From Saonia flava (lineage in GTDB: Bacteria; Bacteroidota; Bacteroidia; Flavobacteriales; Flavobacteriaceae): DNA of 64,000 nt. Positions 1 through 64,000 of the stretch are shown piece by piece (within the stretch, counting starts at the first letter, position 1; every line of letters begins with the position of its first letter). The position numbers were made by a program, and so were the translations under genes. The notes beneath the pieces were generated by a model that made no database searches, had not been told where the DNA came from, and saw only the letters and a program-made list of their open reading frames with translations. The stretch lies in assembly GCF_011927795.1 (NCBI RefSeq), contig NZ_JAATJJ010000001.1, positions 2,667,062 to 2,731,061 of the forward strand, written 5' to 3'.

Positions 1-157
1 CCCTGTAATGTTTTATCAAATCGCCTCCGGCTTCACGCATTAGATCACCACCCCAGCATCGTATATTGGCATTCAAATCCTTAACTTTTAAGGCCTTGAT
101 GAGATTGGACCCATGCAAATCTCCCGATGCTTCCCCAGCAATGATATAATACTTCAT
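1..157 (-). CDS. lpxB: Lipid-A-disaccharide synthase (N-terminal part, cut by window edge)
   Basis: Glycosyltransferase of lipid A synthesis that joins UDP-diacylglucosamine and lipid X on the cytoplasmic face of the inner membrane. Only the first 52 codons lie in the window; the 3' part is beyond base 1. The visible N-terminus starts MKYYIIAGEASGD, and the AGEASGD-LHG segment is the family's characteristic first loop. The ATG at 157 follows the stop of the small membrane protein gene by one base, so surE, the membrane protein and lpxB are probably one minus-strand transcript. The identification rests on a short but very typical segment. Confidence 0.85.
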   Translation of the reverse strand, partial: MKYYIIAGEASGDLHGSNLIKALKVKDLNANIRCWGGDLMREAGGDLIKHYR

Positions 158-158
158 T

Positions 159-440
159 CTAAAACATTTTATAATAAAGTATAATTAGGGCGGTCAAAAT
201 GGTCGCAATCATTACACCTCTTGCCCTATAATCCCTTCTTATTCTTAAAAACATAAAAAAGGCAACTAAATTAAGAATGGCACCCAAAGCCAAAAGACTT
301 CCTATATGACCTTGTCGGATTGCTGCACTAAATGTGTCAACGATGTTCATATCCGAAAAGAGGACAATGTACAAAAGGGTGCCCAAGGTATTTGCAATTA
401 TTCCTACTGCAAAACCTATGAGAATTTCTTTTTTATTCAT
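159..440 (-). CDS. Small integral membrane protein, unknown function
   Basis: A 93-residue hydrophobic protein with about three predicted membrane segments (roughly residues 7-28, 47-65 and 75-91) separated by short polar loops, one of them rich in Arg (RIRRDYRARG). I do not recognise a named family. It overlaps the end of surE by eight bases (433-440) and ends one base before lpxB starts, so it is translationally packed between two well-known genes. That tight position supports it being a real gene, and conserved small membrane proteins are common beside surE/lpxB in flavobacteria (recollection, not checked). No catalytic motif is visible. Confidence 0.75.
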   Translation of the reverse strand: MNKKEILIGFAVGIIANTLGTLLYIVLFSDMNIVDTFSAAIRQGHIGSLLALGAILNLVAFFMFLRIRRDYRARGVMIATILTALIILYYKMF

Positions 441-1212
441 GTAGATTCCAATTGTTTATATGTTGAATGGCATGGTGCGCCGTTAAATCAAATTGTGTTG
501 GGACTACAGAAATATATCCATTGGCCAAGGCCCATTCATCTGTATCCTCTCCTTTGTCCAATAACTCAAATTCGCCTGTAAGCCAATAGTAATCTTTTCC
601 CATTGGATTTGTCCTTTTGTCGAACTTCTCTTTCCAATTGGCTCTGGCCTGTCTGCATATTTTTATCCCTTTTAATTCTTTTTTGCTCAATTTAGGAATG
701 TTCACATTTAAAACTACCCCTTTGGGAATACCATTTTCCAAAGCTTCTTTTACAATTTTTATAATGCTCTCCTTGGCTTGATCAAAATCTGCTTCCCACG
801 AATAGTCACAAAGGGAAAATCCAATGGCGGGAATACCTTCAATACCTGCTTCTATGGCAGCACTCATGGTGCCAGAATAAATTACATTAATCGATGAATT
901 TGAACCATGGTTGATGCCGCTTACACATAAATTTGGTCTTCTGTCCAAAAGCTCTTGAAGCCCTAATTTCACACAATCGGCAGGAGTTCCACTGCAACTA
1001 TACTCTTCTTTGGCACCATTCATTAAATCAACCTTCATTTTCTTGGAATATAAAGTATTATCCAAGGTAATTGCATGCCCCATGCCAGATTGAGGACTGT
1101 CGGGTGCCACTACAAATACATCGCCAACTTCTTTCATAAATTTAACCAAAGCTCTTAATCCAGGAGCGGTAATGCCATCGTCATTGGTCACTAGAATAAG
1201 AGGTTTTTGCAT
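433..1212 (-). CDS. surE: 5'/3'-nucleotidase SurE
   Basis: Metal-dependent phosphatase acting on nucleoside monophosphates in the cytoplasm, linked in other bacteria to stationary-phase survival. The N-terminal motif LVTNDDG (Asn10, Asp11, Asp12) supplies the metal ligands. The SGINHGSN segment and the GT-SAA segment (SGTMSAAIEAG) are also conserved in the family. I chose the ATG at 1212 (259 residues) over an upstream ATG at 1248, because the family begins only a few residues before NDDG and the extra 12 residues look like read-through of the leader. First gene of the surE / membrane protein / lpxB run. Confidence 0.93.
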   Translation of the reverse strand: MQKPLILVTNDDGITAPGLRALVKFMKEVGDVFVVAPDSPQSGMGHAITLDNTLYSKKMKVDLMNGAKEEYSCSGTPADCVKLGLQELLDRRPNLCVSGINHGSNSSINVIYSGTMSAAIEAGIEGIPAIGFSLCDYSWEADFDQAKESIIKIVKEALENGIPKGVVLNVNIPKLSKKELKGIKICRQARANWKEKFDKRTNPMGKDYYWLTGEFELLDKGEDTDEWALANGYISVVPTQFDLTAHHAIQHINNWNLHE

Positions 1213-1408
1213 GGAACATAATTTATGTTGTAAAAATACGTTTTTCATTAGGAACTGTTCCCTATGCAGTTTAACAAAAAAATAAGGTGCTGACTATAAA
1301 CTGGCATGGTTTTTTCAGTATATTAGGGAGTTCATTACTTTAATGAAGTTTTAATTTTATGATTTGCTCTATTTCCAAGTTGGATTTGGAACTTAAATAA
1401 AAGATTAC

Positions 1409-3511
1409 ATGAAAAAAAATTTAGCTTTCGCATTTTTGGCAATGTTGGTTGCCGTTGCTTCTTGCAGTTTTACAAATAAGTCTTTTGAGACCAATGACAA
1501 GGATAAATTGTTGTTGGATTTAATAACCTATGTTTTGGAAAGGGGACATTTTGAGCCCAAAGACATAAATGATGATTTTTCGGTCAATGTTTTTGAGAGT
1601 TTTTTAGATGTTTTGGATCCAACAAAAAGATACTTTTTGGAATCTGATATTAGGGAATTTGAGAAATACAAATTTCAGATAGACGATCAAATAAAGAATA
1701 CAGAAATAGGTTTCTTTGATTTGGTCTATAACAGGTTGATGAAAAGAATGGGAGAGGCAAAAGAAATATATGGAGAAGTCCTTTCTACCCCTTTTGATTA
1801 CAATGTGGAAGAAGAAATAAATATTGATTATGAGAACCAGCCTTTTGCGGATTCTAAAAAGGACTTAAAAGAAAGGTGGAGAAAACAGCTTAAGTATGCT
1901 ACATTGGGAACATATGATTCTAAAGCGACTGATTCTGAAGCAAAAATATCGGTAGAAGAAGCAGAGCAAGAAGCGCGAGAATCTACAAGAGGCACATTGG
2001 ATGATTTCTTTGACTTCATAGAGGACTATGAAAGAAAAGATTGGTTTGTACAGTACATTAATACGATTGTAGATCAATTTGACCCACATACATTTTATTT
2101 TGCTCCAGATGACAAAGAAAAATTTGATACCAGTATGTCTGGAAAGTACGATGGAATTGGTGCACGTTTGCAAAAAAGGAAAGATGAAACCAAAATTATC
2201 GAAATTATTTCTGGCGGGCCTGTATGGAGAGATCAGCAAATTGAGGTTGGGGATGAAATTTTAAAAGTAGGTCAAGAAGGTGAGGCTCCAGTGGATATAG
2301 TGGGAATGAGATTAGATGATGCCATTAAATTGATAAAGGGACCAAAAGGTTCCGTTGTTAACTTAACTATTAAAAAGGTAGATGGTAGTATACAGGTATA
2401 TTCTATCACTAGAGATCAGGTAGAACTGGAAGAATCCTATGCCAAATCAGCCAAAATCAGTAAGGGAAATCAGAAATTTGGATTAATCAACCTTCCAAAG
2501 TTTTATGTTGATTTTAGTGATTATGGAGAAAGAAACGCTGCTACAGATGTTGCCAAAGAAGTGGAACGTCTTAGAAATGATGGCGTGGAAGGATTAATAT
2601 TGGATCTTAGGGACAACGGAGGCGGATCATTGAAAACTGTTGTAGAAATGGCAGGATTGTTCATTAAAGACGGTCCTATTGTGCAAGTGAAATCTTCGGG
2701 TCAGGGAAAAGATGTATATGATGACAAGGATGAACGCATTCAGTGGGATGGACCTTTAGTGATTTTGGTAAATGAACTTTCAGCTTCTGCTTCGGAAATT
2801 TTGGCCGCAGCAATGCAAGATTATAAAAGGGCTGTTGTAATAGGAAGCAAACAAACCTTTGGCAAGGGAACGGTTCAAAATGTGATTCCTTTGGATAATA
2901 TTGTAAGAAGCAATGAACATGGAGATTTGGGAGCAATAAAGCTTACTACCCAAAAATTTTATAGGATTAATGGAGGTTCTACGCAATTGGAGGGTGTAAA
3001 AAGTGATGTGGTTGTTCCAGATAGGTACAGTTACATAGAATTGGGTGAAAGAAACCAAGAGAATCCATTGGCTTGGGACAAAATTACTCCAGCAGATTAT
3101 AAAGTATGGGAAGGATATATTGATTATGAAGAAACTATAGCCAATAGTTCCAAACGTATGGCAGTTAATGCTCAAATTAAGTTAATAGAGGAAAATGCCA
3201 AATGGCTTAAAGAACAACAAGATGAGGTAATTGTTTCTTTAAAGTATAGTGATTATAAATCTAAAGAAGAAAAATTTAAGCTGAAGTCGGATTACTTTAA
3301 ATCTATTTCAAATTATGATTCCCATCTTAATTTTGAATCTCTAAAATATGAGCAAGAACTGTTTACTCAGGATTCTATTCTTAGGGAAAAAAGGGACCGT
3401 TGGCACAAAAATTTGGCTAAAGATGTTTATGTTGAAGAGGCTGTTAATGTGCTTCAGGACCTAAAATTGAACAGTATTAAGAATGCCAAACTTGCGAGTG
3501 TTAAGGGATAG
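1409..3511 (+). CDS. prc: Carboxy-terminal processing (tail-specific) protease, S41 family, lipoprotein
   Basis: Periplasmic serine protease that degrades or trims proteins from the C-terminus. The 700-residue length, long N-terminal helical region, PDZ domain near residues 235-330 and C-terminal helical domain match the Prc/Tsp subgroup rather than the shorter CtpA type. The N-terminus is a lipoprotein signal ending VAVASC (Cys19), so it is probably membrane anchored. The Ser/Lys dyad is visible: the SASASE motif, with Ser460 the likely nucleophile by alignment to E. coli Tsp, and FGKGTVQ with Lys486. It is a single gene with its own downstream terminator and is divergent from surE. In Gram-negatives this enzyme often adjusts peptidoglycan hydrolases, which fits the wall-related genes nearby, but that link is inferred. 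Confidence 0.93.
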   Translation: MKKNLAFAFLAMLVAVASCSFTNKSFETNDKDKLLLDLITYVLERGHFEPKDINDDFSVNVFESFLDVLDPTKRYFLESDIREFEKYKFQIDDQIKNTEIGFFDLVYNRLMKRMGEAKEIYGEVLSTPFDYNVEEEINIDYENQPFADSKKDLKERWRKQLKYATLGTYDSKATDSEAKISVEEAEQEARESTRGTLDDFFDFIEDYERKDWFVQYINTIVDQFDPHTFYFAPDDKEKFDTSMSGKYDGIGARLQKRKDETKIIEIISGGPVWRDQQIEVGDEILKVGQEGEAPVDIVGMRLDDAIKLIKGPKGSVVNLTIKKVDGSIQVYSITRDQVELEESYAKSAKISKGNQKFGLINLPKFYVDFSDYGERNAATDVAKEVERLRNDGVEGLILDLRDNGGGSLKTVVEMAGLFIKDGPIVQVKSSGQGKDVYDDKDERIQWDGPLVILVNELSASASEILAAAMQDYKRAVVIGSKQTFGKGTVQNVIPLDNIVRSNEHGDLGAIKLTTQKFYRINGGSTQLEGVKSDVVVPDRYSYIELGERNQENPLAWDKITPADYKVWEGYIDYEETIANSSKRMAVNAQIKLIEENAKWLKEQQDEVIVSLKYSDYKSKEEKFKLKSDYFKSISNYDSHLNFESLKYEQELFTQDSILREKRDRWHKNLAKDVYVEEAVNVLQDLKLNSIKNAKLASVKG

Positions 3512-3528
3512 GATATAAAGCTATTGGA

Positions 3529-3568
3529 TAAAAAATGCCTTGGAAAATTTTCAAGGCATTTTTTTTGT
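3529..3568 (+). terminator. Rho-independent terminator after the Prc protease gene
   Basis: An inverted repeat AAAATGCCTTG / CAAGGCATTTT with a short A/T-rich loop is followed by a run of eight Ts. It lies 20-60 bases after the protease stop codon and before the convergent small secreted protein gene. Confidence 0.85.
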
Positions 3569-3590
3569 CCTAATTCCAATATTACTTAAA

Positions 3591-3899
3591 CTATTCCAAC
3601 AGTTTTAAAGCAGTTATACTGTTAATTGTAATTTCTTCATCAAATTCATCCAGTTCTTCTATCTCTATATAGGTGATAAGAAAAGATTTGCCTTTGTAGG
3701 TGTCTTGGGTTAAATCATAGGATGCCATTGCTTCATCAGATATACTGGAAAATTCATTGGCGTAGCCATCTTTGTCTGTAAAATAATAGATTCCTTCTTC
3801 AAAGCCATCAAACGTAGCTGTCATGGTTTCACTTTCCTGTGAAATTTTTATATTATTTATGGAAACCATTAAAAAAAGTGAAATAAAAAGTGTTTTCAT
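3591..3899 (-). CDS. Small secreted protein, unknown function
   Basis: 102 residues from the ATG at 3899, which begins a signal peptide (MKTLFISLFLMVSINN). An upstream in-frame ATG at 3932 would put polar residues in front of the signal, so it is less likely. The mature part is acidic and beta-strand-like: it has FDGFEEGIYYFTDKDG, two clusters of Glu/Asp, and a conserved-looking end ITALKLLE. I do not recognise the family. It converges on the Prc gene and is divergent from the dikinase-like gene across 440 bases. Probably periplasmic or surface exposed. Confidence 0.65.
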   Translation of the reverse strand: MKTLFISLFLMVSINNIKISQESETMTATFDGFEEGIYYFTDKDGYANEFSSISDEAMASYDLTQDTYKGKSFLITYIEIEELDEFDEEITINSITALKLLE

Positions 3900-4339
3900 G
3901 ATCAATATTTTATTTGTATTGTGAGTAGTCATCTCTTAAAATCATGATATTGCTTCAACACAATAACCTTAATTAAAAAAGACATTAATATGTTATCCGG
4001 AAGCTGACTTTATATTCGATTTTTCATCCTATGAAATGCTTTTGAAAATACCTTCCTGTTCATTCAAGAGCCCGAACCTATTAATGAATCTTATGAAGTC
4101 TAAATATTGTTTTTTAAGTTTTTTCAATACAAATGAAAACATTTTTTTAATATGAATTTTAATTATTTTACACATTTAAAGTATTGGTTGTTAGTCAGGT
4201 ATACTTATTTTGGCGAACTGGTGTATTTTGGAAATGCGTTAATTTTGATTTGGATGAATTTCTATTGGTTTTTTAATACTGAATCAAAATAGAAACTACC
4301 TTTGACCCTATAATTTTAAGAGACCATAATTACATTTAT
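3900..4339. other. 440-bp divergent intergenic region
   Basis: No open reading frame here looks real. It is strongly A/T rich and separates the small secreted protein (leftward) from the exported dikinase-like gene (rightward), so it should hold both promoters. Two exact TAnnTTTG -7 boxes for the rightward gene are seen, at 4240-4247 and 4297-4304. No convincing box was found for the leftward gene and no RNA structure stands out. Confidence 0.6.
4297..4304 (+). promoter_or_regulatory. Candidate Bacteroidota -7 box (TACCTTTG) for the dikinase-like operon
   Basis: Exact match to TAnnTTTG, 35 bases before the ATG at 4340, leaving a short leader. No TTG -33 element is found at the usual 17-23 base spacing, so the call is tentative. 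A second exact box (TAATTTTG) lies at 4240-4247. Confidence 0.35.
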
Positions 4340-7243
4340 ATGAATACTAAGTTGTTTATTCCTTTATTTTTTATAAGTTTCTTTTTGTCTTCACAAGAGA
4401 AAGTTGATAATGTTAAATTAAGGTCAGATGTATTATCGTATAAGAATGATATTAGAGGACCTTATAAAGATATTCGATGGTTTTGTACAGATGGCAGCGT
4501 TAGGGCTCCTAAAGACCCCTGTCCAGATAATATAGGTCCTGGTGTGCAGCATGCACGCTATAAGGACGAAGTGGTCAATACAGGAAATAAGTATGGTATT
4601 TACTTAGGGCAAATACTTACTTATACAGACTTAACGGAATTTTGGGATATTAAGAATGACCATTCCAGATTAAAACAATATCAATTGGATAAATATTTGC
4701 GTCAAGTAGATAATGGTTGGATTAATCAGAAGGGTCAGTATTATAGAGGGTCAATACAGGTAGAAGATGAGGAGCAATGGGGTGTCTATTTTTACAAATG
4801 GCTACTAGGAAATGATGATTATTTAATTCAAAATTACTTTTTAATTCGCCAATCCTTAAAGGATATCCCGCATAGCGGGGATGATAATGTTGCTCAATTA
4901 ATGCGAAGTCAATCCAAGGTTATATCTGACCTCTACCAACCCTTTATGGATTTAAGGGTTAAGATACATAGTCAACCACAGTTGGAGGATATTAAAAAGG
5001 TAAAAGATTTTAAACAAAAGAATAGCTCTAAACTTAATACTGATCTTAATAAAAAGTTGGACGAATTAATAGGCACAATGGACAAGTTCTTCGCTCCTTT
5101 TAATATTGTAGAGCTAGCCACAAAAGAAGATTTACTAAAAAACACATCTATAGGAGAGTCTATAAATTCATATGTAAACAGAAATAGTCAAAGTAATATG
5201 ACTCCTAATTTTATTGTTGAAACTTCACAATTGCTCTTGAATATAAGACAAGGAATCCTGAGCGAAAAACGACCTGAGGCCAGGCTATATTTGTTGGATA
5301 TTTCAATAAAATTAGAAGAACTGTTGTTTAAAAGTGTTCAAAATTGGGTGCCAAAAACCCTAGATGGACAATTAGAAAAAATATGTAGCCTTGCAACCGC
5401 TACTGTGGGTGCTGGATATATAGAACTTTGGGAGTGGGAGCAAATAAATAGTATTTTGAACCAAGCCAATCAAGATGAGCTTTCATTATCAGAATTAACT
5501 TCAATTTTGGAAACCGCAAGGGGGTCTGTGGAATGGAGTGTGGCCATGGTAAAGGCAAATTATCAAGACATTGTTGATATTTATACAGGTTTTGAACCCA
5601 AAGCTTATGGATTTATAGATGATCGTATAAGAGGCTCAATAGCACTGCACTTGGGAGAAAGTGTTGGAGAATTGGGGGATTTTATTTCCAGGGAGTCCGC
5701 TTTGACCAATAAGGTGTTGGATATCCCTAGTCAAAGTGCTTTCAGAGGTCTTAATCCTGGCTATGCTTTTGGGGAACTGGTTGTTGTTGAAGGTTCTTCA
5801 GAGGATATAGAAGTATCTTCGGATAAGATTTATATTTTTCAACGTTCACCTTCAGATTTAAAACCAGTAGCTGGCATCGCCACAGTGGCAGAAGGCAATA
5901 TGGTATCACACGTGCAACTATTGGCTAGAAATTTAGGAATACCCAATGCGGCACTTGCTGGAGAAAATTTGCAGAGCTTAAGAAGATACAATGGTAAAAA
6001 GGTATTTTATGCAGTTTCCAACAAAGGAAACGTAATTTTAAAGTTGGAAGCTCAAATGAATGAACAAGAACGCGGCCTGTTTTTAAAGAAGGAGCGTAGT
6101 ACTGACAAAATAGCTGTACCCATTGAAAAAATTCGTTTGAATGAAAAAAACATACTAAATCTTAGGAGTGTGGATGCTAATGATTCTGGACAACTATGTG
6201 GGCCCAAAGCTGCAAATTTAGGACAATTGAAGAAAATGTTCCCAGATAAAGTAGTGGAAGGGCTTGTTATTCCATTTGGGATTTTCCGTGACCATATGAA
6301 TCAAGAAATGCCTGGGCATGGGATTTCTTATTGGGCATTTTTGAACAAGATGTTTGCAGAGGCTGAAAATATGAAGGGTAAAAACATTGCAGAAGCGGAT
6401 GTAGAGAATTATCAATTGACTCAACTTGAAATCTTACGTGAGGCCATAAAAAAAATGCCTTTAAAAAGTGATTTCTTGTCCCATATGGATGAGGATTTCA
6501 AAAGCATTTTAGGAAAGCCAATGGGTCAGCTCCCTGTTTTCTTAAGAAGCGACACAAATATGGAAGATTTAAAAGATTTTACCGGCGCAGGATTAAACCT
6601 AACCCTTTTTAACGTTTTGGATAAGGAAAAAATTCTTAATGGTATAAAAGAAGTTTGGGCATCCCCTTATACAGAACGTAGTTTTAAATGGAGGCAAAAA
6701 TACTTAATGAACCCAGAGAATGTATTTCCATCTATTTTGGTAATTCCCAGTGTGGATGTTGATTATTCTGGTGTGCTCATTACAAAAGGCATCAATTCTG
6801 GAAATGATATGGACTTAACAGTTGCTTTTAGCAGGGGTGCCGGTGGGGCTGTAGATGGCCAATCAGCTGAAACATATACCATAAAAAATGAAATAGGTTA
6901 CCGTCTTTTGGCGCCTGCAAGGGAAAACCATTATAATAGCCTACCTATTACTGGAGGTACGGAAAAGAAAACTGCAACTTTTGAAATATCTGTTTTAAAT
7001 AATAAAAATATTGAAGAAATTAGGGAGTTGGCATCCAAGATTAGAACCATATTGCCAAAGGAAACAAAGTCCGATTATAAAGGTGCCTATGATGTGGAGC
7101 TTGGATTTAAGAATAATAAATTGTGGTTATTTCAAATACGTCCTTTTGTAGAAAACAAAAAGGCATTGAGCTCAGAATATTTGGAATCCATAACTCCCAA
7201 AATTGATTCAAAAAAAGAAATAAAACTTTCAACCATATTGTAA
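4340..7243 (+). CDS. Exported PEP/pyruvate-dikinase-like protein (phosphohistidine domain then ATP-grasp domain)
   Basis: 967 residues. An N-terminal signal peptide (residues 1-19, cleavage near LSSQ) is followed by about 450 residues I do not recognise. Next comes a swivelling phosphohistidine domain (about 470-570) with its candidate phosphate-accepting His524 in MVSHVQLLARNLGIP. The C-terminal ATP-grasp domain of the PPDK N-terminal type (about 615-945) shows GPKAANL (621-627), LRSDTNMEDL (735-744) and FQIRPF near the end. This order, His domain before ATP-grasp at the C-terminus, is that of alpha-glucan water dikinases; PPDK and PEP synthase have the reverse. The substrate is unknown. Its stop codon overlaps the start of the next gene (TAATG), so the two are coupled. 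An ATP-using dikinase outside the cytoplasm is odd, because ATP is not normally available there. Confidence 0.8.
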   Translation: MNTKLFIPLFFISFFLSSQEKVDNVKLRSDVLSYKNDIRGPYKDIRWFCTDGSVRAPKDPCPDNIGPGVQHARYKDEVVNTGNKYGIYLGQILTYTDLTEFWDIKNDHSRLKQYQLDKYLRQVDNGWINQKGQYYRGSIQVEDEEQWGVYFYKWLLGNDDYLIQNYFLIRQSLKDIPHSGDDNVAQLMRSQSKVISDLYQPFMDLRVKIHSQPQLEDIKKVKDFKQKNSSKLNTDLNKKLDELIGTMDKFFAPFNIVELATKEDLLKNTSIGESINSYVNRNSQSNMTPNFIVETSQLLLNIRQGILSEKRPEARLYLLDISIKLEELLFKSVQNWVPKTLDGQLEKICSLATATVGAGYIELWEWEQINSILNQANQDELSLSELTSILETARGSVEWSVAMVKANYQDIVDIYTGFEPKAYGFIDDRIRGSIALHLGESVGELGDFISRESALTNKVLDIPSQSAFRGLNPGYAFGELVVVEGSSEDIEVSSDKIYIFQRSPSDLKPVAGIATVAEGNMVSHVQLLARNLGIPNAALAGENLQSLRRYNGKKVFYAVSNKGNVILKLEAQMNEQERGLFLKKERSTDKIAVPIEKIRLNEKNILNLRSVDANDSGQLCGPKAANLGQLKKMFPDKVVEGLVIPFGIFRDHMNQEMPGHGISYWAFLNKMFAEAENMKGKNIAEADVENYQLTQLEILREAIKKMPLKSDFLSHMDEDFKSILGKPMGQLPVFLRSDTNMEDLKDFTGAGLNLTLFNVLDKEKILNGIKEVWASPYTERSFKWRQKYLMNPENVFPSILVIPSVDVDYSGVLITKGINSGNDMDLTVAFSRGAGGAVDGQSAETYTIKNEIGYRLLAPARENHYNSLPITGGTEKKTATFEISVLNNKNIEEIRELASKIRTILPKETKSDYKGAYDVELGFKNNKLWLFQIRPFVENKKALSSEYLESITPKIDSKKEIKLSTIL

Positions 7244-8502
7244 TGAAAAAAATAATCATTTCTGGTATCATTTTAATTTTCTGTTCTGCATTTTCTGCTA
7301 TAATAGAATATCCGATTGATGGTTATGAACGTACCGGGATAAAAAGGTTAAAACGTTTAGAGCGTATAAAAAATGGTGAAATAAAGGACGCTTCCCCATT
7401 GCCTATTGGCGCTATGAAGTCCTACAGTGATATTACACTCAACCTTCTTTCCAAAAGAGATGATAGTGTCATGGCCTTGATGGAAATAGACGAAGATTTC
7501 CAAAAAGAAATAAATGCTTTGTTTAGGGGGTTAGATAGGAGTTATTCCATTACAGTATTGGATATTTCGGATGTGGATAATATTCGTTTTGCTAAGCGAA
7601 ATGAAACGGCAGGATACCAACCTGGAAGTGTTGGTAAATTGGTGGTTTTAAATGCTCTGTTTACCCAGTTGGCTAAAATCTATCCTAATTCCTGGGAGCA
7701 ACGAACGGAACTGTTAAAGAACAAATCTGTTAAAGCTGGAGTTTGGGGGTTAACAGATGAGCATACTATTCCAATTTATAATATAGAAAAGAACACCTTG
7801 GTCAAGAGACAGGTTATAGCCAGTGATGAATTTACTTTATATGAATGGGCAGATCACATGCTAAGTGTAAGTAATAATGGTGCAGCAAGTATAGTTTGGC
7901 GGGAGGCCATGTTAATGGCAGCTTTTGGAAATGAGTATCCAGGACTCAGCCAAGAGGAAGCAGATATATATTTTAAGGAAACCCCAAGAAAGGATTTAAC
8001 GGATTTGAGCAATGATGTGGTAAACCTTCCTTTGCGGGATTTGGGTATTACAACAGATGAATGGCGTTTGGGCAGTTTTTTTACAAGAGGTGCCAATAAC
8101 TATGTGGGTGATAAGGGGGGAAGTATTGGTACCCCAGCTGGTTTAATGAAATTTTTGATACAATTGGAACAGGGAAAAGTTGTAGATGAGCAGTCCAGTT
8201 TAGAAATGAAAAGATTAATGTATATGACAGATAGGAGAATTAGATATGCCCAAGCTCCGGCATTGAAAGAGGCTGCAGTATATTTTAAATCTGGAAGCTT
8301 GTATAAGTGCGATAGAAGTAAAGGGGAGGCCTGTGGAAAATATATGGGTAATGTAACCAACTTTATGAATTCAGTTGCAATTGTGGAGCATCCAGATAAT
8401 TGTAGGTATATGGTTGTTTTAATGACCAATGTTCTAAGGAAAAACTCTGCTAGTGATCATATGTATTTGGCTGGAAATATAGATAAATTGATTAGGAAAT
8501 AG
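7243..8502 (+). CDS. Exported serine hydrolase, class A beta-lactamase/DD-peptidase fold
   Basis: 419 residues with an N-terminal hydrophobic signal (MKKIIISGIILIFCSAFSA). All three motifs of the penicillin-recognising fold are present in order: SVGK (Ser129, Lys132), SNN (210-212) and KSG (349-351). It is longer than a typical class A beta-lactamase (about 290 residues) because of an N-terminal extension and an insertion between the SxxK and SNN motifs. Two Cys (356, 364) sit just after the KSG motif and could form a disulfide. The start overlaps the stop of the dikinase-like gene by one base. A peptidase or esterase acting on wall peptides is as likely as a beta-lactamase. It is convergent with a second hydrolase of the same fold. 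Confidence 0.82.
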   Translation: MKKIIISGIILIFCSAFSAIIEYPIDGYERTGIKRLKRLERIKNGEIKDASPLPIGAMKSYSDITLNLLSKRDDSVMALMEIDEDFQKEINALFRGLDRSYSITVLDISDVDNIRFAKRNETAGYQPGSVGKLVVLNALFTQLAKIYPNSWEQRTELLKNKSVKAGVWGLTDEHTIPIYNIEKNTLVKRQVIASDEFTLYEWADHMLSVSNNGAASIVWREAMLMAAFGNEYPGLSQEEADIYFKETPRKDLTDLSNDVVNLPLRDLGITTDEWRLGSFFTRGANNYVGDKGGSIGTPAGLMKFLIQLEQGKVVDEQSSLEMKRLMYMTDRRIRYAQAPALKEAAVYFKSGSLYKCDRSKGEACGKYMGNVTNFMNSVAIVEHPDNCRYMVVLMTNVLRKNSASDHMYLAGNIDKLIRK

Positions 8503-8579
8503 AAGTTATAAATGATATTGACATTTTTGCTTTAGTTGCTAAAGAATAGGAAGATCACTAATTTTAGTTTAGACTATTT

Positions 8580-9515
8580 TTATTTAGGAATATTTAAGGT
8601 TGCAACTATTTTGTTTCCTTGCTTCTTTAGTACTTTCTCAATTGGATTAACTAAATTTCTTATTATTTGCTCACCATTAGGGTCATCTATCAAGGCAACT
8701 AGAATATATCTTCTATTTGGATTTTTTCCCCAAACCAAAATAGAATCCGAATGATAGGTCTTCCAAGAACCAGATTTTCTAAATAATCGGGCATTGGGTG
8801 CAATTTTGTCCAAAGTATTTACAAACTTATGATGAAGCTCTGGGTTTTCCATAATGTCCAGCATTTGTTTGGATCGTTTTTCATTTACCAAACTTCCATT
8901 GGCCAACAAGTAGTAATATCTGCATACCTGGGTTACAGTTGCAGCATGACTCAAATTTTTCAATGGCTCCCTATTAGTGTCACCACCACCACCATAGCGC
9001 TTGCCTACCCATAGTCCCCCACCTTTTTCCTTATCATAAAATTCATATTTTGGGTCAGTCATAACAGCCTCTATTTTTTCATATCCTACCCTATCAATCA
9101 TTCGTGTAGAAGCTTCATTATTGGATTTGCTTATCATTAAACGCATATCTTTTTTTACATCAGGGGCTTCTATCAATTCTCCTTTTTCAATTGCATCCAT
9201 GGCGGCCAAAAGAATGGCAATTTTAGGTAAGCTGGCAGCATACATCATGTGGTTGCCATTTACTCTTGCAAAACGAACTTTTTCAGGGTTGCTTAAATCA
9301 ACAATGCCAATAGCCATTTTCTTTTCTGCTATAAGCTTGCTCCATTCGGAATGAGACATTAGTTCTTCTTCTAAACTACTTTGTAACGAATTGTCCAATA
9401 ATGTAGGCAATGGTCTTATTTTGGAACTGGTTACTTGTAAAGGCAATTCACTTTGGGCAATTAATCCAGTGGTTATTGTTAGTAAAAAAAGCAGTGTAAA
9501 AATGTTATATTTCAT
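8580..9515 (-). CDS. Exported serine hydrolase, class A beta-lactamase-like
   Basis: 311 residues with a signal peptide ending GLIAQ. Catalytic motifs of the beta-lactamase fold are complete: SLPK (Ser95, Lys98), SNN (131-133) and KSG (247-249). The size is close to class A enzymes, but there is no clear Glu166-type ExxLN omega loop. Deacylation as in true class A beta-lactamases is therefore doubtful, and a peptidase or transpeptidase-like role is possible. A glycine-rich loop (KRYGGGGDTN, near 172-181) lies between the second and third motifs. It converges on the other hydrolase with 77 bases between stops and is divergent from the PLP/DgcN/DgcA-like operon. The two hydrolases share the same motif set and probably a common origin. 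Confidence 0.82.
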   Translation of the reverse strand: MKYNIFTLLFLLTITTGLIAQSELPLQVTSSKIRPLPTLLDNSLQSSLEEELMSHSEWSKLIAEKKMAIGIVDLSNPEKVRFARVNGNHMMYAASLPKIAILLAAMDAIEKGELIEAPDVKKDMRLMISKSNNEASTRMIDRVGYEKIEAVMTDPKYEFYDKEKGGGLWVGKRYGGGGDTNREPLKNLSHAATVTQVCRYYYLLANGSLVNEKRSKQMLDIMENPELHHKFVNTLDKIAPNARLFRKSGSWKTYHSDSILVWGKNPNRRYILVALIDDPNGEQIIRNLVNPIEKVLKKQGNKIVATLNIPK

Positions 9516-9759
9516 ATGTTGTTACAATTACTCCAAAATGTAGTCAAAAGTATTGAATCTGAGGAATGGTTGTTTGTTAAATTTTTGATTGAACAGCTTG
9601 ACGATTAGTCCAATCAAATATAGGTTTTCCATAAAGTAGGCTAAAAATAATTGTTAAAATTTGCACTTTAAGAATCATAATAATACTAATTATGTACTAC
9701 CTTTTATGTAGGGTATTTTTTTAGCTTTTAAATGAATATTGAAAATAAAAACTGTGCAA

Positions 9760-10821
9760 ATGAACCTTAAAGATGGAGTGAGAACAGCCGAAAACAAGGT
9801 TTCTTCTGAAACTTTAAGGCTTAGTGCTTTTGTTCAGGATTTTGGTAACTCTTTGGTCGATAGGTTAGAATCCTATGAGGATATTATAAATCTTGAAATT
9901 GGTGATACAGGACTTAGCCGTGCAAAGACCATGGAAAGGGAGTTCGATATTCGTCAACTATATGTTAAATATGAAGGGGATAACCCAACGGGAACCCAAA
10001 AAGACCGCATTGCATTTGCCCAATTATATGATGCATTAAGAAGGGAATACAAGGTAGTTTCATTGGCTACTTGTGGTAATTATGGCGTAGCTGTTGCGCT
10101 TGCCGCTCAATTAGCCGGTATTACATGTAAAATATATATACCAGAGTCTTACAAGACGGATAGAATAGGCGAAATGATTTTACTAAACGCCGAAATTATT
10201 AGGTTGCCGGGAAGTTATGAGGATGTGGTAAAAAAAAGTAGCGAAATAGCATTGGATAAAGGGTGGTATGATGCAAATCCAGGTGGTACCAATACGCCAA
10301 TACAAATTTCTGCCTACTCGCAAATAGCATTTGAGATTTTTGAAGATTTGGGAGATGCTCCTAAATATTGTGCTGTTCCCGTTTCCAATGGTACTCTTAT
10401 TGCAGGTATTTTTAGGGGGTTTGTTAACTTGTATAAAAGAGGTAAAACTTCTAGAATACCAAAAATGATAGCTGCTTCATCCACACATAAAAACCCTATT
10501 ATTGAATCATTTATTCAAAATCTTGATTATTGTAGAGATTTAGATCCACAAAAAATTAGGGAAACTAAATACAATGAACCTTTGATCAATTGGCATAGCT
10601 TTGATGGCAACGAAGCGCTCTATGCCTTACGTGAATCTGGTGGTGAAGCATTTAATATAAGTGATGCTAAACTAAAACAAATGACAACGCTGTTGTTGAA
10701 GAAGGAGGGATATCGAATTTTGCCTGCAGCGACAGCTGGTCTTATAGCACTATTAGAATTGGATAAAGAGTTAAACTTTGAACCGGACCGCTTCATAGCA
10801 ATATTAACTGCTAAAAATTAA
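9760..10821 (+). CDS. PLP-dependent fold type II enzyme, threonine synthase-like
   Basis: 353 residues from the ATG at 9760; the frame stays open upstream to a TTG at 9739, but that adds no family sequence. The PLP Schiff-base lysine is in NPTGTQKDR (Lys88 when numbered from the TTG, Lys81 from the ATG). The TCGNYGVAVALAA segment that follows resembles the phosphate-binding loop region of threonine synthase and cysteate synthase. The N-terminal zinc-ribbon or helical domain of classical threonine synthases is missing. It is seven bases upstream of the DUF1611 gene and clearly in the same operon, so it probably acts on an amino acid or amino-acid derivative handled by the DgcN/epimerase-like pair. 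The exact reaction (elimination, beta-replacement, racemisation) cannot be read from the sequence. Confidence 0.85.
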   Translation: MNLKDGVRTAENKVSSETLRLSAFVQDFGNSLVDRLESYEDIINLEIGDTGLSRAKTMEREFDIRQLYVKYEGDNPTGTQKDRIAFAQLYDALRREYKVVSLATCGNYGVAVALAAQLAGITCKIYIPESYKTDRIGEMILLNAEIIRLPGSYEDVVKKSSEIALDKGWYDANPGGTNTPIQISAYSQIAFEIFEDLGDAPKYCAVPVSNGTLIAGIFRGFVNLYKRGKTSRIPKMIAASSTHKNPIIESFIQNLDYCRDLDPQKIRETKYNEPLINWHSFDGNEALYALRESGGEAFNISDAKLKQMTTLLLKKEGYRILPAATAGLIALLELDKELNFEPDRFIAILTAKN

Positions 10822-10828
10822 AAGAAAA

Positions 10829-11902
10829 ATGAGAAAAAGTATTGATGGTAGTGCCCTAGTGTACTCTGAAGGAGCATTTAATACGCCAAATGGTAAAACT
10901 GCACATGGCCTTGTAAGGTTTACGGAACGATATAATATATTGGGAGTATTGGATAGTGCATATGATGGTATGGATGCAGGGAGTGTTTTGGATGGAAAAC
11001 ATAATGGGATTCCAATTTTTGGTAATATTGATGATGCCTTAAAGGAACTTAAAGCTGTAGGCAAAAGTCCAAAATTTTTGGTCATGGGACTTGCGCCAGA
11101 TGGTGGGCGATTGCCTGATAATGCCAAAGGAGCTATTACAAAGGCCTTGGAAGTGGGGTTGAATATTGATAGTGGACTTCATGATTTTATATCCAACGAT
11201 GAAAACATAATGGCGATTGCCATAAAAAATAATTGTCAAATTCGGGATGTACGTAAAACCCCAGATAGGGATAAGCTTCATTTTTTCACGGGAGATATTG
11301 AAAAAGTGGATTGTCTTAAGTTGGCCGTACTGGGCACAGATTCAGCTTTAGGAAAAAGAACTACTGCTTGGATATTAACACATGCATTTAGAAAGGCAGG
11401 AAAGAAGGCAGAAATGATTGGAACAGGCCAAACAGCTTGGATGCAAGGAGCCAAATACTCCATGGTAATGGATAGTTGTATAAATGATTTTGTTTCTGGT
11501 GAAATTGAACATGCGGTTGTAAGTGCATGGAAAAACGAGAAACCAGATGTTATAATAATAGAAGGGCAGGGTAGTTTAATGAATCCGGCTTATCCTGGTG
11601 GTTTTGAGATTTTGGCAGCTGGAAGGCCAGATTTTGTTATTTTGCAACATGCCCCAAGCAGATTGGAGTATGATGGATTTCCAGGGTATAAAATGCATTC
11701 CTTATCTAAACAGATTAATGCCATAGAGGTGATTTCAGGAAAAAAAGTTATAGCAGTAACGGTTAATCATGAATCAATGAATGAAAATGAAATTATTCCC
11801 GCTTGCGACGCTATTACAAAAGAAACGGGACTGCCTGCCTTTGATGTTTTAAAGTTTGGTGCAGAGGAACTTATTAATTTATTGAAGGCAGAACTAAAAT
11901 GA
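10829..11902 (+). CDS. DUF1611 family protein, D-glutamate N-acetyltransferase (DgcN)-like
   Basis: 357 residues. An N-terminal Rossmann-like part (about 1-150) contains VMGLAPDGGRLP. The C-terminal P-loop domain has the Walker-A-like motif GTDSALGKRTT (169-179), then GTGQTAWMQG and IIEGQGSLMNPAYPGG. These are hallmarks of DUF1611. Members in marine proteobacteria have been assigned as DgcN, which N-acetylates D-glutamate before an enolase-superfamily enzyme (DgcA) racemises it (from memory of the literature). The gene's 3' end overlaps the start of exactly such an enzyme by four bases (ATGA), which supports a shared pathway. Here the substrate could instead be a D-Glu-containing peptide or another acidic D-amino acid. 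Cytoplasmic, with no signal peptide. Confidence 0.82.
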   Translation: MRKSIDGSALVYSEGAFNTPNGKTAHGLVRFTERYNILGVLDSAYDGMDAGSVLDGKHNGIPIFGNIDDALKELKAVGKSPKFLVMGLAPDGGRLPDNAKGAITKALEVGLNIDSGLHDFISNDENIMAIAIKNNCQIRDVRKTPDRDKLHFFTGDIEKVDCLKLAVLGTDSALGKRTTAWILTHAFRKAGKKAEMIGTGQTAWMQGAKYSMVMDSCINDFVSGEIEHAVVSAWKNEKPDVIIIEGQGSLMNPAYPGGFEILAAGRPDFVILQHAPSRLEYDGFPGYKMHSLSKQINAIEVISGKKVIAVTVNHESMNENEIIPACDAITKETGLPAFDVLKFGAEELINLLKAELK

Positions 11903-12957
11903 AGATAACCCATATATCCTATGAACGATTAGATTTAAAGTTATCTTCTCCCTATACCATAGCCTATGAAACTATATCTAAAACTACCAATTTTATACTG
12001 AAAATAGAAACAGAAGGAAAACTTGTGGGGTATGGATGTGCGGCACCTGACAAAATCGTAACAGGTGAAACCCCAGATGAACTTGAAATAGCAATCAACA
12101 CTATAATTACTGATTATCTAAAAGGTAAGGATGCTTCTTTCTATGCTCATATTTTGTGGGAATTAAAAGAGTTGTTGGGCAAAAAATCATCCGCTTTGGC
12201 TATGGTAGACATTGCTTTGCATGACCTATTTGCAAAAAAAGCAAAAGTTCAATTGTATAAGTTTTTAGGTGGCTATAGGAGTAGTATAGCTACAAGTATT
12301 ACTGTTGGTATTTTACCCTTAAAAGAAACTTTGGAACTGGCTCAAAACTATGTATCCAAAGGATTTTCCATTCTTAAAATTAAAGGTGGTTCCCATCTTG
12401 GAGAGGATATAGAAAAAATGATAAAATTACGGGAGAAACACCCAAATATTACTTTTAGGTTTGATGGTAACCAAGGGTATTCCGTGGTAGATTCAATTGC
12501 CTTTGTAAAGGCCACAAGTAGTGTTGGTATTGAGATATTTGAACAGCCAACAAAATTAGAAGTAGAAGAACGTTTAGGTAAGGTTACCGAGCAAGTTTCA
12601 ATTCCAGTTATGGCAGATGAAAGCTTAAAAACGTTGGGTGATGCCTTTCGTTTGGCACAGAATGAAAGGGTGGACATGGTAAATATAAAGCTTATGAAAG
12701 TAGGTGGGATAATGGCGGGTATGCATATTAATTCTGTTGCAAAATCTGCTAATATAGATGCAATGGTAGGTTGTATTGATGAGTGTGGATTGGGTATTGC
12801 CGCAGGCCTTCATTTTGCATTGTCAAGACCAAATATTTTATATGCGGACTTAGATGGACATTTGGACATCATAGATGATCCTTATCACAAAATGTTTAAA
12901 TTGGAAAATGGTATAATGTATCCAAATGATACTTTTGGTTTGGGCATGTTTGTTTAA
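11899..12957 (+). CDS. Enolase-superfamily dipeptide epimerase / DgcA-like racemase
   Basis: 352 residues, muconate-lactonising subgroup. Catalytic residues are visible in order: LKIKGG (Lys160, Lys162), metal ligands Asp189 (RFDGN), Glu215 (FEQP) and Asp240 (MADES), and the second-face lysine Lys264 in NIKLMKVGG. This is the pattern of L-Ala-D/L-Glu epimerase, which recycles murein peptides, and also of DgcA, which racemises N-acetyl-D-glutamate. It overlaps the DUF1611 gene by four bases, so translation is coupled. With DUF1611 next door the DgcA role is attractive, but most flavobacterial relatives are annotated as dipeptide epimerases; sequence alone does not settle which. Cytoplasmic. 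Confidence 0.88.
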   Translation: MKITHISYERLDLKLSSPYTIAYETISKTTNFILKIETEGKLVGYGCAAPDKIVTGETPDELEIAINTIITDYLKGKDASFYAHILWELKELLGKKSSALAMVDIALHDLFAKKAKVQLYKFLGGYRSSIATSITVGILPLKETLELAQNYVSKGFSILKIKGGSHLGEDIEKMIKLREKHPNITFRFDGNQGYSVVDSIAFVKATSSVGIEIFEQPTKLEVEERLGKVTEQVSIPVMADESLKTLGDAFRLAQNERVDMVNIKLMKVGGIMAGMHINSVAKSANIDAMVGCIDECGLGIAAGLHFALSRPNILYADLDGHLDIIDDPYHKMFKLENGIMYPNDTFGLGMFV

Positions 12958-13023
12958 TATTAAAGTCAATTAACCACTATATGGGGTTTGCTTATTATAA
13001 AGTTAAAATTAAATTCATTATAC

Positions 13024-13830
13024 ATGAAATTTACAAATAGGACGGTATACACCTTATTAATTGCTTTGTGCCTTATTGGCTTTTGGGTGTTTGAGAATTT
13101 TTACACCCCAGATTTATATTCAGCGCCAGATGGAGAGGCTTCAAAGACAGAAATGAACGAAATGTTTTTGCCAAGTTCAACAACTGGAGCAATAGTTCAC
13201 CATGATCATTTCTCTCTTTCTTATCATGAAAAATATGAGCAAGCAGAATGGGTTGCTTATGTGCTCAGAAAAAACCACCTAACATATGATGATCGGGAGA
13301 GGCCCTATTTTATTGAAGACCCAAAGGTGAAAACAAAATCAGCAGATTGGCGCAATTATAAAAGGTCTGGATATGACCGTGGACATTTATGTCCAGCGGG
13401 TGATAGACGGTTTTCCGAATATGCCTATAATGAAACATTTTATACTAGCAATATTAGCCCACAAGACAGGGACTTTAATGCAGGAGTATGGAATAGATTA
13501 GAGATGCAAGTACGGCAGTGGGCCAAAAAATATGGGGATATACAGGTTGTAACCGGTGGTATTTTAGAGAAAGGGTTGTGGACTATTGGAGAAGAGGATG
13601 TCGCAATTCCCAAATATTATTATAAAATTGTTAGCAGAGGGAATGTAAAAAACCCAAAAGTATTGGCATTTTTAATTCCGCATGAAGAAAGTACAAGCTC
13701 ATTGAAAAATTTTGTTGTTACTGTTGATGAATTGGAAAGAATGACCAAAATTGATTTTTTTGAAAAAATGCCGGATGCCTTGGAGAGTAAATTTGAAGCC
13801 GGGAAAAAAACCAATAACTGGAAATTTTAA
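13024..13830 (+). CDS. Exported DNA/RNA non-specific endonuclease
   Basis: 268 residues from the ATG at 13024, which begins a membrane-spanning or signal segment (TVYTLLIALCLIGFWVF). An upstream ATG at 12988 would add 12 residues before the signal and is less likely. The beta-beta-alpha metal nuclease motif DRGHLCPAGDRR is present, with the general-base His121. The downstream Asn-containing NISPQ and the WNRLE segment supply the metal ligand of NUC1/Serratia-type nucleases. It probably degrades extracellular or periplasmic nucleic acid for nutrient recovery. It lies 66 bases after the epimerase gene and converges on rodA, sharing the TTAA at 13827-13830 as both stop codons. Confidence 0.9.
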   Translation: MKFTNRTVYTLLIALCLIGFWVFENFYTPDLYSAPDGEASKTEMNEMFLPSSTTGAIVHHDHFSLSYHEKYEQAEWVAYVLRKNHLTYDDRERPYFIEDPKVKTKSADWRNYKRSGYDRGHLCPAGDRRFSEYAYNETFYTSNISPQDRDFNAGVWNRLEMQVRQWAKKYGDIQVVTGGILEKGLWTIGEEDVAIPKYYYKIVSRGNVKNPKVLAFLIPHEESTSSLKNFVVTVDELERMTKIDFFEKMPDALESKFEAGKKTNNWKF

Positions 13831-15110
13831 TGCCATTCATTTAATCTATTTGTATCCAGTTTTAAGAGTACAAAAAGTAATATTGAAAAGCCCAGCATGC
13901 TAGATCCCCCGTAGCTAAAAAAAGGAAGGGGAATTCCAATAGTTGGAAGGATGCCGATCACCATCCCAATATTTATGAAATAATGGAAAAGTAGTATTGA
14001 GATAACACCATACCCATACATTCGATTAAAAGCTGATTTCTGCCGTTCCGCTATATGAACTAGGCGTAATAATAACAATGTAAAAAGAATAATTACTGTA
14101 GCCGTTCCCACAAAGCCCCATTCCTCTCCCACGGTGCTAAAAATATAATCCGAATGCTGTTCCGGGACAAAATCCCCCTTTGTACGCGTTCCTTCCAGAA
14201 AACCCTTTCCAAAGAAACCTCCAGATTCGATTGCCTTTTCCGATTGATAGGTGTTGTAGCCAATGGATTTTCTAATTTCTTCCAATTTGTCAGGGTCTTT
14301 TTCCAAGCGAAGCCACAAACCAAATCGGTCTCTATGGCGCTGTTCAAAAACATTGTTAAACACAAAATTCACAGAAAGTGAGAATATTATGGTAGCAAGA
14401 AAAAATAAGACCACTGGAAATATTGGGACTTTAAAAGTTGCTTTCTTAAAAAAGAAGAAAAGAATAATGATAAGGGCCAATCCAATCCCGACCCATATAG
14501 TACCATACATCAAAGTCGTTACAAAAATGAGAATCAAAACGAGTCCAATCCCCAGATAAAATAGGGGGACTCCCTCTCTGAAAAGCACAAATATTAAAGC
14601 AAGAAATACCAAAGCACTTCCGGGATCTGGCTGTGGAATAATTAATAGGGCAGGGATAAAAATAATTAGGAATGCATAAAGTTGGTGCTTGCCTCTTTTA
14701 ATATCTGTTTGTATATCACTAAGGTATTTTGCCAAAGCCAAAGCCGTTGCCACCTTGGCAAGTTCTGAAGGCTGAAAATTAAAAAAACCTAAATTATACC
14801 AAGATGTGGCACCTGCCACGGTTTTTCCAAAAACAAAAAGACCTAAAAGAGATGCTATTGCGATAATGTAAAGTAGGCCAGAAAAACGTTCGAAAAAATT
14901 GGTTTCAAGAGCGAGAATCACAATTATCACCAAAAAACTAAGTCCAATGAAAAACAATTGCTTGCCATACAGTTCGCTGAAGTCAAGTATAGATAAGCTG
15001 TCTTCTGAAAATGTACTGGAATAAATATTTAGCCAACCTATGCTTGTTAATAAGAGATAAAGTAAAATGGTGAACCAGTCTATTCTTTTAAGGACACTTT
15101 TACCAAACAT
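13827..15110 (-). CDS. rodA: Rod shape-determining SEDS peptidoglycan glycosyltransferase RodA
   Basis: 427 residues, about ten membrane segments, SEDS family. It polymerises glycan strands from lipid II for lateral wall growth together with PBP2. Family features seen include the W-Y-N-L-G-F segment followed by FQPSELAKVATALALAKYL, and the PTIGIPLPFFSYGGSSM stretch near the C-terminus. The large loop (about residues 240-320) between membrane segments contains the conserved FGKGFLEGTRT sequence. The start overlaps the end of the PBP2 gene by 11 bases, and it is the last gene of the mreB-mreC-mreD-mrdA-rodA operon. Its stop is shared in opposite orientation with the nuclease gene. Confidence 0.97.
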   Translation of the reverse strand: MFGKSVLKRIDWFTILLYLLLTSIGWLNIYSSTFSEDSLSILDFSELYGKQLFFIGLSFLVIIVILALETNFFERFSGLLYIIAIASLLGLFVFGKTVAGATSWYNLGFFNFQPSELAKVATALALAKYLSDIQTDIKRGKHQLYAFLIIFIPALLIIPQPDPGSALVFLALIFVLFREGVPLFYLGIGLVLILIFVTTLMYGTIWVGIGLALIIILFFFFKKATFKVPIFPVVLFFLATIIFSLSVNFVFNNVFEQRHRDRFGLWLRLEKDPDKLEEIRKSIGYNTYQSEKAIESGGFFGKGFLEGTRTKGDFVPEQHSDYIFSTVGEEWGFVGTATVIILFTLLLLRLVHIAERQKSAFNRMYGYGVISILLFHYFINIGMVIGILPTIGIPLPFFSYGGSSMLGFSILLFVLLKLDTNRLNEWH

Positions 15111-16968
15111 ACTCGTTTATCTTAAACGGTTGCCCACTATAAGGTTTGGCGTATTCATGCTCCAAAGTCTTTTCTAACATTCTCTGCTCCAAATCTTTTC
15201 TTGTAATCTCTCCTTTCAAATATTTTTCTATTAATAGAGAGGCAATATGCCCTGCATATCTGGAGCCAAAATATCCATTTTCTATATATACTGCTATAGC
15301 TATTTTTGGATTGTCTACTGGGGCAAAAGCAACAAATACGGAATGATCGGTGAGTTGTGTCCTTACACTATCAATTTTTGTAAAATTTTCAACTGTACCT
15401 GTTTTTCCTGCAATATCTATTCCATCTATACGAAGCCTATTGGCCGTTCCATGTTTGTACACATTGGCCATGCCTTCAATGATAGGTTCAAAATGTTCCT
15501 TGTCTATGGTAGTATACTTACGTTGAGTAAAATTTGGAATGTCTATATCGTCGTCTCCAATTTTTTTGATTACATGTGGAGTGTAATAATATCCCCTATT
15601 GGCTATAGCCGCAGTCATATTAGCCAATTGGATAGGTGTTGCAGCAACCTCACCTTGCCCAATGGAATTAGAAATTATAAAGGATGAGGACCAGCGGCCA
15701 TCACCATAAACATTATCATAATATTTTTTGCTGGGGATTCTACCAGGGGCACCTGTATAAATATCGGACCCTAAATAACCACCCAGTCCAAAACTTTTCA
15801 TGTGCTTTTCCCAAACATCCATGCCCTCATCTGTTGTGGGGTATTTATCATAGATTCTTCTAAAGGTGTGTGCAAAGTATGCATTGCAAGACTTATATAT
15901 TCCTGAATTCATATCTCGTAGACCACCACCACAGTGGCAACCTCTTTTAATATTACCCACATAAAAGCCATTATAGCACCTAACTTTGGTGTCAGAGGTC
16001 ATAACACCTTCCTGTAGGGCAACAAGTGCATTAAGGGTTTTAAATGGAGAGCCAGGAGAAGGCTGCGCCAAGATAGAACGGTCCCATGTAGGTTTTGCAA
16101 TGGAATCATAATACAATTTTGTATAATTTTTGGAGCGTTCCCTGCCTACCAAAAGGGAGGGGTTGTATGTAGGTCCAGAAATCATGGCCAGTATTTCCCC
16201 GGACTCTGGCTCAATGGCAACAATTCCTCCACGCTTGCCATGCATTAGTTTTTCCCCATATTCCTGTAATACCTTATCCAAGGTAATTCGGATATCTTTT
16301 CCTTGTTTGGGAAGTGTATCCAATGTTCCTTCCTTATAAGGCCCTATATCCCTATTAAAGCGATCTTTCTGTATTAATTGAACTCCTTTTTTGCCCCTTA
16401 AAATGCTTTCGTATTGTTTTTCAATACCAGTTCTTCCCGTAAGTTCACCCGCTATGTAATACGTGTTTTTTGCCAAGTCACTATCGTTTACCTCACTAAT
16501 ATATCCTAAAACGTTGGCGGCACTGTGTGTTACATAATCCCTTAAGGATCTCTTTTGAATATAGAAACCTTCATATTTTCTCATTTTCTCTTGAAGCCCT
16601 GCATAATCTTCTTTCGACAATTGAGGGACCAAAACAGAAGGCAATCTGGGAGAATATACTTTCGCTTTCTTTAATTTTAAAATAAATTGTTCTTTGTTAA
16701 TTCCCAGTAGACTGCAAAACTCCATAGTGTCCAGTGGTTCTACCTCCCTTGGTATAACCATTACATCATATGCAGGTTGGTTGGCGACCATAAGTTCCCC
16801 ATTGCGGTCATAAATATACCCGCGTTCTGGATAGTCGTATATCGCTTTTACAGCAGTATCTTCAAGAATTTGATTAGGGGAAAAACTAAATACCTGTAAA
16901 TATGATAGTCTACCAATAAAGGTAATCCCAATAATGATGATAATGGAGGATAATAAAAACTTCTTCAT
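15100..16968 (-). CDS. mrdA: Penicillin-binding protein 2 (elongasome transpeptidase)
   Basis: 622 residues: an N-terminal membrane anchor (about 5-25), a non-catalytic PBP dimerisation domain, then a transpeptidase domain. Active-site motifs are SPFK (Ser307, Lys310), SCN (360-362) and KTGT (from Lys522). It cross-links peptidoglycan during cell elongation as the partner of RodA. Three Cys (331, 344, 346) cluster between the SxxK and SxN motifs with a neighbouring His, in the region where E. coli PBP2 has been reported to bind a metal, so a zinc site is possible (inferred). The ATG overlaps the mreD stop by one base. Confidence 0.97.
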   Translation of the reverse strand: MKKFLLSSIIIIIGITFIGRLSYLQVFSFSPNQILEDTAVKAIYDYPERGYIYDRNGELMVANQPAYDVMVIPREVEPLDTMEFCSLLGINKEQFILKLKKAKVYSPRLPSVLVPQLSKEDYAGLQEKMRKYEGFYIQKRSLRDYVTHSAANVLGYISEVNDSDLAKNTYYIAGELTGRTGIEKQYESILRGKKGVQLIQKDRFNRDIGPYKEGTLDTLPKQGKDIRITLDKVLQEYGEKLMHGKRGGIVAIEPESGEILAMISGPTYNPSLLVGRERSKNYTKLYYDSIAKPTWDRSILAQPSPGSPFKTLNALVALQEGVMTSDTKVRCYNGFYVGNIKRGCHCGGGLRDMNSGIYKSCNAYFAHTFRRIYDKYPTTDEGMDVWEKHMKSFGLGGYLGSDIYTGAPGRIPSKKYYDNVYGDGRWSSSFIISNSIGQGEVAATPIQLANMTAAIANRGYYYTPHVIKKIGDDDIDIPNFTQRKYTTIDKEHFEPIIEGMANVYKHGTANRLRIDGIDIAGKTGTVENFTKIDSVRTQLTDHSVFVAFAPVDNPKIAIAVYIENGYFGSRYAGHIASLLIEKYLKGEITRKDLEQRMLEKTLEHEYAKPYSGQPFKINEYVW

Positions 16969-17474
16969 TATTTTTCAACTTTAAAAAGCAGACTTAAGAG
17001 AATACACATTAAAAATGTACCGCAAAAAGTAACTATTATTTTCTTTAAAATTAATAAAGCATTTGAAAAGCTTAAAATTTCCAATGAAAAGAAAACAATA
17101 TGGTGTATTATAATCAATAACGCTAAAAAGGTAATTTGTTGTGCCTTTGTTGCGCTACTTATTCTAAAGCTTTGGAACTCGTAGTTGACCCCAAAAACAA
17201 ATCTCATTAGGGAGGGTCTTAAAAAAGCAATAGTAACTGTAGCTGCTGTGTGCAGTGCTAGGGTGTCTGAAAATATATCCACAAACAACCCTAAAAGAAA
17301 AGCAATAACAATAAAAGCCCCTTTGTTCTCCTTAATGGGATACCAATACAAGAATAAAATATAAACAAATGGATTTATATAACCCAAAAAATTTAATTTA
17401 TTGAATACTAATACCTGAACCAAAACAAGTAAGACAAACCTAAGGATGTTTATAAAGTAAAAATTACTGAACAT
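16968..17474 (-). CDS. mreD: Rod shape-determining membrane protein MreD
   Basis: 168 residues and very hydrophobic, with about five membrane segments, in the standard place between mreC and the PBP2 gene. MreD is a poorly conserved integral membrane partner of MreC that helps position the wall-elongation complex. The assignment rests on size, hydrophobic profile, the LFVDIFSDTLALHTAA segment and strict gene order. It overlaps mreC by 11 bases and the PBP2 gene by one, so expression is tightly coupled. Confidence 0.9.
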   Translation of the reverse strand: MFSNFYFINILRFVLLVLVQVLVFNKLNFLGYINPFVYILFLYWYPIKENKGAFIVIAFLLGLFVDIFSDTLALHTAATVTIAFLRPSLMRFVFGVNYEFQSFRISSATKAQQITFLALLIIIHHIVFFSLEILSFSNALLILKKIIVTFCGTFLMCILLSLLFKVEK

Positions 17475-18282
17475 TTTCTAGTTTAGACTCCAATTCTAGG
17501 ATTTCAGCCCTATTGGTATTGATTATAATATATGCGTTTTTTAGGTTGGCCATGTCATTGAACAGTTGAACATCAATATTATATAAAGTTTTTGATGCAT
17601 TTAGGTCGTATTTTCTAATGGTCCCAATGGGGATATTTTCCGGAAAAATACTGGACATTGCTCCCGTGACTATGGTATCCCCAACATGCAATGGTACAAG
17701 GCGGGGAATGTCTATTAATTGTACCACATCATATCTTTCTGTGTTCCATACTAAAGAACCAAAATAATCAGTATTCTTTATTTTGGCATTTATGTTGGAT
17801 TTGGTATTGAGAATACTTTGCACTTTTCCATATTTGGATGAAGTATAATCTACAATTCCAATAATTCCGTTACTTGTGATAACGCCCATGTCTTGTTTAA
17901 TAGAATCATTTCTCCCTTTATCAATGGTTAAGTAATTTCTTGGGCTGGCATAACTGTTCTTAATAATTTTGGCAGAAGTTAGGGTGTAGTTGATATTAGA
18001 GGTGTCCATTTTAAAGAGGCTCTCACCTTTTTTATTATACAATAAACCTCTTAGCCTTCTATTTTCTTCTACTAGTTTTTTGTTCTGTTCTCCCAAATCA
18101 AAATATGAAGAAACACTACTGGATATATTATAGACTCCTCCAGAAATTCGATTGGCGGAGTTAAAAAATTTGGATTTGTGAAAAGAATGGGATTGTATTG
18201 TGAATCCTAGCGCAATGGACATCAAAAAGATATAAAGTAAAGTAATTTTATATCTAATTATAAAATTGATAATCTGCTGCAT
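17464..18282 (-). CDS. mreC: Rod shape-determining protein MreC
   Basis: 272 residues: short cytoplasmic start, one membrane helix (about 10-30), a coiled-coil region (about 60-85, NKKLVEENRRLRGLL) and a C-terminal double beta-barrel. The conserved stretches DKGRNDSIKQDMGVI and GIIGIVDYTSSKYGKVQSIL are typical. In the periplasm it activates PBP2 and links it to cytoplasmic MreB. It starts 49 bases after the mreB stop and overlaps mreD. Confidence 0.95.
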   Translation of the reverse strand: MQQIINFIIRYKITLLYIFLMSIALGFTIQSHSFHKSKFFNSANRISGGVYNISSSVSSYFDLGEQNKKLVEENRRLRGLLYNKKGESLFKMDTSNINYTLTSAKIIKNSYASPRNYLTIDKGRNDSIKQDMGVITSNGIIGIVDYTSSKYGKVQSILNTKSNINAKIKNTDYFGSLVWNTERYDVVQLIDIPRLVPLHVGDTIVTGAMSSIFPENIPIGTIRKYDLNASKTLYNIDVQLFNDMANLKNAYIIINTNRAEILELESKLENVQ

Positions 18283-18331
18283 TCACTTTTTGTTTTAGCA
18301 AACCCATTAAAAAAGCCTAAAAAAGAAGCTT

Positions 18332-19360
18332 TTATTTTATTAGGATACTCTTGTAACGTTCTAGATTTTTTAGCGCAATACCTGTGCCTCTTACAACAGC
18401 TCTTAGTGGGTCTTCGGCAATATATACAGGTAAATCGGTTTTTTGTGATAATCTTCTATCCAATCCTCTTAACATAGAACCACCACCGGCCAAATAAATA
18501 CCGGTATTATAGATATCGGCAGCTAATTCCGGAGGAGTTTGTGATAAGGTTTCCATTACTGCATCTTCTACTCGTAGAATGGATTTGTCCAGTGCTTTTG
18601 CAATTTCTCTATAGGAAATAGACACTTGCTTAGGTTTACCTGTTAACAAATCCCTTCCCTGGACGGACATTTCCTCTGGCGGGGACTGCAAATCTTCTGT
18701 TGCGGAACCAATTTGAATTTTGATGTTTTCGGCTGTGCTCTCACCAACATACAGATTGTGTTGCGTTCTCATGTAATAAATAATGTCGTTTGTGAAAACA
18801 TCACCTGCAATCTTTACAGATTTGTCACAAACAATTCCTCCCAAGGCAATTACAGCAATTTCAGTAGTACCACCTCCTATATCCACAATCATGTTTCCTT
18901 TGGGCTGCATAATATCCAACCCGATACCTATGGCGGCTGCCATGGGCTCATGAATTAGATAAACTTCCTTTCCATTTACACGTTCGGCAGATTCTTTTAC
19001 CGCGCGCATTTCTACTTCCGTAATTCCAGAGGGAATACATATGACCATTCTTAATGCAGGTGGAAACCATTTTTTCTTTAGAGCAGGAATATTTTTGATG
19101 AACATGTTGATCATCTTTTCCGAAGCATCGAAATCTGCAATTACTCCATCTTTTAAAGGTCTAATCGTTTTAATATTCTCATGGGTCTTACCTTGCATCA
19201 TGTTGGCTTCCCTGCCAACGGCAATAATTTTTCCCGTTATTCGATCTCTCGCTACTATGGATGGGCTATCTACTACTACTTTATCCAGATGAATAATAAG
19301 AGTGTTGGCGGTACCTAAATCAATAGCTATCTCCTCGGTCAAGAAATCAAAAAATCCCAT
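18332..19360 (-). CDS. mreB: Rod shape-determining actin homologue MreB
   Basis: 342 residues, the usual MreB length. Phosphate-binding loops are visible: IDLGTANTL near the start, IVDIGGGTTEIAV in the middle and YLAGGGSMLRGL near the end. The EPMAAAIGIG segment is diagnostic. It forms membrane-associated filaments that guide the RodA/PBP2 machinery. First gene of the five-gene shape operon; a TAATTTTG box overlapping the end of purH probably supplies a promoter. Confidence 0.98.
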   Translation of the reverse strand: MGFFDFLTEEIAIDLGTANTLIIHLDKVVVDSPSIVARDRITGKIIAVGREANMMQGKTHENIKTIRPLKDGVIADFDASEKMINMFIKNIPALKKKWFPPALRMVICIPSGITEVEMRAVKESAERVNGKEVYLIHEPMAAAIGIGLDIMQPKGNMIVDIGGGTTEIAVIALGGIVCDKSVKIAGDVFTNDIIYYMRTQHNLYVGESTAENIKIQIGSATEDLQSPPEEMSVQGRDLLTGKPKQVSISYREIAKALDKSILRVEDAVMETLSQTPPELAADIYNTGIYLAGGGSMLRGLDRRLSQKTDLPVYIAEDPLRAVVRGTGIALKNLERYKSILIK

Positions 19361-19413
19361 TTATATTATTAGTTTCGTTTCGGATTAAAAGTAAGTTTTA
19401 TCGATGAAAGTAA

Positions 19414-19421
19414 CAAAATTA
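19414..19421 (-). promoter_or_regulatory. Candidate -7 box (TAATTTTG) for the mreB operon
   Basis: Exact TAnnTTTG on the minus strand, about 55 bases before the mreB ATG and overlapping the purH stop codon. No clear TTG -33 element at normal spacing, so some read-through from purH is also likely; no terminator separates the two genes. Confidence 0.35.
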
Positions 19422-20951
19422 ATGTTTAAAATGTCTAGTTCCCGTCATTACCATAGAAACGTCATTTTCATTACAGTAATCAATGCTTAACTGGTCCTTA
19501 ATAGAACCCCCTGGTTGTATTACACTGGTAATGCCCACTTTGTTGGCAATTTCCACACAATCTGGAAAAGGGAAAAAGGCATCACTGGCCATTACAGAGC
19601 CTTTTAAATCAAAACCAAAGGACTGTGCTTTATGAATAGCTTGGTTAAGAGCGTCCACCCTAGAGGTTTGCCCAGTTCCACTAGCACATAGTTGTTTGTT
19701 TTTTGCCAGTACAATTGTATTGCTTTTGGTATGCTTGCACAATTTGGAAGCAAATATTAAATCTTCTAATTCGTTTTTGGTAGGGCTTGTAGTGGTAGCA
19801 TTGGATAAATCTGAAATAGCATCCGTAATATTGTCTTTATCCTGCACTAGTACACCGTTTAGGCATGTTCTCACAGAAGTTTCTGGCAACTCAATGTCCT
19901 TAAGGATAAGAATAATCCGGTTTTTCTTTCCTTTTAAAATTTGCAAAGCTGCCTCAGAATAACTTGGTGCTATTACCACTTCGCAGAATAGTTTATGAAT
20001 TTCTTCCGCTGTGGCAACATCAATTTCTTTGTTGCTTATTAAAACACCGCCAAATGCGGAAACCGGGTCGCCTGCCAAAGCATCTACATAAGCTTGGTGT
20101 AGGGTGTCACGCATTGCCAAGCCACATGCATTGTTGTGTTTTAGGATGGCAAAAGTGGGGGCGTCATTTTTAAATTCATTAATTAAATTTACGGCAGCAT
20201 CAACATCCAATAAATTATTGTACGATAATTCTTTCCCGTGAAGTTTGGTGAACATAGCATCGAAATCACCAAAAAAGAATCCTTTTTGGTGGGGGTTTTC
20301 ACCATATCGAAGCACTTTTCCATTTGGTTCGCTAATTTTTAAAACTGCCTCAACATGGTCTTGATTGAAATAGTTAAAAATAGCCGTATCATAATGAGAG
20401 GAAATATTAAAGGCCTTGGCAGCATAACGCTTTCTATCTGCAACGGTTGTTGTACCATTATTTGCTGTAATTACTTCAAGAAAATCAGCATAATCCTCCA
20501 TAGATGAAACACAAAGTACATCCTTATAGTTTTTTGCGGCTGCTCGGATTAGTGAAATGCCGCCAATGTCAATTTTTTCTATAATATCTTGCTCAGATGC
20601 ACCACTGGCAACCGTTTTTTCAAAAGGATATAAATCAACTATTACAATATCCAATTGTGGAATCTTAAACTCTTCCATTTGGGCAATATCGCCGTCATTG
20701 TCTTGGCGGTTTAAAATTCCACCAAAAACCTTTGGATGAAGGGTTTTTACTCGGCCTCCTAAAATGGAAGGATAATCGGTTACTTCTTCAACTGGAACCA
20801 CATTGATTCCTAACTCTTTAATAAATTTTTCAGTTCCCCCAGTGGAATAAATAGTTATTCCAAGTTCTTTAAATTTTTTTACGATAGGTTCTAGGCCATC
20901 TTTATGAAAAACAGAAATTAAGGCCGATTTGGCTTTTTTAGAAGTGCTCAT
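19419..20951 (-). CDS. purH: Bifunctional AICAR formyltransferase/IMP cyclohydrolase
   Basis: 510 residues, the normal length. It catalyses the last two steps of IMP synthesis. The N-terminal cyclohydrolase domain (MGS-like, about 1-190) includes STGGT and GGRVKTLHPKVFGGIL. The C-terminal transformylase domain contains LRYGENPHQ and LKHNNACG, with the catalytic Lys-His pair in KHNNACG. The end has ASDAFFPFPD and the family's terminal GTRHFKH. It lies upstream of mreB with 58 bases and no terminator between. It follows the GAF-domain gene but has its own candidate promoter. Confidence 0.97.
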   Translation of the reverse strand: MSTSKKAKSALISVFHKDGLEPIVKKFKELGITIYSTGGTEKFIKELGINVVPVEEVTDYPSILGGRVKTLHPKVFGGILNRQDNDGDIAQMEEFKIPQLDIVIVDLYPFEKTVASGASEQDIIEKIDIGGISLIRAAAKNYKDVLCVSSMEDYADFLEVITANNGTTTVADRKRYAAKAFNISSHYDTAIFNYFNQDHVEAVLKISEPNGKVLRYGENPHQKGFFFGDFDAMFTKLHGKELSYNNLLDVDAAVNLINEFKNDAPTFAILKHNNACGLAMRDTLHQAYVDALAGDPVSAFGGVLISNKEIDVATAEEIHKLFCEVVIAPSYSEAALQILKGKKNRIILILKDIELPETSVRTCLNGVLVQDKDNITDAISDLSNATTTSPTKNELEDLIFASKLCKHTKSNTIVLAKNKQLCASGTGQTSRVDALNQAIHKAQSFGFDLKGSVMASDAFFPFPDCVEIANKVGITSVIQPGGSIKDQLSIDYCNENDVSMVMTGTRHFKH

Positions 20952-20984
20952 TTTGCTTGTGTGGTTATAAAAGAGTTAAGGCAA

Positions 20985-20992
20985 CAAAAGTA
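20985..20992 (-). promoter_or_regulatory. Candidate -7 box (TACTTTTG) for purH
   Basis: Exact TAnnTTTG on the minus strand, 34 bases before the purH ATG. No matching TTG at the expected distance upstream, so support is limited to the -7 match and position. Confidence 0.4.
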
Positions 20993-21044
20993 CTTTTTTT
21001 GAAGTTAAAAAACGATGCTGTTTATTAACAAAAGCCTTAAAGTT

Positions 21045-21506
21045 TTAAAGAATTTTGGCCACTTCTTGGTTTACAAATTCTAAAAAACGTTCGTCTTTTT
21101 CTGTGAATGGGTCTGCCGTGTTGGAGTCAATGTCTATTTGCCCAATATTTTCACCATTAACAAATAAGGGAACTACGATTTCCGCTTTTACAGTGATACT
21201 GCAAGCAATATAATTATCCTGTGCCATAACATCTGGCACCACAAAATTTTTATTGGATTCTGCTACCTGTCCACAAATTCCTTTCCCAAATGGAATAATT
21301 GTGTGGTCTGTTGGATCTCCTGCATAAGGGCCAAGTTTAAGCTCTTTTTTGTTTCCATTTTTAAAATAGAACCCTACCCAATTATAATAAGGGACATTGG
21401 CTTTTAGAAGGTTGCAGATTTGAAGCAATCTTTCATCAAGTACTAATTCCTTGTTTTGTGTGATAATGGATATTTTTGGTCTTAAACTTTCTAACATGGC
21501 GGACAA
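21045..21506 (-). CDS. GAF-domain protein related to free methionine-(R)-sulfoxide reductase
   Basis: 153 residues forming a single GAF domain. The family pattern of free-Met-R-sulfoxide reductase (YebR/MsrC) is clear in WVGFYF, GKGICGQVAES, DVMAQDNYIAC and EIVVPL..G..IGQIDIDS. Of the three cysteines used by the E. coli enzyme, two are present (Cys78 in GIC, Cys102 in YIAC). The first one, expected in the loop after LGPY-G, is replaced (DPTDHT). Activity would need another resolving thiol, or the protein may only bind a ligand. The start could also be the ATG three codons later. It is upstream of purH on the same strand. Confidence 0.82.
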   Translation of the reverse strand: MSAMLESLRPKISIITQNKELVLDERLLQICNLLKANVPYYNWVGFYFKNGNKKELKLGPYAGDPTDHTIIPFGKGICGQVAESNKNFVVPDVMAQDNYIACSITVKAEIVVPLFVNGENIGQIDIDSNTADPFTEKDERFLEFVNQEVAKIL

Positions 21507-21644
21507 TAAAAATAAATTGAGGGCACTAAATTACAACAATTATCATTTTGGATATTGCGACTGTGGGAGTTGATAAATCATTTTTTGATAAAAAAGTATT
21601 CAATGTGTCTATTTGGATGTTGATAATGAAATAGTTGTAATTAA

Positions 21645-21676
21645 AAAGCCCGCTTCAATATTGAAGCGGGCTTTTA
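21645..21676 (-). terminator. Rho-independent terminator after groEL
   Basis: Perfect 12+12 base palindrome GCCCGCTTCAAT/ATTGAAGCGGGC flanked by A and T runs, about 20 bases after the groEL stop. It has no unpaired loop beyond the central bases and is symmetric, so it could also stop transcription from the other strand. Confidence 0.9.
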
Positions 21677-21697
21677 ATTTATTAAGGATGTGTGTTA

Positions 21698-23335
<1,638 letters not shown>

Positions 23336-23352
23336 TTAGTTACTATTTATAA

Positions 23353-23631
23353 TTAAACAATTGCTAAAATGTCACTTTCGCGCATCATTAGATAATCTGT
23401 ACCTTCTAATTTTAGCTCGGTACCAGCGTATTTTCCATATAGAACCGAATCACCCACTTTAACGGTGATTTTTTCATCCTTTGTGCCTGGTCCAACGGCC
23501 ACTACTTTTCCCTTTTGAGGTTTTTCTTTAGCGGTGTCAGGGATAATGATTCCAGACGCAGTTTTGGTTTCGGCTGCCATGGGCTCAATAAGTACCCTGT
23601 CTGCTAATGGTTTAATACTAAGTTTCGCCAT
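23353..23631 (-). CDS. groES: 10-kDa co-chaperonin GroES
   Basis: 92 residues with the family's core [10 protein letters not shown], the mobile-loop segment TASGIIIPD and the [13 protein letters not shown] strand. It caps the GroEL cavity. First gene of the groESL pair, 153 bases downstream of secG with a terminator in between, so it has its own promoter. I found no CIRCE inverted repeat upstream. Confidence 0.98.
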
Positions 23632-23720
23632 GTTTTTATTTTTAAGTTTGATATTTTAAATTCTTGGATTTAAATAGACAGAAATTGTGCCATTGCAAAA
23701 AAACTGACACATTGTTAAAC

Positions 23721-23756
23721 AAAAAATGCCAGCTTGTCATTTTTGCTGGCATTTTG
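23721..23756 (-). terminator. Rho-independent terminator after secG
   Basis: Stem AAAATGCCAGC / GCTGGCATTTT with an 11-base loop. Read on the minus strand it is followed by a T run (ATTTTTTG). It separates the miaB-to-secG group from groESL. Confidence 0.85.
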
Positions 23757-23784
23757 CTATATTTTTCACAATGTATTTTCTGTA

Positions 23785-24144
23785 TTATTGAATCGTATCA
23801 ATAGGGTCAGTTGTATTTGTCGCTGCAGGAGTATCGGGTGTAGTCGTTTCTGGAATGGTATTTTCTACATCATCACCTTGTAACAACTTGGAATCTGCAT
23901 CCCCAAAATTTCCTTTTAGGGCCACATTGGACAAAAGAATAAGAACAATTAGCAAAGTTGCCAATGTCCATGTACTTTTATCTAAAAAGTCCCCAGTTTT
24001 TTTAACACCACCCACAACTTGGTTGCCACTGCCACCAAAAGAAGAGGAAAGACCACCTCCTTTTGGATTCTGAACCATAATAACCAATACCAATAAAAGG
24101 CATACTACGATTATTAAAATTAAGAAGATTGAAAATGTACTCAT
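23785..24144 (-). CDS. secG: Preprotein translocase subunit SecG
   Basis: 119 residues. Two membrane helices (about 3-25 and 57-77) flank the conserved MVQNPKGGGLSSSFGG loop, which identifies SecG, the small SecYEG component that eases protein export. The C-terminus is an acidic, Thr/Pro-rich tail (TIPETTTPDTPAATN) that is common in Bacteroidota SecG and predicted disordered. It starts three bases after the stop of the TPR-like gene. Confidence 0.93.
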   Translation of the reverse strand: MSTFSIFLILIIVVCLLLVLVIMVQNPKGGGLSSSFGGSGNQVVGGVKKTGDFLDKSTWTLATLLIVLILLSNVALKGNFGDADSKLLQGDDVENTIPETTTPDTPAATNTTDPIDTIQ

Positions 24145-24147
24145 TAT

Positions 24148-25026
24148 CTATATATTTTCCTGTTGTATTTTCTCTACCGCTTTAATTCGGTCTGCAAAGA
24201 AACTACTTTTTTCTGGATATTTCAAACTTAAAATTTTATAAGCCTGGATAGCTTTTTTGTACTTTTTTTGTTCCAAATAAACCTTTGCCAAAGTCTCTGT
24301 CATCAACTCATTTGAATCTATTTTGGATGATTCTTTGATGTTAATTTTTTGTTCTGAATTTTCCTTTGGAATTATTTTGGGATTGGTTTCAATGAACCGG
24401 TCAATTAAATCAAATTTTTTCTTTTTTAGCACATCTTGCTCTATTGCAAAATCTGCTTCTTCACTTTCGTTATCGACATCTTCTTTTTGTTTGGTAGAAG
24501 CTAATTGCAACCATTCGCTAAACGAGTGTTTTTCGTTTTTTGTAAACTCCAAAGGTTTGCCCAGTTCCAATTCTTTTTCTGCTTCTTTCTTAGCTCGGGA
24601 TAGGGCTATGTCAATTTTTGGGTCTTTGGATTTAAAAAGTTTAGGGTCCAATATTTCTTCCGCTTCCTTAACATTCTGCGGAAGAGGTTTGTCTTTAGAT
24701 TTGGCATCATGTAATGTTTGCGCCTCTTTTTCTGTGGTTTCTTGTTTATCTAAAAAACTTTTCGCTGCAGAAATATTTTTTTGAAGAAATTCTTTTGAAG
24801 TTATAAAATCAAAAAGTACTTCTCTATCAGCAATATGTGCGGCCGTAACCTTTAGGGCACTATTGTATTTATAACTGTTGAGGTTTTTTAAACCTTTTAA
24901 ATGGACTGCCCTAGCAGCTTGAAAATAAGGGTATTCAGCAAGAACATCTTCAAGTTGTTTTGTTTGTACAGGGGAATCTACCTTGTTAGGTTTTTGCAAT
25001 AAATATGTAAAGTCTTGTACATTCAT
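24148..25026 (-). CDS. TPR-containing protein of unknown function, lptE-secG neighbourhood
   Basis: 292 residues from the ATG at 25026; an ATG four codons upstream (25038) overlaps lptE. The N-terminal part (1-90) is globular with YPYFQAARAVHLKGLK. The centre (about 95-225) is Lys/Glu-rich and probably disordered. The C-terminus holds a TPR-like helix pair (TLAKVYLEQKKYKKAIQAYKILSLKYPE). No signal peptide is seen, so it is cytoplasmic. It sits between lptE and secG with five and three bases of spacing. I do not know a function; the position suggests a role in envelope protein or lipid export, but this is inferred only from neighbours. Confidence 0.75.
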   Translation of the reverse strand: MNVQDFTYLLQKPNKVDSPVQTKQLEDVLAEYPYFQAARAVHLKGLKNLNSYKYNSALKVTAAHIADREVLFDFITSKEFLQKNISAAKSFLDKQETTEKEAQTLHDAKSKDKPLPQNVKEAEEILDPKLFKSKDPKIDIALSRAKKEAEKELELGKPLEFTKNEKHSFSEWLQLASTKQKEDVDNESEEADFAIEQDVLKKKKFDLIDRFIETNPKIIPKENSEQKINIKESSKIDSNELMTETLAKVYLEQKKYKKAIQAYKILSLKYPEKSSFFADRIKAVEKIQQENI

Positions 25027-25031
25027 AAATA

Positions 25032-25550
25032 TTACCAATCTGCTAATGAAGCACTAAAAATATCTTGGTTTATACGTTCAAAAATTTCTTCATGAGCCTG
25101 GCTCTTAACAGCATCTAGTAACGAGTTAGCAGGATAGTCAAAGAAAAACGAAAAGCGTCTTTCAAAATCCACGTCTTCCTTAGTGGTATTATAAAAGCGC
25201 ACATTTACGGACATGGTAAGCCTGTTTTGGGCTGCAGTTTGGTTGGCTGTTGCAGTCATTGGAGCAATACGATATTCCACAATTTCACCTTCATAAAGTA
25301 AATCGCCATTACTTGTTACCAGGTCCAAACTGGTTTGGTTCATAATTAAATCTTGCAAGGCCAATGTAAAATTTCTGTCCAGCCCGGGCTCTATAATTGA
25401 CCCAGCACTTTGTGTGGCATAATTTTGAAAAAAATTCACTTGAAAAGTCTCGGCCGTCCCAACATCACCACCTGTAAAATTGTATATACCACAGCTGTTC
25501 AATAATAGAAGCGACAATAGGCCAATGGTTTTTAGCAATTTTTTTTTCAC
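25032..25550 (-). CDS. lptE: LPS assembly lipoprotein LptE-like
   Basis: 172-residue lipoprotein with signal ending LLLNSC (lipid-bearing Cys near 20). The mature start GIYNFTGGDV is the Bacteroidota LptE hallmark. LptE plugs the LptD barrel in the outer membrane and aids LPS delivery. The body alternates beta-strand segments typical of the fold, including GEIVEYRIAPMTAT and LTMSVNVRFYN. It lies between the sigma-54 activator and the TPR-like gene, all on the minus strand. Confidence 0.9.
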   Translation of the reverse strand: MKKKLLKTIGLLSLLLLNSCGIYNFTGGDVGTAETFQVNFFQNYATQSAGSIIEPGLDRNFTLALQDLIMNQTSLDLVTSNGDLLYEGEIVEYRIAPMTATANQTAAQNRLTMSVNVRFYNTTKEDVDFERRFSFFFDYPANSLLDAVKSQAHEEIFERINQDIFSASLADW

Positions 25551-25677
25551 GTATTAAGTTTTGCTTTTTAAAAGCCCATTATGGACTTTAATATTGTTAA
25601 AATTCAAAAAAATAGTCGGCATGGCCTTAACCTTTATTCTTTTTTTAAGATTAAAGTTCTGTTAATAAGCCAGTAGT

Positions 25678-26958
25678 TTATAAATCGTATTGTTTAATTT
25701 TTCTATATAAAGTACGTTCTGAGATTCCCAATTCTGCCGCCGCCGCTTTTCTTTTTCCTCTATTGCGCTCCAAGGATTTTTTTATTAGTTCTATTTCTTT
25801 TTCTTGTAAAGATAGGGTTTCTTCCTCTTCTATTTCTTCTGCAAAATGATACTTATCTTCTTGAATTGGCGAAATATTGGTAGGGGGATGGTTTTCTATT
25901 TTAGGTTCTGGTAATTGCAAAACCTCCATGGCCTCTTCTTCTTCATCCTTTAAATTGTTTTCCCCATTGCTTCCATAAATTTTTCGAATAAGGGTTTCAT
26001 TTTCTTCCTGTACTTTTTCCCCATTGTCATTTTTAAGAAGTTCCAAAGTCAACTTTTTTAAGTCATTCAAATCTCCTTTCATGTCAAATAAAACCTTGTA
26101 CAAGATTTCCCTTTCACTACTAAAATCTCCTTCCTTTTTGTCTTTTTTTATCACAGCCGGTAAATTGGAATCCCCGGCGTTGGGCAAATAACTGTTAAGT
26201 GTTCCCAAAGAAATATTTCTTTTTTCTTCCAAAACGGAGACTTGTTCTGCAATATTTCTAAGCTGTCTAATGTTTCCGGGCCATCTGTATTTTAAGAGAA
26301 GTTGAACGGCATCCTCTTCTAAACGAATAGTGGGCATTTTGTATTTCTGTCCAAAATCTGAAGCAAATTTTCGAAATAATAAGTGAATGTCTTCTTTGCG
26401 CTCCCTAAGAGGGGGTATATTTATTTCTACAGTGCTTAATCTATAGTAAAGATCTTCTCTAAACTTTTCTTTTTTAATGGCCTCGAACATATTTATGTTG
26501 GTGGCAGCTACAATGCGAACATTGGTTTTTTGTACTTGGGATGAGCCAACTTTTAAAAACTCACCATTTTCCAATACCCTTAATAGTCTCACCTGCGTTG
26601 TTAAAGGCAATTCCCCAACTTCATCTAAAAAAATGGTTCCGCCATCGGCAACTTCAAAATATCCACTACGGGTTTGTGTTGCGCCGGTAAAAGCTCCTTT
26701 TTCGTGCCCAAAGAGTTCACTGTCTATGGTGCCTTCTGGAATGGCCCCACAGTTTACCGCAATATACTTTGCATGTTTTCTATGGGACAATGAATGGATA
26801 ATTTTTGGAATGGATTCCTTGCCAACACCACTCTCTCCTGTAACCAAAACAGAAATATCTGTTGGCGCTACCTGTATGGCTTTTTCAATGGCTCGGTTTA
26901 ACTTTAAGTCATTGCCAATGATTTCAAAACGTTGTTTTATGGATTGGATACTTTCCAT
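25678..26958 (-). CDS. Sigma-54-dependent transcriptional activator lacking a receiver domain
   Basis: 426 residues from the ATG at 26958; the upstream in-frame ATG at 27021 lies inside the miaB coding end and is rejected. The AAA+ domain (about 12-265) shows Walker A GESGVGKE, the sigma-54 contact loop GAFTGA, Walker B GGTIFLDEVGELP and the arginine-finger region FREDLYYRL. A C-terminal Fis-type helix-turn-helix (about 385-426) ends RTLYRKIKQYDL. There is no N-terminal receiver, PAS or GAF domain. Instead an acidic, Pro-rich linker of about 120 residues separates the AAA+ and DNA-binding parts. It is four bases downstream of miaB. Target genes are unknown. Confidence 0.92.
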   Translation of the reverse strand: MESIQSIKQRFEIIGNDLKLNRAIEKAIQVAPTDISVLVTGESGVGKESIPKIIHSLSHRKHAKYIAVNCGAIPEGTIDSELFGHEKGAFTGATQTRSGYFEVADGGTIFLDEVGELPLTTQVRLLRVLENGEFLKVGSSQVQKTNVRIVAATNINMFEAIKKEKFREDLYYRLSTVEINIPPLRERKEDIHLLFRKFASDFGQKYKMPTIRLEEDAVQLLLKYRWPGNIRQLRNIAEQVSVLEEKRNISLGTLNSYLPNAGDSNLPAVIKKDKKEGDFSSEREILYKVLFDMKGDLNDLKKLTLELLKNDNGEKVQEENETLIRKIYGSNGENNLKDEEEEAMEVLQLPEPKIENHPPTNISPIQEDKYHFAEEIEEEETLSLQEKEIELIKKSLERNRGKRKAAAAELGISERTLYRKIKQYDL

Positions 26959-26962
26959 TGCT

Positions 26963-28408
26963 CTAGTTATTGTCTGAATAATCAACAGCCTCGCCCAAAA
27001 GAGTAGCCGAGGTACAGTCATTCATTTTTACATTTACAAAATCACCTACTTTATAATGCTCTTTTGGGAAGATAGCAACAATGTTCTGAGAGTTTCTTCC
27101 CATCCAATGTGCATCAGATTTTTTGGAAGAACCTTCTATTAAAATCTCTTCCGTTTTTCCTAAATGCTCTTCTGTTCTATATTTGCAATGTTCCCGTTGC
27201 AAAGCAATAACTTCTGCCAATCTTTTTTGTTTTACTTCTTCAGGAATGTCATCATCTAATTTTCTTGCAGCCATTGTTCCGGGTCTTTCCGAGTAGGAAA
27301 ACATATAACCAAAATCATACTTTACATATTCCATAAGGGACAATGTGTCCTCGTGATCTTGTTGGGTTTCTGTAGGAAAACCTATTATCATATCTTGAGA
27401 TATGCCACAGTTCGGAATTAGTTCTCTAATATCATCTATCAATCTAAAATACTCCTCCCTTGTATGCAGTCTATTCATAGCCTTGAGAATACGATTGCTT
27501 CCACTTTGCACAGGTAAATGTATATGATTGCAAATGTTTTTATATTTAGCCATAATCTTAATGGCATCTAGAGTCATGTCTTGTGGGTTGGATGTCGAAA
27601 AACGAATCCTCATTTTGGGTTGGGCAAGTGCTACCATTTCCAAAAGGTCGGCGAAATCCACAGCGGTAGCTTTTTGCATATCGCTGGCATTTACAAATTC
27701 TTTTTTGAGTCCACCACCATACCATAGATAACTATCGACATTCTGGCCAAGAAGTGTAACTTCTTTATATCCTTTTTCCCAAAGGTCGTTTACTTCTTCT
27801 ATAATGGAGTGTGGATCCCGGCTTCGTTCACGGCCACGAGTAAATGGAACCACACAAAAGGTGCACATATTATCGCAGCCACGGGTAATGGAGACAAATG
27901 CTGTAACTCCATTGGTGTTTAGTCTAACCGGAGCTACATCCCCGTAGGTTTCGTCTTTGGACAAGATTACGTTTACCGCATTTCTGCCCTCGTCAATTTC
28001 TTGGATAAGATTGGGCAAATCTTTGTAGGCATCTGGTCCAACGACCATATCCACAATTTTTTCTTCTTCTAAAAACTTGCTTTTTAGACGTTCTGCCATA
28101 CAGCCCAAAACACCCACTTTCATATGCGGATTGGTTCTTTTTACCTTATTAAATTTCTCCAGCCGCTTTCTTACAGTAAGTTCTGCTTTTTCCCTAATGG
28201 AGCAAGTATTTACCAAGACCAAATCTGCCTCATTTAAATTCTGAGTAGTATCATAACCTTCGTTGGCCAAGATGGAGGCTACTATTTCGCTATCGGAAAA
28301 ATTCATCTGGCAACCATAACTTTCTATATAGAGCTTGCGGGAATTATTCTTTCCTTTTTTAGTGTTTAAGGCAGTTCCTTGAACGGTTTCGTCTATTATT
28401 TTTTCCAT
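26963..28408 (-). CDS. miaB: tRNA-2-methylthio-N6-dimethylallyladenosine synthase MiaB
   Basis: 481 residues from the ATG at 28408; the longer frame reaching 28552 adds 48 residues that do not belong to the family. Radical-SAM methylthiotransferase that modifies A37 of tRNAs. The N-terminal UPF0004 domain carries the auxiliary cluster Cys in YGCQMN, CSIREKA and LGCMAE. The radical-SAM motif CDNMCTFC follows, with [10 protein letters not shown] after it, and a C-terminal TRAM domain ends the protein. First gene of the miaB / sigma-54 activator / lptE / TPR-like / secG run and divergent from the LVIVD lipoprotein gene. Confidence 0.97.
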
Positions 28409-28550
28409 TAATTCTATCTTCCAATGGGTTTGCAAAGATAGTGCTAATTGGGAGATAGTGACAAAGTGACAGTTAAATATTTGACAAAAACTTAACGCAA
28501 CGTCATCATAAGAATTCCATCTATGGTATAACAACTTAAAGAAATCAATC

Positions 28551-29795
28551 ATGAAAAAGACATTTTTAATAGTATTGTCCTTTGTGGCACTGGGTTTTGT
28601 GTCCTGTGATAAAGAGGATAGTGAATATGCCGACTATTTGGTGGCGAGACCACTAATAATGACCAAGGCTGAATTTAGGAACAGTGTAGATATTGTATCG
28701 CCTTTGCCAATTAATGAATCTGGAAAAATCTATGCCTATAAAGATTATATTTTTGTAAATGACAAATATAAAGGGGTGCATGTTATAGATAACAGTAATC
28801 CTGTTTCTCCGCAGAAAATAGCATTTATAAAAATTGCAGGAAATGTGGATGTTTCTGTGAAAGATGATATTCTGTATGCCGATAGTCTTACAGATTTAAT
28901 TGTATTGGATATTTCCAACATGGAAAGCATAACAATTGTGAACCGAATGGAAGATGTTCTCCGCGAGAATATGGTTTGGCCTTTTGAAGCTGATTTTATT
29001 GAGTATGATGGTTTGGATTATGAAAATGAAATTGTAGTAGGGTGGGAAACAGTTACCGAAAGAAGGTTAATTGAAGAATACGAACAAAGGTTTGGCGGTC
29101 CAGATGTTTTGTTTGCAGAAGTTGCAAATGATGCAGGAGGGAATACAGGACAGGGGGGTTCATTGGCCCGTTTTAAAATTGTTAACGATTATTTGTATGC
29201 AGTGGATAGTCATTCTATTAATGTGTTCAATATTTCAGACTTGGAAAACCCTCAGGATTTGGAAGATGTATATGCTGGTTTTGATATTGAAACCATTTTT
29301 AATAGGGATGACCAGTTGTTTCTTGGTAGTATGAGGGGCATGTATATATATGATATTTCTTCGCCGGCCACCCCAACTTTTATATCGGAGTTTCAACATG
29401 GCACAGCCTGTGACCCTGTAGTGGTGGATGGGGATTATGCTTATGTAACTCTTCGTGGAGGTAATCAATGCGGCGCAACGGAGAGTGGTCTTTTTATTGT
29501 TGATATTTCCAACATATCCAATCCAGTCTTATCTGAGACCTATGCCATGGATGAACCTTATGGGTTGGGGATAAAAGATGAGAAGTTGTTTGTCTGTGAT
29601 GGTGCATCTGGTTTAAAAGTTTATGATAAGACGGATATTTCAGATTTAAAGTCTTTAAACCATTTTAAGGACATTATTACTTTTGATGTAATTCCCTTGG
29701 AAGAAAACTTGCTAATGGTTGGAGATGAAGTGCTTTATCAATACAAATATTTGGAAGATGGTTTAGAATTTATAAGTTCTCTGGAGTTAAATTAA
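28551..29795 (+). CDS. LVIVD-repeat beta-propeller lipoprotein
   Basis: 414 residues. A lipoprotein signal ends LGFVSC (Cys19). The mature protein consists of repeats of the type V-x-VIDNSNP-x-P and L-x-VLDISN, typical of the LVIVD family. These repeats form a propeller at the cell surface or periplasm: [48 protein letters not shown]. No catalytic residues are recognised, and members are usually annotated only by fold. It is a single gene with its own terminator. Confidence 0.85.
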
Positions 29796-29813
29796 CCTTT
29801 TGAAAATAAAATT

Positions 29814-29842
29814 GAAACACCCTTTTTTAAGGGTGTTTTTTT
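29814..29842 (+). terminator. Rho-independent terminator after the LVIVD lipoprotein gene
   Basis: Stem ACACCC / GGGTGT, extended by A/T pairs around a TTTTTTAA loop and followed by a T run. It lies 20 bases after the stop codon. Confidence 0.85.
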
Positions 29843-29884
29843 ATGCATTCCATTAGAGTAAAGGTTAAAATCAAAAAATTGATA

Positions 29885-29892
29885 TACTTTTG
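29885..29892 (+). promoter_or_regulatory. Candidate -7 box (TACTTTTG) for topA
   Basis: Exact TAnnTTTG, 20 bases before the topA ATG and after the preceding terminator. The -33 element is not clear. Confidence 0.38.
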
Positions 29893-29911
29893 TCACTTCA
29901 AAACCCAATGA

Positions 29912-32395
29912 ATGGCAAAGAACTTAGTAATTGTAGAGTCGCCCGCAAAGGCAAAGACAATTGAGAAATTTTTAGGAAAAGATTTTAAAGTGGAATCCAG
30001 TTTTGGACACATTGCAGACCTGCCATCCAAAGAGCTGGGTGTAGATGTGGATAATGATTTTGCACCTAAATATATTGTTGATAAAGAAAAGAAGGCTCTG
30101 GTAAAAAAACTAAGGGATTTGGCAAACAAGGCAGAAACTATTTGGCTTGCGAGTGATGAGGATAGAGAAGGGGAAGCCATATCATGGCATTTGGCAGAAG
30201 AGCTAAAGTTGGATAAGGACAAAACCAAAAGAATTGTTTTTAATTCAATCACCAAAAGTGCCATCCAAAAGGCGATTGAAAATCCACGGGAGATAAACTA
30301 TAATCTTGTAAATGCACAGCAGGCAAGAAGAGTTTTGGACAGATTGGTGGGATATCAATTATCACCTGTGCTGTGGAAAAAAATTAAGCCAGGACTTTCT
30401 GCGGGTAGAGTACAGTCTGTGGCAGTACGCCTAATTGTTGAAAGAGAAAGGGACATAGAAGCCTTTGATCCGGTAGCATCATATCGGGTTGTGGCACAAT
30501 TTAAAACAAGTTCAGGTAGTGCTTTTTCCGCCAAACTGGGAAAAACTTTCACTACCAAAGAGGAAGCTGAAAAGTTTTTACAACAGAATATTGGAGCCAA
30601 TTTTTCTGTTTCTAATTTGGATAAGAAACCAGCAAAAAAATCTCCAGCGGCGCCATTTACGACATCAACCCTGCAACAAGAAGCCGCAAGAAAACTTTAT
30701 TTTTCTGTAGGCAGGACCATGCAGGTTGCCCAACGTTTGTATGAGGCCGGTCTTATTACTTATATGAGAACGGACAGTGTAAATCTTTCTGCAGAAGCCA
30801 TTAATGCGGCAAAGGACGCAATAGAGGAAAATTACGGGAAGGAATATAGCAAGGTCAGAAAGTATACTGGAAAATCCAAAGGAGCTCAAGAAGCCCATGA
30901 AGCAGTGCGTCCTACGGATATGAAAAGACAGTCGCCGTCATTGGAACGGGACCAATCCAAATTATATGAATTAATTTGGAAACGTACTTTGGCTTCCCAA
31001 ATGAGCGATGCGGAGTTGGAACGTACCAATGTAAAAATAAAGGCCAATACCCATTCAAATGAATTCAGTGCCAATGGAGAGGTAATTAAGTTTGATGGAT
31101 TCCTTAAAGTATACATGGAAGGTCAGGATGAAGAGGATTTGTCAGAAGAACAAGAGGGAATGCTGCCAGCTATGAAAGTCGGGGATGCTCTGCAGAATAA
31201 TTACATAACGGCAACAGAACGTTTTACAAGGCCGCCCTATAGATACACAGAAGCTTCTTTGGTCAAGAAATTGGAGGAACTTGGGATAGGAAGACCATCA
31301 ACCTATGCCCCTACCATTTCCACAATTCAAAATAGAGGGTATGTGGAAAAAGGAACTGTTGAAGGAACTGAAAGAAAATATTCTCAATTGGTATTGGAAG
31401 CCAATGTGGTTTCTGAAAAAGGCTTAACGGAAACTATTGGGTCCGACAAGGGGAAATTAGTGCCTACTGATATTGGTATGATTGTAAATGACTTCTTGGT
31501 GAGCAATTTTGCTACCATTCTAGATTATAATTTTACTGCTAAAGTAGAGGAGGATTTTGATGAAATTGCAGATGGGAGTGAAGATTGGCAAAAAGTAATG
31601 CGTGAGTTTTATAAGGATTTTCATCCCAATGTTTTGGATGTTGAGGAAAATGCCGAAAGAGCAAGTGGCGAGCGTGTTTTGGGAACTGATCCAAAAACAG
31701 GTAGACAGGTTGCTGTAAGATTGGGAAGGTTTGGTCCTATGGTTCAAATCGGAACTGTTGAAGAGGAAGAAAAGCCATTATTCGCCAGTTTGTTGCCAGA
31801 CCAATCGTTACAGACAATTACCTATGAAGAGGCAATGGAGCTTTTTACCCTTCCAAGAAAATTGGGAGTGTTTGAAGGAGAAGAAGTAGAGGCCAATGTA
31901 GGAAGATTTGGTCCTTATGTTAGGTTTGGAAAAAAGTTTGTCTCTTTGGAAAAAGGTGAAAGTGCTTTTGATGTGGATTTTGAAAGAGCCATTGAACTTA
32001 TAAAAGAAAAGCAAAAGGCTGATGCGCCCATAACTACATATGAGGATAAAGATGTTACAAAAGGTGTAGGTAGGTTTGGCCCTTTTATAAAGTGGGACAG
32101 CATGTTCATAAATGTGAACAAGAAGTATGATTTTGACAATCTTTCCCAAGAGGACATCGAGGAATTGATAGAGGCTAAAAAACAAAAAGAAATTGATAAA
32201 CTAGTGCAAGAATGGCCCGAAGAAAAAATACGAATAGAAAAGGCCAGATGGGGAAGGCATAACATTTTAAAGGGTAAAATAAAAGTTGAGCTATCCAAAG
32301 ATGTTGATGCTAAAAAAATCACATTGGAACAAGCAAAAGAATTAATAGAAAAGAAAACTCCAAAAAGAAAAACAAAACCAAAGGCTAAAAAATAA
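29912..32395 (+). CDS. topA: DNA topoisomerase I
   Basis: 827 residues. Type IA topoisomerase relaxing negative supercoils. The Toprim domain starts LVIVESPAKAKTI and has SDEDREGEAI (81-90). The catalytic tyrosine is Tyr284 in LITYMRTDS. The C-terminal half lacks Cys4 zinc ribbons and instead carries three to four GRFGPYV/GRFGPFI-type repeats of the Topo_C kind, followed by a Lys-rich tail. It is only two bases upstream of the ureohydrolase-fold gene, so the two are co-transcribed. Confidence 0.98.
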   Translation: MAKNLVIVESPAKAKTIEKFLGKDFKVESSFGHIADLPSKELGVDVDNDFAPKYIVDKEKKALVKKLRDLANKAETIWLASDEDREGEAISWHLAEELKLDKDKTKRIVFNSITKSAIQKAIENPREINYNLVNAQQARRVLDRLVGYQLSPVLWKKIKPGLSAGRVQSVAVRLIVERERDIEAFDPVASYRVVAQFKTSSGSAFSAKLGKTFTTKEEAEKFLQQNIGANFSVSNLDKKPAKKSPAAPFTTSTLQQEAARKLYFSVGRTMQVAQRLYEAGLITYMRTDSVNLSAEAINAAKDAIEENYGKEYSKVRKYTGKSKGAQEAHEAVRPTDMKRQSPSLERDQSKLYELIWKRTLASQMSDAELERTNVKIKANTHSNEFSANGEVIKFDGFLKVYMEGQDEEDLSEEQEGMLPAMKVGDALQNNYITATERFTRPPYRYTEASLVKKLEELGIGRPSTYAPTISTIQNRGYVEKGTVEGTERKYSQLVLEANVVSEKGLTETIGSDKGKLVPTDIGMIVNDFLVSNFATILDYNFTAKVEEDFDEIADGSEDWQKVMREFYKDFHPNVLDVEENAERASGERVLGTDPKTGRQVAVRLGRFGPMVQIGTVEEEEKPLFASLLPDQSLQTITYEEAMELFTLPRKLGVFEGEEVEANVGRFGPYVRFGKKFVSLEKGESAFDVDFERAIELIKEKQKADAPITTYEDKDVTKGVGRFGPFIKWDSMFINVNKKYDFDNLSQEDIEELIEAKKQKEIDKLVQEWPEEKIRIEKARWGRHNILKGKIKVELSKDVDAKKITLEQAKELIEKKTPKRKTKPKAKK

Positions 32396-32397
32396 AT

Positions 32398-33555
32398 ATG
32401 GCATTTGATTTTTTGATACCAGTTGCGGACAAGGTATTAGCCCATTGCGAACTTCTTCCGCCTCAGGCGCTGGGAAGCAATATCCATAAGCATACAGAGA
32501 GAAAGGGTCTTCCTGTTCTTGCCAATGCCTCCTTTGCGATAGTAGGGGTGTTAGAATCCAGAAATGCTTTTGAGAAAAAATTAGAACCCCTGAATATTTC
32601 TGAGATAAGATTGCAATTGTACAAACTAATGATGGGCAATTGGGACGCTACAATTGTAGATTTAGGTGATATAGAAGAGGGTGATAGTGTTGAGGATACC
32701 TACTTTGTGGTAAAGGAAATTGTTGCCGGTTTGTTGGAGGAAAATATAATACCTATTATTCTAGGAGCAACACAAGATATTACATATCCGGCATACAGGG
32801 CTTTTGATGGTATCAAGGACATGATAAATTTAGTGGCTGTTGACAGTAGGTTCGATTTTGGACAGGATGAAGAACTTATTTCTTCTAATTCCTATATGAG
32901 CAAAATAATTACAGATGCTCCCAACAATCTTTTTAATTTTTCCAATATTGGATATCAAAGTTATTTTAATGCCCAGGAAGAAGTGGATCTTATGGAGCGC
33001 CTGTTTTTTGATGCGTATAGGTTAGGGGATGTTTCAGCGAACATATCTTTGGCGGAACCTGTACTAAGGAATGCCCATATGGTAAGTATGGATTTAAGGG
33101 CCGTTAGGGCGAGCGATATATGTATGTCCAGTAATTTTTCCCCAAATGGTTTTAACGGAAGGGAAATATGTGCAATCGCTAGATATGCCGGAATTAGTGA
33201 TAAAGTATCTGTCTTCGGAATTTACGAAGCTGAGAATACCTCACAGACATACCAATTGATAGCTCAAATTGTTTGGTATTTTTTGGAGGGTCATAACTAT
33301 AGGGTGGAGGAGTCGCCCAATTCTAAAAATGAAGATTTCACAAAGTTCATTGTTCCCACTGATACAGAGGAATTGGTGTACTACAAAAGCCATTTAACAG
33401 AAAGATGGTGGGTAGAAGTGCCATCTATTTTAACTTCACATACTAAAACAAAATCACCTGCGTTATTACCATGCACCGAACAGGACTATCTGGATGCATG
33501 TAACCAAAATATTCCTGAAAGGTGGTTCAAAGCTTATAAGAAAGGCTTTAATTGA
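32398..33555 (+). CDS. Arginase/formiminoglutamase-fold protein with degraded metal site
   Basis: 385 residues with ureohydrolase-like architecture, including the expected three loop motifs. However, the motifs are altered. GGxH-D reads GATQD (Gln126 instead of His). DAHxD reads DSRFD (Asp149, Arg151, Asp153). SxDxDxxDP reads SMDLRAVRA (Asp232 kept, Arg234 instead of Asp, final Asp-Pro lost). At least three of the six metal ligands are therefore replaced, and normal Mn-dependent hydrolysis is unlikely. It lies two bases after topA and 119 bases before gldK. In flavobacteria a gene annotated as formimidoylglutamase is often found here (recollection). A binding, regulatory or structural role linked to gliding/secretion is possible but unproven. 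Confidence 0.8.
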   Translation: MAFDFLIPVADKVLAHCELLPPQALGSNIHKHTERKGLPVLANASFAIVGVLESRNAFEKKLEPLNISEIRLQLYKLMMGNWDATIVDLGDIEEGDSVEDTYFVVKEIVAGLLEENIIPIILGATQDITYPAYRAFDGIKDMINLVAVDSRFDFGQDEELISSNSYMSKIITDAPNNLFNFSNIGYQSYFNAQEEVDLMERLFFDAYRLGDVSANISLAEPVLRNAHMVSMDLRAVRASDICMSSNFSPNGFNGREICAIARYAGISDKVSVFGIYEAENTSQTYQLIAQIVWYFLEGHNYRVEESPNSKNEDFTKFIVPTDTEELVYYKSHLTERWWVEVPSILTSHTKTKSPALLPCTEQDYLDACNQNIPERWFKAYKKGFN

Positions 33556-33674
33556 TCAAAATATTTTTTAAGGATATATCTTTCTTACACAATATTTTAA
33601 TCAAAAATTAGTTTTAGAGAATAATAATTGTATAACAATTTTTTTGAAGTCTTAATCCAAATTTAACCTAAAGT

Positions 33675-35036
33675 ATGAAGAAGCTATTGTTACTATCTAT
33701 AGCATTTGGTTTTTTACTCACCAGTTGTGGGTCTAAAACACAGGGGGAACTCGTAGGAGCCAAAGGAAAGAAGTGGTATCCTGAAAAACCCTATGGAATG
33801 GAACTTATTCCTCAGGGTGCATTCATTATGGGTAAGTCTGAAGAGGATATGGCAAAAGTCATGAGCGCACCAACAAAAACAGTAACTGTAAGATCGTTCT
33901 ATATGGATGATACAGAAATAACTAATAGCGAATATCGTCAGTTTGTGGAATGGGTTAAAGACTCCATTACTAGAACCAAATTGGCCATCTTGGCGGATGA
34001 GTTAGGATTAGGTCCAGAAGATGGAGGTATTGGTGATTATGCATTTAAAGATGCAGATACAACCAAGATGTCTGTTTATGACAAATACATGATGGACAAT
34101 TATTCTGGAATGGGGGAAACAGGTTATGAAGGTAGAGCTTTGAACATGGATGAAAATCTTGTTTGGGATACTTCTGATTATCCAGATGAGTATTATGCCG
34201 AAATTATGGACTCAATATATATTCCAGAAGAAGAGTCATATAATGGTCAAAGAACTGTAGATGTAACTATATTAAAATATAAATACAGTTGGATGGATAT
34301 TGAAGCCGCTGCTCGTTCTAGATCAGGTAGTAGAAAGGATTTTATAAGACAGGAGGAATTGGAAATCTATCCAGATACAACTGTTTGGATCAGGGATTTC
34401 TCATACTCTTATAATGAGCCCATGCACAACGATTATTTTTGGCACGATGCCTATAGTGATTATCCTGTTGTGGGAGTTTCATGGGCACAGGCGAAAGCAT
34501 TCTGTAACTGGAGAACCAAGTTCAAGAATGATGATCAAAAAGATAAAGGCAAACAGTTTGTAAATCAGTTTAGATTGCCAACGGAAGCTGAGTGGGAATA
34601 TGCGGCAAGAGGAGGTATAGAAAGTGGAACGTACCCTTGGGGTGGTCCTTATGTAATTAGTGATACAGGTTGCTTTATGGCAAACTTTAAACCCCAGCGT
34701 GGAGATTATGCGGCAGATACGGCACTGTATACTGTAGAAGCCAAATCTTTTGAGCCAAACGATTATAACTTGTTCAATATGGCAGGAAATGTATCAGAGT
34801 GGACCAACTCTAGTTACGATCCAAACTCATATGAATATGTTTCAACGATGAATCCAAATGCCATATCTGGCGATAACGAAAGAAAAGTTATTAGAGGTGG
34901 TTCTTGGAAGGATGTTGCATATTTTTTACAAGTTAGTACAAGAGATTATGAATACCAAGATTCTGCTAGAAGTTACATAGGATTCCGTACAGTACAGGAT
35001 TTTATGGGCGAAGAGGACCCTAAAGGAATCAGATAA
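33675..35036 (+). CDS. gldK: Gliding motility/type IX secretion lipoprotein GldK
   Basis: 453-residue lipoprotein (signal ending LLTSC, Cys18) with a formylglycine-generating-enzyme-like (SUMF1) fold: GMELIPQGAFIMG at the start, WAQAKAFCNWR and LPTEAEWEYAARGG in the middle, MAGNVSEWT and RGGSWKD then GFRTV at the end. GldK and GldN build the outer-membrane-associated ring of the type IX secretion and gliding apparatus. First gene of gldKLMN. The upstream 119 bases contain a palindrome (AATTG-TATAA-CAATT, 33626-33640). Confidence 0.97.
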   Translation: MKKLLLLSIAFGFLLTSCGSKTQGELVGAKGKKWYPEKPYGMELIPQGAFIMGKSEEDMAKVMSAPTKTVTVRSFYMDDTEITNSEYRQFVEWVKDSITRTKLAILADELGLGPEDGGIGDYAFKDADTTKMSVYDKYMMDNYSGMGETGYEGRALNMDENLVWDTSDYPDEYYAEIMDSIYIPEEESYNGQRTVDVTILKYKYSWMDIEAAARSRSGSRKDFIRQEELEIYPDTTVWIRDFSYSYNEPMHNDYFWHDAYSDYPVVGVSWAQAKAFCNWRTKFKNDDQKDKGKQFVNQFRLPTEAEWEYAARGGIESGTYPWGGPYVISDTGCFMANFKPQRGDYAADTALYTVEAKSFEPNDYNLFNMAGNVSEWTNSSYDPNSYEYVSTMNPNAISGDNERKVIRGGSWKDVAYFLQVSTRDYEYQDSARSYIGFRTVQDFMGEEDPKGIR

Positions 35037-35113
35037 AATTAATATTAACCTTATCTTAAATTTAACCAAATACTTATTATTTTTAACATTAAACTTAAAT
35101 TAAATCTTAAATT

Positions 35114-35767
35114 ATGGCACAGTCGAAATCAACAAAAAAATTATTTGCAATGGCCTATGGCCTTGGAGCTTCAGTCGTTATTATTGGAGCGTTATTTAAA
35201 ATCCTTCACTGGGAGTTTGGACCTTTAACTGGGGGACTTCTTTTAGCTGTAGGTCTTATAACAGAGGCTCTTATTTTTGCAATTAGTGCATTTGAACCAA
35301 TAGAAGAAGACGTGGATTGGTCTTTGGTATACCCAGAATTAGCGGGTGGACAAGCTAGTGGTAAGAAAAAGAGCGAAGCTCAGGAAGCTCAAGAAGCAGA
35401 AGGATTATTATCTAAAAAATTAGATAGTTTGTTAAAAGAAGCCGGTGTAGATGCCGAGTTAATGACAAGCTTAGGTTCTAGCATTAAGAACTTTGAAGGT
35501 GCTGCTAAGGGAATTGCTCCTACAGTTGACGCTATGGAATCTACTAAAAAGTATTCTGATGAAATGTCTCAAGCGGCAGCTCAAATGGAGTCTTTGAACA
35601 GTTTGTATAAAGTACAATTGGAAAGTGCTAGTAGACAAGCTTCTATCAATGAAGAAGTTGTTGAGAAATCTGGAGCACTTAAAGATCAAATGGAATCTTT
35701 GGCAACTAACCTTTCTTCTTTAAATGGAGTTTACGGTGGTATGCTATCAGCTATGAGTAAAAACTAA
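35114..35767 (+). CDS. gldL: Gliding motility/type IX secretion motor protein GldL
   Basis: 217 residues. Two N-terminal membrane helices (about 12-32 and 37-59) with the FKILHW loop between them. Glu51 in the second helix matches the conserved glutamate thought to carry protons in GldL of F. johnsoniae. The remainder is a cytoplasmic, largely helical domain rich in Ala/Ser/Glu. With GldM it forms the proton-driven rotary motor powering secretion and gliding. It lies 77 bases after gldK. Confidence 0.97.
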   Translation: MAQSKSTKKLFAMAYGLGASVVIIGALFKILHWEFGPLTGGLLLAVGLITEALIFAISAFEPIEEDVDWSLVYPELAGGQASGKKKSEAQEAQEAEGLLSKKLDSLLKEAGVDAELMTSLGSSIKNFEGAAKGIAPTVDAMESTKKYSDEMSQAAAQMESLNSLYKVQLESASRQASINEEVVEKSGALKDQMESLATNLSSLNGVYGGMLSAMSKN

Positions 35768-35826
35768 TTAGTGTTAGTAAATAACAAATCCAAATCAAAT
35801 TATTAATTAAACCTAATTAGAAAAAC

Positions 35827-37395
35827 ATGGCATCAGGAAAACAAGGGCCACGGCAGAAGATGATCAACTTAATGTATTTGGTCTTCATATGTATGCTGGC
35901 ATTAAATATGAGTAAAGAAGTTCTTGCAGCTTTCGGCCTTATGAACGAAAAGATGGAGACTTCAAACAAAAAAACCGGAGAGAGCAATCTTGCCTTCTTG
36001 ACAGGTTTGGAGACTAAAGCGACTGAAAACGAGGAAAAGTTTGGTCCTCTATACAAAAAGGCGCAAGAAATTAAGAGCTTGTCCCAAGAGTATTATGATT
36101 ATTTAGAAGGCTTAAAAAAGGATATTACCAAAGATGTGGAAGATCCTAAAGATTATGCCGTAATGGATAAGTCGGATCACTTGGATGAAAAATTCTTTCA
36201 AGGTGATAACTTGGGTAAAGAAGGTAAAGAGTTCGTGAAGAGGATTACAGATTACCGTACTAAGGTTTCGGCTATTTTACCAGCAGAAATGAAAGAAGTA
36301 AAGACAGCAGTTTTAACTCGATTTGAAACTGGTGATGCTAATGGTAAAGTTGAGAAAAGAGACGGTACAAAGCAAGATTGGATCAATTATCATTATGAAG
36401 GTTTTCCTTTGATTGCTTCTTTGACCAAATTAACTGCCTTGCAGGCTGATATTAAAGCAACTGAAGAAGACGCTTTAAAATCTATGTTGGAAGGTCAGTT
36501 GACCAGTGAAATCTCTATGACCAACTATACAACTTTATTGGAACAAGAAAAGTCAGCTTACTATGCTGGTGAGAAGTTCACAGGAAGTATAGTGTTGGGA
36601 CGTAAAGATGCTTCTACTAGACCAAATGAGGTAAACATTACTTTGGATGGTAGAAAGTTGACTGAAGGTAAAGATTTTGCTATCGAAGATGGTAAAGTAA
36701 AATTATTGGTAAGTGCAGGCGGCCCTGGAGATCATGAATTAAAAGGAAACTTGGTATTCTTGCAGGATGGTGAGAGAACAGAAGTGCCTGTGTCTCAAAA
36801 ATTCGCGACAATTACCAAGCCAAATGCTGCTTTAATTGCTGCTGATAAAATGAATGTTGTATATCGTGGTGTTGCTAACCCAATGTCTATTTCCATTCCT
36901 GGAATTCCTGACAATAAAGTTTCAGCATCTGCTCCTGGTCTTACCAAGAGAAGTGGTAGTAAATATGTAATGAATCCTGGTAAAGGTAGAACAGTAAAGA
37001 TTATCGCATCTGGTGTATTGCCTGATGGTCAACGTATCTCTACTCCTGCCGAGTTTAGAATTAAAGATATTCCAAGACCATCTGGTTCTATTAGAGGAGA
37101 ATCTGGTAGTGCAAAAATGCCAAGAACAAACTTGGAGATTGCAACTGTTGGGGCCTTATTGGAAGATTTTGATTTTGACCTTAATCTTGCCGTAAGTGGA
37201 TTTAAGTTTAAAGTGCCTGGACAACCAACTATCAATGTAAGAGGTAATAAGTTGGACGGTAGAGCTAAGTCAGCTCTTAGAAGGGCAAAAAGAGGTGATG
37301 CTGTTCAGATTTTTGACGTAGAAGCATACATTACCAATAACAGAGGCTACAAGTTGAAAAAAGTATCTCCTGTTGTTGTTGAAATTACAAACTAG
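35827..37395 (+). CDS. gldM: Gliding motility/type IX secretion motor protein GldM
   Basis: 522 residues: short cytoplasmic start with Arg9, one membrane helix (about 12-34), then a long periplasmic region of four beta/helical domains that spans to the GldKN ring. The opening GKQGPRQKMINLMYLVF is diagnostic. It couples proton flow through GldL to torque on the outer-membrane ring. It lies 59 bases after gldL, and a long hairpin follows it before gldN. Confidence 0.97.
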   Translation: MASGKQGPRQKMINLMYLVFICMLALNMSKEVLAAFGLMNEKMETSNKKTGESNLAFLTGLETKATENEEKFGPLYKKAQEIKSLSQEYYDYLEGLKKDITKDVEDPKDYAVMDKSDHLDEKFFQGDNLGKEGKEFVKRITDYRTKVSAILPAEMKEVKTAVLTRFETGDANGKVEKRDGTKQDWINYHYEGFPLIASLTKLTALQADIKATEEDALKSMLEGQLTSEISMTNYTTLLEQEKSAYYAGEKFTGSIVLGRKDASTRPNEVNITLDGRKLTEGKDFAIEDGKVKLLVSAGGPGDHELKGNLVFLQDGERTEVPVSQKFATITKPNAALIAADKMNVVYRGVANPMSISIPGIPDNKVSASAPGLTKRSGSKYVMNPGKGRTVKIIASGVLPDGQRISTPAEFRIKDIPRPSGSIRGESGSAKMPRTNLEIATVGALLEDFDFDLNLAVSGFKFKVPGQPTINVRGNKLDGRAKSALRRAKRGDAVQIFDVEAYITNNRGYKLKKVSPVVVEITN

Positions 37396-37417
37396 TACGT
37401 AGTACGTTTAATATAAA

Positions 37418-37462
37418 ACTTTTTAGTAGGTATTGTGCATAAGCGCAATACCTCTAAAAAGT
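37418..37462 (+). repeat. Long intercistronic hairpin between gldM and gldN
   Basis: A 45-nt inverted repeat: outer arms ACTTTTTAG / CTAAAAAGT and inner arms AGGTATTG / CAATACCT, closed by GC pairs around a small ATAA loop. There is one mismatch between the two arm blocks and one near the tip. It has no T run after it, so it is not a simple terminator. It could act as an RNA stability or attenuation element setting gldN level relative to gldM. A TAGTACG direct duplication lies just before it (37394-37407). Confidence 0.75.
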
Positions 37463-37482
37463 AAATAATTAAAAAGTTAGAA

Positions 37483-38385
37483 ATGAATTGGAAGAATGTT
37501 TTATTTATTGGAGCTGTAGCTCTGTTACCAATGTCCATGATGGCACAGGCAAATATTTTAAATGCCAAAAAGCCAACTGAGATTGGAGTAAAAACAGAAG
37601 CACAAATTGCTCAAGATAATGATGCTCCTCTAGAATATGCCTATGTGGATGAAAGGGATATTCTTTGGTCCAAGACTTTATGGGAAACTATTGATTTGGA
37701 CGAGCGTGTTAATTTTCCTTTGTACTATCCTACGGATACTATTGATATAGGATCGGATAGAAGGTCGTTATATGATGTTTTTATGAAAAACATTAGAAAC
37801 GGTAAGCTAACTGATATCTATGCAGATTCTTATTTTACAGAAAAGCGTACTCTTGATGATATTAGAGGTGCTTTGCAAAAAGTGGATACCACGGATTATG
37901 GATACGAACAGTATAATGCAGGTGAGCAAATTTCTCCCGAATATATTAACAAAAGAGACCTAACTGCCGCTGATATTGAAGAATATCATATAAAAGGTAT
38001 TTGGTATTTTGACAAACGTTTAGGGGAATTAAAGTATAGATTGTTGGGTATTGCACCTGTGGCACCGGATGTTAATTTTATAGATGACGAGTCTATGGAT
38101 TTAGAAGATGCCAAGGTAGAATTGTTCTGGGTTTGGTATCCAAGCGCAAGAGAGATTTTACATGAGGCCAAGGTATTTAACCAAAGAAATTCTGCACAAC
38201 CCATATCCTATGATATGTTGTTGAACGCAAGAAGGTTCAATGCAATTATCTATAGAGAGGATAACGTTCATGGAGACCGTAAGGTGAATGACTATGTTAC
38301 AGATAATGCTCTATTCCAGTTGTTGGAGGCCAAACGTATTAAGGAAACTATCAGAGATAGAGAACAAGATATGTGGGCTTATTAG
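37483..38385 (+). CDS. gldN: Gliding motility/type IX secretion protein GldN
   Basis: 300 residues with a signal peptide (MNWKNVLFIGAVALLPMSMMAQA). Conserved parts include DERDILWSKTLWETIDLDERVNFPLYYP near the start and the VELFWVWYPSAREILHEAKVFN segment. It forms the periplasmic ring with GldK under the outer membrane. Last gene of gldKLMN, followed by a strong terminator. (Key residues given by short segments; the family match spans the full length.). Confidence 0.96.
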   Translation: MNWKNVLFIGAVALLPMSMMAQANILNAKKPTEIGVKTEAQIAQDNDAPLEYAYVDERDILWSKTLWETIDLDERVNFPLYYPTDTIDIGSDRRSLYDVFMKNIRNGKLTDIYADSYFTEKRTLDDIRGALQKVDTTDYGYEQYNAGEQISPEYINKRDLTAADIEEYHIKGIWYFDKRLGELKYRLLGIAPVAPDVNFIDDESMDLEDAKVELFWVWYPSAREILHEAKVFNQRNSAQPISYDMLLNARRFNAIIYREDNVHGDRKVNDYVTDNALFQLLEAKRIKETIRDREQDMWAY

Positions 38386-38427
38386 TGAAAATAAATGAAA
38401 TTATATTGATTCCAATTCAATTATAAA

Positions 38428-38466
38428 ATAAAAACGCCGCACTTTAAGTGCGGCGTTTTTTATTTT
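38428..38466 (+). terminator. Rho-independent terminator after gldN
   Basis: Stem AAAACGCCGCAC / GTGCGGCGTTTT with a TTTAA loop and a following T run. Its T run merges with the TATTTTTG box of the next gene. Confidence 0.92.
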
Positions 38467-38468
38467 TG
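38461..38468 (+). promoter_or_regulatory. Candidate -7 box (TATTTTTG) embedded in the gldN terminator tail
   Basis: Exact TAnnTTTG only four bases before the ATG at 38473. If it works at the usual distance, transcription would begin at or near the start codon, giving a leaderless or nearly leaderless mRNA. Confidence 0.35.
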
Positions 38469-38472
38469 TCCC

Positions 38473-39552
38473 ATGTTAGATTATCTGGTAGTGGGATTGG
38501 GCTTAGCTGGAATCTCTTTTTGTGAGACGCTTGAAAAAAATGATAAGACCTTTGTGGTGGTCTCGGATGATTCCCAAAAATCATCAACTGTGGCCGGTGG
38601 CCTTTATAATCCTGTTATACTTAAAAGGTTTACTTCAGCATGGAATGCAGGCGAGCAATTGGATTTTGCTATTCCATTCTACAATGGTTTGGAAAATAGG
38701 TTGGGGGTTCAATTGGATTATAAAGTTCCCGTCCTTAGGAGGTTTGCTTCAATTGAAGAGCAAAACATGTGGTTTGAGGCATCGGACAGAATTGTTTTAA
38801 AGCCTTTTTTGTCAGCTAAGATTGTTTCAAACATAAATTCCAATATAGATGCACCTTTTGGATATGGTGAAGTGTTGGGGACGGGTAGGATAGATACCCA
38901 ATTGTTGCAAGAAAAATATTGGTCTTACTTGGTTGAAAAAAAGAGTTTGGTACACGAATCTTTTCGGTTTTCTGAATTAGAACAACATGGGGATTATGTT
39001 TCTTATCAATCCCTTAAAGCTAGAAGAATTGTATTTGCCACTGGGTATGGCTTAAAAGGAAACTCTTTTTTTAATTATTTGCCACTCAATGGTACAAAAG
39101 GTGAGTTGTTAACCATTAAGGCTCCAAGTTTAAAAGAAGAAAGTGTTGTTAAATCTTCAATATTTATAATCCCTTTGGGAAATGACTTATACAGAGTGGG
39201 TGCCACATACAAATGGAAGGACAAGACCCATACTCCCACCCAAGAGGCCAAAAATGAACTTTTAGAAAAATTGAGTGTTTTTCTAAGATGTGATTATGAG
39301 GTAATAGACCACGTTGCAGGAATTAGACCAACAGTAGTGGACAGGAGACCTTTGGTAGGAAGGCATCCGCAGTACAGAAATATCTATGTGCTCAATGGTT
39401 TTGGTTCAAGGGGAGTTATGATAGGCCCTTGGGCATCGAACAATTTGTATAAGTATGTGGAAACTGGGGAATCATTACCAAAAGAAATGGACATTGACAG
39501 ATTCACAAAGAAATATTTTAAAGATCAGGCTTTTTTCCCTTCTGGGTCATAA
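38473..39552 (+). CDS. FAD-dependent DAO-type oxidoreductase
   Basis: 359 residues of the D-amino-acid oxidase/glycine oxidase fold. The N-terminal dinucleotide-binding motif is VVGLGLAGIS (Gly8, Gly10, Gly13). The GGLYNPVILKR segment follows, and the C-terminal FAD-contact region contains AGIRPTVVDRRPLVG and NGFGSRGVMIGPW. The latter resembles the MnmC/ThiO-like subgroup. The substrate is not determined; an amine or amino acid is likely. The 3' end overlaps the convergent DUF983 gene by 28 bases. Confidence 0.85.
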   Translation: MLDYLVVGLGLAGISFCETLEKNDKTFVVVSDDSQKSSTVAGGLYNPVILKRFTSAWNAGEQLDFAIPFYNGLENRLGVQLDYKVPVLRRFASIEEQNMWFEASDRIVLKPFLSAKIVSNINSNIDAPFGYGEVLGTGRIDTQLLQEKYWSYLVEKKSLVHESFRFSELEQHGDYVSYQSLKARRIVFATGYGLKGNSFFNYLPLNGTKGELLTIKAPSLKEESVVKSSIFIIPLGNDLYRVGATYKWKDKTHTPTQEAKNELLEKLSVFLRCDYEVIDHVAGIRPTVVDRRPLVGRHPQYRNIYVLNGFGSRGVMIGPWASNNLYKYVETGESLPKEMDIDRFTKKYFKDQAFFPSGS

Positions 39553-39926
39553 CCAATAAATAGGTTGATCCAGATATTTCTAGATATTCTTATTATGAAC
39601 GGCATAAAAATAATCATGGTAACAACAATTGCTATGAAAGTAGTTTTTAGTGAAGCTCCTATAAACAATTTGGAAATAATAAAGGCGGCCACGGCAAAAG
39701 CAATTCCCACCCCATAGCTTACATACATGGCTCCATAAAAAAATGAGGGCTCGATCTTGTATTTTGTACTACAATGGGAGCAACGCTCGTGCATTTTTAA
39801 AAGTTTGGAAACATTGTAAGGATTCTTGTTCAGATACATACTTTCTTCTTGACATTTTGGACAAGTTCCTGTTAAAATACTGTAGAGTTTGCTTCCTTTT
39901 TTTAACATTTGCAAAAGTTTTGACAA
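39525..39926 (-). CDS. DUF983 zinc-ribbon membrane protein
   Basis: 133 residues. An N-terminal four-Cys zinc ribbon (Cys22, Cys25, Cys49, Cys52: CPKC and CSHC) is followed by two membrane helices (about 63-85 and 90-112). FYGAMYVSYGVG and IWINLFIGYDPE are typical of DUF983. The function is unknown. It converges on the DAO-type gene with a 28-base coding overlap and is divergent from the ABC-F gene with 46 bases between starts. Confidence 0.85.
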   Translation of the reverse strand: MSKLLQMLKKGSKLYSILTGTCPKCQEESMYLNKNPYNVSKLLKMHERCSHCSTKYKIEPSFFYGAMYVSYGVGIAFAVAAFIISKLFIGASLKTTFIAIVVTMIIFMPFIIRISRNIWINLFIGYDPEGKKA

Positions 39927-39972
39927 AACTACAGTTTCTCGTTAATTTTCATTGTAACAATAGTCACAAAAT

Positions 39973-41889
39973 ATGCTTAATATCCATAACCTTTCTGTTT
40001 CGTTTGGAGGAGAATATTTGTTTGAGGAAATTTCTTTTAGGTTAAATTCTGGGGACCGAGTAGGGCTCATCGGAAAAAATGGAGCGGGAAAGTCCACTTT
40101 GTTGAAATTGCTGTCCAAAGATTCTGCCCCAGACACTGGTGTTATAGCTTCTGATAAAGAGGTTAAGATAGGTTTTCTAAGACAGGATATAGATTTTGTG
40201 CAGGGAAGAACCGTTTTGGAAGAAGCCTACCAAGCATTTGAGGAAATAAAGAAGTTAGAATTACAATTAGATGACATTAACCATCAATTGGTAGAGCGTA
40301 CCGATTATGAAAGTGAAATCTATCATCAACTTATGGTTGATCTTAACGATGTTACACATAGATATGAAATTTTAGGGGGCTATAACTACCAAGGTGATAC
40401 AGAGAAAATTTTGCAGGGATTGGGTTTTTCACGCATGGATTTTGATAATAAAACCGACACTTTTTCTGGAGGCTGGCGAATGCGAATAGAACTTGCCAAG
40501 TTGTTGCTACAAAATAATGATGTTCTATTATTAGATGAACCTACTAATCATTTAGATATAGAATCCATTATTTGGCTAGAACAATTTCTAAAGAATTATG
40601 CAGGAGCAGTGGTGATTGTTTCCCATGATAAAATGTTTTTGGACAATGTAACCAATCGTACGATTGAGATTTCCTTGGGTAGAATATATGACTACAACAA
40701 ACCTTATTCAAAATACCTGGTTTTGAGAAGTGAAATGAAGGAGCAGCAACTAAATGCACAAAAGAATCAGCAAAAAGAAATTCAGCAAGCTGAAAGGCTG
40801 ATTGAAAAGTTTAGGGCAAAGTCTACCAAAGCTTCTATGGCACAATCACTTATCAAGAAATTGGATAAAATAGAACGTATTGAGGTTGATGAGGATGACA
40901 ACAGTGTAATGAACTTACGATTTCCAATTTCCATTACCCCTGGAAAAATAATTGTTGAGATGGAGGAGCTTTCCAAAAGCTACGGAGATAAGCATGTGTT
41001 AAATGGTATTAATCTACTTATAGAAAGAGATAGTAAAACTGCTTTTGTGGGCCAGAATGGGCAAGGGAAATCTACTTTGGCAAAGATAATGGTTGGCGAT
41101 TTAGATTTTGGAGGACATCTTAAATTGGGTCACAATGTTCAAATAGGATATTTTGCCCAAAACCAGGCGGAATATTTGGAAGGCAACAAAACCATATTGG
41201 ATACCATGATAGATGCCGCTAACGAGAAAAATAGAAGTAAGGTCAGGGATATTTTGGGCTCATTTCTTTTTAGGGGGGATGATGTGGAGAAATATGTAAA
41301 AGTTTTATCGGGTGGAGAGCGCAATAGGTTGGCATTGGCCAAAATGCTCTTGCAACCTTTCAATGTCCTTGTCATGGATGAGCCCACCAACCATTTGGAT
41401 ATAAAATCTAAAAATGTTTTAAAACAGGCATTAATCAATTTTGAAGGCACACTAATATTGGTTTCACATGATAGGGATTTCTTGCAGGGTCTAACCAATA
41501 AAGTATATGAGTTTAAGGATAGAAAAATAAAAGAATATTTAGGTGATATTAACTTTTATTTGGAACAAAGAAAAGTTGAGGATTTTAGGGCCATTGAAAA
41601 AAAAGACGATGACGGCGGAAAGGCCAAACAAAAAAACAAACCAAAGGATACCAGTTACCAAGATGCTAAGGCGTTAAAGTCTTTAAAAAATAAACTAAGC
41701 ACTATAGAAAGTAAGATTTCTTCCTTGGAAAAGGAAATAGGGAAAATAGACCATGAACTATTAATGGATTATGATAGCACCATAGCCAAGCCCAATTTCT
41801 TTGATGGTTATCAAAAAAAGAAGAAAACCTTGGAGGAATTAATGGAGAATTGGGAAAAAATCACATTGGATTTAGAAAATTACTCATAG
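39973..41889 (+). CDS. ABC-F family ATPase (ribosome-associated type)
   Basis: 638 residues with two ABC domains and no membrane segment. Domain 1 has Walker A GKNGAGKST, signature FSGGW and Walker B LLLDEPTNHLD. A charged helical linker follows (about 235-300). Domain 2 has Walker A GQNGQGKST, signature LSGGE and Walker B VMDEPTNHLD. The C-terminus (about 555-638) is a coiled coil, as in Uup/YheS-like members. ABC-F proteins bind the ribosomal E site and relieve stalled translation. The exact subfamily is not certain. A short A/T-rich gap separates it from the LRR gene promoter. Confidence 0.94.
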   Translation: MLNIHNLSVSFGGEYLFEEISFRLNSGDRVGLIGKNGAGKSTLLKLLSKDSAPDTGVIASDKEVKIGFLRQDIDFVQGRTVLEEAYQAFEEIKKLELQLDDINHQLVERTDYESEIYHQLMVDLNDVTHRYEILGGYNYQGDTEKILQGLGFSRMDFDNKTDTFSGGWRMRIELAKLLLQNNDVLLLDEPTNHLDIESIIWLEQFLKNYAGAVVIVSHDKMFLDNVTNRTIEISLGRIYDYNKPYSKYLVLRSEMKEQQLNAQKNQQKEIQQAERLIEKFRAKSTKASMAQSLIKKLDKIERIEVDEDDNSVMNLRFPISITPGKIIVEMEELSKSYGDKHVLNGINLLIERDSKTAFVGQNGQGKSTLAKIMVGDLDFGGHLKLGHNVQIGYFAQNQAEYLEGNKTILDTMIDAANEKNRSKVRDILGSFLFRGDDVEKYVKVLSGGERNRLALAKMLLQPFNVLVMDEPTNHLDIKSKNVLKQALINFEGTLILVSHDRDFLQGLTNKVYEFKDRKIKEYLGDINFYLEQRKVEDFRAIEKKDDDGGKAKQKNKPKDTSYQDAKALKSLKNKLSTIESKISSLEKEIGKIDHELLMDYDSTIAKPNFFDGYQKKKKTLEELMENWEKITLDLENYS

Positions 41890-41983
41890 ACTTCTTTTTT
41901 TAACATACACCTAAAGGCTCTACACAACAGCTTTCTACATTTTCACAACAAAATTGGCCTGTTTGCTGCTGTTCAACGACTAT

Positions 41984-42016
41984 TTTGGTATGTATAAGCT
42001 AATATTGTTAAATTTG
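41984..42016 (+). promoter_or_regulatory. Bacteroidota promoter for the LRR gene (TTTG, 21-base spacer, TAAATTTG)
   Basis: TTTG at 41984-41987 and an exact TAnnTTTG box (TAAATTTG, 42009-42016) with 21 bases between, within the spacing described for flavobacterial promoters. It gives a leader of about 60 bases before the ATG at 42080. The best-supported promoter in the window. Confidence 0.55.
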
Positions 42017-42079
42017 TAGGACAAATCCTATAAATGTAAGATTTGATGTAATTTATCATTATCCCAAAATAATATAATA

Positions 42080-42958
42080 ATGAAAAAAATTCTACCAATT
42101 CTAGCTATAATTTTAGTTGCAGGGCAGCTTGTTTTTGCCAATGTTTCCAGTAAGGAAAGAAGCGCATTATTGGATCTTTATAATGATACCAATGGTGCAG
42201 AGTGGGTTAATAAATGGGACTTAAGTGCTCCAGTGACCGAATGGTATGGGGTAAAAGTGATTGATGGTCATGTAGTGGAAATTAACTTGTTTAGAAACAA
42301 CCTTAGTGGAGTCATTCCAAAAAGTATAAAAAAACTTAAAAATTTATCTCACCTTAATTTGGCATTCAATAATTTGGCAGGAGAATTTCCTAAAGAATTA
42401 TCAGATTTGGAACAATTAAAAGTTTTAAAACTGGAAATGAACAGGTTAAAAGGTGTTATTCCCGATGAAATAGGAAGTTTAAAAAATTTAGAAGAGTTGT
42501 CTCTTTTTAATAATTTTTTAAATGGAAGCATTCCAGAAAGTATTGGGGATATAAAAAACTTAAAGGTACTTAATCTCTCTAGTAATAATTTAAAAGGAGA
42601 AATACCGGAATCCTTGGGTAACCTTACAATGTTAAAAAGTCTTGGCCTTTTTGAAAATACTCTAGAAGGGTCTATTCCATCAACATTGGGCAATTTGGCC
42701 CAATTAAAGGAGCTGGTTTTGGCCAACAATAATCTAGGAGGTGAAATTCCAAAAGAATTTGGCCAATTGGCAAGTTTGGAAATCCTTCAAATCCAAAACA
42801 ATAAGTTTAATTCTTATAAAAGTTTGGAAATGATGAACACTAAACAATTTTTAGTTTTCGATTATGACAAAGAAGATGTCAGATTGGATTTTAAGGACAT
42901 GGATTTCAGCAAAACAAGAATGGCTGACACAAAATTTGAAGAAGATAGAGATAATTAG
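42080..42958 (+). CDS. Secreted leucine-rich-repeat protein (plant-type LRR)
   Basis: 292 residues with a signal peptide (to about FVFA). A short capping region with LLDLYNDTNGAEW and the WYGVKV segment is followed by about seven repeats of 24 residues of the form L-x-x-LNL-x-x-N-x-L-x-G-x-IP (about 75-245). This is the plant-specific/BspA-unlike LRR subtype. The end (250-292) is acidic and lacks a recognisable type IX sorting domain. Probably a periplasmic or surface binding protein; the ligand is unknown. It is a single gene with its own promoter and terminator. Confidence 0.88.
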   Translation: MKKILPILAIILVAGQLVFANVSSKERSALLDLYNDTNGAEWVNKWDLSAPVTEWYGVKVIDGHVVEINLFRNNLSGVIPKSIKKLKNLSHLNLAFNNLAGEFPKELSDLEQLKVLKLEMNRLKGVIPDEIGSLKNLEELSLFNNFLNGSIPESIGDIKNLKVLNLSSNNLKGEIPESLGNLTMLKSLGLFENTLEGSIPSTLGNLAQLKELVLANNNLGGEIPKEFGQLASLEILQIQNNKFNSYKSLEMMNTKQFLVFDYDKEDVRLDFKDMDFSKTRMADTKFEEDRDN

Positions 42959-42985
42959 TAATTTTTTATTAGTTAGTTTGAATTT

Positions 42986-43014
42986 AAAAGGATGTCCAAT
43001 GGCATCCTTTTTTG
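42986..43014 (+). terminator. Rho-independent terminator after the LRR gene
   Basis: Stem AAAGGATG / CATCCTTT with an eight-base loop (TCCAATGG) followed by a T run, about 30 bases after the stop. Confidence 0.85.
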
Positions 43015-43072
43015 TTTTAAATACTCTGTTATATTTAAGATATATTTAACAAGGCGGGCTTAAACTAATAGA

Positions 43073-43080
43073 TAGTTTTG
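43073..43080 (+). promoter_or_regulatory. Candidate -7 box (TAGTTTTG) for the RND efflux operon
   Basis: Exact TAnnTTTG, 31 bases before the adaptor gene's ATG. No clear -33 TTG at standard spacing. Confidence 0.38.
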
Positions 43081-43111
43081 CAATCTAAATACCAATCTAT
43101 TCTATCCTTTT

Positions 43112-44260
43112 ATGAATCTCAGGAAAATTATTTTATCAATTTTAGGAGTCTTATTGATTATTGCTGCAATATATGCAGCTGGCCTAATTGTCAAAAGTAA
43201 AAAAGTACCGAAAGCTAGGCCAAATAAAGTAGTAAAGACAGTCTTTGTCGATACTGTGCAAAATGGTGTAGTCCCCATTATTGTGTCTGCTAATGGTAAT
43301 TTGGTTGCAAAACAAAGAATGGAACTTTTTGCTGAGGTACAAGGTGTTTTTAGAAGAGGAAATAAACTCTTTAAAACGGGACAGGAGTATAGGGCAGGAG
43401 AAAGGTTAATAGGGATTGATGCTTCGGAATATTATGCCAGTGTACAATCGGCCAAAAGCAATTTATATAATTTGATTACTTCAATAATGCCAGACTTACG
43501 TTTGGACTATCCAGATGTTTTTCCAAAGTGGGAGGGGTATTTAAGAAGCTTTGATATTAACAAGAGTACCCCACCTTTACCAGAAATGACTTCGGAAAAG
43601 GAACAATTCTTTATATCAGGACGCGGTATTTTAACCAACTACTACAATGTTAAAAACTTAGAACAACGTCTTTCTAAGTATACAATAACAGCTCCATATA
43701 GCGGTGTTCTTACCGAGGCTTTAGTAACGGAAGGCACTCTGGTGCGTTCTGGTCAAAAACTTGGTGAGTTTATAAATACTGGAGTTTATGAATTAGAAGT
43801 GGCGGTTAGTAAAATACATGGAGAGCTTCTCAAAGTTGGGAAGGCCGTAGAGCTGATCAATTTGGATAGAACAAAAACTTATACGGGAAAGGTAGCTCGT
43901 ATTAATGGTAGGGTGGACCAAGCTTCCCAAACAATAACTGCTTTTATTGAGGTAATAGATGATGAGTTAAAAGAAGGTATGTATATGGAAGCAAACCTTA
44001 ATGCCAAAGAAGAAACCGATGCCATAGAGATTGATAGAGGGCTGCTATTGGAAAGCCAGCAGATTTTTGTGGTTAGGGATTCCATTTTGGACGTAATAGA
44101 TGTAAGACCTGTTTTCTTTTCAGATAAAAAGGTTGTGCTAAAAAATGTTCCCGATGGTATTACAATTGTAGAAAAACCTGTTGTTGGTGCCTATGCGGGA
44201 ATGCTAGTTAAAGTTTTTGATGAAAAAGGAACTACTGAACAAACCAAGGCTATAGAATAA
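43112..44260 (+). CDS. RND efflux periplasmic adaptor (HlyD/MFP family)
   Basis: 382 residues. An N-terminal membrane anchor (about 5-28) without a lipobox, then a barrel-sandwich/lipoyl domain in two halves around a helical hairpin. The second half carries KYTITAPYSGVLTEALVTEGTLVRSGQKLG. A beta-barrel domain follows, with GKVARINGRVDQASQTITAFIEV. It links the inner-membrane pump to a TolC-type channel. Its stop overlaps the pump gene start by one base (TAATG). The substrate is not predictable. Confidence 0.94.
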   Translation: MNLRKIILSILGVLLIIAAIYAAGLIVKSKKVPKARPNKVVKTVFVDTVQNGVVPIIVSANGNLVAKQRMELFAEVQGVFRRGNKLFKTGQEYRAGERLIGIDASEYYASVQSAKSNLYNLITSIMPDLRLDYPDVFPKWEGYLRSFDINKSTPPLPEMTSEKEQFFISGRGILTNYYNVKNLEQRLSKYTITAPYSGVLTEALVTEGTLVRSGQKLGEFINTGVYELEVAVSKIHGELLKVGKAVELINLDRTKTYTGKVARINGRVDQASQTITAFIEVIDDELKEGMYMEANLNAKEETDAIEIDRGLLLESQQIFVVRDSILDVIDVRPVFFSDKKVVLKNVPDGITIVEKPVVGAYAGMLVKVFDEKGTTEQTKAIE

Positions 44261-47200
44261 TGAGAAAGATCATATCCTATTTTATTAAGTACCATGTTGC
44301 GGTCAACGTTATTATTATTGCGTTTTTTATTTTTGGTATTGTTGGTGCCTACACCTTAAAATCTTCTTTTTTCCCACTTTCAGATTCCAAAAATATTTCT
44401 GTAAGTATTACATATCCTGGGGCCTCCCCTCAGGAGGTTGAAGAAGGTATAGTGCTTCAAATAGAGGATAATTTAAAAGGTTTGGTAGGTGTTGATCGTG
44501 TTACATCTACTTCTAGGGAGAATAGTGGCAATATCAATGTAGAGATAGAGAAGGGCAGGGACATAGATTTTATGCTTCTTCAAGTAAAAAATGCAGTGGA
44601 TAGAGTGCCCTCATTTCCAACGGGAATGGAACCCTTGGTAGTGTCTAAATTAGAGGCTGTAAGACAGACCATAAGTTTTGCAATCAGTGGAGAAGGTATT
44701 CCCTTGGCAACCTTAAAACAGATAGGTAGACAAATAGAGAATGAACTTAGGGCAATAGAGGGTATTTCGCAGATAAGTATGTCTGGTTATCCCCAGGAAG
44801 AAATTGAAATTGCTGTTAATGAAAATAGCCTATTAGCTTATAATGTTTCTTTTTCCGAAGTGGCACAAGCAGTGAACAATGCCAATATACTGGTTACTGG
44901 AGGCAATATCAAAACTAATGAAGAAGAGTATTTAATTAGGGCCAATAATAGGAGTTATTACGGAGATGAACTATCGAATGTAATTGTCAGGTCAGATGCT
45001 TCGGGTAAAACGATTAGACTTAAGGATGTTGCCGTTGTAAGGGATAGATTTTCGGAAACACCAAATGCTTCTTATTTTAATGGAGAACTCTCTGTGAATG
45101 CCACAATCACCAGTACCAATACTGAGGATTTGATTTCTGCCGCCGATAAGGTGAAAGTGTATATCGAAGAATTTAACCAAAAGCACAATAATGTTCACCT
45201 GAGCATTGTGAACGATCTTTCCAAAGTGTTGAACCAACGAACTCAATTGTTAACAGAAAATGCGGTAGTTGGGATGATATTGGTACTTATCTTTTTATCT
45301 CTTTTCCTGAATACTAGATTGGCTTTTTGGGTGGCTTTTGGTCTCCCTGTGGCTTTTTTGGGAATGTTTGTTTTTGCTCCACTATTTAATGTTACTATTA
45401 ATGTATTATCTCTTTTCGGGATGATAATTGTAATTGGGATTCTGGTTGATGATGGTATAGTAATAGCAGAAAATATCTATCAGCATTATGAAAAAGGGAA
45501 AACTCCTGTACAGGCTGCAATAGATGGTACAATGGAGGTTATTCCCCCTATTGTATCTGCCATTATAACAACGGTATTGGCATTCTCGATTTTCTTCTTT
45601 TTGGACGGAAGAATCGGAGAGTTTTTCTCTGAAGTTTCAGTAATTGTAATTCTTACCTTGGTTGTTTCTTTAGTTGAGGCACTAATAATTTTGCCTGCGC
45701 ATTTGGCCCATTCAAAGGCTCTTCATTCAATGCAGCATACACCAAAGAAAGGAATCGCAAAAGTTTTCTTAAAGTTAAGGATAATCAATGCGGTGGGTGA
45801 TCGTATGATGAACTGGATGAGAGATAGGTTGTACAGTCCGGCATTAAAGTTTGCTTTGCGGTATAAAATATTGACGTTTGCTTTTTTTGTAATGGCGCTA
45901 ATACTCACATTTGGTTCTATTGGGGGCGGCATTGTTAGAACTGCTTTTTTTCCAAGAATTGCTAGTGATAGAATTGCCGTAGAATTGTCCATGCCCAATG
46001 GTACTAATGAGAAAATTACAGATTCCATTATAAGTTTGATTTATGATAAAGCCGAAATCGTGAATCAGGAAATGACGGATAAGTACTTGCAGGGTACAGA
46101 TAAGATGTTGTTTGAAAATGTTATAAAGAATTTAGGGCCAGGTTCTTCTTCTGCAACATTGGTCATTAATATGCTTCCAGGCGAGGAAAGACCAGACGCC
46201 ATTCGTTCAGATATGGTATCCAATAGATTGCAAGAATTGGTGGGGCCTGTAATTGGTGTGGAAAGTCTTATATATGGTTCAGGAGGAAATTTTGGAGGTA
46301 GTCCAGTTTCAGTTTCGCTTTTGGGAAGTAATATAGGGGAGTTAAAAGCAGCCAAAGCCGAACTTAAGTCGGTTATGGAGAATAATTCATTATTGAAAGA
46401 TGTTGAGGATAATGATCCTGCCGGTATAAAGGAGATAAGACTAGAATTAAAAGAAAATGCCTATGCCCTAGGGCTTAATTTAAGAAATATCATGTCTCAG
46501 GTACGTGCCGGTTTTTTTGGAGCTCAGGCACAACGTTTTCAACGTGGACAGGATGAGATTAGGGTATGGGTGCGGTATGATAGGGAGAATAGGTCCTCCA
46601 TAACGGATTTGGATGAGATGCGTATTGTTACCCCTAGTGGAAGTAGGGTTCCCTTAAATGAAATAGCCAATTATTCAATTGAAAGGGGAGATGTGGCTAT
46701 CAATCATTTGGATGGGAGAAGGGAAATACAGATTTCTGCCGATATTAAAGATGTAGAGACTACAAGTTCTACGGATATTATGACTGATATTCGGACAAAT
46801 GTAATGCCTGCAATACAATCAAGATATCCTACGGTCTCCGCATCTTATGAAGGACAAAACCGTGAAGCGGGCAAGCTCATGAAGTCTTTAAAGTTTGCTG
46901 GTCTTACTGTGTTGTTTTTAATTTATGTAACCATTGCCTTTACTTTTAGAAGTTTTAGTCAACCACTTATGTTGTTATTATTGGTGCCTTTTAGTTTAAC
47001 AGCGGTTGCGTGGGGTCATTGGATTCATGGTTTTCCAATCAACATACTTTCTATGTTGGGCATTATTGCCCTGATTGGTATTATGGTCAATGATGGCTTG
47101 GTTTTAATAGGCAAGTTCAATAGTAATTTGCGGGAAGGAATGAAGTTTGATAATGCTATTTATGAAGCGGGTCGTGCACGTTTCAGGGCCATATTCTTAA

Positions 47201-47544
47201 CATCAATAACTACAATTGCAGGTTTGGCCCCATTACTTTTGGAGAAAAGTAGACAAGCCCAGTTTTTAAAACCTATGGCCATTGCCATTGCCTATGGTAT
47301 TGGTTTTGCAACCATATTAACATTGTTAATGTTGCCTTTGTTCCTATCCTTTAGCAATAAGGCAAAAGTTGTTGCAAAATGGTTAAAAACAGGAGATAAA
47401 GTAACAAAAGAAGAAGTAGAGAGAGCTATTAAGGAGCAAAATGAGGAACTGCATATGAAAGAGGAATTGCCACATAAATTAAACGGAGTACAGGAGTTAT
47501 CCTCTAGTGTGGAGGAGAGCAATGCTGATGTGTCCCAAGTTTAA
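44260..47544 (+). CDS. RND family efflux permease (AcrB-like)
   Basis: 1094 residues with the duplicated RND layout: a membrane helix at the N-terminus, a porter loop, six helices, then the same again. Motifs include SITYPGASPQEVEEGI near the start, and GMIIVIGILVDDGIVIAENI with the proton-relay Asp pair in the fourth helix. The second-half counterpart is GIIALIGIMVNDGLVL. A Glu/Lys-rich C-terminal tail (about 1050-1094) is unusual in length. It pumps drugs, metals or lipids outward using proton flow; HAE-type drug pumps are the nearest class. Middle gene of the adaptor-pump-channel operon. Confidence 0.96.
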   Translation: MRKIISYFIKYHVAVNVIIIAFFIFGIVGAYTLKSSFFPLSDSKNISVSITYPGASPQEVEEGIVLQIEDNLKGLVGVDRVTSTSRENSGNINVEIEKGRDIDFMLLQVKNAVDRVPSFPTGMEPLVVSKLEAVRQTISFAISGEGIPLATLKQIGRQIENELRAIEGISQISMSGYPQEEIEIAVNENSLLAYNVSFSEVAQAVNNANILVTGGNIKTNEEEYLIRANNRSYYGDELSNVIVRSDASGKTIRLKDVAVVRDRFSETPNASYFNGELSVNATITSTNTEDLISAADKVKVYIEEFNQKHNNVHLSIVNDLSKVLNQRTQLLTENAVVGMILVLIFLSLFLNTRLAFWVAFGLPVAFLGMFVFAPLFNVTINVLSLFGMIIVIGILVDDGIVIAENIYQHYEKGKTPVQAAIDGTMEVIPPIVSAIITTVLAFSIFFFLDGRIGEFFSEVSVIVILTLVVSLVEALIILPAHLAHSKALHSMQHTPKKGIAKVFLKLRIINAVGDRMMNWMRDRLYSPALKFALRYKILTFAFFVMALILTFGSIGGGIVRTAFFPRIASDRIAVELSMPNGTNEKITDSIISLIYDKAEIVNQEMTDKYLQGTDKMLFENVIKNLGPGSSSATLVINMLPGEERPDAIRSDMVSNRLQELVGPVIGVESLIYGSGGNFGGSPVSVSLLGSNIGELKAAKAELKSVMENNSLLKDVEDNDPAGIKEIRLELKENAYALGLNLRNIMSQVRAGFFGAQAQRFQRGQDEIRVWVRYDRENRSSITDLDEMRIVTPSGSRVPLNEIANYSIERGDVAINHLDGRREIQISADIKDVETTSSTDIMTDIRTNVMPAIQSRYPTVSASYEGQNREAGKLMKSLKFAGLTVLFLIYVTIAFTFRSFSQPLMLLLLVPFSLTAVAWGHWIHGFPINILSMLGIIALIGIMVNDGLVLIGKFNSNLREGMKFDNAIYEAGRARFRAIFLTSITTIAGLAPLLLEKSRQAQFLKPMAIAIAYGIGFATILTLLMLPLFLSFSNKAKVVAKWLKTGDKVTKEEVERAIKEQNEELHMKEELPHKLNGVQELSSSVEESNADVSQV

Positions 47545-47558
47545 GAAGATAAAGAATA

Positions 47559-48923
47559 ATGAGAAGAATCTATATTGTCCCCATTTTAATTTTCACTTTT
47601 TTTAGTAAAGGTAATGCACAAGAAAAATTGTTGTCCAAGGAAGAAGCCGTGGCCTTGACATTGGAAAACAATTATGGAATAAATGTCGCCAAGAATTTTG
47701 TAGAAATTGCAGAGAACAACAAAAGCGTATTGAATTCGGGTTATTTACCTAGTCTTACAGGAACAGCTGGGGCGAATTATAATAGGAGTGATTCCAACAC
47801 GGAGTTTCCCGGTCAGCTTTTAGAGGATGGTAGCCTTAGGCCAGATGCCGAGGTCAATAAAGCAGAAAGTCAACGCTATAATTCTGGATTAAATCTCAAT
47901 TATACGTTGTTTGATGGTTTGGGAAGATACTATAACTACAAAAGGCTAAAAGAACAATATCAGTTAAGCGAGTTGCAAGCAAGGGAAACCATTGAAAATA
48001 CAATGCTTCAGCTTTTTAGTGTTTATTTTGAGGTTGCTAGGCTTACAGAAAACGAAAATGTATTGCAACAGGCCCTAGAAATATCTAAAAATAGGAACAC
48101 GAGGGCAGAGTATGCCTTTGATTATGGGCAAAACACAAAATTGGATATTTTAAATGCCCAAGTGGATGTTACAAACGACAGTATAAATCTATTGAATGTT
48201 CAACAGCAATTAAGAAACACAAAAAGGGACCTCAATGTAATTGTAAACCAAAACTTGGAGGAAACTTATGTTGTGGATACTGTTGTTCGCTTTGTATCCA
48301 AATTAAGGTTGGAAGAATTTATATCCCAAGCACAGAGTAACAATGTGGCTGTCCTGCAAACAGAGAGAAATTTGAAGATAAATGAGTATGATATCAAAGT
48401 GAATAAATCTGGATATTTACCCACAATTGGTCTATCGGGCTCTTATGGTTGGAATTTAAATCAAAGTGCACCCTCCGCATTTTTTTCAGGGGTTGTTTTC
48501 CCGGGAACTAATACCACCTCGGTAAGTTTGGGACTGGGAGCTAGTTTAACTTGGAATTTATTTGATGGTGGAGGTACCACAGTTCGTGTAAAAAATTCCA
48601 AAATTGCTTATGAAAATCAAGAAATGTTGAAAAAGCAAGTTGAGTTGGAGGTAAACAGGGACATTCAAAACGCGATGGATATTTATAAGAATAGATTGAA
48701 TATATATAACATTCAAGAACAAAATGTTTTGACCAATCAAAATAATTTTGAGCGTTCTAAAGAGCAGTTTCAATTGGGTAGGATTACCTCTATTGAATTT
48801 AGGCAGGCACAGATAAATCTGTTGAATGCCCAGACCAATAAAAACTTAGCAAAATATGATGCTAAATTGGCGGAGTTACAACTATTGCAATTAACAGGAC
48901 AACTTTTAAATGTTGATTTGTAG
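47559..48923 (+). CDS. TolC-family outer membrane efflux channel
   Basis: 454 residues with a signal peptide ending GNAQE. Two internally similar halves show the OEP pattern of long helices and beta hairpins: GYLPSLTGTAGANYN in the first and SGYLPTIGLSGSYGWN in the second. Further segments are TLFDGLGRYYNYKRL and WNLFDGGGTTVRVKNSK. It completes the tripartite exporter with the two preceding genes, 14 bases after the pump. Confidence 0.95.
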   Translation: MRRIYIVPILIFTFFSKGNAQEKLLSKEEAVALTLENNYGINVAKNFVEIAENNKSVLNSGYLPSLTGTAGANYNRSDSNTEFPGQLLEDGSLRPDAEVNKAESQRYNSGLNLNYTLFDGLGRYYNYKRLKEQYQLSELQARETIENTMLQLFSVYFEVARLTENENVLQQALEISKNRNTRAEYAFDYGQNTKLDILNAQVDVTNDSINLLNVQQQLRNTKRDLNVIVNQNLEETYVVDTVVRFVSKLRLEEFISQAQSNNVAVLQTERNLKINEYDIKVNKSGYLPTIGLSGSYGWNLNQSAPSAFFSGVVFPGTNTTSVSLGLGASLTWNLFDGGGTTVRVKNSKIAYENQEMLKKQVELEVNRDIQNAMDIYKNRLNIYNIQEQNVLTNQNNFERSKEQFQLGRITSIEFRQAQINLLNAQTNKNLAKYDAKLAELQLLQLTGQLLNVDL

Positions 48924-48934
48924 CATTAACAATT

Positions 48935-49117
48935 ATGTACGAACATTTTTTTCAGTGCCCTTATTGCTGGGAAGAAATATCTATGTTGCTTGATTCTTCA
49001 GTTCTTCTTCAGACCTATGTGGAAGATTGTGAAGTATGCTGTAATCCAATTGAGATAACGGCTCAGTTTCAAAATAACGAATTAATTCAATTTGATGTAA
49101 CAGAATTAGGACAATAA
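48935..49117 (+). CDS. CPXCG-motif cysteine-rich small protein
   Basis: 60 residues. Two Cys pairs, CPYC (8-11) and CEVCC (32-36), form a likely zinc ribbon, and the ending IQFDVTELGQ is typical of the CPXCG family found near housekeeping genes in proteobacteria and flavobacteria. The function is unknown. It starts 11 bases after the TolC-type gene, so it is the last gene of the exporter transcript. A small inverted repeat (TAGGACA/TGTCCTA, 49107-49124) spans its stop codon. Confidence 0.85.
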   Translation: MYEHFFQCPYCWEEISMLLDSSVLLQTYVEDCEVCCNPIEITAQFQNNELIQFDVTELGQ

Positions 49118-49216
49118 TGTCCTAGGTGCTGAAAACATTGCGAAAACATATTTGTTTAATCTTGTAATTTCAGTAAGTTTAACATTCACTTAAAAATTCA
49201 ACCAGAACCAATCACT

Positions 49217-50233
49217 ATGAAAATAAACGATAACTCACCATTTGGAACATACCATGCTTCTGAAAATAGATACGACGCTATGAAATACCGCCGTTGCGGT
49301 AATAGCGGAATTATGTTGCCCATGCTATCATTGGGATTATGGCATAATTTTGGCAACTCGGATGATTTCAACAAAGGACGAGATATTTTAAGAACTGCTT
49401 TTGATAATGGAATTTGCCATTTTGATTTAGCCAACAATTATGGGCCTCCATACGGGGCAGCGGAAGAAAATTTTGGACGTATGTTCAAAATGGATTTTGC
49501 TCCCTATAGAGATGAGTTAATTCTTTCTACAAAGGCAGGCTGGGATATGTGGCCTGGCCCATACGGTAATTTAGGCTCTAGAAAATATTTAATGGCCAGT
49601 TTGGACCAGAGTCTAAAACGTATGGGAGTGGATTATGTTGATATATTCTATAGTCACAGACGCGATCCAGATACACCTCTTGAGGAAACAATGGGTGCTT
49701 TGCATAGTATTGTGCAACAAGGAAAAGCTTTGTATGTGGGTATCTCCCAATACAATGCTGAGGATACAGCAAGGGCATATGCAATATTGAAAGACATGGG
49801 AACGCCATTGTTGATTCACCAACCACGATATAACATGTTTGATCGTTGGGTAGAAAATGGTCTAATGGATGTTTTAGGAGAAAAAGGAATAGGTTCTATA
49901 GCCTTTTCCCCTCTGGAACAGGGGATTCTTACCAATAAATATTTAAAAGGCTTTCCAGAAGATTCTAGAGCAGTAAAAGATGCAAGATACTTAAATACCA
50001 ACCAGATAACACAAGAAGTGTTGGACAAGGTTAAAAAGCTAAATGATATTGCGGAAAGTAGAGGGCAAAGTTTAGCCCAAATGGCTGTTGCTTGGTTGTT
50101 AAAAGATGAGCGAGTATCCACAGTTCTTGTTGGAGTTAGTAGAACGGCTCAATTGCTGGACAATATAAAGGCATTGGAAAATCTAGAGTTTAGCAAAAGT
50201 GAGTTGGCCAAAATTGAAGACATTTTGAAATAG
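49217..50233 (+). CDS. Aldo/keto reductase (YghZ/L-glyceraldehyde-3-phosphate reductase type)
   Basis: 338 residues. The NADPH-dependent carbonyl reductase tetrad is visible: Asp70 and Tyr75 (FDLANNYG), Lys106 (STKAGW) and His147 (FYSHR). The N-terminal MKYRRCGNSGIMLP and the GPPYGAAEENFGRM segment place it with YghZ/voltage-channel beta-subunit-like members. The physiological substrate is uncertain. It sits just upstream of the GMC dehydrogenase block but is separated by 235 bases with an inverted repeat. Confidence 0.92.
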   Translation: MKINDNSPFGTYHASENRYDAMKYRRCGNSGIMLPMLSLGLWHNFGNSDDFNKGRDILRTAFDNGICHFDLANNYGPPYGAAEENFGRMFKMDFAPYRDELILSTKAGWDMWPGPYGNLGSRKYLMASLDQSLKRMGVDYVDIFYSHRRDPDTPLEETMGALHSIVQQGKALYVGISQYNAEDTARAYAILKDMGTPLLIHQPRYNMFDRWVENGLMDVLGEKGIGSIAFSPLEQGILTNKYLKGFPEDSRAVKDARYLNTNQITQEVLDKVKKLNDIAESRGQSLAQMAVAWLLKDERVSTVLVGVSRTAQLLDNIKALENLEFSKSELAKIEDILK

Positions 50234-50273
50234 GTTTTCTCCATTTTGGAAAAGGGTTGTTCAGATTCTTAAT

Positions 50274-50306
50274 TTTAGGTTAAGTCTTATGCTTTCTTAA
50301 CCTAAA
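50274..50306 (+). terminator. Stem-loop after the aldo/keto reductase gene
   Basis: Inverted repeat TTTAGGTTAAG / CTTAACCTAAA with an 11-base loop, 40 bases after the stop codon. It has no T run behind it (TAAGCCCC follows), so it is a weak or factor-assisted terminator, or an operator. Confidence 0.5.
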
Positions 50307-50390
50307 TAAGCCCCTACTCGTATAGTTATCTTGTTGTATCCCATGTTTTGGTATTTTGTAAAACATGAAGGGGCAAAATATAATCACAAT

Positions 50391-50415
50391 AATTCATGAA
50401 TTTTGGGGTGTTTCA
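50391..50415. repeat. 25-bp element, left copy (core AATTCATGAATT)
   Basis: The 12-bp palindrome AATTCATGAATT followed by TT, two G and GGTGTTTCA. It matches the copy at 63046-63070 at 22 of 25 bases. It lies about 54 bases upstream of the GMC oxidoreductase start codon, so it could be an operator. Confidence 0.6.
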
Positions 50416-50468
50416 CATTTCAATAGCCTTAAATTTTATATTTTGTAGCAAATATCAAAAATCAAACT

Positions 50469-52193
50469 ATGCAAATAAAAGAATCCTCCGAAGTGTATGA
50501 TGTAATCATTGTAGGCTCTGGAGCCGGTGGTGGTATGGCAACCAAACAACTGGCCGATGCCGGATTTAACGTTGCCGTTGTTGAGGCAGGACCTTTTTTT
50601 GATCCCGCAGATCCAGAAACTATGACCCAGTTAAAATGGGCCTATGAGTCACCACGTAGGGGAAAGGCAACAAAATTCAGGAATTTTGGGGCTTATGACA
50701 TGGCCTATGGTGGTTTTAGTGTAGAAGGAGAGCCTTATACAGTTGAAAAAGGTACAGAATTTAGATGGTTTAGATCTCGTATGTTGGGTGGTAGAACCAA
50801 TCACTGGGGGCGTATTTCTTTGAGGTTTGGCCCAATGGATTTCAAACATAAAGATGTTGATGGGCTTGGAGAGAACTGGCCAATAAGCTACGATGATGTA
50901 AAACCTTATTATGATAAAGTGGATAAGCTTATCGGTGTTTTTGGAACCAATGAGGGGCTTCCAAATGATCCAGATGGCTTTTTTCTGCCTCCTCCAAAAC
51001 CTAGGTTGCATGAGCTTTTTTATATAAACGGTGCAAAGAAATCGGGTGTTCCTGTAATACCGGGAAGATTATCCATGTTGACAAAAAAAATCAACAATGA
51101 TAGGGGGGTTTGTTTCTACTGTGGACAATGTAGTCGCTCTTGTTCTGTATATGCCGATTTCTCGGCAGGTAGCTGTTTAATCTTTCCAGCGCAAAAAAGT
51201 GGGGGCAAAGTGAAGTTGTTTGTCAACTGCATGGTAAGAGAAGTTACTACCGATTCAGAAGGAAAGGCAACAGGGGTTTCTTATATCAGTAAAGATGACA
51301 GAAAGGAATATAAGTTAAGGGGGAAAGTCGTGGTATTGGCAGCTTCCGCATGTAGTTCGGCAAGGATTCTTCTTAATTCAAAAAGCAAACAACACCCTAA
51401 TGGTTTAGGTAATAGTAGTGACGTTGTAGGTAAATATCTTCATGATTCCACAGGTGCCAGCAGGGCTGGCTTTGTTCCGGATTTGATGAATAGAAAAGTG
51501 TCCTACAATGAAGATGGAGTGGGTGGAATGCATGTATATTCACCTTGGTGGGGCGATAATTCCAAATTGGATTTTCCCCGTGGTTACCATATTGAAGTTG
51601 GTGGCGGAATGGGCAATCCAAATTATGGTTTTGCGATGAACCCAAATGACTTCAACCAGTTTTTTGGATTAAAAGTTGGCGGTTATGGTGATTCACTTCG
51701 TGATGATGTAAAGAAATATTATGGGTCCGTAGTCGGCATGGCCGGTAGGGGAGAAAGTATTGCGCGTAAGGAGAATTATTGCGAAATAGACCCTACTACG
51801 GTAGATGAATTTGGTATTCCAGTTTTAAAATTCAACTACAAGCATTCAGAGTATGAGATAAAGCAGGCAAAGCACATGCAGGATACCTTTGAAGAAATTA
51901 TACATAATATGGGTGGTCAGCCTATTGGTGATAAGCCAGGTGCTGAAAGGGATTATGGTTTACATCCCCCCGGTGATATTATTCATGAAGTAGGTACTAC
52001 AAGGATGGGGGATGATCCAAGAACATCTGTAACTAACAAATTCAATCAATTACACGATGTAGATAATGTATTTATTGTAGATGCTGGTCCATTTACTTCC
52101 CAAGCAGATAAGAATTGTACCTGGACCATTTTGGCACTCTCATGGAGGGCTTCCGATTATATTATTGAACAATTGAAACAACAAAATATCTAG
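50469..52193 (+). CDS. GMC-family dehydrogenase with Fe-S motif (FAD-glucose/gluconate dehydrogenase-like catalytic subunit)
   Basis: 574 residues. The FAD-binding motif is IVGSGAGGG (14-22). The Cys cluster C-x2-C-x2-C-x3-C (Cys215, 218, 221, 225), with another Cys at 236, resembles the region that holds the 3Fe-4S cluster in bacterial FAD-dependent glucose dehydrogenases. The catalytic-His region reads HEVGTTRMG, with a downstream NCTWTILALSWR where GMC enzymes have their second active residue. There is no signal peptide of its own. The next gene encodes the small subunit with a twin-arginine-like signal, so export by hitch-hiking is likely. It oxidises a sugar, sugar acid or polyol; which one is unknown. 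Confidence 0.9.
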   Translation: MQIKESSEVYDVIIVGSGAGGGMATKQLADAGFNVAVVEAGPFFDPADPETMTQLKWAYESPRRGKATKFRNFGAYDMAYGGFSVEGEPYTVEKGTEFRWFRSRMLGGRTNHWGRISLRFGPMDFKHKDVDGLGENWPISYDDVKPYYDKVDKLIGVFGTNEGLPNDPDGFFLPPPKPRLHELFYINGAKKSGVPVIPGRLSMLTKKINNDRGVCFYCGQCSRSCSVYADFSAGSCLIFPAQKSGGKVKLFVNCMVREVTTDSEGKATGVSYISKDDRKEYKLRGKVVVLAASACSSARILLNSKSKQHPNGLGNSSDVVGKYLHDSTGASRAGFVPDLMNRKVSYNEDGVGGMHVYSPWWGDNSKLDFPRGYHIEVGGGMGNPNYGFAMNPNDFNQFFGLKVGGYGDSLRDDVKKYYGSVVGMAGRGESIARKENYCEIDPTTVDEFGIPVLKFNYKHSEYEIKQAKHMQDTFEEIIHNMGGQPIGDKPGAERDYGLHPPGDIIHEVGTTRMGDDPRTSVTNKFNQLHDVDNVFIVDAGPFTSQADKNCTWTILALSWRASDYIIEQLKQQNI

Positions 52194-52196
52194 AAA

Positions 52197-52919
52197 ATGG
52201 ATAGGAGAAAAAGTATACAGACAATTATTTTGGGTGCAGGGGCAGGAGCCACAGGTTTAGCTTTACATGGTTGTAAAACAGAAACTACGGGAGATGTTGA
52301 TGAAAATATTGCCAAGGGTGCTGAGCATTATTTTGGTAGGACGCCCGAGGAGCTGGAGGATATAGCTAGATTAAATGCAGAGAAATTATTCAGTGATCAT
52401 GATATGGAGACAATCACCGCTTTAAGTTTGGTAATACTTCCACCAAAAGAACCAAATGGCGGCCCAGTAGAGGCAGAAGTTCCCGAGTTTATTGAATTTA
52501 TGGCCAAGGACGAACCTGGATATCAACCTGTTTTAATCGGTGGCCTAATGTGGTTGGACCATAAAAGCAATACTGAATTTGGAACTGAGTTTAAATCCGC
52601 AACTTTGGAGCAAAAAAAGCAGATTTGTGATGAAATTTGTTATCATGATATAGAAAAGCCCATAAGTGAACAACCTTTGGAGATACAATTTTTTAAAATG
52701 ATGAGGTCTCTTACCTTAACGGGATACTATACCTCAAAAGTAGGTATTGCCGATTTAGGCTATAAAGGAAATCAACCCAATGTGTGGGACGGGGTGCCAC
52801 AAGATATTCTTGATCAACATGGAGTTTCTTATGATCCAGAATGGATTGCTAAATGTGTTGACCAAAGCAAGCGTGGAGATATTGCCGAGTGGGATGATGA
52901 GGGGAACCTATTGACTTAG
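52197..52919 (+). CDS. Gluconate 2-dehydrogenase subunit 3 family protein
   Basis: 240 residues. The N-terminus has a twin-arginine-like lipoprotein signal (MDRRKS, hydrophobic GAGAGATGLAL, then HGC). The following domain, with ALSLVILPP and EVPEFIEFMAKDEP, is the subunit 3/gamma fold. In known dehydrogenases this subunit folds with and escorts the GMC subunit through the Tat system. The three-base spacing from the GMC gene supports this. The C-terminal part carries LTLTGYYTSKVGIADLGYKGN, a conserved block of the family. Confidence 0.88.
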   Translation: MDRRKSIQTIILGAGAGATGLALHGCKTETTGDVDENIAKGAEHYFGRTPEELEDIARLNAEKLFSDHDMETITALSLVILPPKEPNGGPVEAEVPEFIEFMAKDEPGYQPVLIGGLMWLDHKSNTEFGTEFKSATLEQKKQICDEICYHDIEKPISEQPLEIQFFKMMRSLTLTGYYTSKVGIADLGYKGNQPNVWDGVPQDILDQHGVSYDPEWIAKCVDQSKRGDIAEWDDEGNLLT

Positions 52920-53006
52920 ACCTTACTCTAGTATTGGTAATGACCATAAAAACTAACAATTATATGGTCATTACTATCTTAAAGTGCCAGTGTTTTAATT
53001 AAGGAA

Positions 53007-53014
53007 TAATTTTG
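53007..53014 (+). promoter_or_regulatory. Candidate -7 box (TAATTTTG) for the cytochrome gene
   Basis: Exact TAnnTTTG, 35 bases before the GTG start. It suggests the cytochrome gene can be expressed apart from the dehydrogenase pair. Confidence 0.35.
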
Positions 53015-53049
53015 TTTTAAGGTGTTGAATGCATTAGAAGGACCATATT

Positions 53050-54273
53050 GTGAGCAAAAAAAATATTAAAAATGGTCTTATCTTCTTTGCGCTATTACTT
53101 TTGACCTATGTATGGTATGCTATTGATTCTAGAATTGAATCAAATTATTTTCAACCTAAAGTTATAACTACCCACTACAATGGACAACAATATGTTGGTT
53201 CAGAAACTTGTAAGGAATGTCATTTAGACGTTTATAAATCTCATCTAGAGACTGCACATTATAATACTTCAGCGCCTGTCAGTACTAATAGTATATTGGG
53301 GAATTTTGAGCCAGAAGATAATACTTTGAGTCTTCAAGGTGTTGAATATCAAATGATTTATAAGAACAAAGGTTTCTATCAAGAGGCTATTTATAAATAT
53401 CCAAGCAGAGATAAATCTACTTCAAAAATGGATGTTGTAATTGGTTCGGGAGTAAAAGGACAATCCTATTTAACATGGGAAGAAGATAAATTGTATCAAT
53501 TACAAGTGTCTTATTATAGGCCAACTAACAGTTGGATAAATAGTCCTAGTTTCCCAGCTACCCATTATAAAAGGCCAGTGTCTGACGACTGCCTAAAATG
53601 TCATGTTACTTTTGCTAGAAATCGCGATTCTTTAGGTAAAGGCAATGAGTACTATAGAAATCAGATAATCTATGGTGTAGATTGTGAAAGATGCCACCAA
53701 CCTGCAGCTAGGCATGTTATTTATCATAGAGAAAATCCTGAAGAAAAAGAGCCCAAACACATATTGAAGTTCAATGAACTTTCAAGACAGCATAGTTTGG
53801 ATGCCTGTGCCCAATGTCATTCTGGGTTACGAGCACAAAGTTTAAAAGGGAGCCCTTTTTCTTATGTTGTTGGTGAAAATTTAGAAGAACATTCCAAGAA
53901 TTTTTATACAAATAGACCTAATAATAAGTTAGATGTACATGCCAACCAATATGGTTTGTTAACCAGCAGTAAATGTTTTATTGAATCTGAAAATATGGAT
54001 TGCGTAACATGTCATAACACACATAAAAATCAAAGGGGAAATGCGTCTTATTTTAATCAAAAATGTCTGGAATGCCATAATCAAGGTTCAATAGTATGTG
54101 GTGCTGAGTTTAACGAAAGGAAAAAAATGGGAAATAATTGTATTACATGCCATATGCCAGTTTCTCCCTCTAAATCTATGATGGTAAAATTAAACGATAC
54201 TCTGGAAACCTCAGTGTATGTCAGAAGCCATTTAATAGGTATTTATGATCAAAAAGAAGCGCTTCAGGAATAG
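53050..54273 (+). CDS. Exported heptaheme cytochrome c
   Basis: 407 residues from a GTG start; no ATG lies nearby before the signal anchor (about 9-24). Seven CxxCH haem-attachment motifs are visible: CKECH (54-58), CLKCH, CERCH, CAQCH, CVTCH, CLECH and CITCH. Extra His residues provide distal ligands. The spacing resembles cytochrome c554/multiheme domains. It is probably anchored in the periplasm and may accept electrons from the GMC dehydrogenase encoded upstream, in place of the usual triheme subunit. This pairing is inferred from position (130 bases apart) and not proven. A perfect terminator follows. Confidence 0.9.
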   Translation: MSKKNIKNGLIFFALLLLTYVWYAIDSRIESNYFQPKVITTHYNGQQYVGSETCKECHLDVYKSHLETAHYNTSAPVSTNSILGNFEPEDNTLSLQGVEYQMIYKNKGFYQEAIYKYPSRDKSTSKMDVVIGSGVKGQSYLTWEEDKLYQLQVSYYRPTNSWINSPSFPATHYKRPVSDDCLKCHVTFARNRDSLGKGNEYYRNQIIYGVDCERCHQPAARHVIYHRENPEEKEPKHILKFNELSRQHSLDACAQCHSGLRAQSLKGSPFSYVVGENLEEHSKNFYTNRPNNKLDVHANQYGLLTSSKCFIESENMDCVTCHNTHKNQRGNASYFNQKCLECHNQGSIVCGAEFNERKKMGNNCITCHMPVSPSKSMMVKLNDTLETSVYVRSHLIGIYDQKEALQE

Positions 54274-54327
54274 ATAAGTCAGTGCGGCGTAATATAGGAA
54301 GGTTGTTGTTATATGTGGTCAAAGAAG

Positions 54328-54365
54328 AAAAGACCTCTAAAATTCATGAATTTTAGAGGTCTTTT
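54328..54365 (+). terminator. Perfect 38-nt palindromic terminator after the cytochrome gene
   Basis: AAAAGACCTCTAAAATTCA and its exact complement form a 19+19 base palindrome with a T-rich tail (TTTTCTTTT). The centre is AATTCATGAATT, the same 12-bp core found in the 25-bp elements at 50391 and 63046. Being symmetric it can act in both directions. Confidence 0.9.
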
Positions 54366-54532
54366 CTTTTAAATATCAACTATTCCGAAAGCATTGAAAT
54401 AAATTAGAATATTGAAAATATATAAGACTTTTTTTGGCTTTTAAATAAATTTCAAAATGGAATAATTCTAATTTGATATTTATAGGTGCAAATTCATGAT
54501 TATATCAATACTAACTTAAACTTAAACTTTTT

Positions 54533-57500
54533 ATGAAGATTACACTATTAAAGAGCTTTTTGCTAATGGGGGCATTTCTATGTTTCGGATTGGTAAAAGC
54601 ACAGACGGTAACGGGAAGCGTTACTGATGGATTAGGGCCATTACCTGGGGCCAATGTTCTGGTAAAGGGAACAACTAATGGTACCCAAACAGATTTTGAT
54701 GGTAATTACACATTAAACAATGTGGAGAGTGATGCAGTTTTAGTGTTTAGCTACATTGGATTTAAAACTATGGAAGTATCTGTAGATGGACAGTCCAATA
54801 TTAGTGTGACACTAGAAGAAGATGCAAGCCAACTTGATGAGGTTGTGGTTACTGGGTACGGTACACAAGCAAAAAAGGATTTAACAGGAGCTGTTGCTGT
54901 TGTTGACACCGACGAATTATTGGCAGTTCCGGCTACCACTTTCGCACAGCAGTTGCAAGGCAGGGCAGCGGGTGTTAGTATTATTAATGATGCAAGACCA
55001 GGTGGAGAGGCAACAGTCCGTATTCGTGGTTTTGGTACAGTTGGAAACAATGACCCTCTTTATGTAATCGATGGGGTGCCTACGCAAGCGCAGGCAAACT
55101 TAAATCCCAACGATATTGAATCATTACAGATTCTTAAAGATGCCTCTGCTGCATCTATCTACGGTTCAAGGGCTGCAAACGGAGTTATTATTATAACTAC
55201 CAAAAAAGGAAAATTAGGAACACCCACTATTTCTTATAATACCTTTTATGGTATTCAATCAGCGGAAAAAGACCCAGAAGCATTAAATGCGCGTGAATTG
55301 GGAGAGTATTTATATTTAGCTGATTTATATGCAGGTAAAACACCAGGTCATGGTCAGTATACTTTTGGACCTAATGGTGAGGTGTCTATTCCGGACTATG
55401 TTTTTCCAAGTGCAGGAATGGAAGGTGATGCTGGGGTAAATCCAGACTTGTATTCACTTGTTGATGGTAATATTTATGCTATTACACGATCTGCCGATAC
55501 CAATTGGTGGAATGAGATAACAAGGTCTGCGCCTACACTAAGTCATAACATTTCAGCATCGGGAGCAACAGATAAAGCCAGATATGCTTTTTCAGTTGGA
55601 TATGTTTCTACGGATTTCATTACCAAGTTTGCTAGTTATGATAGGGTATCACTTCGTGCAAATACAGAATTTAAAGGGTTAAGTGATAAGTTGACAATAG
55701 GAGAAAATTTCACAGCTTCTTTTGATAATTTAAAAGGTGAGTTTAATAATGATGAAGAGCAAAATGCAGTATCAGCATCATATAAACACCACCCTTTATT
55801 ACCCATATATGATATAGCTGGAAATTTTGCTGGAAGTAGGGGGGCTAACCTTGGTAATAATTTTAATCCATATGCAAGCCTTAAAAGGAATGAGGATGAT
55901 CGTAGGTTTCGTTTAAGACTTTTGGGGAATGTTTTTGGGGAGTATGCAATTACTCCAAATATAAGTATGCGCTCTAGTTTTGGTGTTGATATTCGTGCAC
56001 AACGACAAAGGGACTTAGGTCGTCCACAACCAGAATATGTAGAGGGTAACTTTATAAATGAATCAAACGCTCGTGAGGAATATGAATATCAATGGACTTG
56101 GACCAATACGTTGAGTTATTCAAAGACCTTTAATGAGGTTCACAATTTTCAAGCCTATGTAGGGGTAGAGTCAATTCAGCAATTTGAAGAGCGTTTTGGT
56201 GCGGGTCGCCAGCGGTTTGCTTTTGAAACGGCCAACATTCTAAGTTATCTTGATTTGGGTAATGCCACAACTTCTTCTAATTATGGATATGTAGAACAAG
56301 ATTACTCTCTTTGGTCCCAGTTCGGTAAATTAAACTATGATTATGATGGAAAATACTTGGCTCAATTTATACTGAGAAATGATTCATCTTCTAGGTTTCA
56401 AGCTGCTTCAAGAAGTGCTGTTTTTCCAGCCTTTAGTTTAGGTTGGAGAGTTTCTGATGAAAACTTTATGGAAGATGTAGAATGGATTAATGACTTAAAA
56501 TTACGATACGGATGGGGACAAACGGGTAACCAACAAATTGGTGATTATAATGCTTTCACTACATTCCGTTCAGACATTCTAACAGGTGGGTATCCAATTG
56601 ATGGTTCAACAGGGTCGCCTACAATTGGTTTTTCTACAAGAGCATTTGGTAACCCTAATGCAAAATGGGAGACCACTACATCCAATAACTTGGGTCTGGA
56701 TTTGGTGATGTTCGACAGTAAGGTCAATTTCAACCTTGATGTTTGGAACCGAATTACAACTGATATGTTATTTCAGGTCCCTGTGGCCTATACGGCAGGT
56801 CAAGCAGATGAGCCAAGATTTAATGTCGGTGGTTTAACGAATAAAGGTATTGACTTAGGTTTGGGCTATAGTGACCAAAAGGGTGATTTTGGATACAGTA
56901 TCAATGCCAATTTATCCGCTTACACAAATAATGTTGATTATTTGAGCGATAGTCCAGATACAAGGTTTTTTGGTAGCTCTAGGAGGGTTCCAGCTCTTAC
57001 GGTTACCCAGGCAGGATCACCATTGTCTTCGTTTTATGGTTTCAAAACAGAAGGTATATTCCAATCTCAGGCAGAAGCAGATGCTTGGCCAGAATATGGA
57101 GACTATAATGCACCTGGTAAGTTAAAAGTTACCGATATTAATAATGATGGTGAAATCAATGATGATGACCGTACTGTTATTGGTAATCCTCACCCAGATT
57201 TCACATATGGTATAAACATTGACTTAACGTACAAAAATTTAGCTTTAAATATTTTTGGTAATGGATCTCAAGGAAACGAGATTTACAATTATGTACGCTA
57301 TTTTGCAGATTTTAATACCTTTCAAGGTAATAGATCAACACGCGCCCTTTATGATGCGTGGCAACCTAGCAACCCTACAGCTCCAGTTGCTCAATGGACA
57401 GCGGCTAACCCAGGGGCTACTACACCAATTATGGATGCCAATGATCAAATAAGTAGTAGACCTTCTTCATACTTTATAGAAGATGGAAGCTTCTTTAGAC

Positions 57501-57727
57501 TTAAAAATGTTCAATTAACCTATAATTTTCCTGAAAATGTACTTTCAACAATTGGGTTAGCAAGAGCAGCTATTTATGTACAAGGTCAAAACTTGGCTAC
57601 GTTTACTAAGTATTCTGGTTTAAACCCTGAAATACAAACAGGTAACAATACCAATCTTGGTTATGATGGTGGATTCTTGCCAGTGTCGCGTACCTTTTTA
57701 TTGGGTCTTAATGTAACTTTAAATTAA
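54533..57727 (+). CDS. SusC/RagA-type TonB-dependent outer membrane transporter
   Basis: 1064 residues. Signal peptide ending VKAQ; a carboxypeptidase-like plug-associated domain (about 25-100, VTGSVTDGLGPLPGANVLVKG); a TonB-box region; the plug domain with DEVVVTGYGTQ, LQGRAAGV, VRIRGFGT and the SusC signature LKDASAASIYGSRAANGV. Then the 22-stranded barrel, ending in an aromatic-rich strand (FLLGLNVTLN). It imports an oligomer, usually a glycan, with the SusD partner encoded four bases downstream. No polysaccharide-degrading enzyme lies in the window, so the substrate cannot be assigned. Confidence 0.96.
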   Translation: MKITLLKSFLLMGAFLCFGLVKAQTVTGSVTDGLGPLPGANVLVKGTTNGTQTDFDGNYTLNNVESDAVLVFSYIGFKTMEVSVDGQSNISVTLEEDASQLDEVVVTGYGTQAKKDLTGAVAVVDTDELLAVPATTFAQQLQGRAAGVSIINDARPGGEATVRIRGFGTVGNNDPLYVIDGVPTQAQANLNPNDIESLQILKDASAASIYGSRAANGVIIITTKKGKLGTPTISYNTFYGIQSAEKDPEALNARELGEYLYLADLYAGKTPGHGQYTFGPNGEVSIPDYVFPSAGMEGDAGVNPDLYSLVDGNIYAITRSADTNWWNEITRSAPTLSHNISASGATDKARYAFSVGYVSTDFITKFASYDRVSLRANTEFKGLSDKLTIGENFTASFDNLKGEFNNDEEQNAVSASYKHHPLLPIYDIAGNFAGSRGANLGNNFNPYASLKRNEDDRRFRLRLLGNVFGEYAITPNISMRSSFGVDIRAQRQRDLGRPQPEYVEGNFINESNAREEYEYQWTWTNTLSYSKTFNEVHNFQAYVGVESIQQFEERFGAGRQRFAFETANILSYLDLGNATTSSNYGYVEQDYSLWSQFGKLNYDYDGKYLAQFILRNDSSSRFQAASRSAVFPAFSLGWRVSDENFMEDVEWINDLKLRYGWGQTGNQQIGDYNAFTTFRSDILTGGYPIDGSTGSPTIGFSTRAFGNPNAKWETTTSNNLGLDLVMFDSKVNFNLDVWNRITTDMLFQVPVAYTAGQADEPRFNVGGLTNKGIDLGLGYSDQKGDFGYSINANLSAYTNNVDYLSDSPDTRFFGSSRRVPALTVTQAGSPLSSFYGFKTEGIFQSQAEADAWPEYGDYNAPGKLKVTDINNDGEINDDDRTVIGNPHPDFTYGINIDLTYKNLALNIFGNGSQGNEIYNYVRYFADFNTFQGNRSTRALYDAWQPSNPTAPVAQWTAANPGATTPIMDANDQISSRPSSYFIEDGSFFRLKNVQLTYNFPENVLSTIGLARAAIYVQGQNLATFTKYSGLNPEIQTGNNTNLGYDGGFLPVSRTFLLGLNVTLN

Positions 57728-57748
57728 TTAATGCAAAATATATATATT

Positions 57749-59503
57749 ATGAAAAAAAGAAATTTAATCTTCACCGCCTTACTCACCATCATGGTGTTTG
57801 TTACAGGTTGTAGTGATGAATTTTTGACCCGAGAACCTCAGGGAAGTTTCAGTGAGGGCGACGTAGCAACTCCAGAAGGAGTTGAGGGGCTACTGCTTGG
57901 AGCTTATAATATGTTATCTGGAGGTGGCCTTGAGGGACAAACCTGGCATAGTGATATTCATGCTTGGGTATTTAATATCGCTTCGGATGATGCATTAAAG
58001 GGCACAGACGCAGGGGATCAACCCGAACAGTCTTTTATCGAAGCATATGATTTTCAATCTTTCAATATTCACATTAGAGATAAGTGGAGAGGACTATACA
58101 AAGGTGTTGCAGCAACCAATAATGTAATCAATACCGTAGCAGTTGTTGAAGATATTAGTGAGGCTGATAAGGCACAAATTATTGCTGAAGCACGATTCCT
58201 AAGAGGATTGTTCCATTTTGAGGCAAGAAAAATGTGGAGAATGCCAACCTACGTTAGTGATGCAGATTTTGTATTGAATGATTTGGAAAGTACCAAAGTA
58301 CCCAATGACAGAGAAATCTGGCCATTAATTGAAGCGGATTTAGAAGCTGCTGCCGCTGTTCTTCCTGCTTCTCAAAGTGATGTTGGAAGACCTACCAGCT
58401 GGGCCGCGAAAGCTTTTTTGGCAAAAGCAAAAATATATCAGGGTTTCGACGCCAGTGGAACGCCAAATATTGCTAAAATGGGCGAAGCAAAAGTGATTTT
58501 GGATGATATTGTTGATAATGGACCATTTACATTAGTGGATAAGTTTGAAGATAATTTCTTGGTAGCTACACGTAATAATGCAGAATCTATTTTTGAAGTT
58601 CAATTTGCTATTAGTAGTGCCTCTGGGGATAATTCAAATAGGGGAATTGGTTTAGCACACCCTTATACGGACCCATGGGGTTGCTGTGGTTTTTATCAAG
58701 CTTCTCAGAACTTGGTGAATGCTTATAAAACGGAAAATGGATTACCTATGTTGGATACCTTTGATGATGCCGATGTCCCTGCTGATGTAGATGAGACAAC
58801 TACACTTTCAACATATACCGGAACCTTAGATCCAAGATTGGATCATACAGTAGGCCGCCCAGGTATTCTATATAAAAATTTCAAAATTTATCAAACTGAT
58901 TTTGTTCGTGACCTATCGTATGCAGGGCCATTCTTCTCTATGAAGCATGTTGCAGAGCCAGAGGCTTTTGGACAAGGTGGATGGGGTAACCTTTCTGCCA
59001 ACAACTATAGATATATGCGTTTGGATATGATTTATCTGTGGTTGGCTGAAGCAGAAGTTGAATTAGGTGATTTAGAAAGAGCTAGAGAACTGGTTAATTT
59101 GATTCGTACTAGAGCTGCCAATGCTGATGGTTTTGTGCCAAGAGCTGTGCAAGGTGCAGAACGTAACGACTTTACAGTGGAAGCGGGAACACCTGCGGCA
59201 AATTATGATATAGCTACTTATGACACGGCATGGACAGACCCTGTAGAGGCAAGAAAAGCGGTTCGCTTTGAAACTAGATTGGAATTTGCAATGGAAGGTC
59301 ACCGTTTCTTTGATCTACAGCGTTGGGGTGTATCTGCAGAGGTATTGAATGCTTACATAGCTAGTGAATCTGAGCACAGATCTTATTTAGTTGGAAAAAC
59401 TTTTACAGCTGGGAAACATGAGTATTTTCCAATTCCTATTGAGGCAATCGATAGGTCAGCAGTTGAAGGGCAACCAACATTGACTCAAGATCCCGCTTAT
59501 TAA
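57749..59503 (+). CDS. SusD/RagB-type surface nutrient-binding lipoprotein
   Basis: 584 residues from the ATG at 57749, which begins a lipoprotein signal (ending FVTGC). An upstream ATG at 57731 would put a short extra stretch before the signal. The family hallmarks are present: an N-terminal LTREPQGSFSEG, TPR-like helices (ARFLRGLFHFEARKMWR) and the C-terminal RFETRLEFAMEGHRFFDLQRWG followed by KHEYFPIPIEAI. It sits as a lid on the SusC barrel and captures substrate. A terminator follows. Confidence 0.95.
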   Translation: MKKRNLIFTALLTIMVFVTGCSDEFLTREPQGSFSEGDVATPEGVEGLLLGAYNMLSGGGLEGQTWHSDIHAWVFNIASDDALKGTDAGDQPEQSFIEAYDFQSFNIHIRDKWRGLYKGVAATNNVINTVAVVEDISEADKAQIIAEARFLRGLFHFEARKMWRMPTYVSDADFVLNDLESTKVPNDREIWPLIEADLEAAAAVLPASQSDVGRPTSWAAKAFLAKAKIYQGFDASGTPNIAKMGEAKVILDDIVDNGPFTLVDKFEDNFLVATRNNAESIFEVQFAISSASGDNSNRGIGLAHPYTDPWGCCGFYQASQNLVNAYKTENGLPMLDTFDDADVPADVDETTTLSTYTGTLDPRLDHTVGRPGILYKNFKIYQTDFVRDLSYAGPFFSMKHVAEPEAFGQGGWGNLSANNYRYMRLDMIYLWLAEAEVELGDLERARELVNLIRTRAANADGFVPRAVQGAERNDFTVEAGTPAANYDIATYDTAWTDPVEARKAVRFETRLEFAMEGHRFFDLQRWGVSAEVLNAYIASESEHRSYLVGKTFTAGKHEYFPIPIEAIDRSAVEGQPTLTQDPAY

Positions 59504-59543
59504 TTAGAATTAGCATCATTTTTAATAACGATGCAAAATAAAT

Positions 59544-59583
59544 TAAGACCATGCGGGACATAACCCCCATGGTCTTTTTTTGT
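59544..59583 (+). terminator. Rho-independent terminator after the susD-like gene
   Basis: Stem AAGACCATG / CATGGTCTT with a loop of about 14 bases, followed by a T run, 40 bases after the stop. It separates susCD from the FG-GAP/ASPIC gene. Confidence 0.88.
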
Positions 59584-59672
59584 AATTTACAAGCTCAGGA
59601 GCAGTCTCTAAATACACTTTTAGGCTCATATTAACTATATTATTGAATTCTATTTCTCTGTTTTAATAGCTC

Positions 59673-62600
59673 ATGAAGAAAATCTACAACTTAGTACTTA
59701 TACCTATATTTTTGGTTTCTTGTAATAGGAATCAAGAAAAACTTTTTAAACAAATTACATCTGATGAATCGGGAATTACGTTCAATAATTCAATTGTTGA
59801 AACGGATAGTGTGAATATTTTAACAGAGGAATATATTTTTAATGGTGGTGGTGTAGCTGTTGCTGATTTTGATAATGATGGCCGACCAGATCTTTTTTTT
59901 ACTGGAAATCAAGTGTCAAACAAACTTTATTTAAACAAAGGAGATTTTAAGTTTGATGAGGTTTCTTTAGAAGCAGGTGTGGAAGCAACAGATAGATGGT
60001 GTACAGGGGTGACAGTGGTGGATTTAAATTCAGATGGATTTAAGGATGTATATGTTTCTGCGGCAATGTCTCGAGATGCAGAAAAAAGGGCAAATATGCT
60101 TTTTATTAATCAGGGACTAAACAAAAGTGGAACTCCAACATTTAAAGAAATGGCCAAGGAGTATGGCATAGCTGAATCTGGCAACAGTATGGGAGCTGCT
60201 TTTTTTGACTATGACAAGGATGGTTTTTTAGACTTATATGTGGTAAATAATGAGCAGGTGCATGCGCTGCCAACAAACTTTAGACCAAAAGTAATAGATG
60301 GTTCAGCAGTTAGCAATGACCGTTTGTACCATAACAATGGGGATGGAACTTTTTCTAATGTTACTCTTGAAGCAGGTATTACTATTGAAGGGTTTGGGCT
60401 TGGTATTGCGGTTGCCGACATTAACTATGACGGCTGGCCGGATTTGCATATATCCAATGACTACTTAACAAATGATTTACTGTATATAAATAATGGGAAC
60501 GGTACTTTTTCCAATAACATAAAAAAGTATATAAAACATCAAAGTAAGTTTTCTATGGGGTGTGATATATCTGATTATAACAATGATGGCTTTTTAGATA
60601 TAGTTACATTAGATATGTTGGGTGAGACAAACTATAGAATGAAAACTACAATCGGTCATAATAATTATATCAATTATGTTATGAACAAAAGATATGATTA
60701 TGAGCCCCAGTACATGAGAAATATGCTCCATCAAGGGAACGGTAATGATGTGCCTTTTAGTGAGGTTGGTCTTATGGCTGGTATGGCAAAAACAGATTGG
60801 AGCTGGTCTCCTTTGTTCATGGATGTGGATAATGATGGATATAGGGATTTGCTCATTACCAATGGATTTCCTAGGGATATAACTGATAAGGATTTTGGGG
60901 ATTTTAGAGTGGGAATAGCACCTTTTCTTAGCCCAGACAAGATATTGGACTCCATACCTATAGTTAAAATACCTAATTATGGGTTTAAGAATAGCGGGAA
61001 TGGGTTGTTTGAAGATATGAGTGAGACATGGGGCTTAAACATACCTTCATTTTCTAATGGAGCAGTCTTCGCGGATTTAGATAAGGATGGGGATTTGGAC
61101 TATGTGGTCAATAATATTAATGAGGAGGCATTTGTTTTTAAGAATAACCAAATAGGTGAAAATTCCAAAAACGGCTTTCTTAATGTAATGTTGAAAGGCC
61201 CTAAGAATAATGAAATGGGCCTCGGAACCAAAATAGTGGTAAGATATGGAGAAGGGCAAGTTCAATATTATGAACATTATCTAACCAGGGGATATATGTC
61301 TTCAGTAGATGAAATTGCACATTTTGGAATTGGAACATCCAACACTATTGAATCAGTTGAGGTATTATGGCCCGATGGAAGATTTCAAAAGCTACAAAAG
61401 GTTAAGAAGAATCAAACCCTTTTATTGGATTGTCAAAACGCAAAACCAACTGAATTTTCATCACTTCCATTTCCATTTGTTCAAAAAGAAGTGAAGCAAA
61501 AAATGTTTGTTGAAGTATCAAAAGAATTAGGAGTGGATTACATTCACAAAGAGGGAGATATTGTGGACTATAGCTTGCAAAGAATATTACCTCATAAGCT
61601 CTCTCAAAATGGACCTTGTATTACAGTTGGGGATATAGATGGTAATGATTATGAAGATTTTATAGTAGGAAGTTCCTCCACTTATTCTCCCGTTATATTT
61701 TTTCAAAAAGAAGATGGCACTTTCTCTGAAAAACCCCTTTTCATGGAGGTAGAAGATAAAATGTATGAGGAGGAAAGTATGGTTTTGTTTGATTTGGATA
61801 ACGATGGTGACCTAGATTTATATTTAGTTTCTGGCAGCAATGAATTCTTGGGAAGAGAGAATCTGTATGTTGATAGGCTAATGATAAATGACGGACAAGG
61901 AAATTTTACTTTTTCAACAGATAGAATGCCCAATATAAGGGCAAGTGGTTCTGTTGTTAAAGCACAGGATTTTGATAATGATGGTTTTCAAGATTTATTT
62001 ATTGGCGGGAGAACGCCAGTAACCCAATATCCTATTCCAGACAAAAGTTTTATACTAAAAAACAATGGTGGAAGGTTGGAAGATGTTACCGATGTTTTTG
62101 CCAAAGAACTTGGAAATATAGGAATGGTTACCGATGCTGTATGGGTAGATATAAATAATGATGATTTGCAGGATTTGGTTGTGGTTGGGGAATTTATGGC
62201 GATTACTGTTTTTATAAATAATAAGACTTCGTTTTCCAAATTGGAGACAACAGGATTGGAAAATTATTTAGGTTGGTGGGAAAGTATTGTTTCAGGAGAT
62301 TTTGATAAGGATGGAGATTTTGATTTTGTGGTTGGGAATATGGGTTCTAACAATTTTTATCAACCATCTAAAGAACGACCCGTAACTTTGTTGGCAAAGG
62401 ATTATGATAATAATGGGAGTGTGGACCCGGTAATGTTTACCTATTTAAAAAACAACAATGGTGAGTATGAATCATTTCCTGTTAATTTTTGGGGTGATCT
62501 TTTTGGCCAAAGTCCTTTGTTCAGGTCAAAATTCAATCTTTATAAAGAGTATGCCAATACTCCACAAAAAGATTTATTGAATGATGAAGAGTTGAAAGGG

Positions 62601-62993
62601 GTTACTAAATTAATCGGCAATTATGACAGAACAAGTTATATTGAAAACTTGGGAGATGGGAAATTTAAGCTCCATACACTACCTCCAGAAGCCCAAAAAG
62701 CACCTATCAATGGAGTTGTAGTTGTTGATGTTGATAATGATGATAACTTAGATTTGTTATTGGTGGGCAATGATTTTGGAAATGAGACTTTTATTGGAAA
62801 CCATGATGCTTTTAATGGCCTTTTCTTAAGAGGTGTGGGAAATGGTGGGTTTCATACGGTAAAAGAGCTAGAAAGTGGTTTTGTTGTTCCTGGAGATTCC
62901 AAGGCAATAACTCAAATTAAAAGTGCCAAAGGAGGCTCATTATATATAGCTACACAGAATAGAGGGGAGATTTTAGTGTATCAAAAAAGGTAA
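59673..62993 (+). CDS. Large FG-GAP (VCBS)/ASPIC-UnbV repeat lipoprotein
   Basis: 1106 residues with lipoprotein signal ending FLVSC. About 14 calcium-loop repeats of the form DxDxDGxxDL are spread along the chain (DFDNDGRPDL, DYDKDGFLDL, DVDNDGYRDL, DFDNDGFQDL, and others), as in integrin-like beta-propellers. An ASPIC/UnbV domain (about 505-590, with GLGTKIVVRYGEGQ and HFGIG...VEVLWPDGR) separates two propeller regions. Such CRTAC1-like proteins are frequent next to SusCD pairs in Bacteroidota and probably bind polysaccharide or protein at the surface. It has its own transcription unit after the susD terminator and is convergent with the regulator at the edge. Confidence 0.9.
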   Translation: MKKIYNLVLIPIFLVSCNRNQEKLFKQITSDESGITFNNSIVETDSVNILTEEYIFNGGGVAVADFDNDGRPDLFFTGNQVSNKLYLNKGDFKFDEVSLEAGVEATDRWCTGVTVVDLNSDGFKDVYVSAAMSRDAEKRANMLFINQGLNKSGTPTFKEMAKEYGIAESGNSMGAAFFDYDKDGFLDLYVVNNEQVHALPTNFRPKVIDGSAVSNDRLYHNNGDGTFSNVTLEAGITIEGFGLGIAVADINYDGWPDLHISNDYLTNDLLYINNGNGTFSNNIKKYIKHQSKFSMGCDISDYNNDGFLDIVTLDMLGETNYRMKTTIGHNNYINYVMNKRYDYEPQYMRNMLHQGNGNDVPFSEVGLMAGMAKTDWSWSPLFMDVDNDGYRDLLITNGFPRDITDKDFGDFRVGIAPFLSPDKILDSIPIVKIPNYGFKNSGNGLFEDMSETWGLNIPSFSNGAVFADLDKDGDLDYVVNNINEEAFVFKNNQIGENSKNGFLNVMLKGPKNNEMGLGTKIVVRYGEGQVQYYEHYLTRGYMSSVDEIAHFGIGTSNTIESVEVLWPDGRFQKLQKVKKNQTLLLDCQNAKPTEFSSLPFPFVQKEVKQKMFVEVSKELGVDYIHKEGDIVDYSLQRILPHKLSQNGPCITVGDIDGNDYEDFIVGSSSTYSPVIFFQKEDGTFSEKPLFMEVEDKMYEEESMVLFDLDNDGDLDLYLVSGSNEFLGRENLYVDRLMINDGQGNFTFSTDRMPNIRASGSVVKAQDFDNDGFQDLFIGGRTPVTQYPIPDKSFILKNNGGRLEDVTDVFAKELGNIGMVTDAVWVDINNDDLQDLVVVGEFMAITVFINNKTSFSKLETTGLENYLGWWESIVSGDFDKDGDFDFVVGNMGSNNFYQPSKERPVTLLAKDYDNNGSVDPVMFTYLKNNNGEYESFPVNFWGDLFGQSPLFRSKFNLYKEYANTPQKDLLNDEELKGVTKLIGNYDRTSYIENLGDGKFKLHTLPPEAQKAPINGVVVVDVDNDDNLDLLLVGNDFGNETFIGNHDAFNGLFLRGVGNGGFHTVKELESGFVVPGDSKAITQIKSAKGGSLYIATQNRGEILVYQKR

Positions 62994-63045
62994 CTTATTT
63001 ATACTTTAAAACACATATGGAAATAGGTAATTCTGCATTCTCCAA

Positions 63046-63070
63046 AATTCATGAATTTTAAGGTGTTTGA
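63046..63070. repeat. 25-bp element, right copy (core AATTCATGAATT)
   Basis: AATTCATGAATTTT then AA and GGTGTTTGA; 22 of 25 bases identical to the copy at 50391-50415. Including flanking bases the palindrome is 16 bp (AAAATTCATGAATTTT, 63044-63059). It sits about 50 bases after the FG-GAP gene stop. Confidence 0.6.
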
Positions 63071-63245
63071 GGGTGAAATCTTATGTGTTCGGATGTTATT
63101 GCTGTAAATTTAGTCCAACCTAATACATAATCATAATATGGGTCTTACGGCTATAGAACGGGTATATGCCATCTGAATATTTTAATATAAGGAAAGACGT
63201 CTATTTTGAAAAATTAGCGAGTTAGTTTAGTTTTTAATTTTTCTT

Positions 63246-63277
63246 GAAAGGTAATATCAATTTTGATATTACCTTTC
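63246..63277. repeat. Perfect 15+15 inverted repeat between convergent genes
   Basis: GAAAGGTAATATCAA, two T, then the exact complement TTGATATTACCTTTC. There is no run of T on either side, so it is either a factor-aided bidirectional terminator for the two convergent genes or a protein-binding site. Confidence 0.75.
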
Positions 63278-63331
63278 ATGTTTGATATAGAGACTATTCT
63301 AAAGGAGATTTACATTTTTTGCCCAAATATA

Positions 63332-64000
63332 TTAGACCAACTTACTCTCATTTATGTTGGACTCGTTGTTAAGCTCATTGATGAAGTAAGAAGGTAAGAT
63401 TCCTTGTCTCTTTTTAAATGCAGCATTAAAAGTGTTTAAATTATTGTAGCCCACCGAAACAGCAATGTAACTTAATTTACTATTTCTAAATTCCTTGTCT
63501 TTAAGTAATTTTCCTAATAAATAATTTATTCTTAGCTCATTGATATAATTATTGAAGTTGGAACCTTTTTCTTGGTTTATTACTTGGGACAGGTATTTAG
63601 AATTTGTTTTTAGTTTTTCCGATAGTTGGTGTAGATTGCAATTTGAGTCAATAAAGAAATTTTCCTCTTCAAGTTTTTCAAGTTTATCCAATATAATATC
63701 TTTTATATTGGAGTCTATTGAGGTGTTTGTTTTTTGGGACAAATTTTTTTGTAGGGCCTTCTTTTTTTGAATCTTCTTTTTTTGATTGTCATCCTCTATT
63801 TTTAATTGAATTTCAGCAAGTTCAATAGTTCTTCTATATAACAACTTATTTTTCTCTTTTACTTTTACATATGAGAAAATAACAAATGCAGTAATGATCA
63901 GTATAAATGTTAGTATTGTTGTTATGGTGTTTAGTTTGGCTTGGTGGGCTACATTTTCTAGCTCTAATATTTTTTGTTTTTGGGTAACTTCTTTAATCTT
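63332..64000 (-). CDS. Membrane-bound AraC-type regulator, C-terminal part (cut by window edge)
   Basis: The reading frame is open from base 64000 to the stop at 63332, 222 residues in view; the N-terminus lies beyond the window. In order: a short helical segment (KIKEVTQKQKILELENVAHQAK), one membrane helix (TILTFILIITAFVIFSYV), a charged cytoplasmic coiled coil, then an AraC/HTH_18 DNA-binding domain (CNLHQLSEKLKTNSKYLSQ and YIAVSVGYNNLNTFNAAFKKRQG). This matches the flavobacterial TPR-membrane helix-AraC regulators, which sense an external cue through the missing N-terminal part. It may control the neighbouring SusCD/ASPIC genes, but this is only positional. Confidence 0.85.
   Translation of the reverse strand, partial: KIKEVTQKQKILELENVAHQAKLNTITTILTFILIITAFVIFSYVKVKEKNKLLYRRTIELAEIQLKIEDDNQKKKIQKKKALQKNLSQKTNTSIDSNIKDIILDKLEKLEEENFFIDSNCNLHQLSEKLKTNSKYLSQVINQEKGSNFNNYINELRINYLLGKLLKDKEFRNSKLSYIAVSVGYNNLNTFNAAFKKRQGILPSYFINELNNESNINESKLV

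Follow-up and report, generated by a model that had tools for sequence, protein, structure and literature searches.

A 64,000-nucleotide stretch of Saonia flava DNA (the window) carries two plus-strand genes encoding an exported dikinase-like phosphotransferase, hereafter the dikinase, and an exported serine hydrolase, BLA1. A second such hydrolase, BLA2, lies behind them on the minus strand, and the gene for a protein of the nucleotide-transporter family, NTT-HEAT, is found elsewhere in the genome (Table 1). Both open reading frames of the pair exist as the earlier note on this DNA had described them, overlapping by one base at a TAATG junction.

Table 1. Features of the dikinase locus and the associated transporter gene.
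Feature	Position	Strand	Remarks
Exported dikinase-like phosphotransferase, 967 aa	4340..7243	+	signal peptide ~1-18 (LSS|QEK), phosphohistidine domain, ATP-grasp; domains: helical ~24-455, phosphohistidine ~470-570 (His524), ATP-grasp ~605-945
N-terminal helical domain, residues 24-460	4409..5719	+	without known relatives
BLA1, exported class-A-beta-lactamase-fold serine hydrolase, 419 aa	7243..8502	+	PF13354
BLA2, second exported beta-lactamase-fold serine hydrolase, 311 aa	8580..9515	-	PF13354
NTT-HEAT of the Saonia flava genome	contig C1:627319-630078		outside the window, 2 Mb from the dikinase

Pfam matched PPDK_N at residues 619-945 of the dikinase (E 7.3e-24) and, N-terminal to it, gave a weak PEP-utilizers (phosphohistidine) match at 507-542, which had an E-value of 8e-4 with the region searched alone. 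His524, K623, R736, D918, E920, Q932 and R934 were invariant in 35/35 dikinase homologs. The ATP-grasp residues (Lys, Arg, DxE, QxR) and the histidine aligned with those of the solved enzymes PEP synthase and rifampin phosphotransferase (Rph), and an AF2 model (pLDDT 83.6) had the same fold as these relatives in structure comparison. Judged by its conserved ATP-grasp residues and catalytic His, the protein belongs to the PPDK-type phosphotransferase superfamily. The phosphohistidine domain ahead of a C-terminal PPDK-type ATP-grasp, proposed in the earlier note, was confirmed by Pfam matches, model and alignment, and the ATP-contacting residues on which that proposal had been made to depend are all in place.

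By sequence and by structure the ATP-grasp domain is most closely related to PEP synthases and Rph, with Rph the nearest in structure, and the DxE...QxRP and RSxxxxED motifs are common to the dikinase, PEP synthase, Rph, HpeI and PigC. Those enzymes are cytoplasmic, however, whereas the dikinase is exported, with a permuted domain order and no TIM barrel. PEP synthase identity was rejected (NCBIfam 74.6 bits vs a cut-off of 739.75): as had been claimed, the order is reversed, and the model shows a helical domain instead of the barrel. The dikinase resembles the plant-type dikinases GWD and PWD in its phosphohistidine domain ahead of a C-terminal PPDK-type ATP-grasp and in its catalytic His and ATP residues, but it is exported, bacterial and equipped with an unrelated 430-aa helical N-terminal domain. 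The "glucan" part of the earlier reading did not hold. No CBM45/CBM20 or other starch-binding domain was found in Pfam (searched to E 1 with the full-length protein and to E 10 with the N-terminal domain), and GWD1_pHisD (PF22973) matched at E 0.056 (13.5 bits, cut-off 27), worse than the generic PEP-utilizers model. A glucan acceptor was dropped because there is no carbohydrate-binding domain and domain order is its only support.

The earlier note had recognised nothing in the first 450 residues, and we fared no better: the helical domain had no match over threshold in Pfam and none among PDB sequences, and when it was modelled by itself (pLDDT 85.7), Foldseek placed no PDB fold under E 0.001. 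It contains a conserved RGPYxxIxWFCxDG...CP motif, with Cys49 and Cys61 present in 34/34, and probably has an acceptor-binding or partner-binding role.

Export was predicted from the family. All 79 dikinase homologs with a readable N-terminus show [AGSN]|Q after a hydrophobic segment, in line with the 'Q-rule' of SPI signal peptides in Bacteroidetes (PMC5837995), and 78 of them exceed a hydrophobicity threshold. By this family evidence the N-terminus is a Sec/SPI signal peptide, as had been supposed for the 967-aa protein. A dikinase that stays in the cytoplasm or anchored in the inner membrane, with neighbours that are just operon-mates, would fit the modest hydrophobic segment of this genome's member (maximum 19-residue Kyte-Doolittle 1.09). 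We consider it highly improbable given the 79/79 pattern, a mature protein with the Cys49/Cys61 pair and without a membrane segment, and export signals on both BLA1 and BLA2 (Q-rule signal peptides in 68/68 BLA2).

The two hydrolases share with class A beta-lactamases and PBP-type serine hydrolases (PF13354) the SxxK, SxN and KSG motifs, which are invariant in both; in BLA1 these are S129xxK132, S210xN212 and K349SG351, with Cys356 and Cys364 paired. BLA1 differs from class A beta-lactamases in its invariant mature N-terminus, YPIDGY. None of the NCBIfam beta-lactamase models was reached by the hydrolases (bla_class_A scored 16.3 vs a cut-off of 200) although the class A motifs are present, and a profile search found no solved relative of BLA1.

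The BLA1 gene follows the dikinase in 36/37 homologs of a first set and is its neighbour in 80/81 loci of a second, partly overlapping set; the exceptions are a genome in which BLA1 is unlinked (G323) and a truncated contig. This neighbourhood is conserved far beyond chance, and the pairing on which the earlier reading hinged is kept. The earlier note had suggested a survey of the pair, and the survey extended the conservation to two members it had overlooked, the NTT-HEAT transporter and BLA2. An NTT-HEAT (PF03219) protein is the convergent neighbour in 67/81 dikinase loci, with BLA2 behind it, and in other genomes BLA2 sits immediately upstream of NTT-HEAT; in 63/81 the genes run dikinase> BLA1> <NTT <BLA2.

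Of 151 Flavobacteriaceae genomes, 27 contain the dikinase, and BLA1, NTT-HEAT and BLA2 are found in those same 27 (for dikinase and NTT, Fisher p 2e-30 over 151 genomes that are not independent). Beyond the 27, the extra matches were one weak short NTT (G017) and one BLA2 (G148). Every genome found with the dikinase has an NTT-family gene, and nearly all have two exported hydrolases that resemble wall enzymes. A full-length NTT was present elsewhere in 13/13 tested genomes without one at the dikinase locus, and likewise in Saonia flava; BLA2-NTT is on a different contig in G146, and the sole NTT of G327 is short and distant. Two NTT subfamilies (42% identical) swap while the dikinase remains, as between L053 and L054 (dikinase 83% identical, NTT 44%). 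Part of the co-occurrence is shared inheritance of a gene cluster; since the NTT is retained even when unlinked, it is also more than mere linkage. The dikinase is found mainly in marine genera.

The transporter, of ~940 aa, combines a TLC/PF03219 domain with HEAT repeats. The Saonia flava protein scored 48.3 bits with PF03219 (cut-off 21), while one member searched singly (L064) had no PF03219 match. The NTT-HEAT profile matched solved bacterial and plastid ADP,ATP carriers (9j3n, E 1e-19; 9j3j, 3e-18). With ~12-13 TM-like segments against the ~12 expected, NTT-HEAT falls in the NTT (TLC, PF03219) family. In AtNTT1, K155, E245 and K527 matter for nucleotide binding or exchange (PMC3306366). 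None of these is conserved in NTT-HEAT (profile alignment, residue numbers mapped in this analysis), which by these residues would not class as an AtNTT1-type ATP/ADP exchanger, so nucleotide transport and its direction are not assured. At AtNTT1 E385, which we take to be a fourth critical residue, NTT-HEAT has an Asp (D253). The NTT-HEAT fusions that Major et al. (2017) described from free-living bacteria share this architecture; none of them had been characterised by 2017 (PMC5381601). What sets the present transporter apart is its association with an exported ATP-grasp enzyme and two hydrolases. Distant NTT-HEAT proteins occur in other Bacteroidota without the dikinase, so the transporter family is not dikinase-specific; a search of those genomes for a diverged dikinase found none, its three weak matches covering part of the ATP-grasp only.

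The reading we prefer, with a probability of roughly 0.55, is that the dikinase-BLA1 pair would be part of a four-gene extracytoplasmic phosphotransfer module with NTT-supplied ATP and an envelope-type acceptor. What was observed is which genes are present and co-occur, the export signals, the intact catalytic residues and the transporter family; ATP as donor, the direction of transport and the dikinase reaction are what we infer. The inner-membrane NTT-HEAT carrier would bring adenine nucleotide into the periplasm, where ATP would bind at the C-terminal ATP-grasp domain of the exported dikinase. Phosphate would go first to His524, carried by the swivelling middle domain, and then to an acceptor sitting in the helical domain; AMP and Pi would come off, as with PEP synthase, GWD and Rph. 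Since the dikinase would yield AMP and classical carriers swap ATP for ADP, an extra step would be needed. The serine acyl-enzymes BLA1 and BLA2 may work on the acceptor itself or on something linked to it, with an envelope peptide or glycopeptide the likeliest substrate; the acceptor is probably envelope-derived, which is a guess. The "unusual phosphate source" that the earlier note had called for thus has a candidate in the strictly co-occurring NTT-HEAT, whose supply of ATP we infer.

Alternatively, NTT-HEAT may import the phosphorylated product or the released nucleotide, with the dikinase living on ATP found outside the cell, set free by lysis or present in the environment, making the module a scavenging or group-translocation-like uptake route. 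Its mainly marine distribution, in genera with large secreted degradomes, would suit this, as would the altered exchange-critical residues. Characterised bacterial and plastid NTTs, too, have mostly been studied as importers (PMC5381601). However, a dikinase that had to find its ATP in the surroundings would usually go short, and no sequence feature indicates import; we regard this route as unlikely. Less probable still is a dikinase that does not use ATP in vivo and runs in reverse or on another phosphoryl donor, for example using a phosphorylated envelope compound to make ATP outside, for import by the NTT. PPDK itself is reversible and ATP is normally scarce in the periplasm, but AMP- and Pi-releasing reactions of the GWD, PEP synthase and Rph type are nearly irreversible in the cell, and we know of no periplasmic phosphoryl donor; the chance seems slim.

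The closeness of Rph to the dikinase ATP-grasp raises the question of a periplasmic antibiotic- or toxin-modifying module, in which the dikinase would be a permuted, exported Rph cousin and BLA1 and BLA2, both PF13354 members, would hydrolyse drugs. Rph also has a helical substrate domain, and its order, ATP-grasp / helical / His, becomes that of the dikinase (helical / His / ATP-grasp) on circular permutation. Yet the dikinase helical domain had no Foldseek match to the Rph substrate domain, no resistance model was reached (scores far under cut-off), and the module is strictly conserved and co-inherited, which makes a drug-directed role quite improbable. Anti-phage defence was rejected; PADLOC gave a generic HEAT match and nothing else.

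The periplasm is taught as ATP-free. An ATP-dependent phosphotransferase there would be odd by itself, and the co-kept NTT-family gene makes ATP-fed outside chemistry concrete and testable. The four-gene module suggests undescribed ATP-powered chemistry outside the cytoplasm in a marine-type bacterium; that free-living Bacteroidota export ATP via NTT-HEAT to power a periplasmic phosphotransferase modifying an envelope molecule is a more tentative proposal, for which we would not quite claim even odds. If true, it would break with the rule that ATP drives no chemistry in the bacterial periplasm, assign a first function to the orphan NTT-HEAT family, and explain why relatives of ATP/ADP translocases, else known from intracellular parasites and plastids, occur in free-living bacteria, a matter left open in 2017 (PMC5381601). 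Our literature search, which subscription papers lay beyond, found no paper on the dikinase/NTT/hydrolase combination. Culturable hosts carrying the module include Maribacter, Formosa, Cellulophaga and Winogradskyella. No fifth conserved gene was found among the 81 loci, and a GNAT/nitrilase-fold gene (cluster 38), present in just 6/81, was rejected as one; it lies between dikinase and BLA1 at one locus (L055) and also near the NTT of this genome.

The reading frames of the exported dikinase-like phosphotransferase of Saonia flava and of BLA1, the exported beta-lactamase-fold serine hydrolase encoded behind it, lie where the earlier note had placed them and, as it had claimed, overlap by one base (TAATG). 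The phosphohistidine domain that it had seen N-terminal to the ATP-grasp was recovered by Pfam as a sub-threshold PEP-utilizers match (residues 507-542) followed by PPDK_N (residues 619-945, E 7.3e-24). His524, K623, R736, D918, E920, Q932 and R934 were invariant across 35 dikinase sequences with identity down to 40%; all but His524, matched by family knowledge and HMMER alignments, correspond to residues that contact ATP in PPDK and PEP synthase, so the loss of such residues that would have counted against the earlier note is not seen. When an AlphaFold2 model (pLDDT 83.6, pTM 0.77) was compared with PDB structures, its ATP-grasp matched rifampin phosphotransferase and PEP synthase (TM by target 0.84, E down to 4.6e-13); no PDB relative of the N-terminal helical fold was found. 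The protein belongs to the PPDK-type phosphotransferase superfamily. The earlier label of glucan-dikinase-like is supported for the GWD-like domain order, but not for GWD identity, as starch-binding domains are absent and the GWD-specific model stayed below its cut-off. Most likely, the enzyme works like GWD, PEP synthase or Rph.

Positions of the module genes and of associated features
Feature	Location	Strand	Length
Dikinase	window 4340-7243	+	967 aa
BLA1	window 7243-8502	+	419 aa
BLA2, second serine hydrolase	window 8580-9515	-	311 aa
NTT of S. flava	C1 (window contig):627319-630078		
Small exported-looking protein, divergent from dikinase	window 3591-3932	-	113 aa
Threonine-synthase-like PLP enzyme, DUF1611/DgcN-like protein, L-Ala-D/L-Glu-type epimerase, in tandem	window 9739-12957	+	
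RodA, PBP2, mre-type shape genes	window 13827-19360	-	
Small lipoprotein-like gene, Maribacter caenipelagi	L042:12891-13481		
GNAT plus nitrilase-fold gene	L055:12909-14444; L109:12967-14493		
GNAT/nitrilase-fold homolog	L176:11602-13125		
Second NTT, HEAT-less	L181:7883-9241; L177:15881-17239		about 450 aa

Export was judged from a family-wide N-terminal pattern, a short hydrophobic stretch followed by [AGSN]|Q, rather than from a signal-peptide predictor. The pattern was present in 79/79 dikinase homologs with a readable N-terminus, bearing out the suggested signal peptide, and in 68/68 BLA2 proteins; among BLA1 proteins, the 78 with a readable start all have an N-terminal hydrophobic segment ending just ahead of a conserved YPIDGY. 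The Q-rule is a signal-peptidase-I pattern special to Bacteroidetes (PMC5837995). Beyond the signal peptide the dikinase has no membrane segment, and its Cys49 and Cys61 (34/34 sequences), like Cys356/Cys364 of BLA1 (33/34), would fit disulfides formed in an oxidising compartment.

The two genes are conserved neighbours across Bacteroidota, as anticipated, with BLA1 downstream of the dikinase in 36/37 homologous loci and in 80/81 loci of a partly overlapping second set (named genomes plus the window), mostly at a spacing of -4 to +6 bases. The exceptions were G323, a genome with BLA1 240 kb distant, and L118, a truncated contig; dikinase and BLA1 are one unit. Clustering all ORFs of 80 loci, with flanks up to 10 kb, revealed a protein of about 940 aa behind BLA1 on the opposite strand in 67/81 loci, with BLA2 behind it. 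It combines a TLC ATP/ADP transporter domain (PF03219, cut-off 21; at most 45.6 bits in the loci and 48.3 bits in the S. flava protein) with C-terminal HEAT repeats, and its membrane-part profile matched the two solved ADP,ATP carriers, 9j3n (E 1e-19) and chloroplast 9j3j (E 3e-18). It shares its architecture with NTT-HEAT fusions, which a 2017 study reported to be common among free-living bacteria, with no function known for them (PMC5381601).

Among genomes that are not phylogenetically independent, searches with dikinase, BLA1, NTT-HEAT and BLA2 returned the same 27/151 Flavobacteriaceae, the extra matches being a weak short NTT in G017 and a BLA2 in G148 (260-contig assembly). This co-occurrence goes beyond what linkage alone explains, because NTT is kept unlinked and its subfamilies swap while the dikinase stays. 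The S. flava NTT lies 2 Mb from the dikinase, the 13/13 other genomes without NTT at the locus have a full-length one elsewhere, and G146 has BLA2 and NTT paired on a separate contig. Two NTT subfamilies that share only about 42% identity stand in for one another: between L053 and L054 the dikinases are 83% identical and the NTTs 44%. The lineage of the window appears to have exchanged its resident type-A transporter for an unlinked type-B copy. In a phylum-wide sample, some NTT was present in 13/13 dikinase-bearing genomes, the two most distant of which (G327, G343) have distant NTTs; nine genomes have a distant NTT-HEAT and no such dikinase. Since NTT lies near exported metallophosphoesterases or unassigned lipoproteins in several of these nine, and near a PhoD-like phosphatase in G343, the family may, speculatively, serve several extracytoplasmic phosphate enzymes. 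Each part of the four-gene module comes from a known superfamily, but for the system as a whole, in which an exported dikinase is joined by a pair of exported serine hydrolases and a member of a nucleotide-transporter family, we know of no bacterial counterpart, and none turned up in the literature searched.

We propose that adenine nucleotide would cross the inner membrane via NTT-HEAT and that ATP-grasp would pass phosphate to His524, as the invariant residues suggest. In the PPDK-type superfamily it is the beta phosphate that this histidine receives, with AMP and Pi as the products left over. The His domain would then swing to an acceptor held by the helical domain, and BLA1 and BLA2, whose acyl-enzyme motifs are complete, might speculatively cut or join the same molecule. 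The substrate that would come most naturally to beta-lactamase-fold enzymes, and a putative acceptor, is a peptide or glycopeptide of the envelope; the epimerase and DgcN-like genes next after the module in the window and L053 are only a hint of this, because they occur there in only about 5/81 loci. Against nucleotide supply, the AMP that a dikinase releases is not exchanged by classical carriers. Of the AtNTT1 positions compared (all numbered through an offset of 84), only the acidic one that we take to be E385 is kept in NTT-HEAT, as Asp253. By profile alignment, non-charged residues occupy the positions of AtNTT1 K155, E245 and K527, critical in binding and transport studies (PMC3306366). 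With these residues replaced, membership of the family makes nucleotide transport probable rather than certain, and it may run in either direction.

Other genes were observed nearby. The tandem genes directly behind the module also follow it, with two extra genes, in Maribacter polysaccharolyticus (L053) and may form an operon for the catabolism of D-Glu or murein peptides; the shape genes, identified by eye only (mre by position and order), follow a short way downstream. Relatives of the divergent small protein, which had no Pfam match, lie near the same place in 15/81 loci. The lipoprotein-like gene lies between dikinase and BLA1, as does the GNAT plus nitrilase-fold gene of L055; that of L109 is also at the module, and the L176 homolog is close to the unlinked S. 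flava NTT. Several genomes have the HEAT-less NTT close to their NTT-HEAT gene. In other Bacteroidota (L178, L179, L181, L185), distant NTT-HEAT genes accompany exported metallophosphoesterases, unassigned lipoproteins of about 570 aa (CGSSRPYT...FDPD) and a second unassigned exported protein, which may together make up a further extracytoplasmic system linked to NTT.

Follow-up and report, generated by a model that had tools for sequence, protein, structure and literature searches.

Locus and gene content

The window, i.e. the whole stretch of DNA that was analysed (64,000 nucleotides), carries an arginase-family open reading frame directly between topA and the gldKLMN genes of the type IX secretion system (T9SS), as the sequence-only reading had described (Table 1). 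The family of this gene is named PSA here (for pseudo-ureohydrolase); "class" and "order" are those of the window genome unless the order of genome G465 is named. A single gldN is present in the window; two tandem gldN-like genes occur in some Flavobacteriaceae loci (L112:2074-4239, L113:13619-15781).

Table 1. Features of the PSA locus (window coordinates)
Feature	Coordinates	Strand	Evidence
topA, ending 2 bases 5' of PSA	29912..32395	+	Pfam Topoisom_bac
PSA, pseudo-ureohydrolase gene, ATG start, 385 aa + stop	32398..33555	+	ORF; PF00491, 37.2 bits
Gln126 codon, first of the metal-ligand positions (SpeB has His, 3m1r Asn)	32773..32775	+	alignment
Codons 149-153, D-S-R-F-D (D149 and D153 retained, His151 to Arg)	32842..32856	+	alignment
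Codons 232-234, D-L-R (D232 retained, Asp234 to Arg)	33091..33099	+	alignment
C-terminal extension, residues ~304-385 (KS..RWW..LLPC..DYLDAC..PERW)	33307..33552	+	alignment gap and range of structural matches
gldK, 119 bases 3' of PSA	33675..35036	+	TIGR03525, 602 bits
gldL	35114..35767	+	TIGR03513, 228 bits
gldM	35827..37395	+	TIGR03517, 445 bits
gldN	37483..38385	+	TIGR03523, 266 bits

Fold and ancestry

PSA belongs to the arginase/ureohydrolase superfamily both by sequence profile and by fold. It scored 37.2 bits against Pfam PF00491 (cut-off 22), and its best profile match was the formimidoylglutamase 3m1r (E 1.5e-18). Against the TIGR01227 hutG model it reached 42.5 bits, far under the cut-off of 229.15, and by that score does not rank as a HutG equivalog; two outgroup rows also fell slightly below this cut-off (210 bits), with ligands intact except for one Asn in L089.

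An AlphaFold2 model (ma2e993c82b28), built from 46 sequences of the window and related loci, had a pLDDT of 81.4 and a pTM of 0.85. Its top structural match was the T. cruzi formiminoglutamase 4mxr (Z 30.6, rmsd 2.4 Å over 266 residues, model residues 21-303), 4myn also being among the top formiminoglutamase matches (Z up to 30.6 for the two); metformin hydrolase (Z ~27) and agmatinases ranked after the formiminoglutamases. The arginase/formiminoglutamase fold recognised earlier from the letters is thus confirmed by profile and structure. In a quick tree of 65 rows, PSA formed one side of a branch separating it from the outgroup (SH-aLRT 97). PSA had no match in PADLOC or PHROGs, and a defence or phage origin was rejected on this basis.

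Metal ligands

In E. coli SpeB the metals are bound by H126, D149, H151, D153, D230 and D232 (PMC8049259). At the aligned positions, the window PSA reads Q126, D149, R151, D153, D232 and R234, so that three of six are changed and the ligand set of a catalytic ureohydrolase (H/N, D, H, D, D, D) is replaced by Q, D, R, D, D, R. The change to Gln126 is the least telling and is weak evidence alone, because a real formimidoylglutamase has Asn there (Bacillus 3m1r reads GGDN, with Asn at position 126).

Canonical ligands were counted in 182 PSA members, a redundant set made up mostly of Flavobacteriales in which several genomes appear twice (e.g. L004 and L110), and which leaves out L079 (no usable ORF), L001 (the window itself) and L032-L062. 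With Asn allowed at position 126, 1 member had no canonical ligand, 3 had one, 12 had two, 145 had three and 21 had four; five or six were found in 0/182, and H151 together with D234 likewise in 0/182. All 8 outgroup/canonical rows carry H151, D232 and D234. We take the metal assignment to be that of rat arginase, with positions 126, 149, 153 and 232 binding the A metal and 149, 151, 232 and 234 the B metal; on this assignment PSA has lost the B site and retains a half-site.

Among 57 diverse members, the A-site carboxylates are largely retained (D149 in 88%, D153 in 82%, D232 in 88%), and conservation is likewise seen at D127 (86%), C258 (88%) and C359 (98%). In the conservation ranking of the 385 positions, 151 and 234 come only 299th and 206th: Arg151 and Arg234 themselves vary, and what is constant is the absence of the His151/Asp234 pair. 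D149, D153 and D232 are all altered in the loci of family f5 and in L087, and the GGxxD stretch is absent in L085 and L086, both of the divergent family f19, and cannot be recognised in L088. The remaining family signature, including the C-terminal part, persists in all of these members, which argues for selection on something other than metal catalysis. The f5 members (L081-L083, L102) have at least four of six metal ligands changed, a long stem branch and a PSA gene separated from gldKLMN.

The sequence-only reading had listed Gln126, Arg151 and Arg234 as lost ligands and had judged manganese catalysis improbable. The alignment with SpeB bears out all three losses, and catalysis by a binuclear manganese centre does appear improbable for the family, in which none of the 182 members exceeds four ligands or combines H151 with D234.

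Sequence constraint and C-terminal extension

The most conserved residues among the 57 diverse members are W337, W293, G251, Q187, C359, G265, R224, P221 and E220. The 8 outgroup/canonical rows all lack R224, W337 and C359, and one of them has E220. W337 and C359, together with D363 and Y364, fall in a C-terminal extension of about 80 aa, which is a gap in all 8 of these rows and lies outside residues 14-303, the range spanned by at least one fifth of the structural matches. A sequence search of the extension against solved structures gave no match, nor did Foldseek with the extension alone at E <0.09, the query being a stand-alone model with a mean pLDDT of only 64.8.

Median dN/dS of PSA was 0.034 (14/78 pairs usable, 13 close relatives), against 0.031 for TopA (8/78), 0.024 for GldK (20/78) and 0.104 for GldM (49/78) in the same relatives, all values being rough because dS is near saturation. 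PSA is under purifying selection similar to that on topA, and the gene is both retained and strongly constrained.

Gene order across the class

In 80 named Flavobacteriaceae loci, gldK adjoins PSA downstream in 80/80 and topA adjoins it upstream in 77/80 (the others being two contig ends and one 639-base gap, as measured by blast). At the level of the class, comparison was made on the 88 genomes with coordinates listed for both PSA and gldM: gldM comes after PSA, on the same strand and no more than 8 kb away, in 56/88 genomes and 24/36 families, and PSA is not near gldM in the other 32 genomes, being unlinked from gldKLMN in other families. PSA thus shows the linkage to core genes expected of a T9SS component. 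In 20 loci from 20 families, picked because PSA and gldM are linked, PSA is separated from gldK by a PorP/SprF-like gene in 20/20, and topA is directly upstream in 18/20; the PorP assignment is supported by PF11751 on L118. The order topA-PSA-porP-gldK-gldL-gldM is common to many families of the class (L203-L222), the window having no porP between PSA and gldK. The order topA-PSA-(porP)-gldKLMN is old and class-wide, and the place of PSA beside gldKLMN is ancient.

The gene had also been described as locked in this place, which does not hold. The linked or unlinked state changes at least 4 times on the quick tree (65 rows), and in four regions (L230, L231, L237 and L238, from genomes G033, G035, G553 and G612) porP or gldK comes straight after topA, with PSA absent. 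In these at least four genomes PSA has apparently been lost and the T9SS kept, by separate losses in different families. The spacing of the genes is also uneven in Flavobacteriaceae, the topA-PSA gap being at most 15 bases in 57/78 loci and the PSA-gldK gap 108-269 bases. The motif TANNTTTG, which we take to be promoter-like, is enriched in the PSA-gldK gap (27/79 vs 12.8 expected). Given the tight gap to topA and the loose one, with TANNTTTG, to gldK, PSA may share its transcription with topA and not with gldKLMN.

A second T9SS context is found in one clade only, family f19, where PSA has murF, gldJ, a PorP-family gene and porU as neighbours. Strongly eroded PSA genes (277-335 aa; L085:8454-9284, L086:8996-9829, L088:7652-8656) are convergent to murF and beside gldJ, with a PorP-family gene in L085 and L086 and a PorU-like gene nearby in all three. 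Away from T9SS genes, PSA can adjoin cell-wall genes (L074:7317-8705, L072:7945-9590), namely a PBP4-like carboxypeptidase in one family, and an N-acetylglucosamine-kinase-like gene with a MurNAc-6-P etherase in another.

Distribution of PSA and the T9SS

Using a profile from the wide alignment A2, PSA was found in 235/247 class genomes at E<=1e-5 and in 232 at E<1e-50, the stricter count leaving out the weak matches in G383, G411 and G409 (E ~1e-20 to 1e-22); those in G576, G579 and G613 (order of G465) and in G036 (window's order) were likewise left out. GldM (TIGR03517) was found in 239/247. At 1e-5 (n=247), both were present in 233 genomes, neither in 6, PSA only in 2 (G381, G524) and GldM only in 6 (Fisher p 8e-8, without correction for phylogeny). 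In the window's order (n=196, PSA at E<1e-40, compared by eye), the counts were 148 with both, 1 with PSA only (G618), 7 with GldM only and 40 with neither; in the order of G465 (n=79, E<1e-50), they were 55, 1 (G594), 20 and 3, respectively. Few independent events underlie this co-occurrence, since 16 among the 20 GldM-negative genomes listed for the window's order belong to one family and are reduced in size (0.3-0.6 Mb).

PSA without the T9SS is very rare. In G381 a contig ends 471 bases from the gene, and in G594 and G618 porP and gldK stand beside it before the contig breaks off, which leaves only G524 as a possible true exception. In the other direction, 7/155 GldM-positive genomes of the window's order and 20/75 of the order of G465 have no PSA, and 20 regions around gldM in PSA-negative genomes contained no PSA even at E<=10, the four regions named above being among these 20. 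PSA is therefore not obligatory for the T9SS, a component of which would be expected in every genome with the system. GldB (TIGR03514) is present in 29/31 PSA-negative and 40/42 PSA-positive genomes, all GldM-positive; as it does not separate the genomes, gliding rather than secretion was rejected as the sorting factor.

Proposed role and alternative explanations

PSA is best read as a protein of ureohydrolase descent that is non-catalytic or retains one metal at most; it is presumably cytoplasmic, as no signal sequence is evident by eye. It probably has a new, non-standard job, because half of the metal site is lost and the gene is nevertheless kept beside gliding and secretion genes in most of the class. 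PSA descends from a formiminoglutamase-like ureohydrolase, has lost the B-metal ligands (His151, Asp234), in most members still has the carboxylates of the second site, and has gained the C-terminal extension. It would no longer hydrolyse guanidino compounds by the two-manganese route and may act as a binder through a conserved surface made up of the ancestral fold and the added C-terminal part, the old pocket perhaps holding a ligand or a single ion. The likeliest partner would be a component of the T9SS/gliding apparatus, e.g. the cytoplasmic side of the GldL-GldM motor, at which the role of PSA may be accessory or regulatory and non-essential.

A link to the T9SS is plausible on comparative sequence data, and the combined reading, in which an old enzyme has become a binding protein that serves the type IX machinery as an accessory, is put forward tentatively as the likeliest of those considered. 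A more far-reaching version is improbable as a whole: PSA would be a class-ancestral cytoplasmic accessory of the T9SS/gliding motor, lost only in some lineages, whose half-dismantled pocket and C-terminal part would detect a metabolite or ion and modulate the GldL-GldM motor or ring assembly.

The uneven spacing of the genes would also fit a housekeeping protein linked to topA and co-translated with DNA topoisomerase I, gldKLMN being merely the next operon and slow decay of gene order accounting for the rest. Family f5, in which PSA is near topA and not gldKLMN, and the four genomes in which topA and porP/gldKLMN remain adjacent without PSA agree with this. However, those same four genomes retain topA, the loci of families f17, f18, f22 and f23 show no topA in the 16-18 kb around PSA, and PSA is absent from almost all GldM-negative genomes; we consider this explanation rather doubtful. 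That PSA is still an enzyme, working with one metal in what remains of the A site (D149, D153, D232) or by a metal-free route, is favoured by the frequent retention of these carboxylates and of D127, C258 and C359. It is nonetheless unlikely, the carboxylates and GGxxD having been changed or erased in f5, L085, L086, L087 and L088, in which the family signature persists, and the guanidinium-binding His of SpeB (H163) being aligned, by eye, to a non-His residue.

Finally, PSA might join an active ureohydrolase in a mixed hexamer as its non-catalytic subunit, in the way that MetCb accompanies MetCa in metformin hydrolase. The best fold matches of PSA include metformin hydrolase chains (Z ~27), and one canonical paralog exists in its own genome; MetCb is presented as a binder with five of six ligands lost, its clade lacking three to five (PMC11271267). 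Against this, PSA has no active homologue beside it, as a partner of the MetCb type would, the only other arginase-family (PF00491) gene of its genome being ~2 Mb away, and in 3/71 PSA-positive genomes (G137, G298, G370) no further arginase-family gene is matched at E<=0.001, which weakens the partner explanation further and leaves it very improbable. Should the link to the T9SS be true, type IX secretion and gliding would gain a cytoplasmic partner absent from the literature found, and whether the motor is under metabolism-derived control could be put to the test. If the link is false, PSA, which is constrained across the class like the topoisomerase and has abandoned its catalytic site, still offers a clean case for pseudoenzyme function, and genes of the family should not be annotated as formimidoylglutamases.

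Comparison with known systems

PSA shares the arginase fold with HutG (TIGR01227; 3m1r, 1xfk, 4mxr), from which it differs by the missing B-site ligands, the extra C-terminal part and its score (42.5 vs 229 bits). It resembles the inactive metformin hydrolase subunit, MetCb or MefH-beta, as an arginase-family protein with several ligands lost, and the binder role proposed here is that of MetCb (PMC11271267 and PMC11399263, the latter describing MefH-beta as inactive). MetCb works together with an active relative; the window locus contains none for PSA, which occurs throughout the class. The Trypanosoma brucei arginase-like protein without a manganese cluster, known from a reference title in PMC11271267, likewise combines a ureohydrolase fold with the absence of a binuclear site.

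With the PorP/SprF-GldKLMN core of the T9SS, PSA shares its locus across the class; T9SS-positive lineages without PSA exist, and it is not a described component of this core in the literature found. In the literature outside subscription on T9SS or gliding genes with arginase, formimidoylglutamase or topA, no paper was, judging by its listing, concerned with PSA. Pseudo-ureohydrolases as a kind are already known; what is new is the PSA family, with its class-wide presence, its added C-terminal part and its T9SS neighbourhood.
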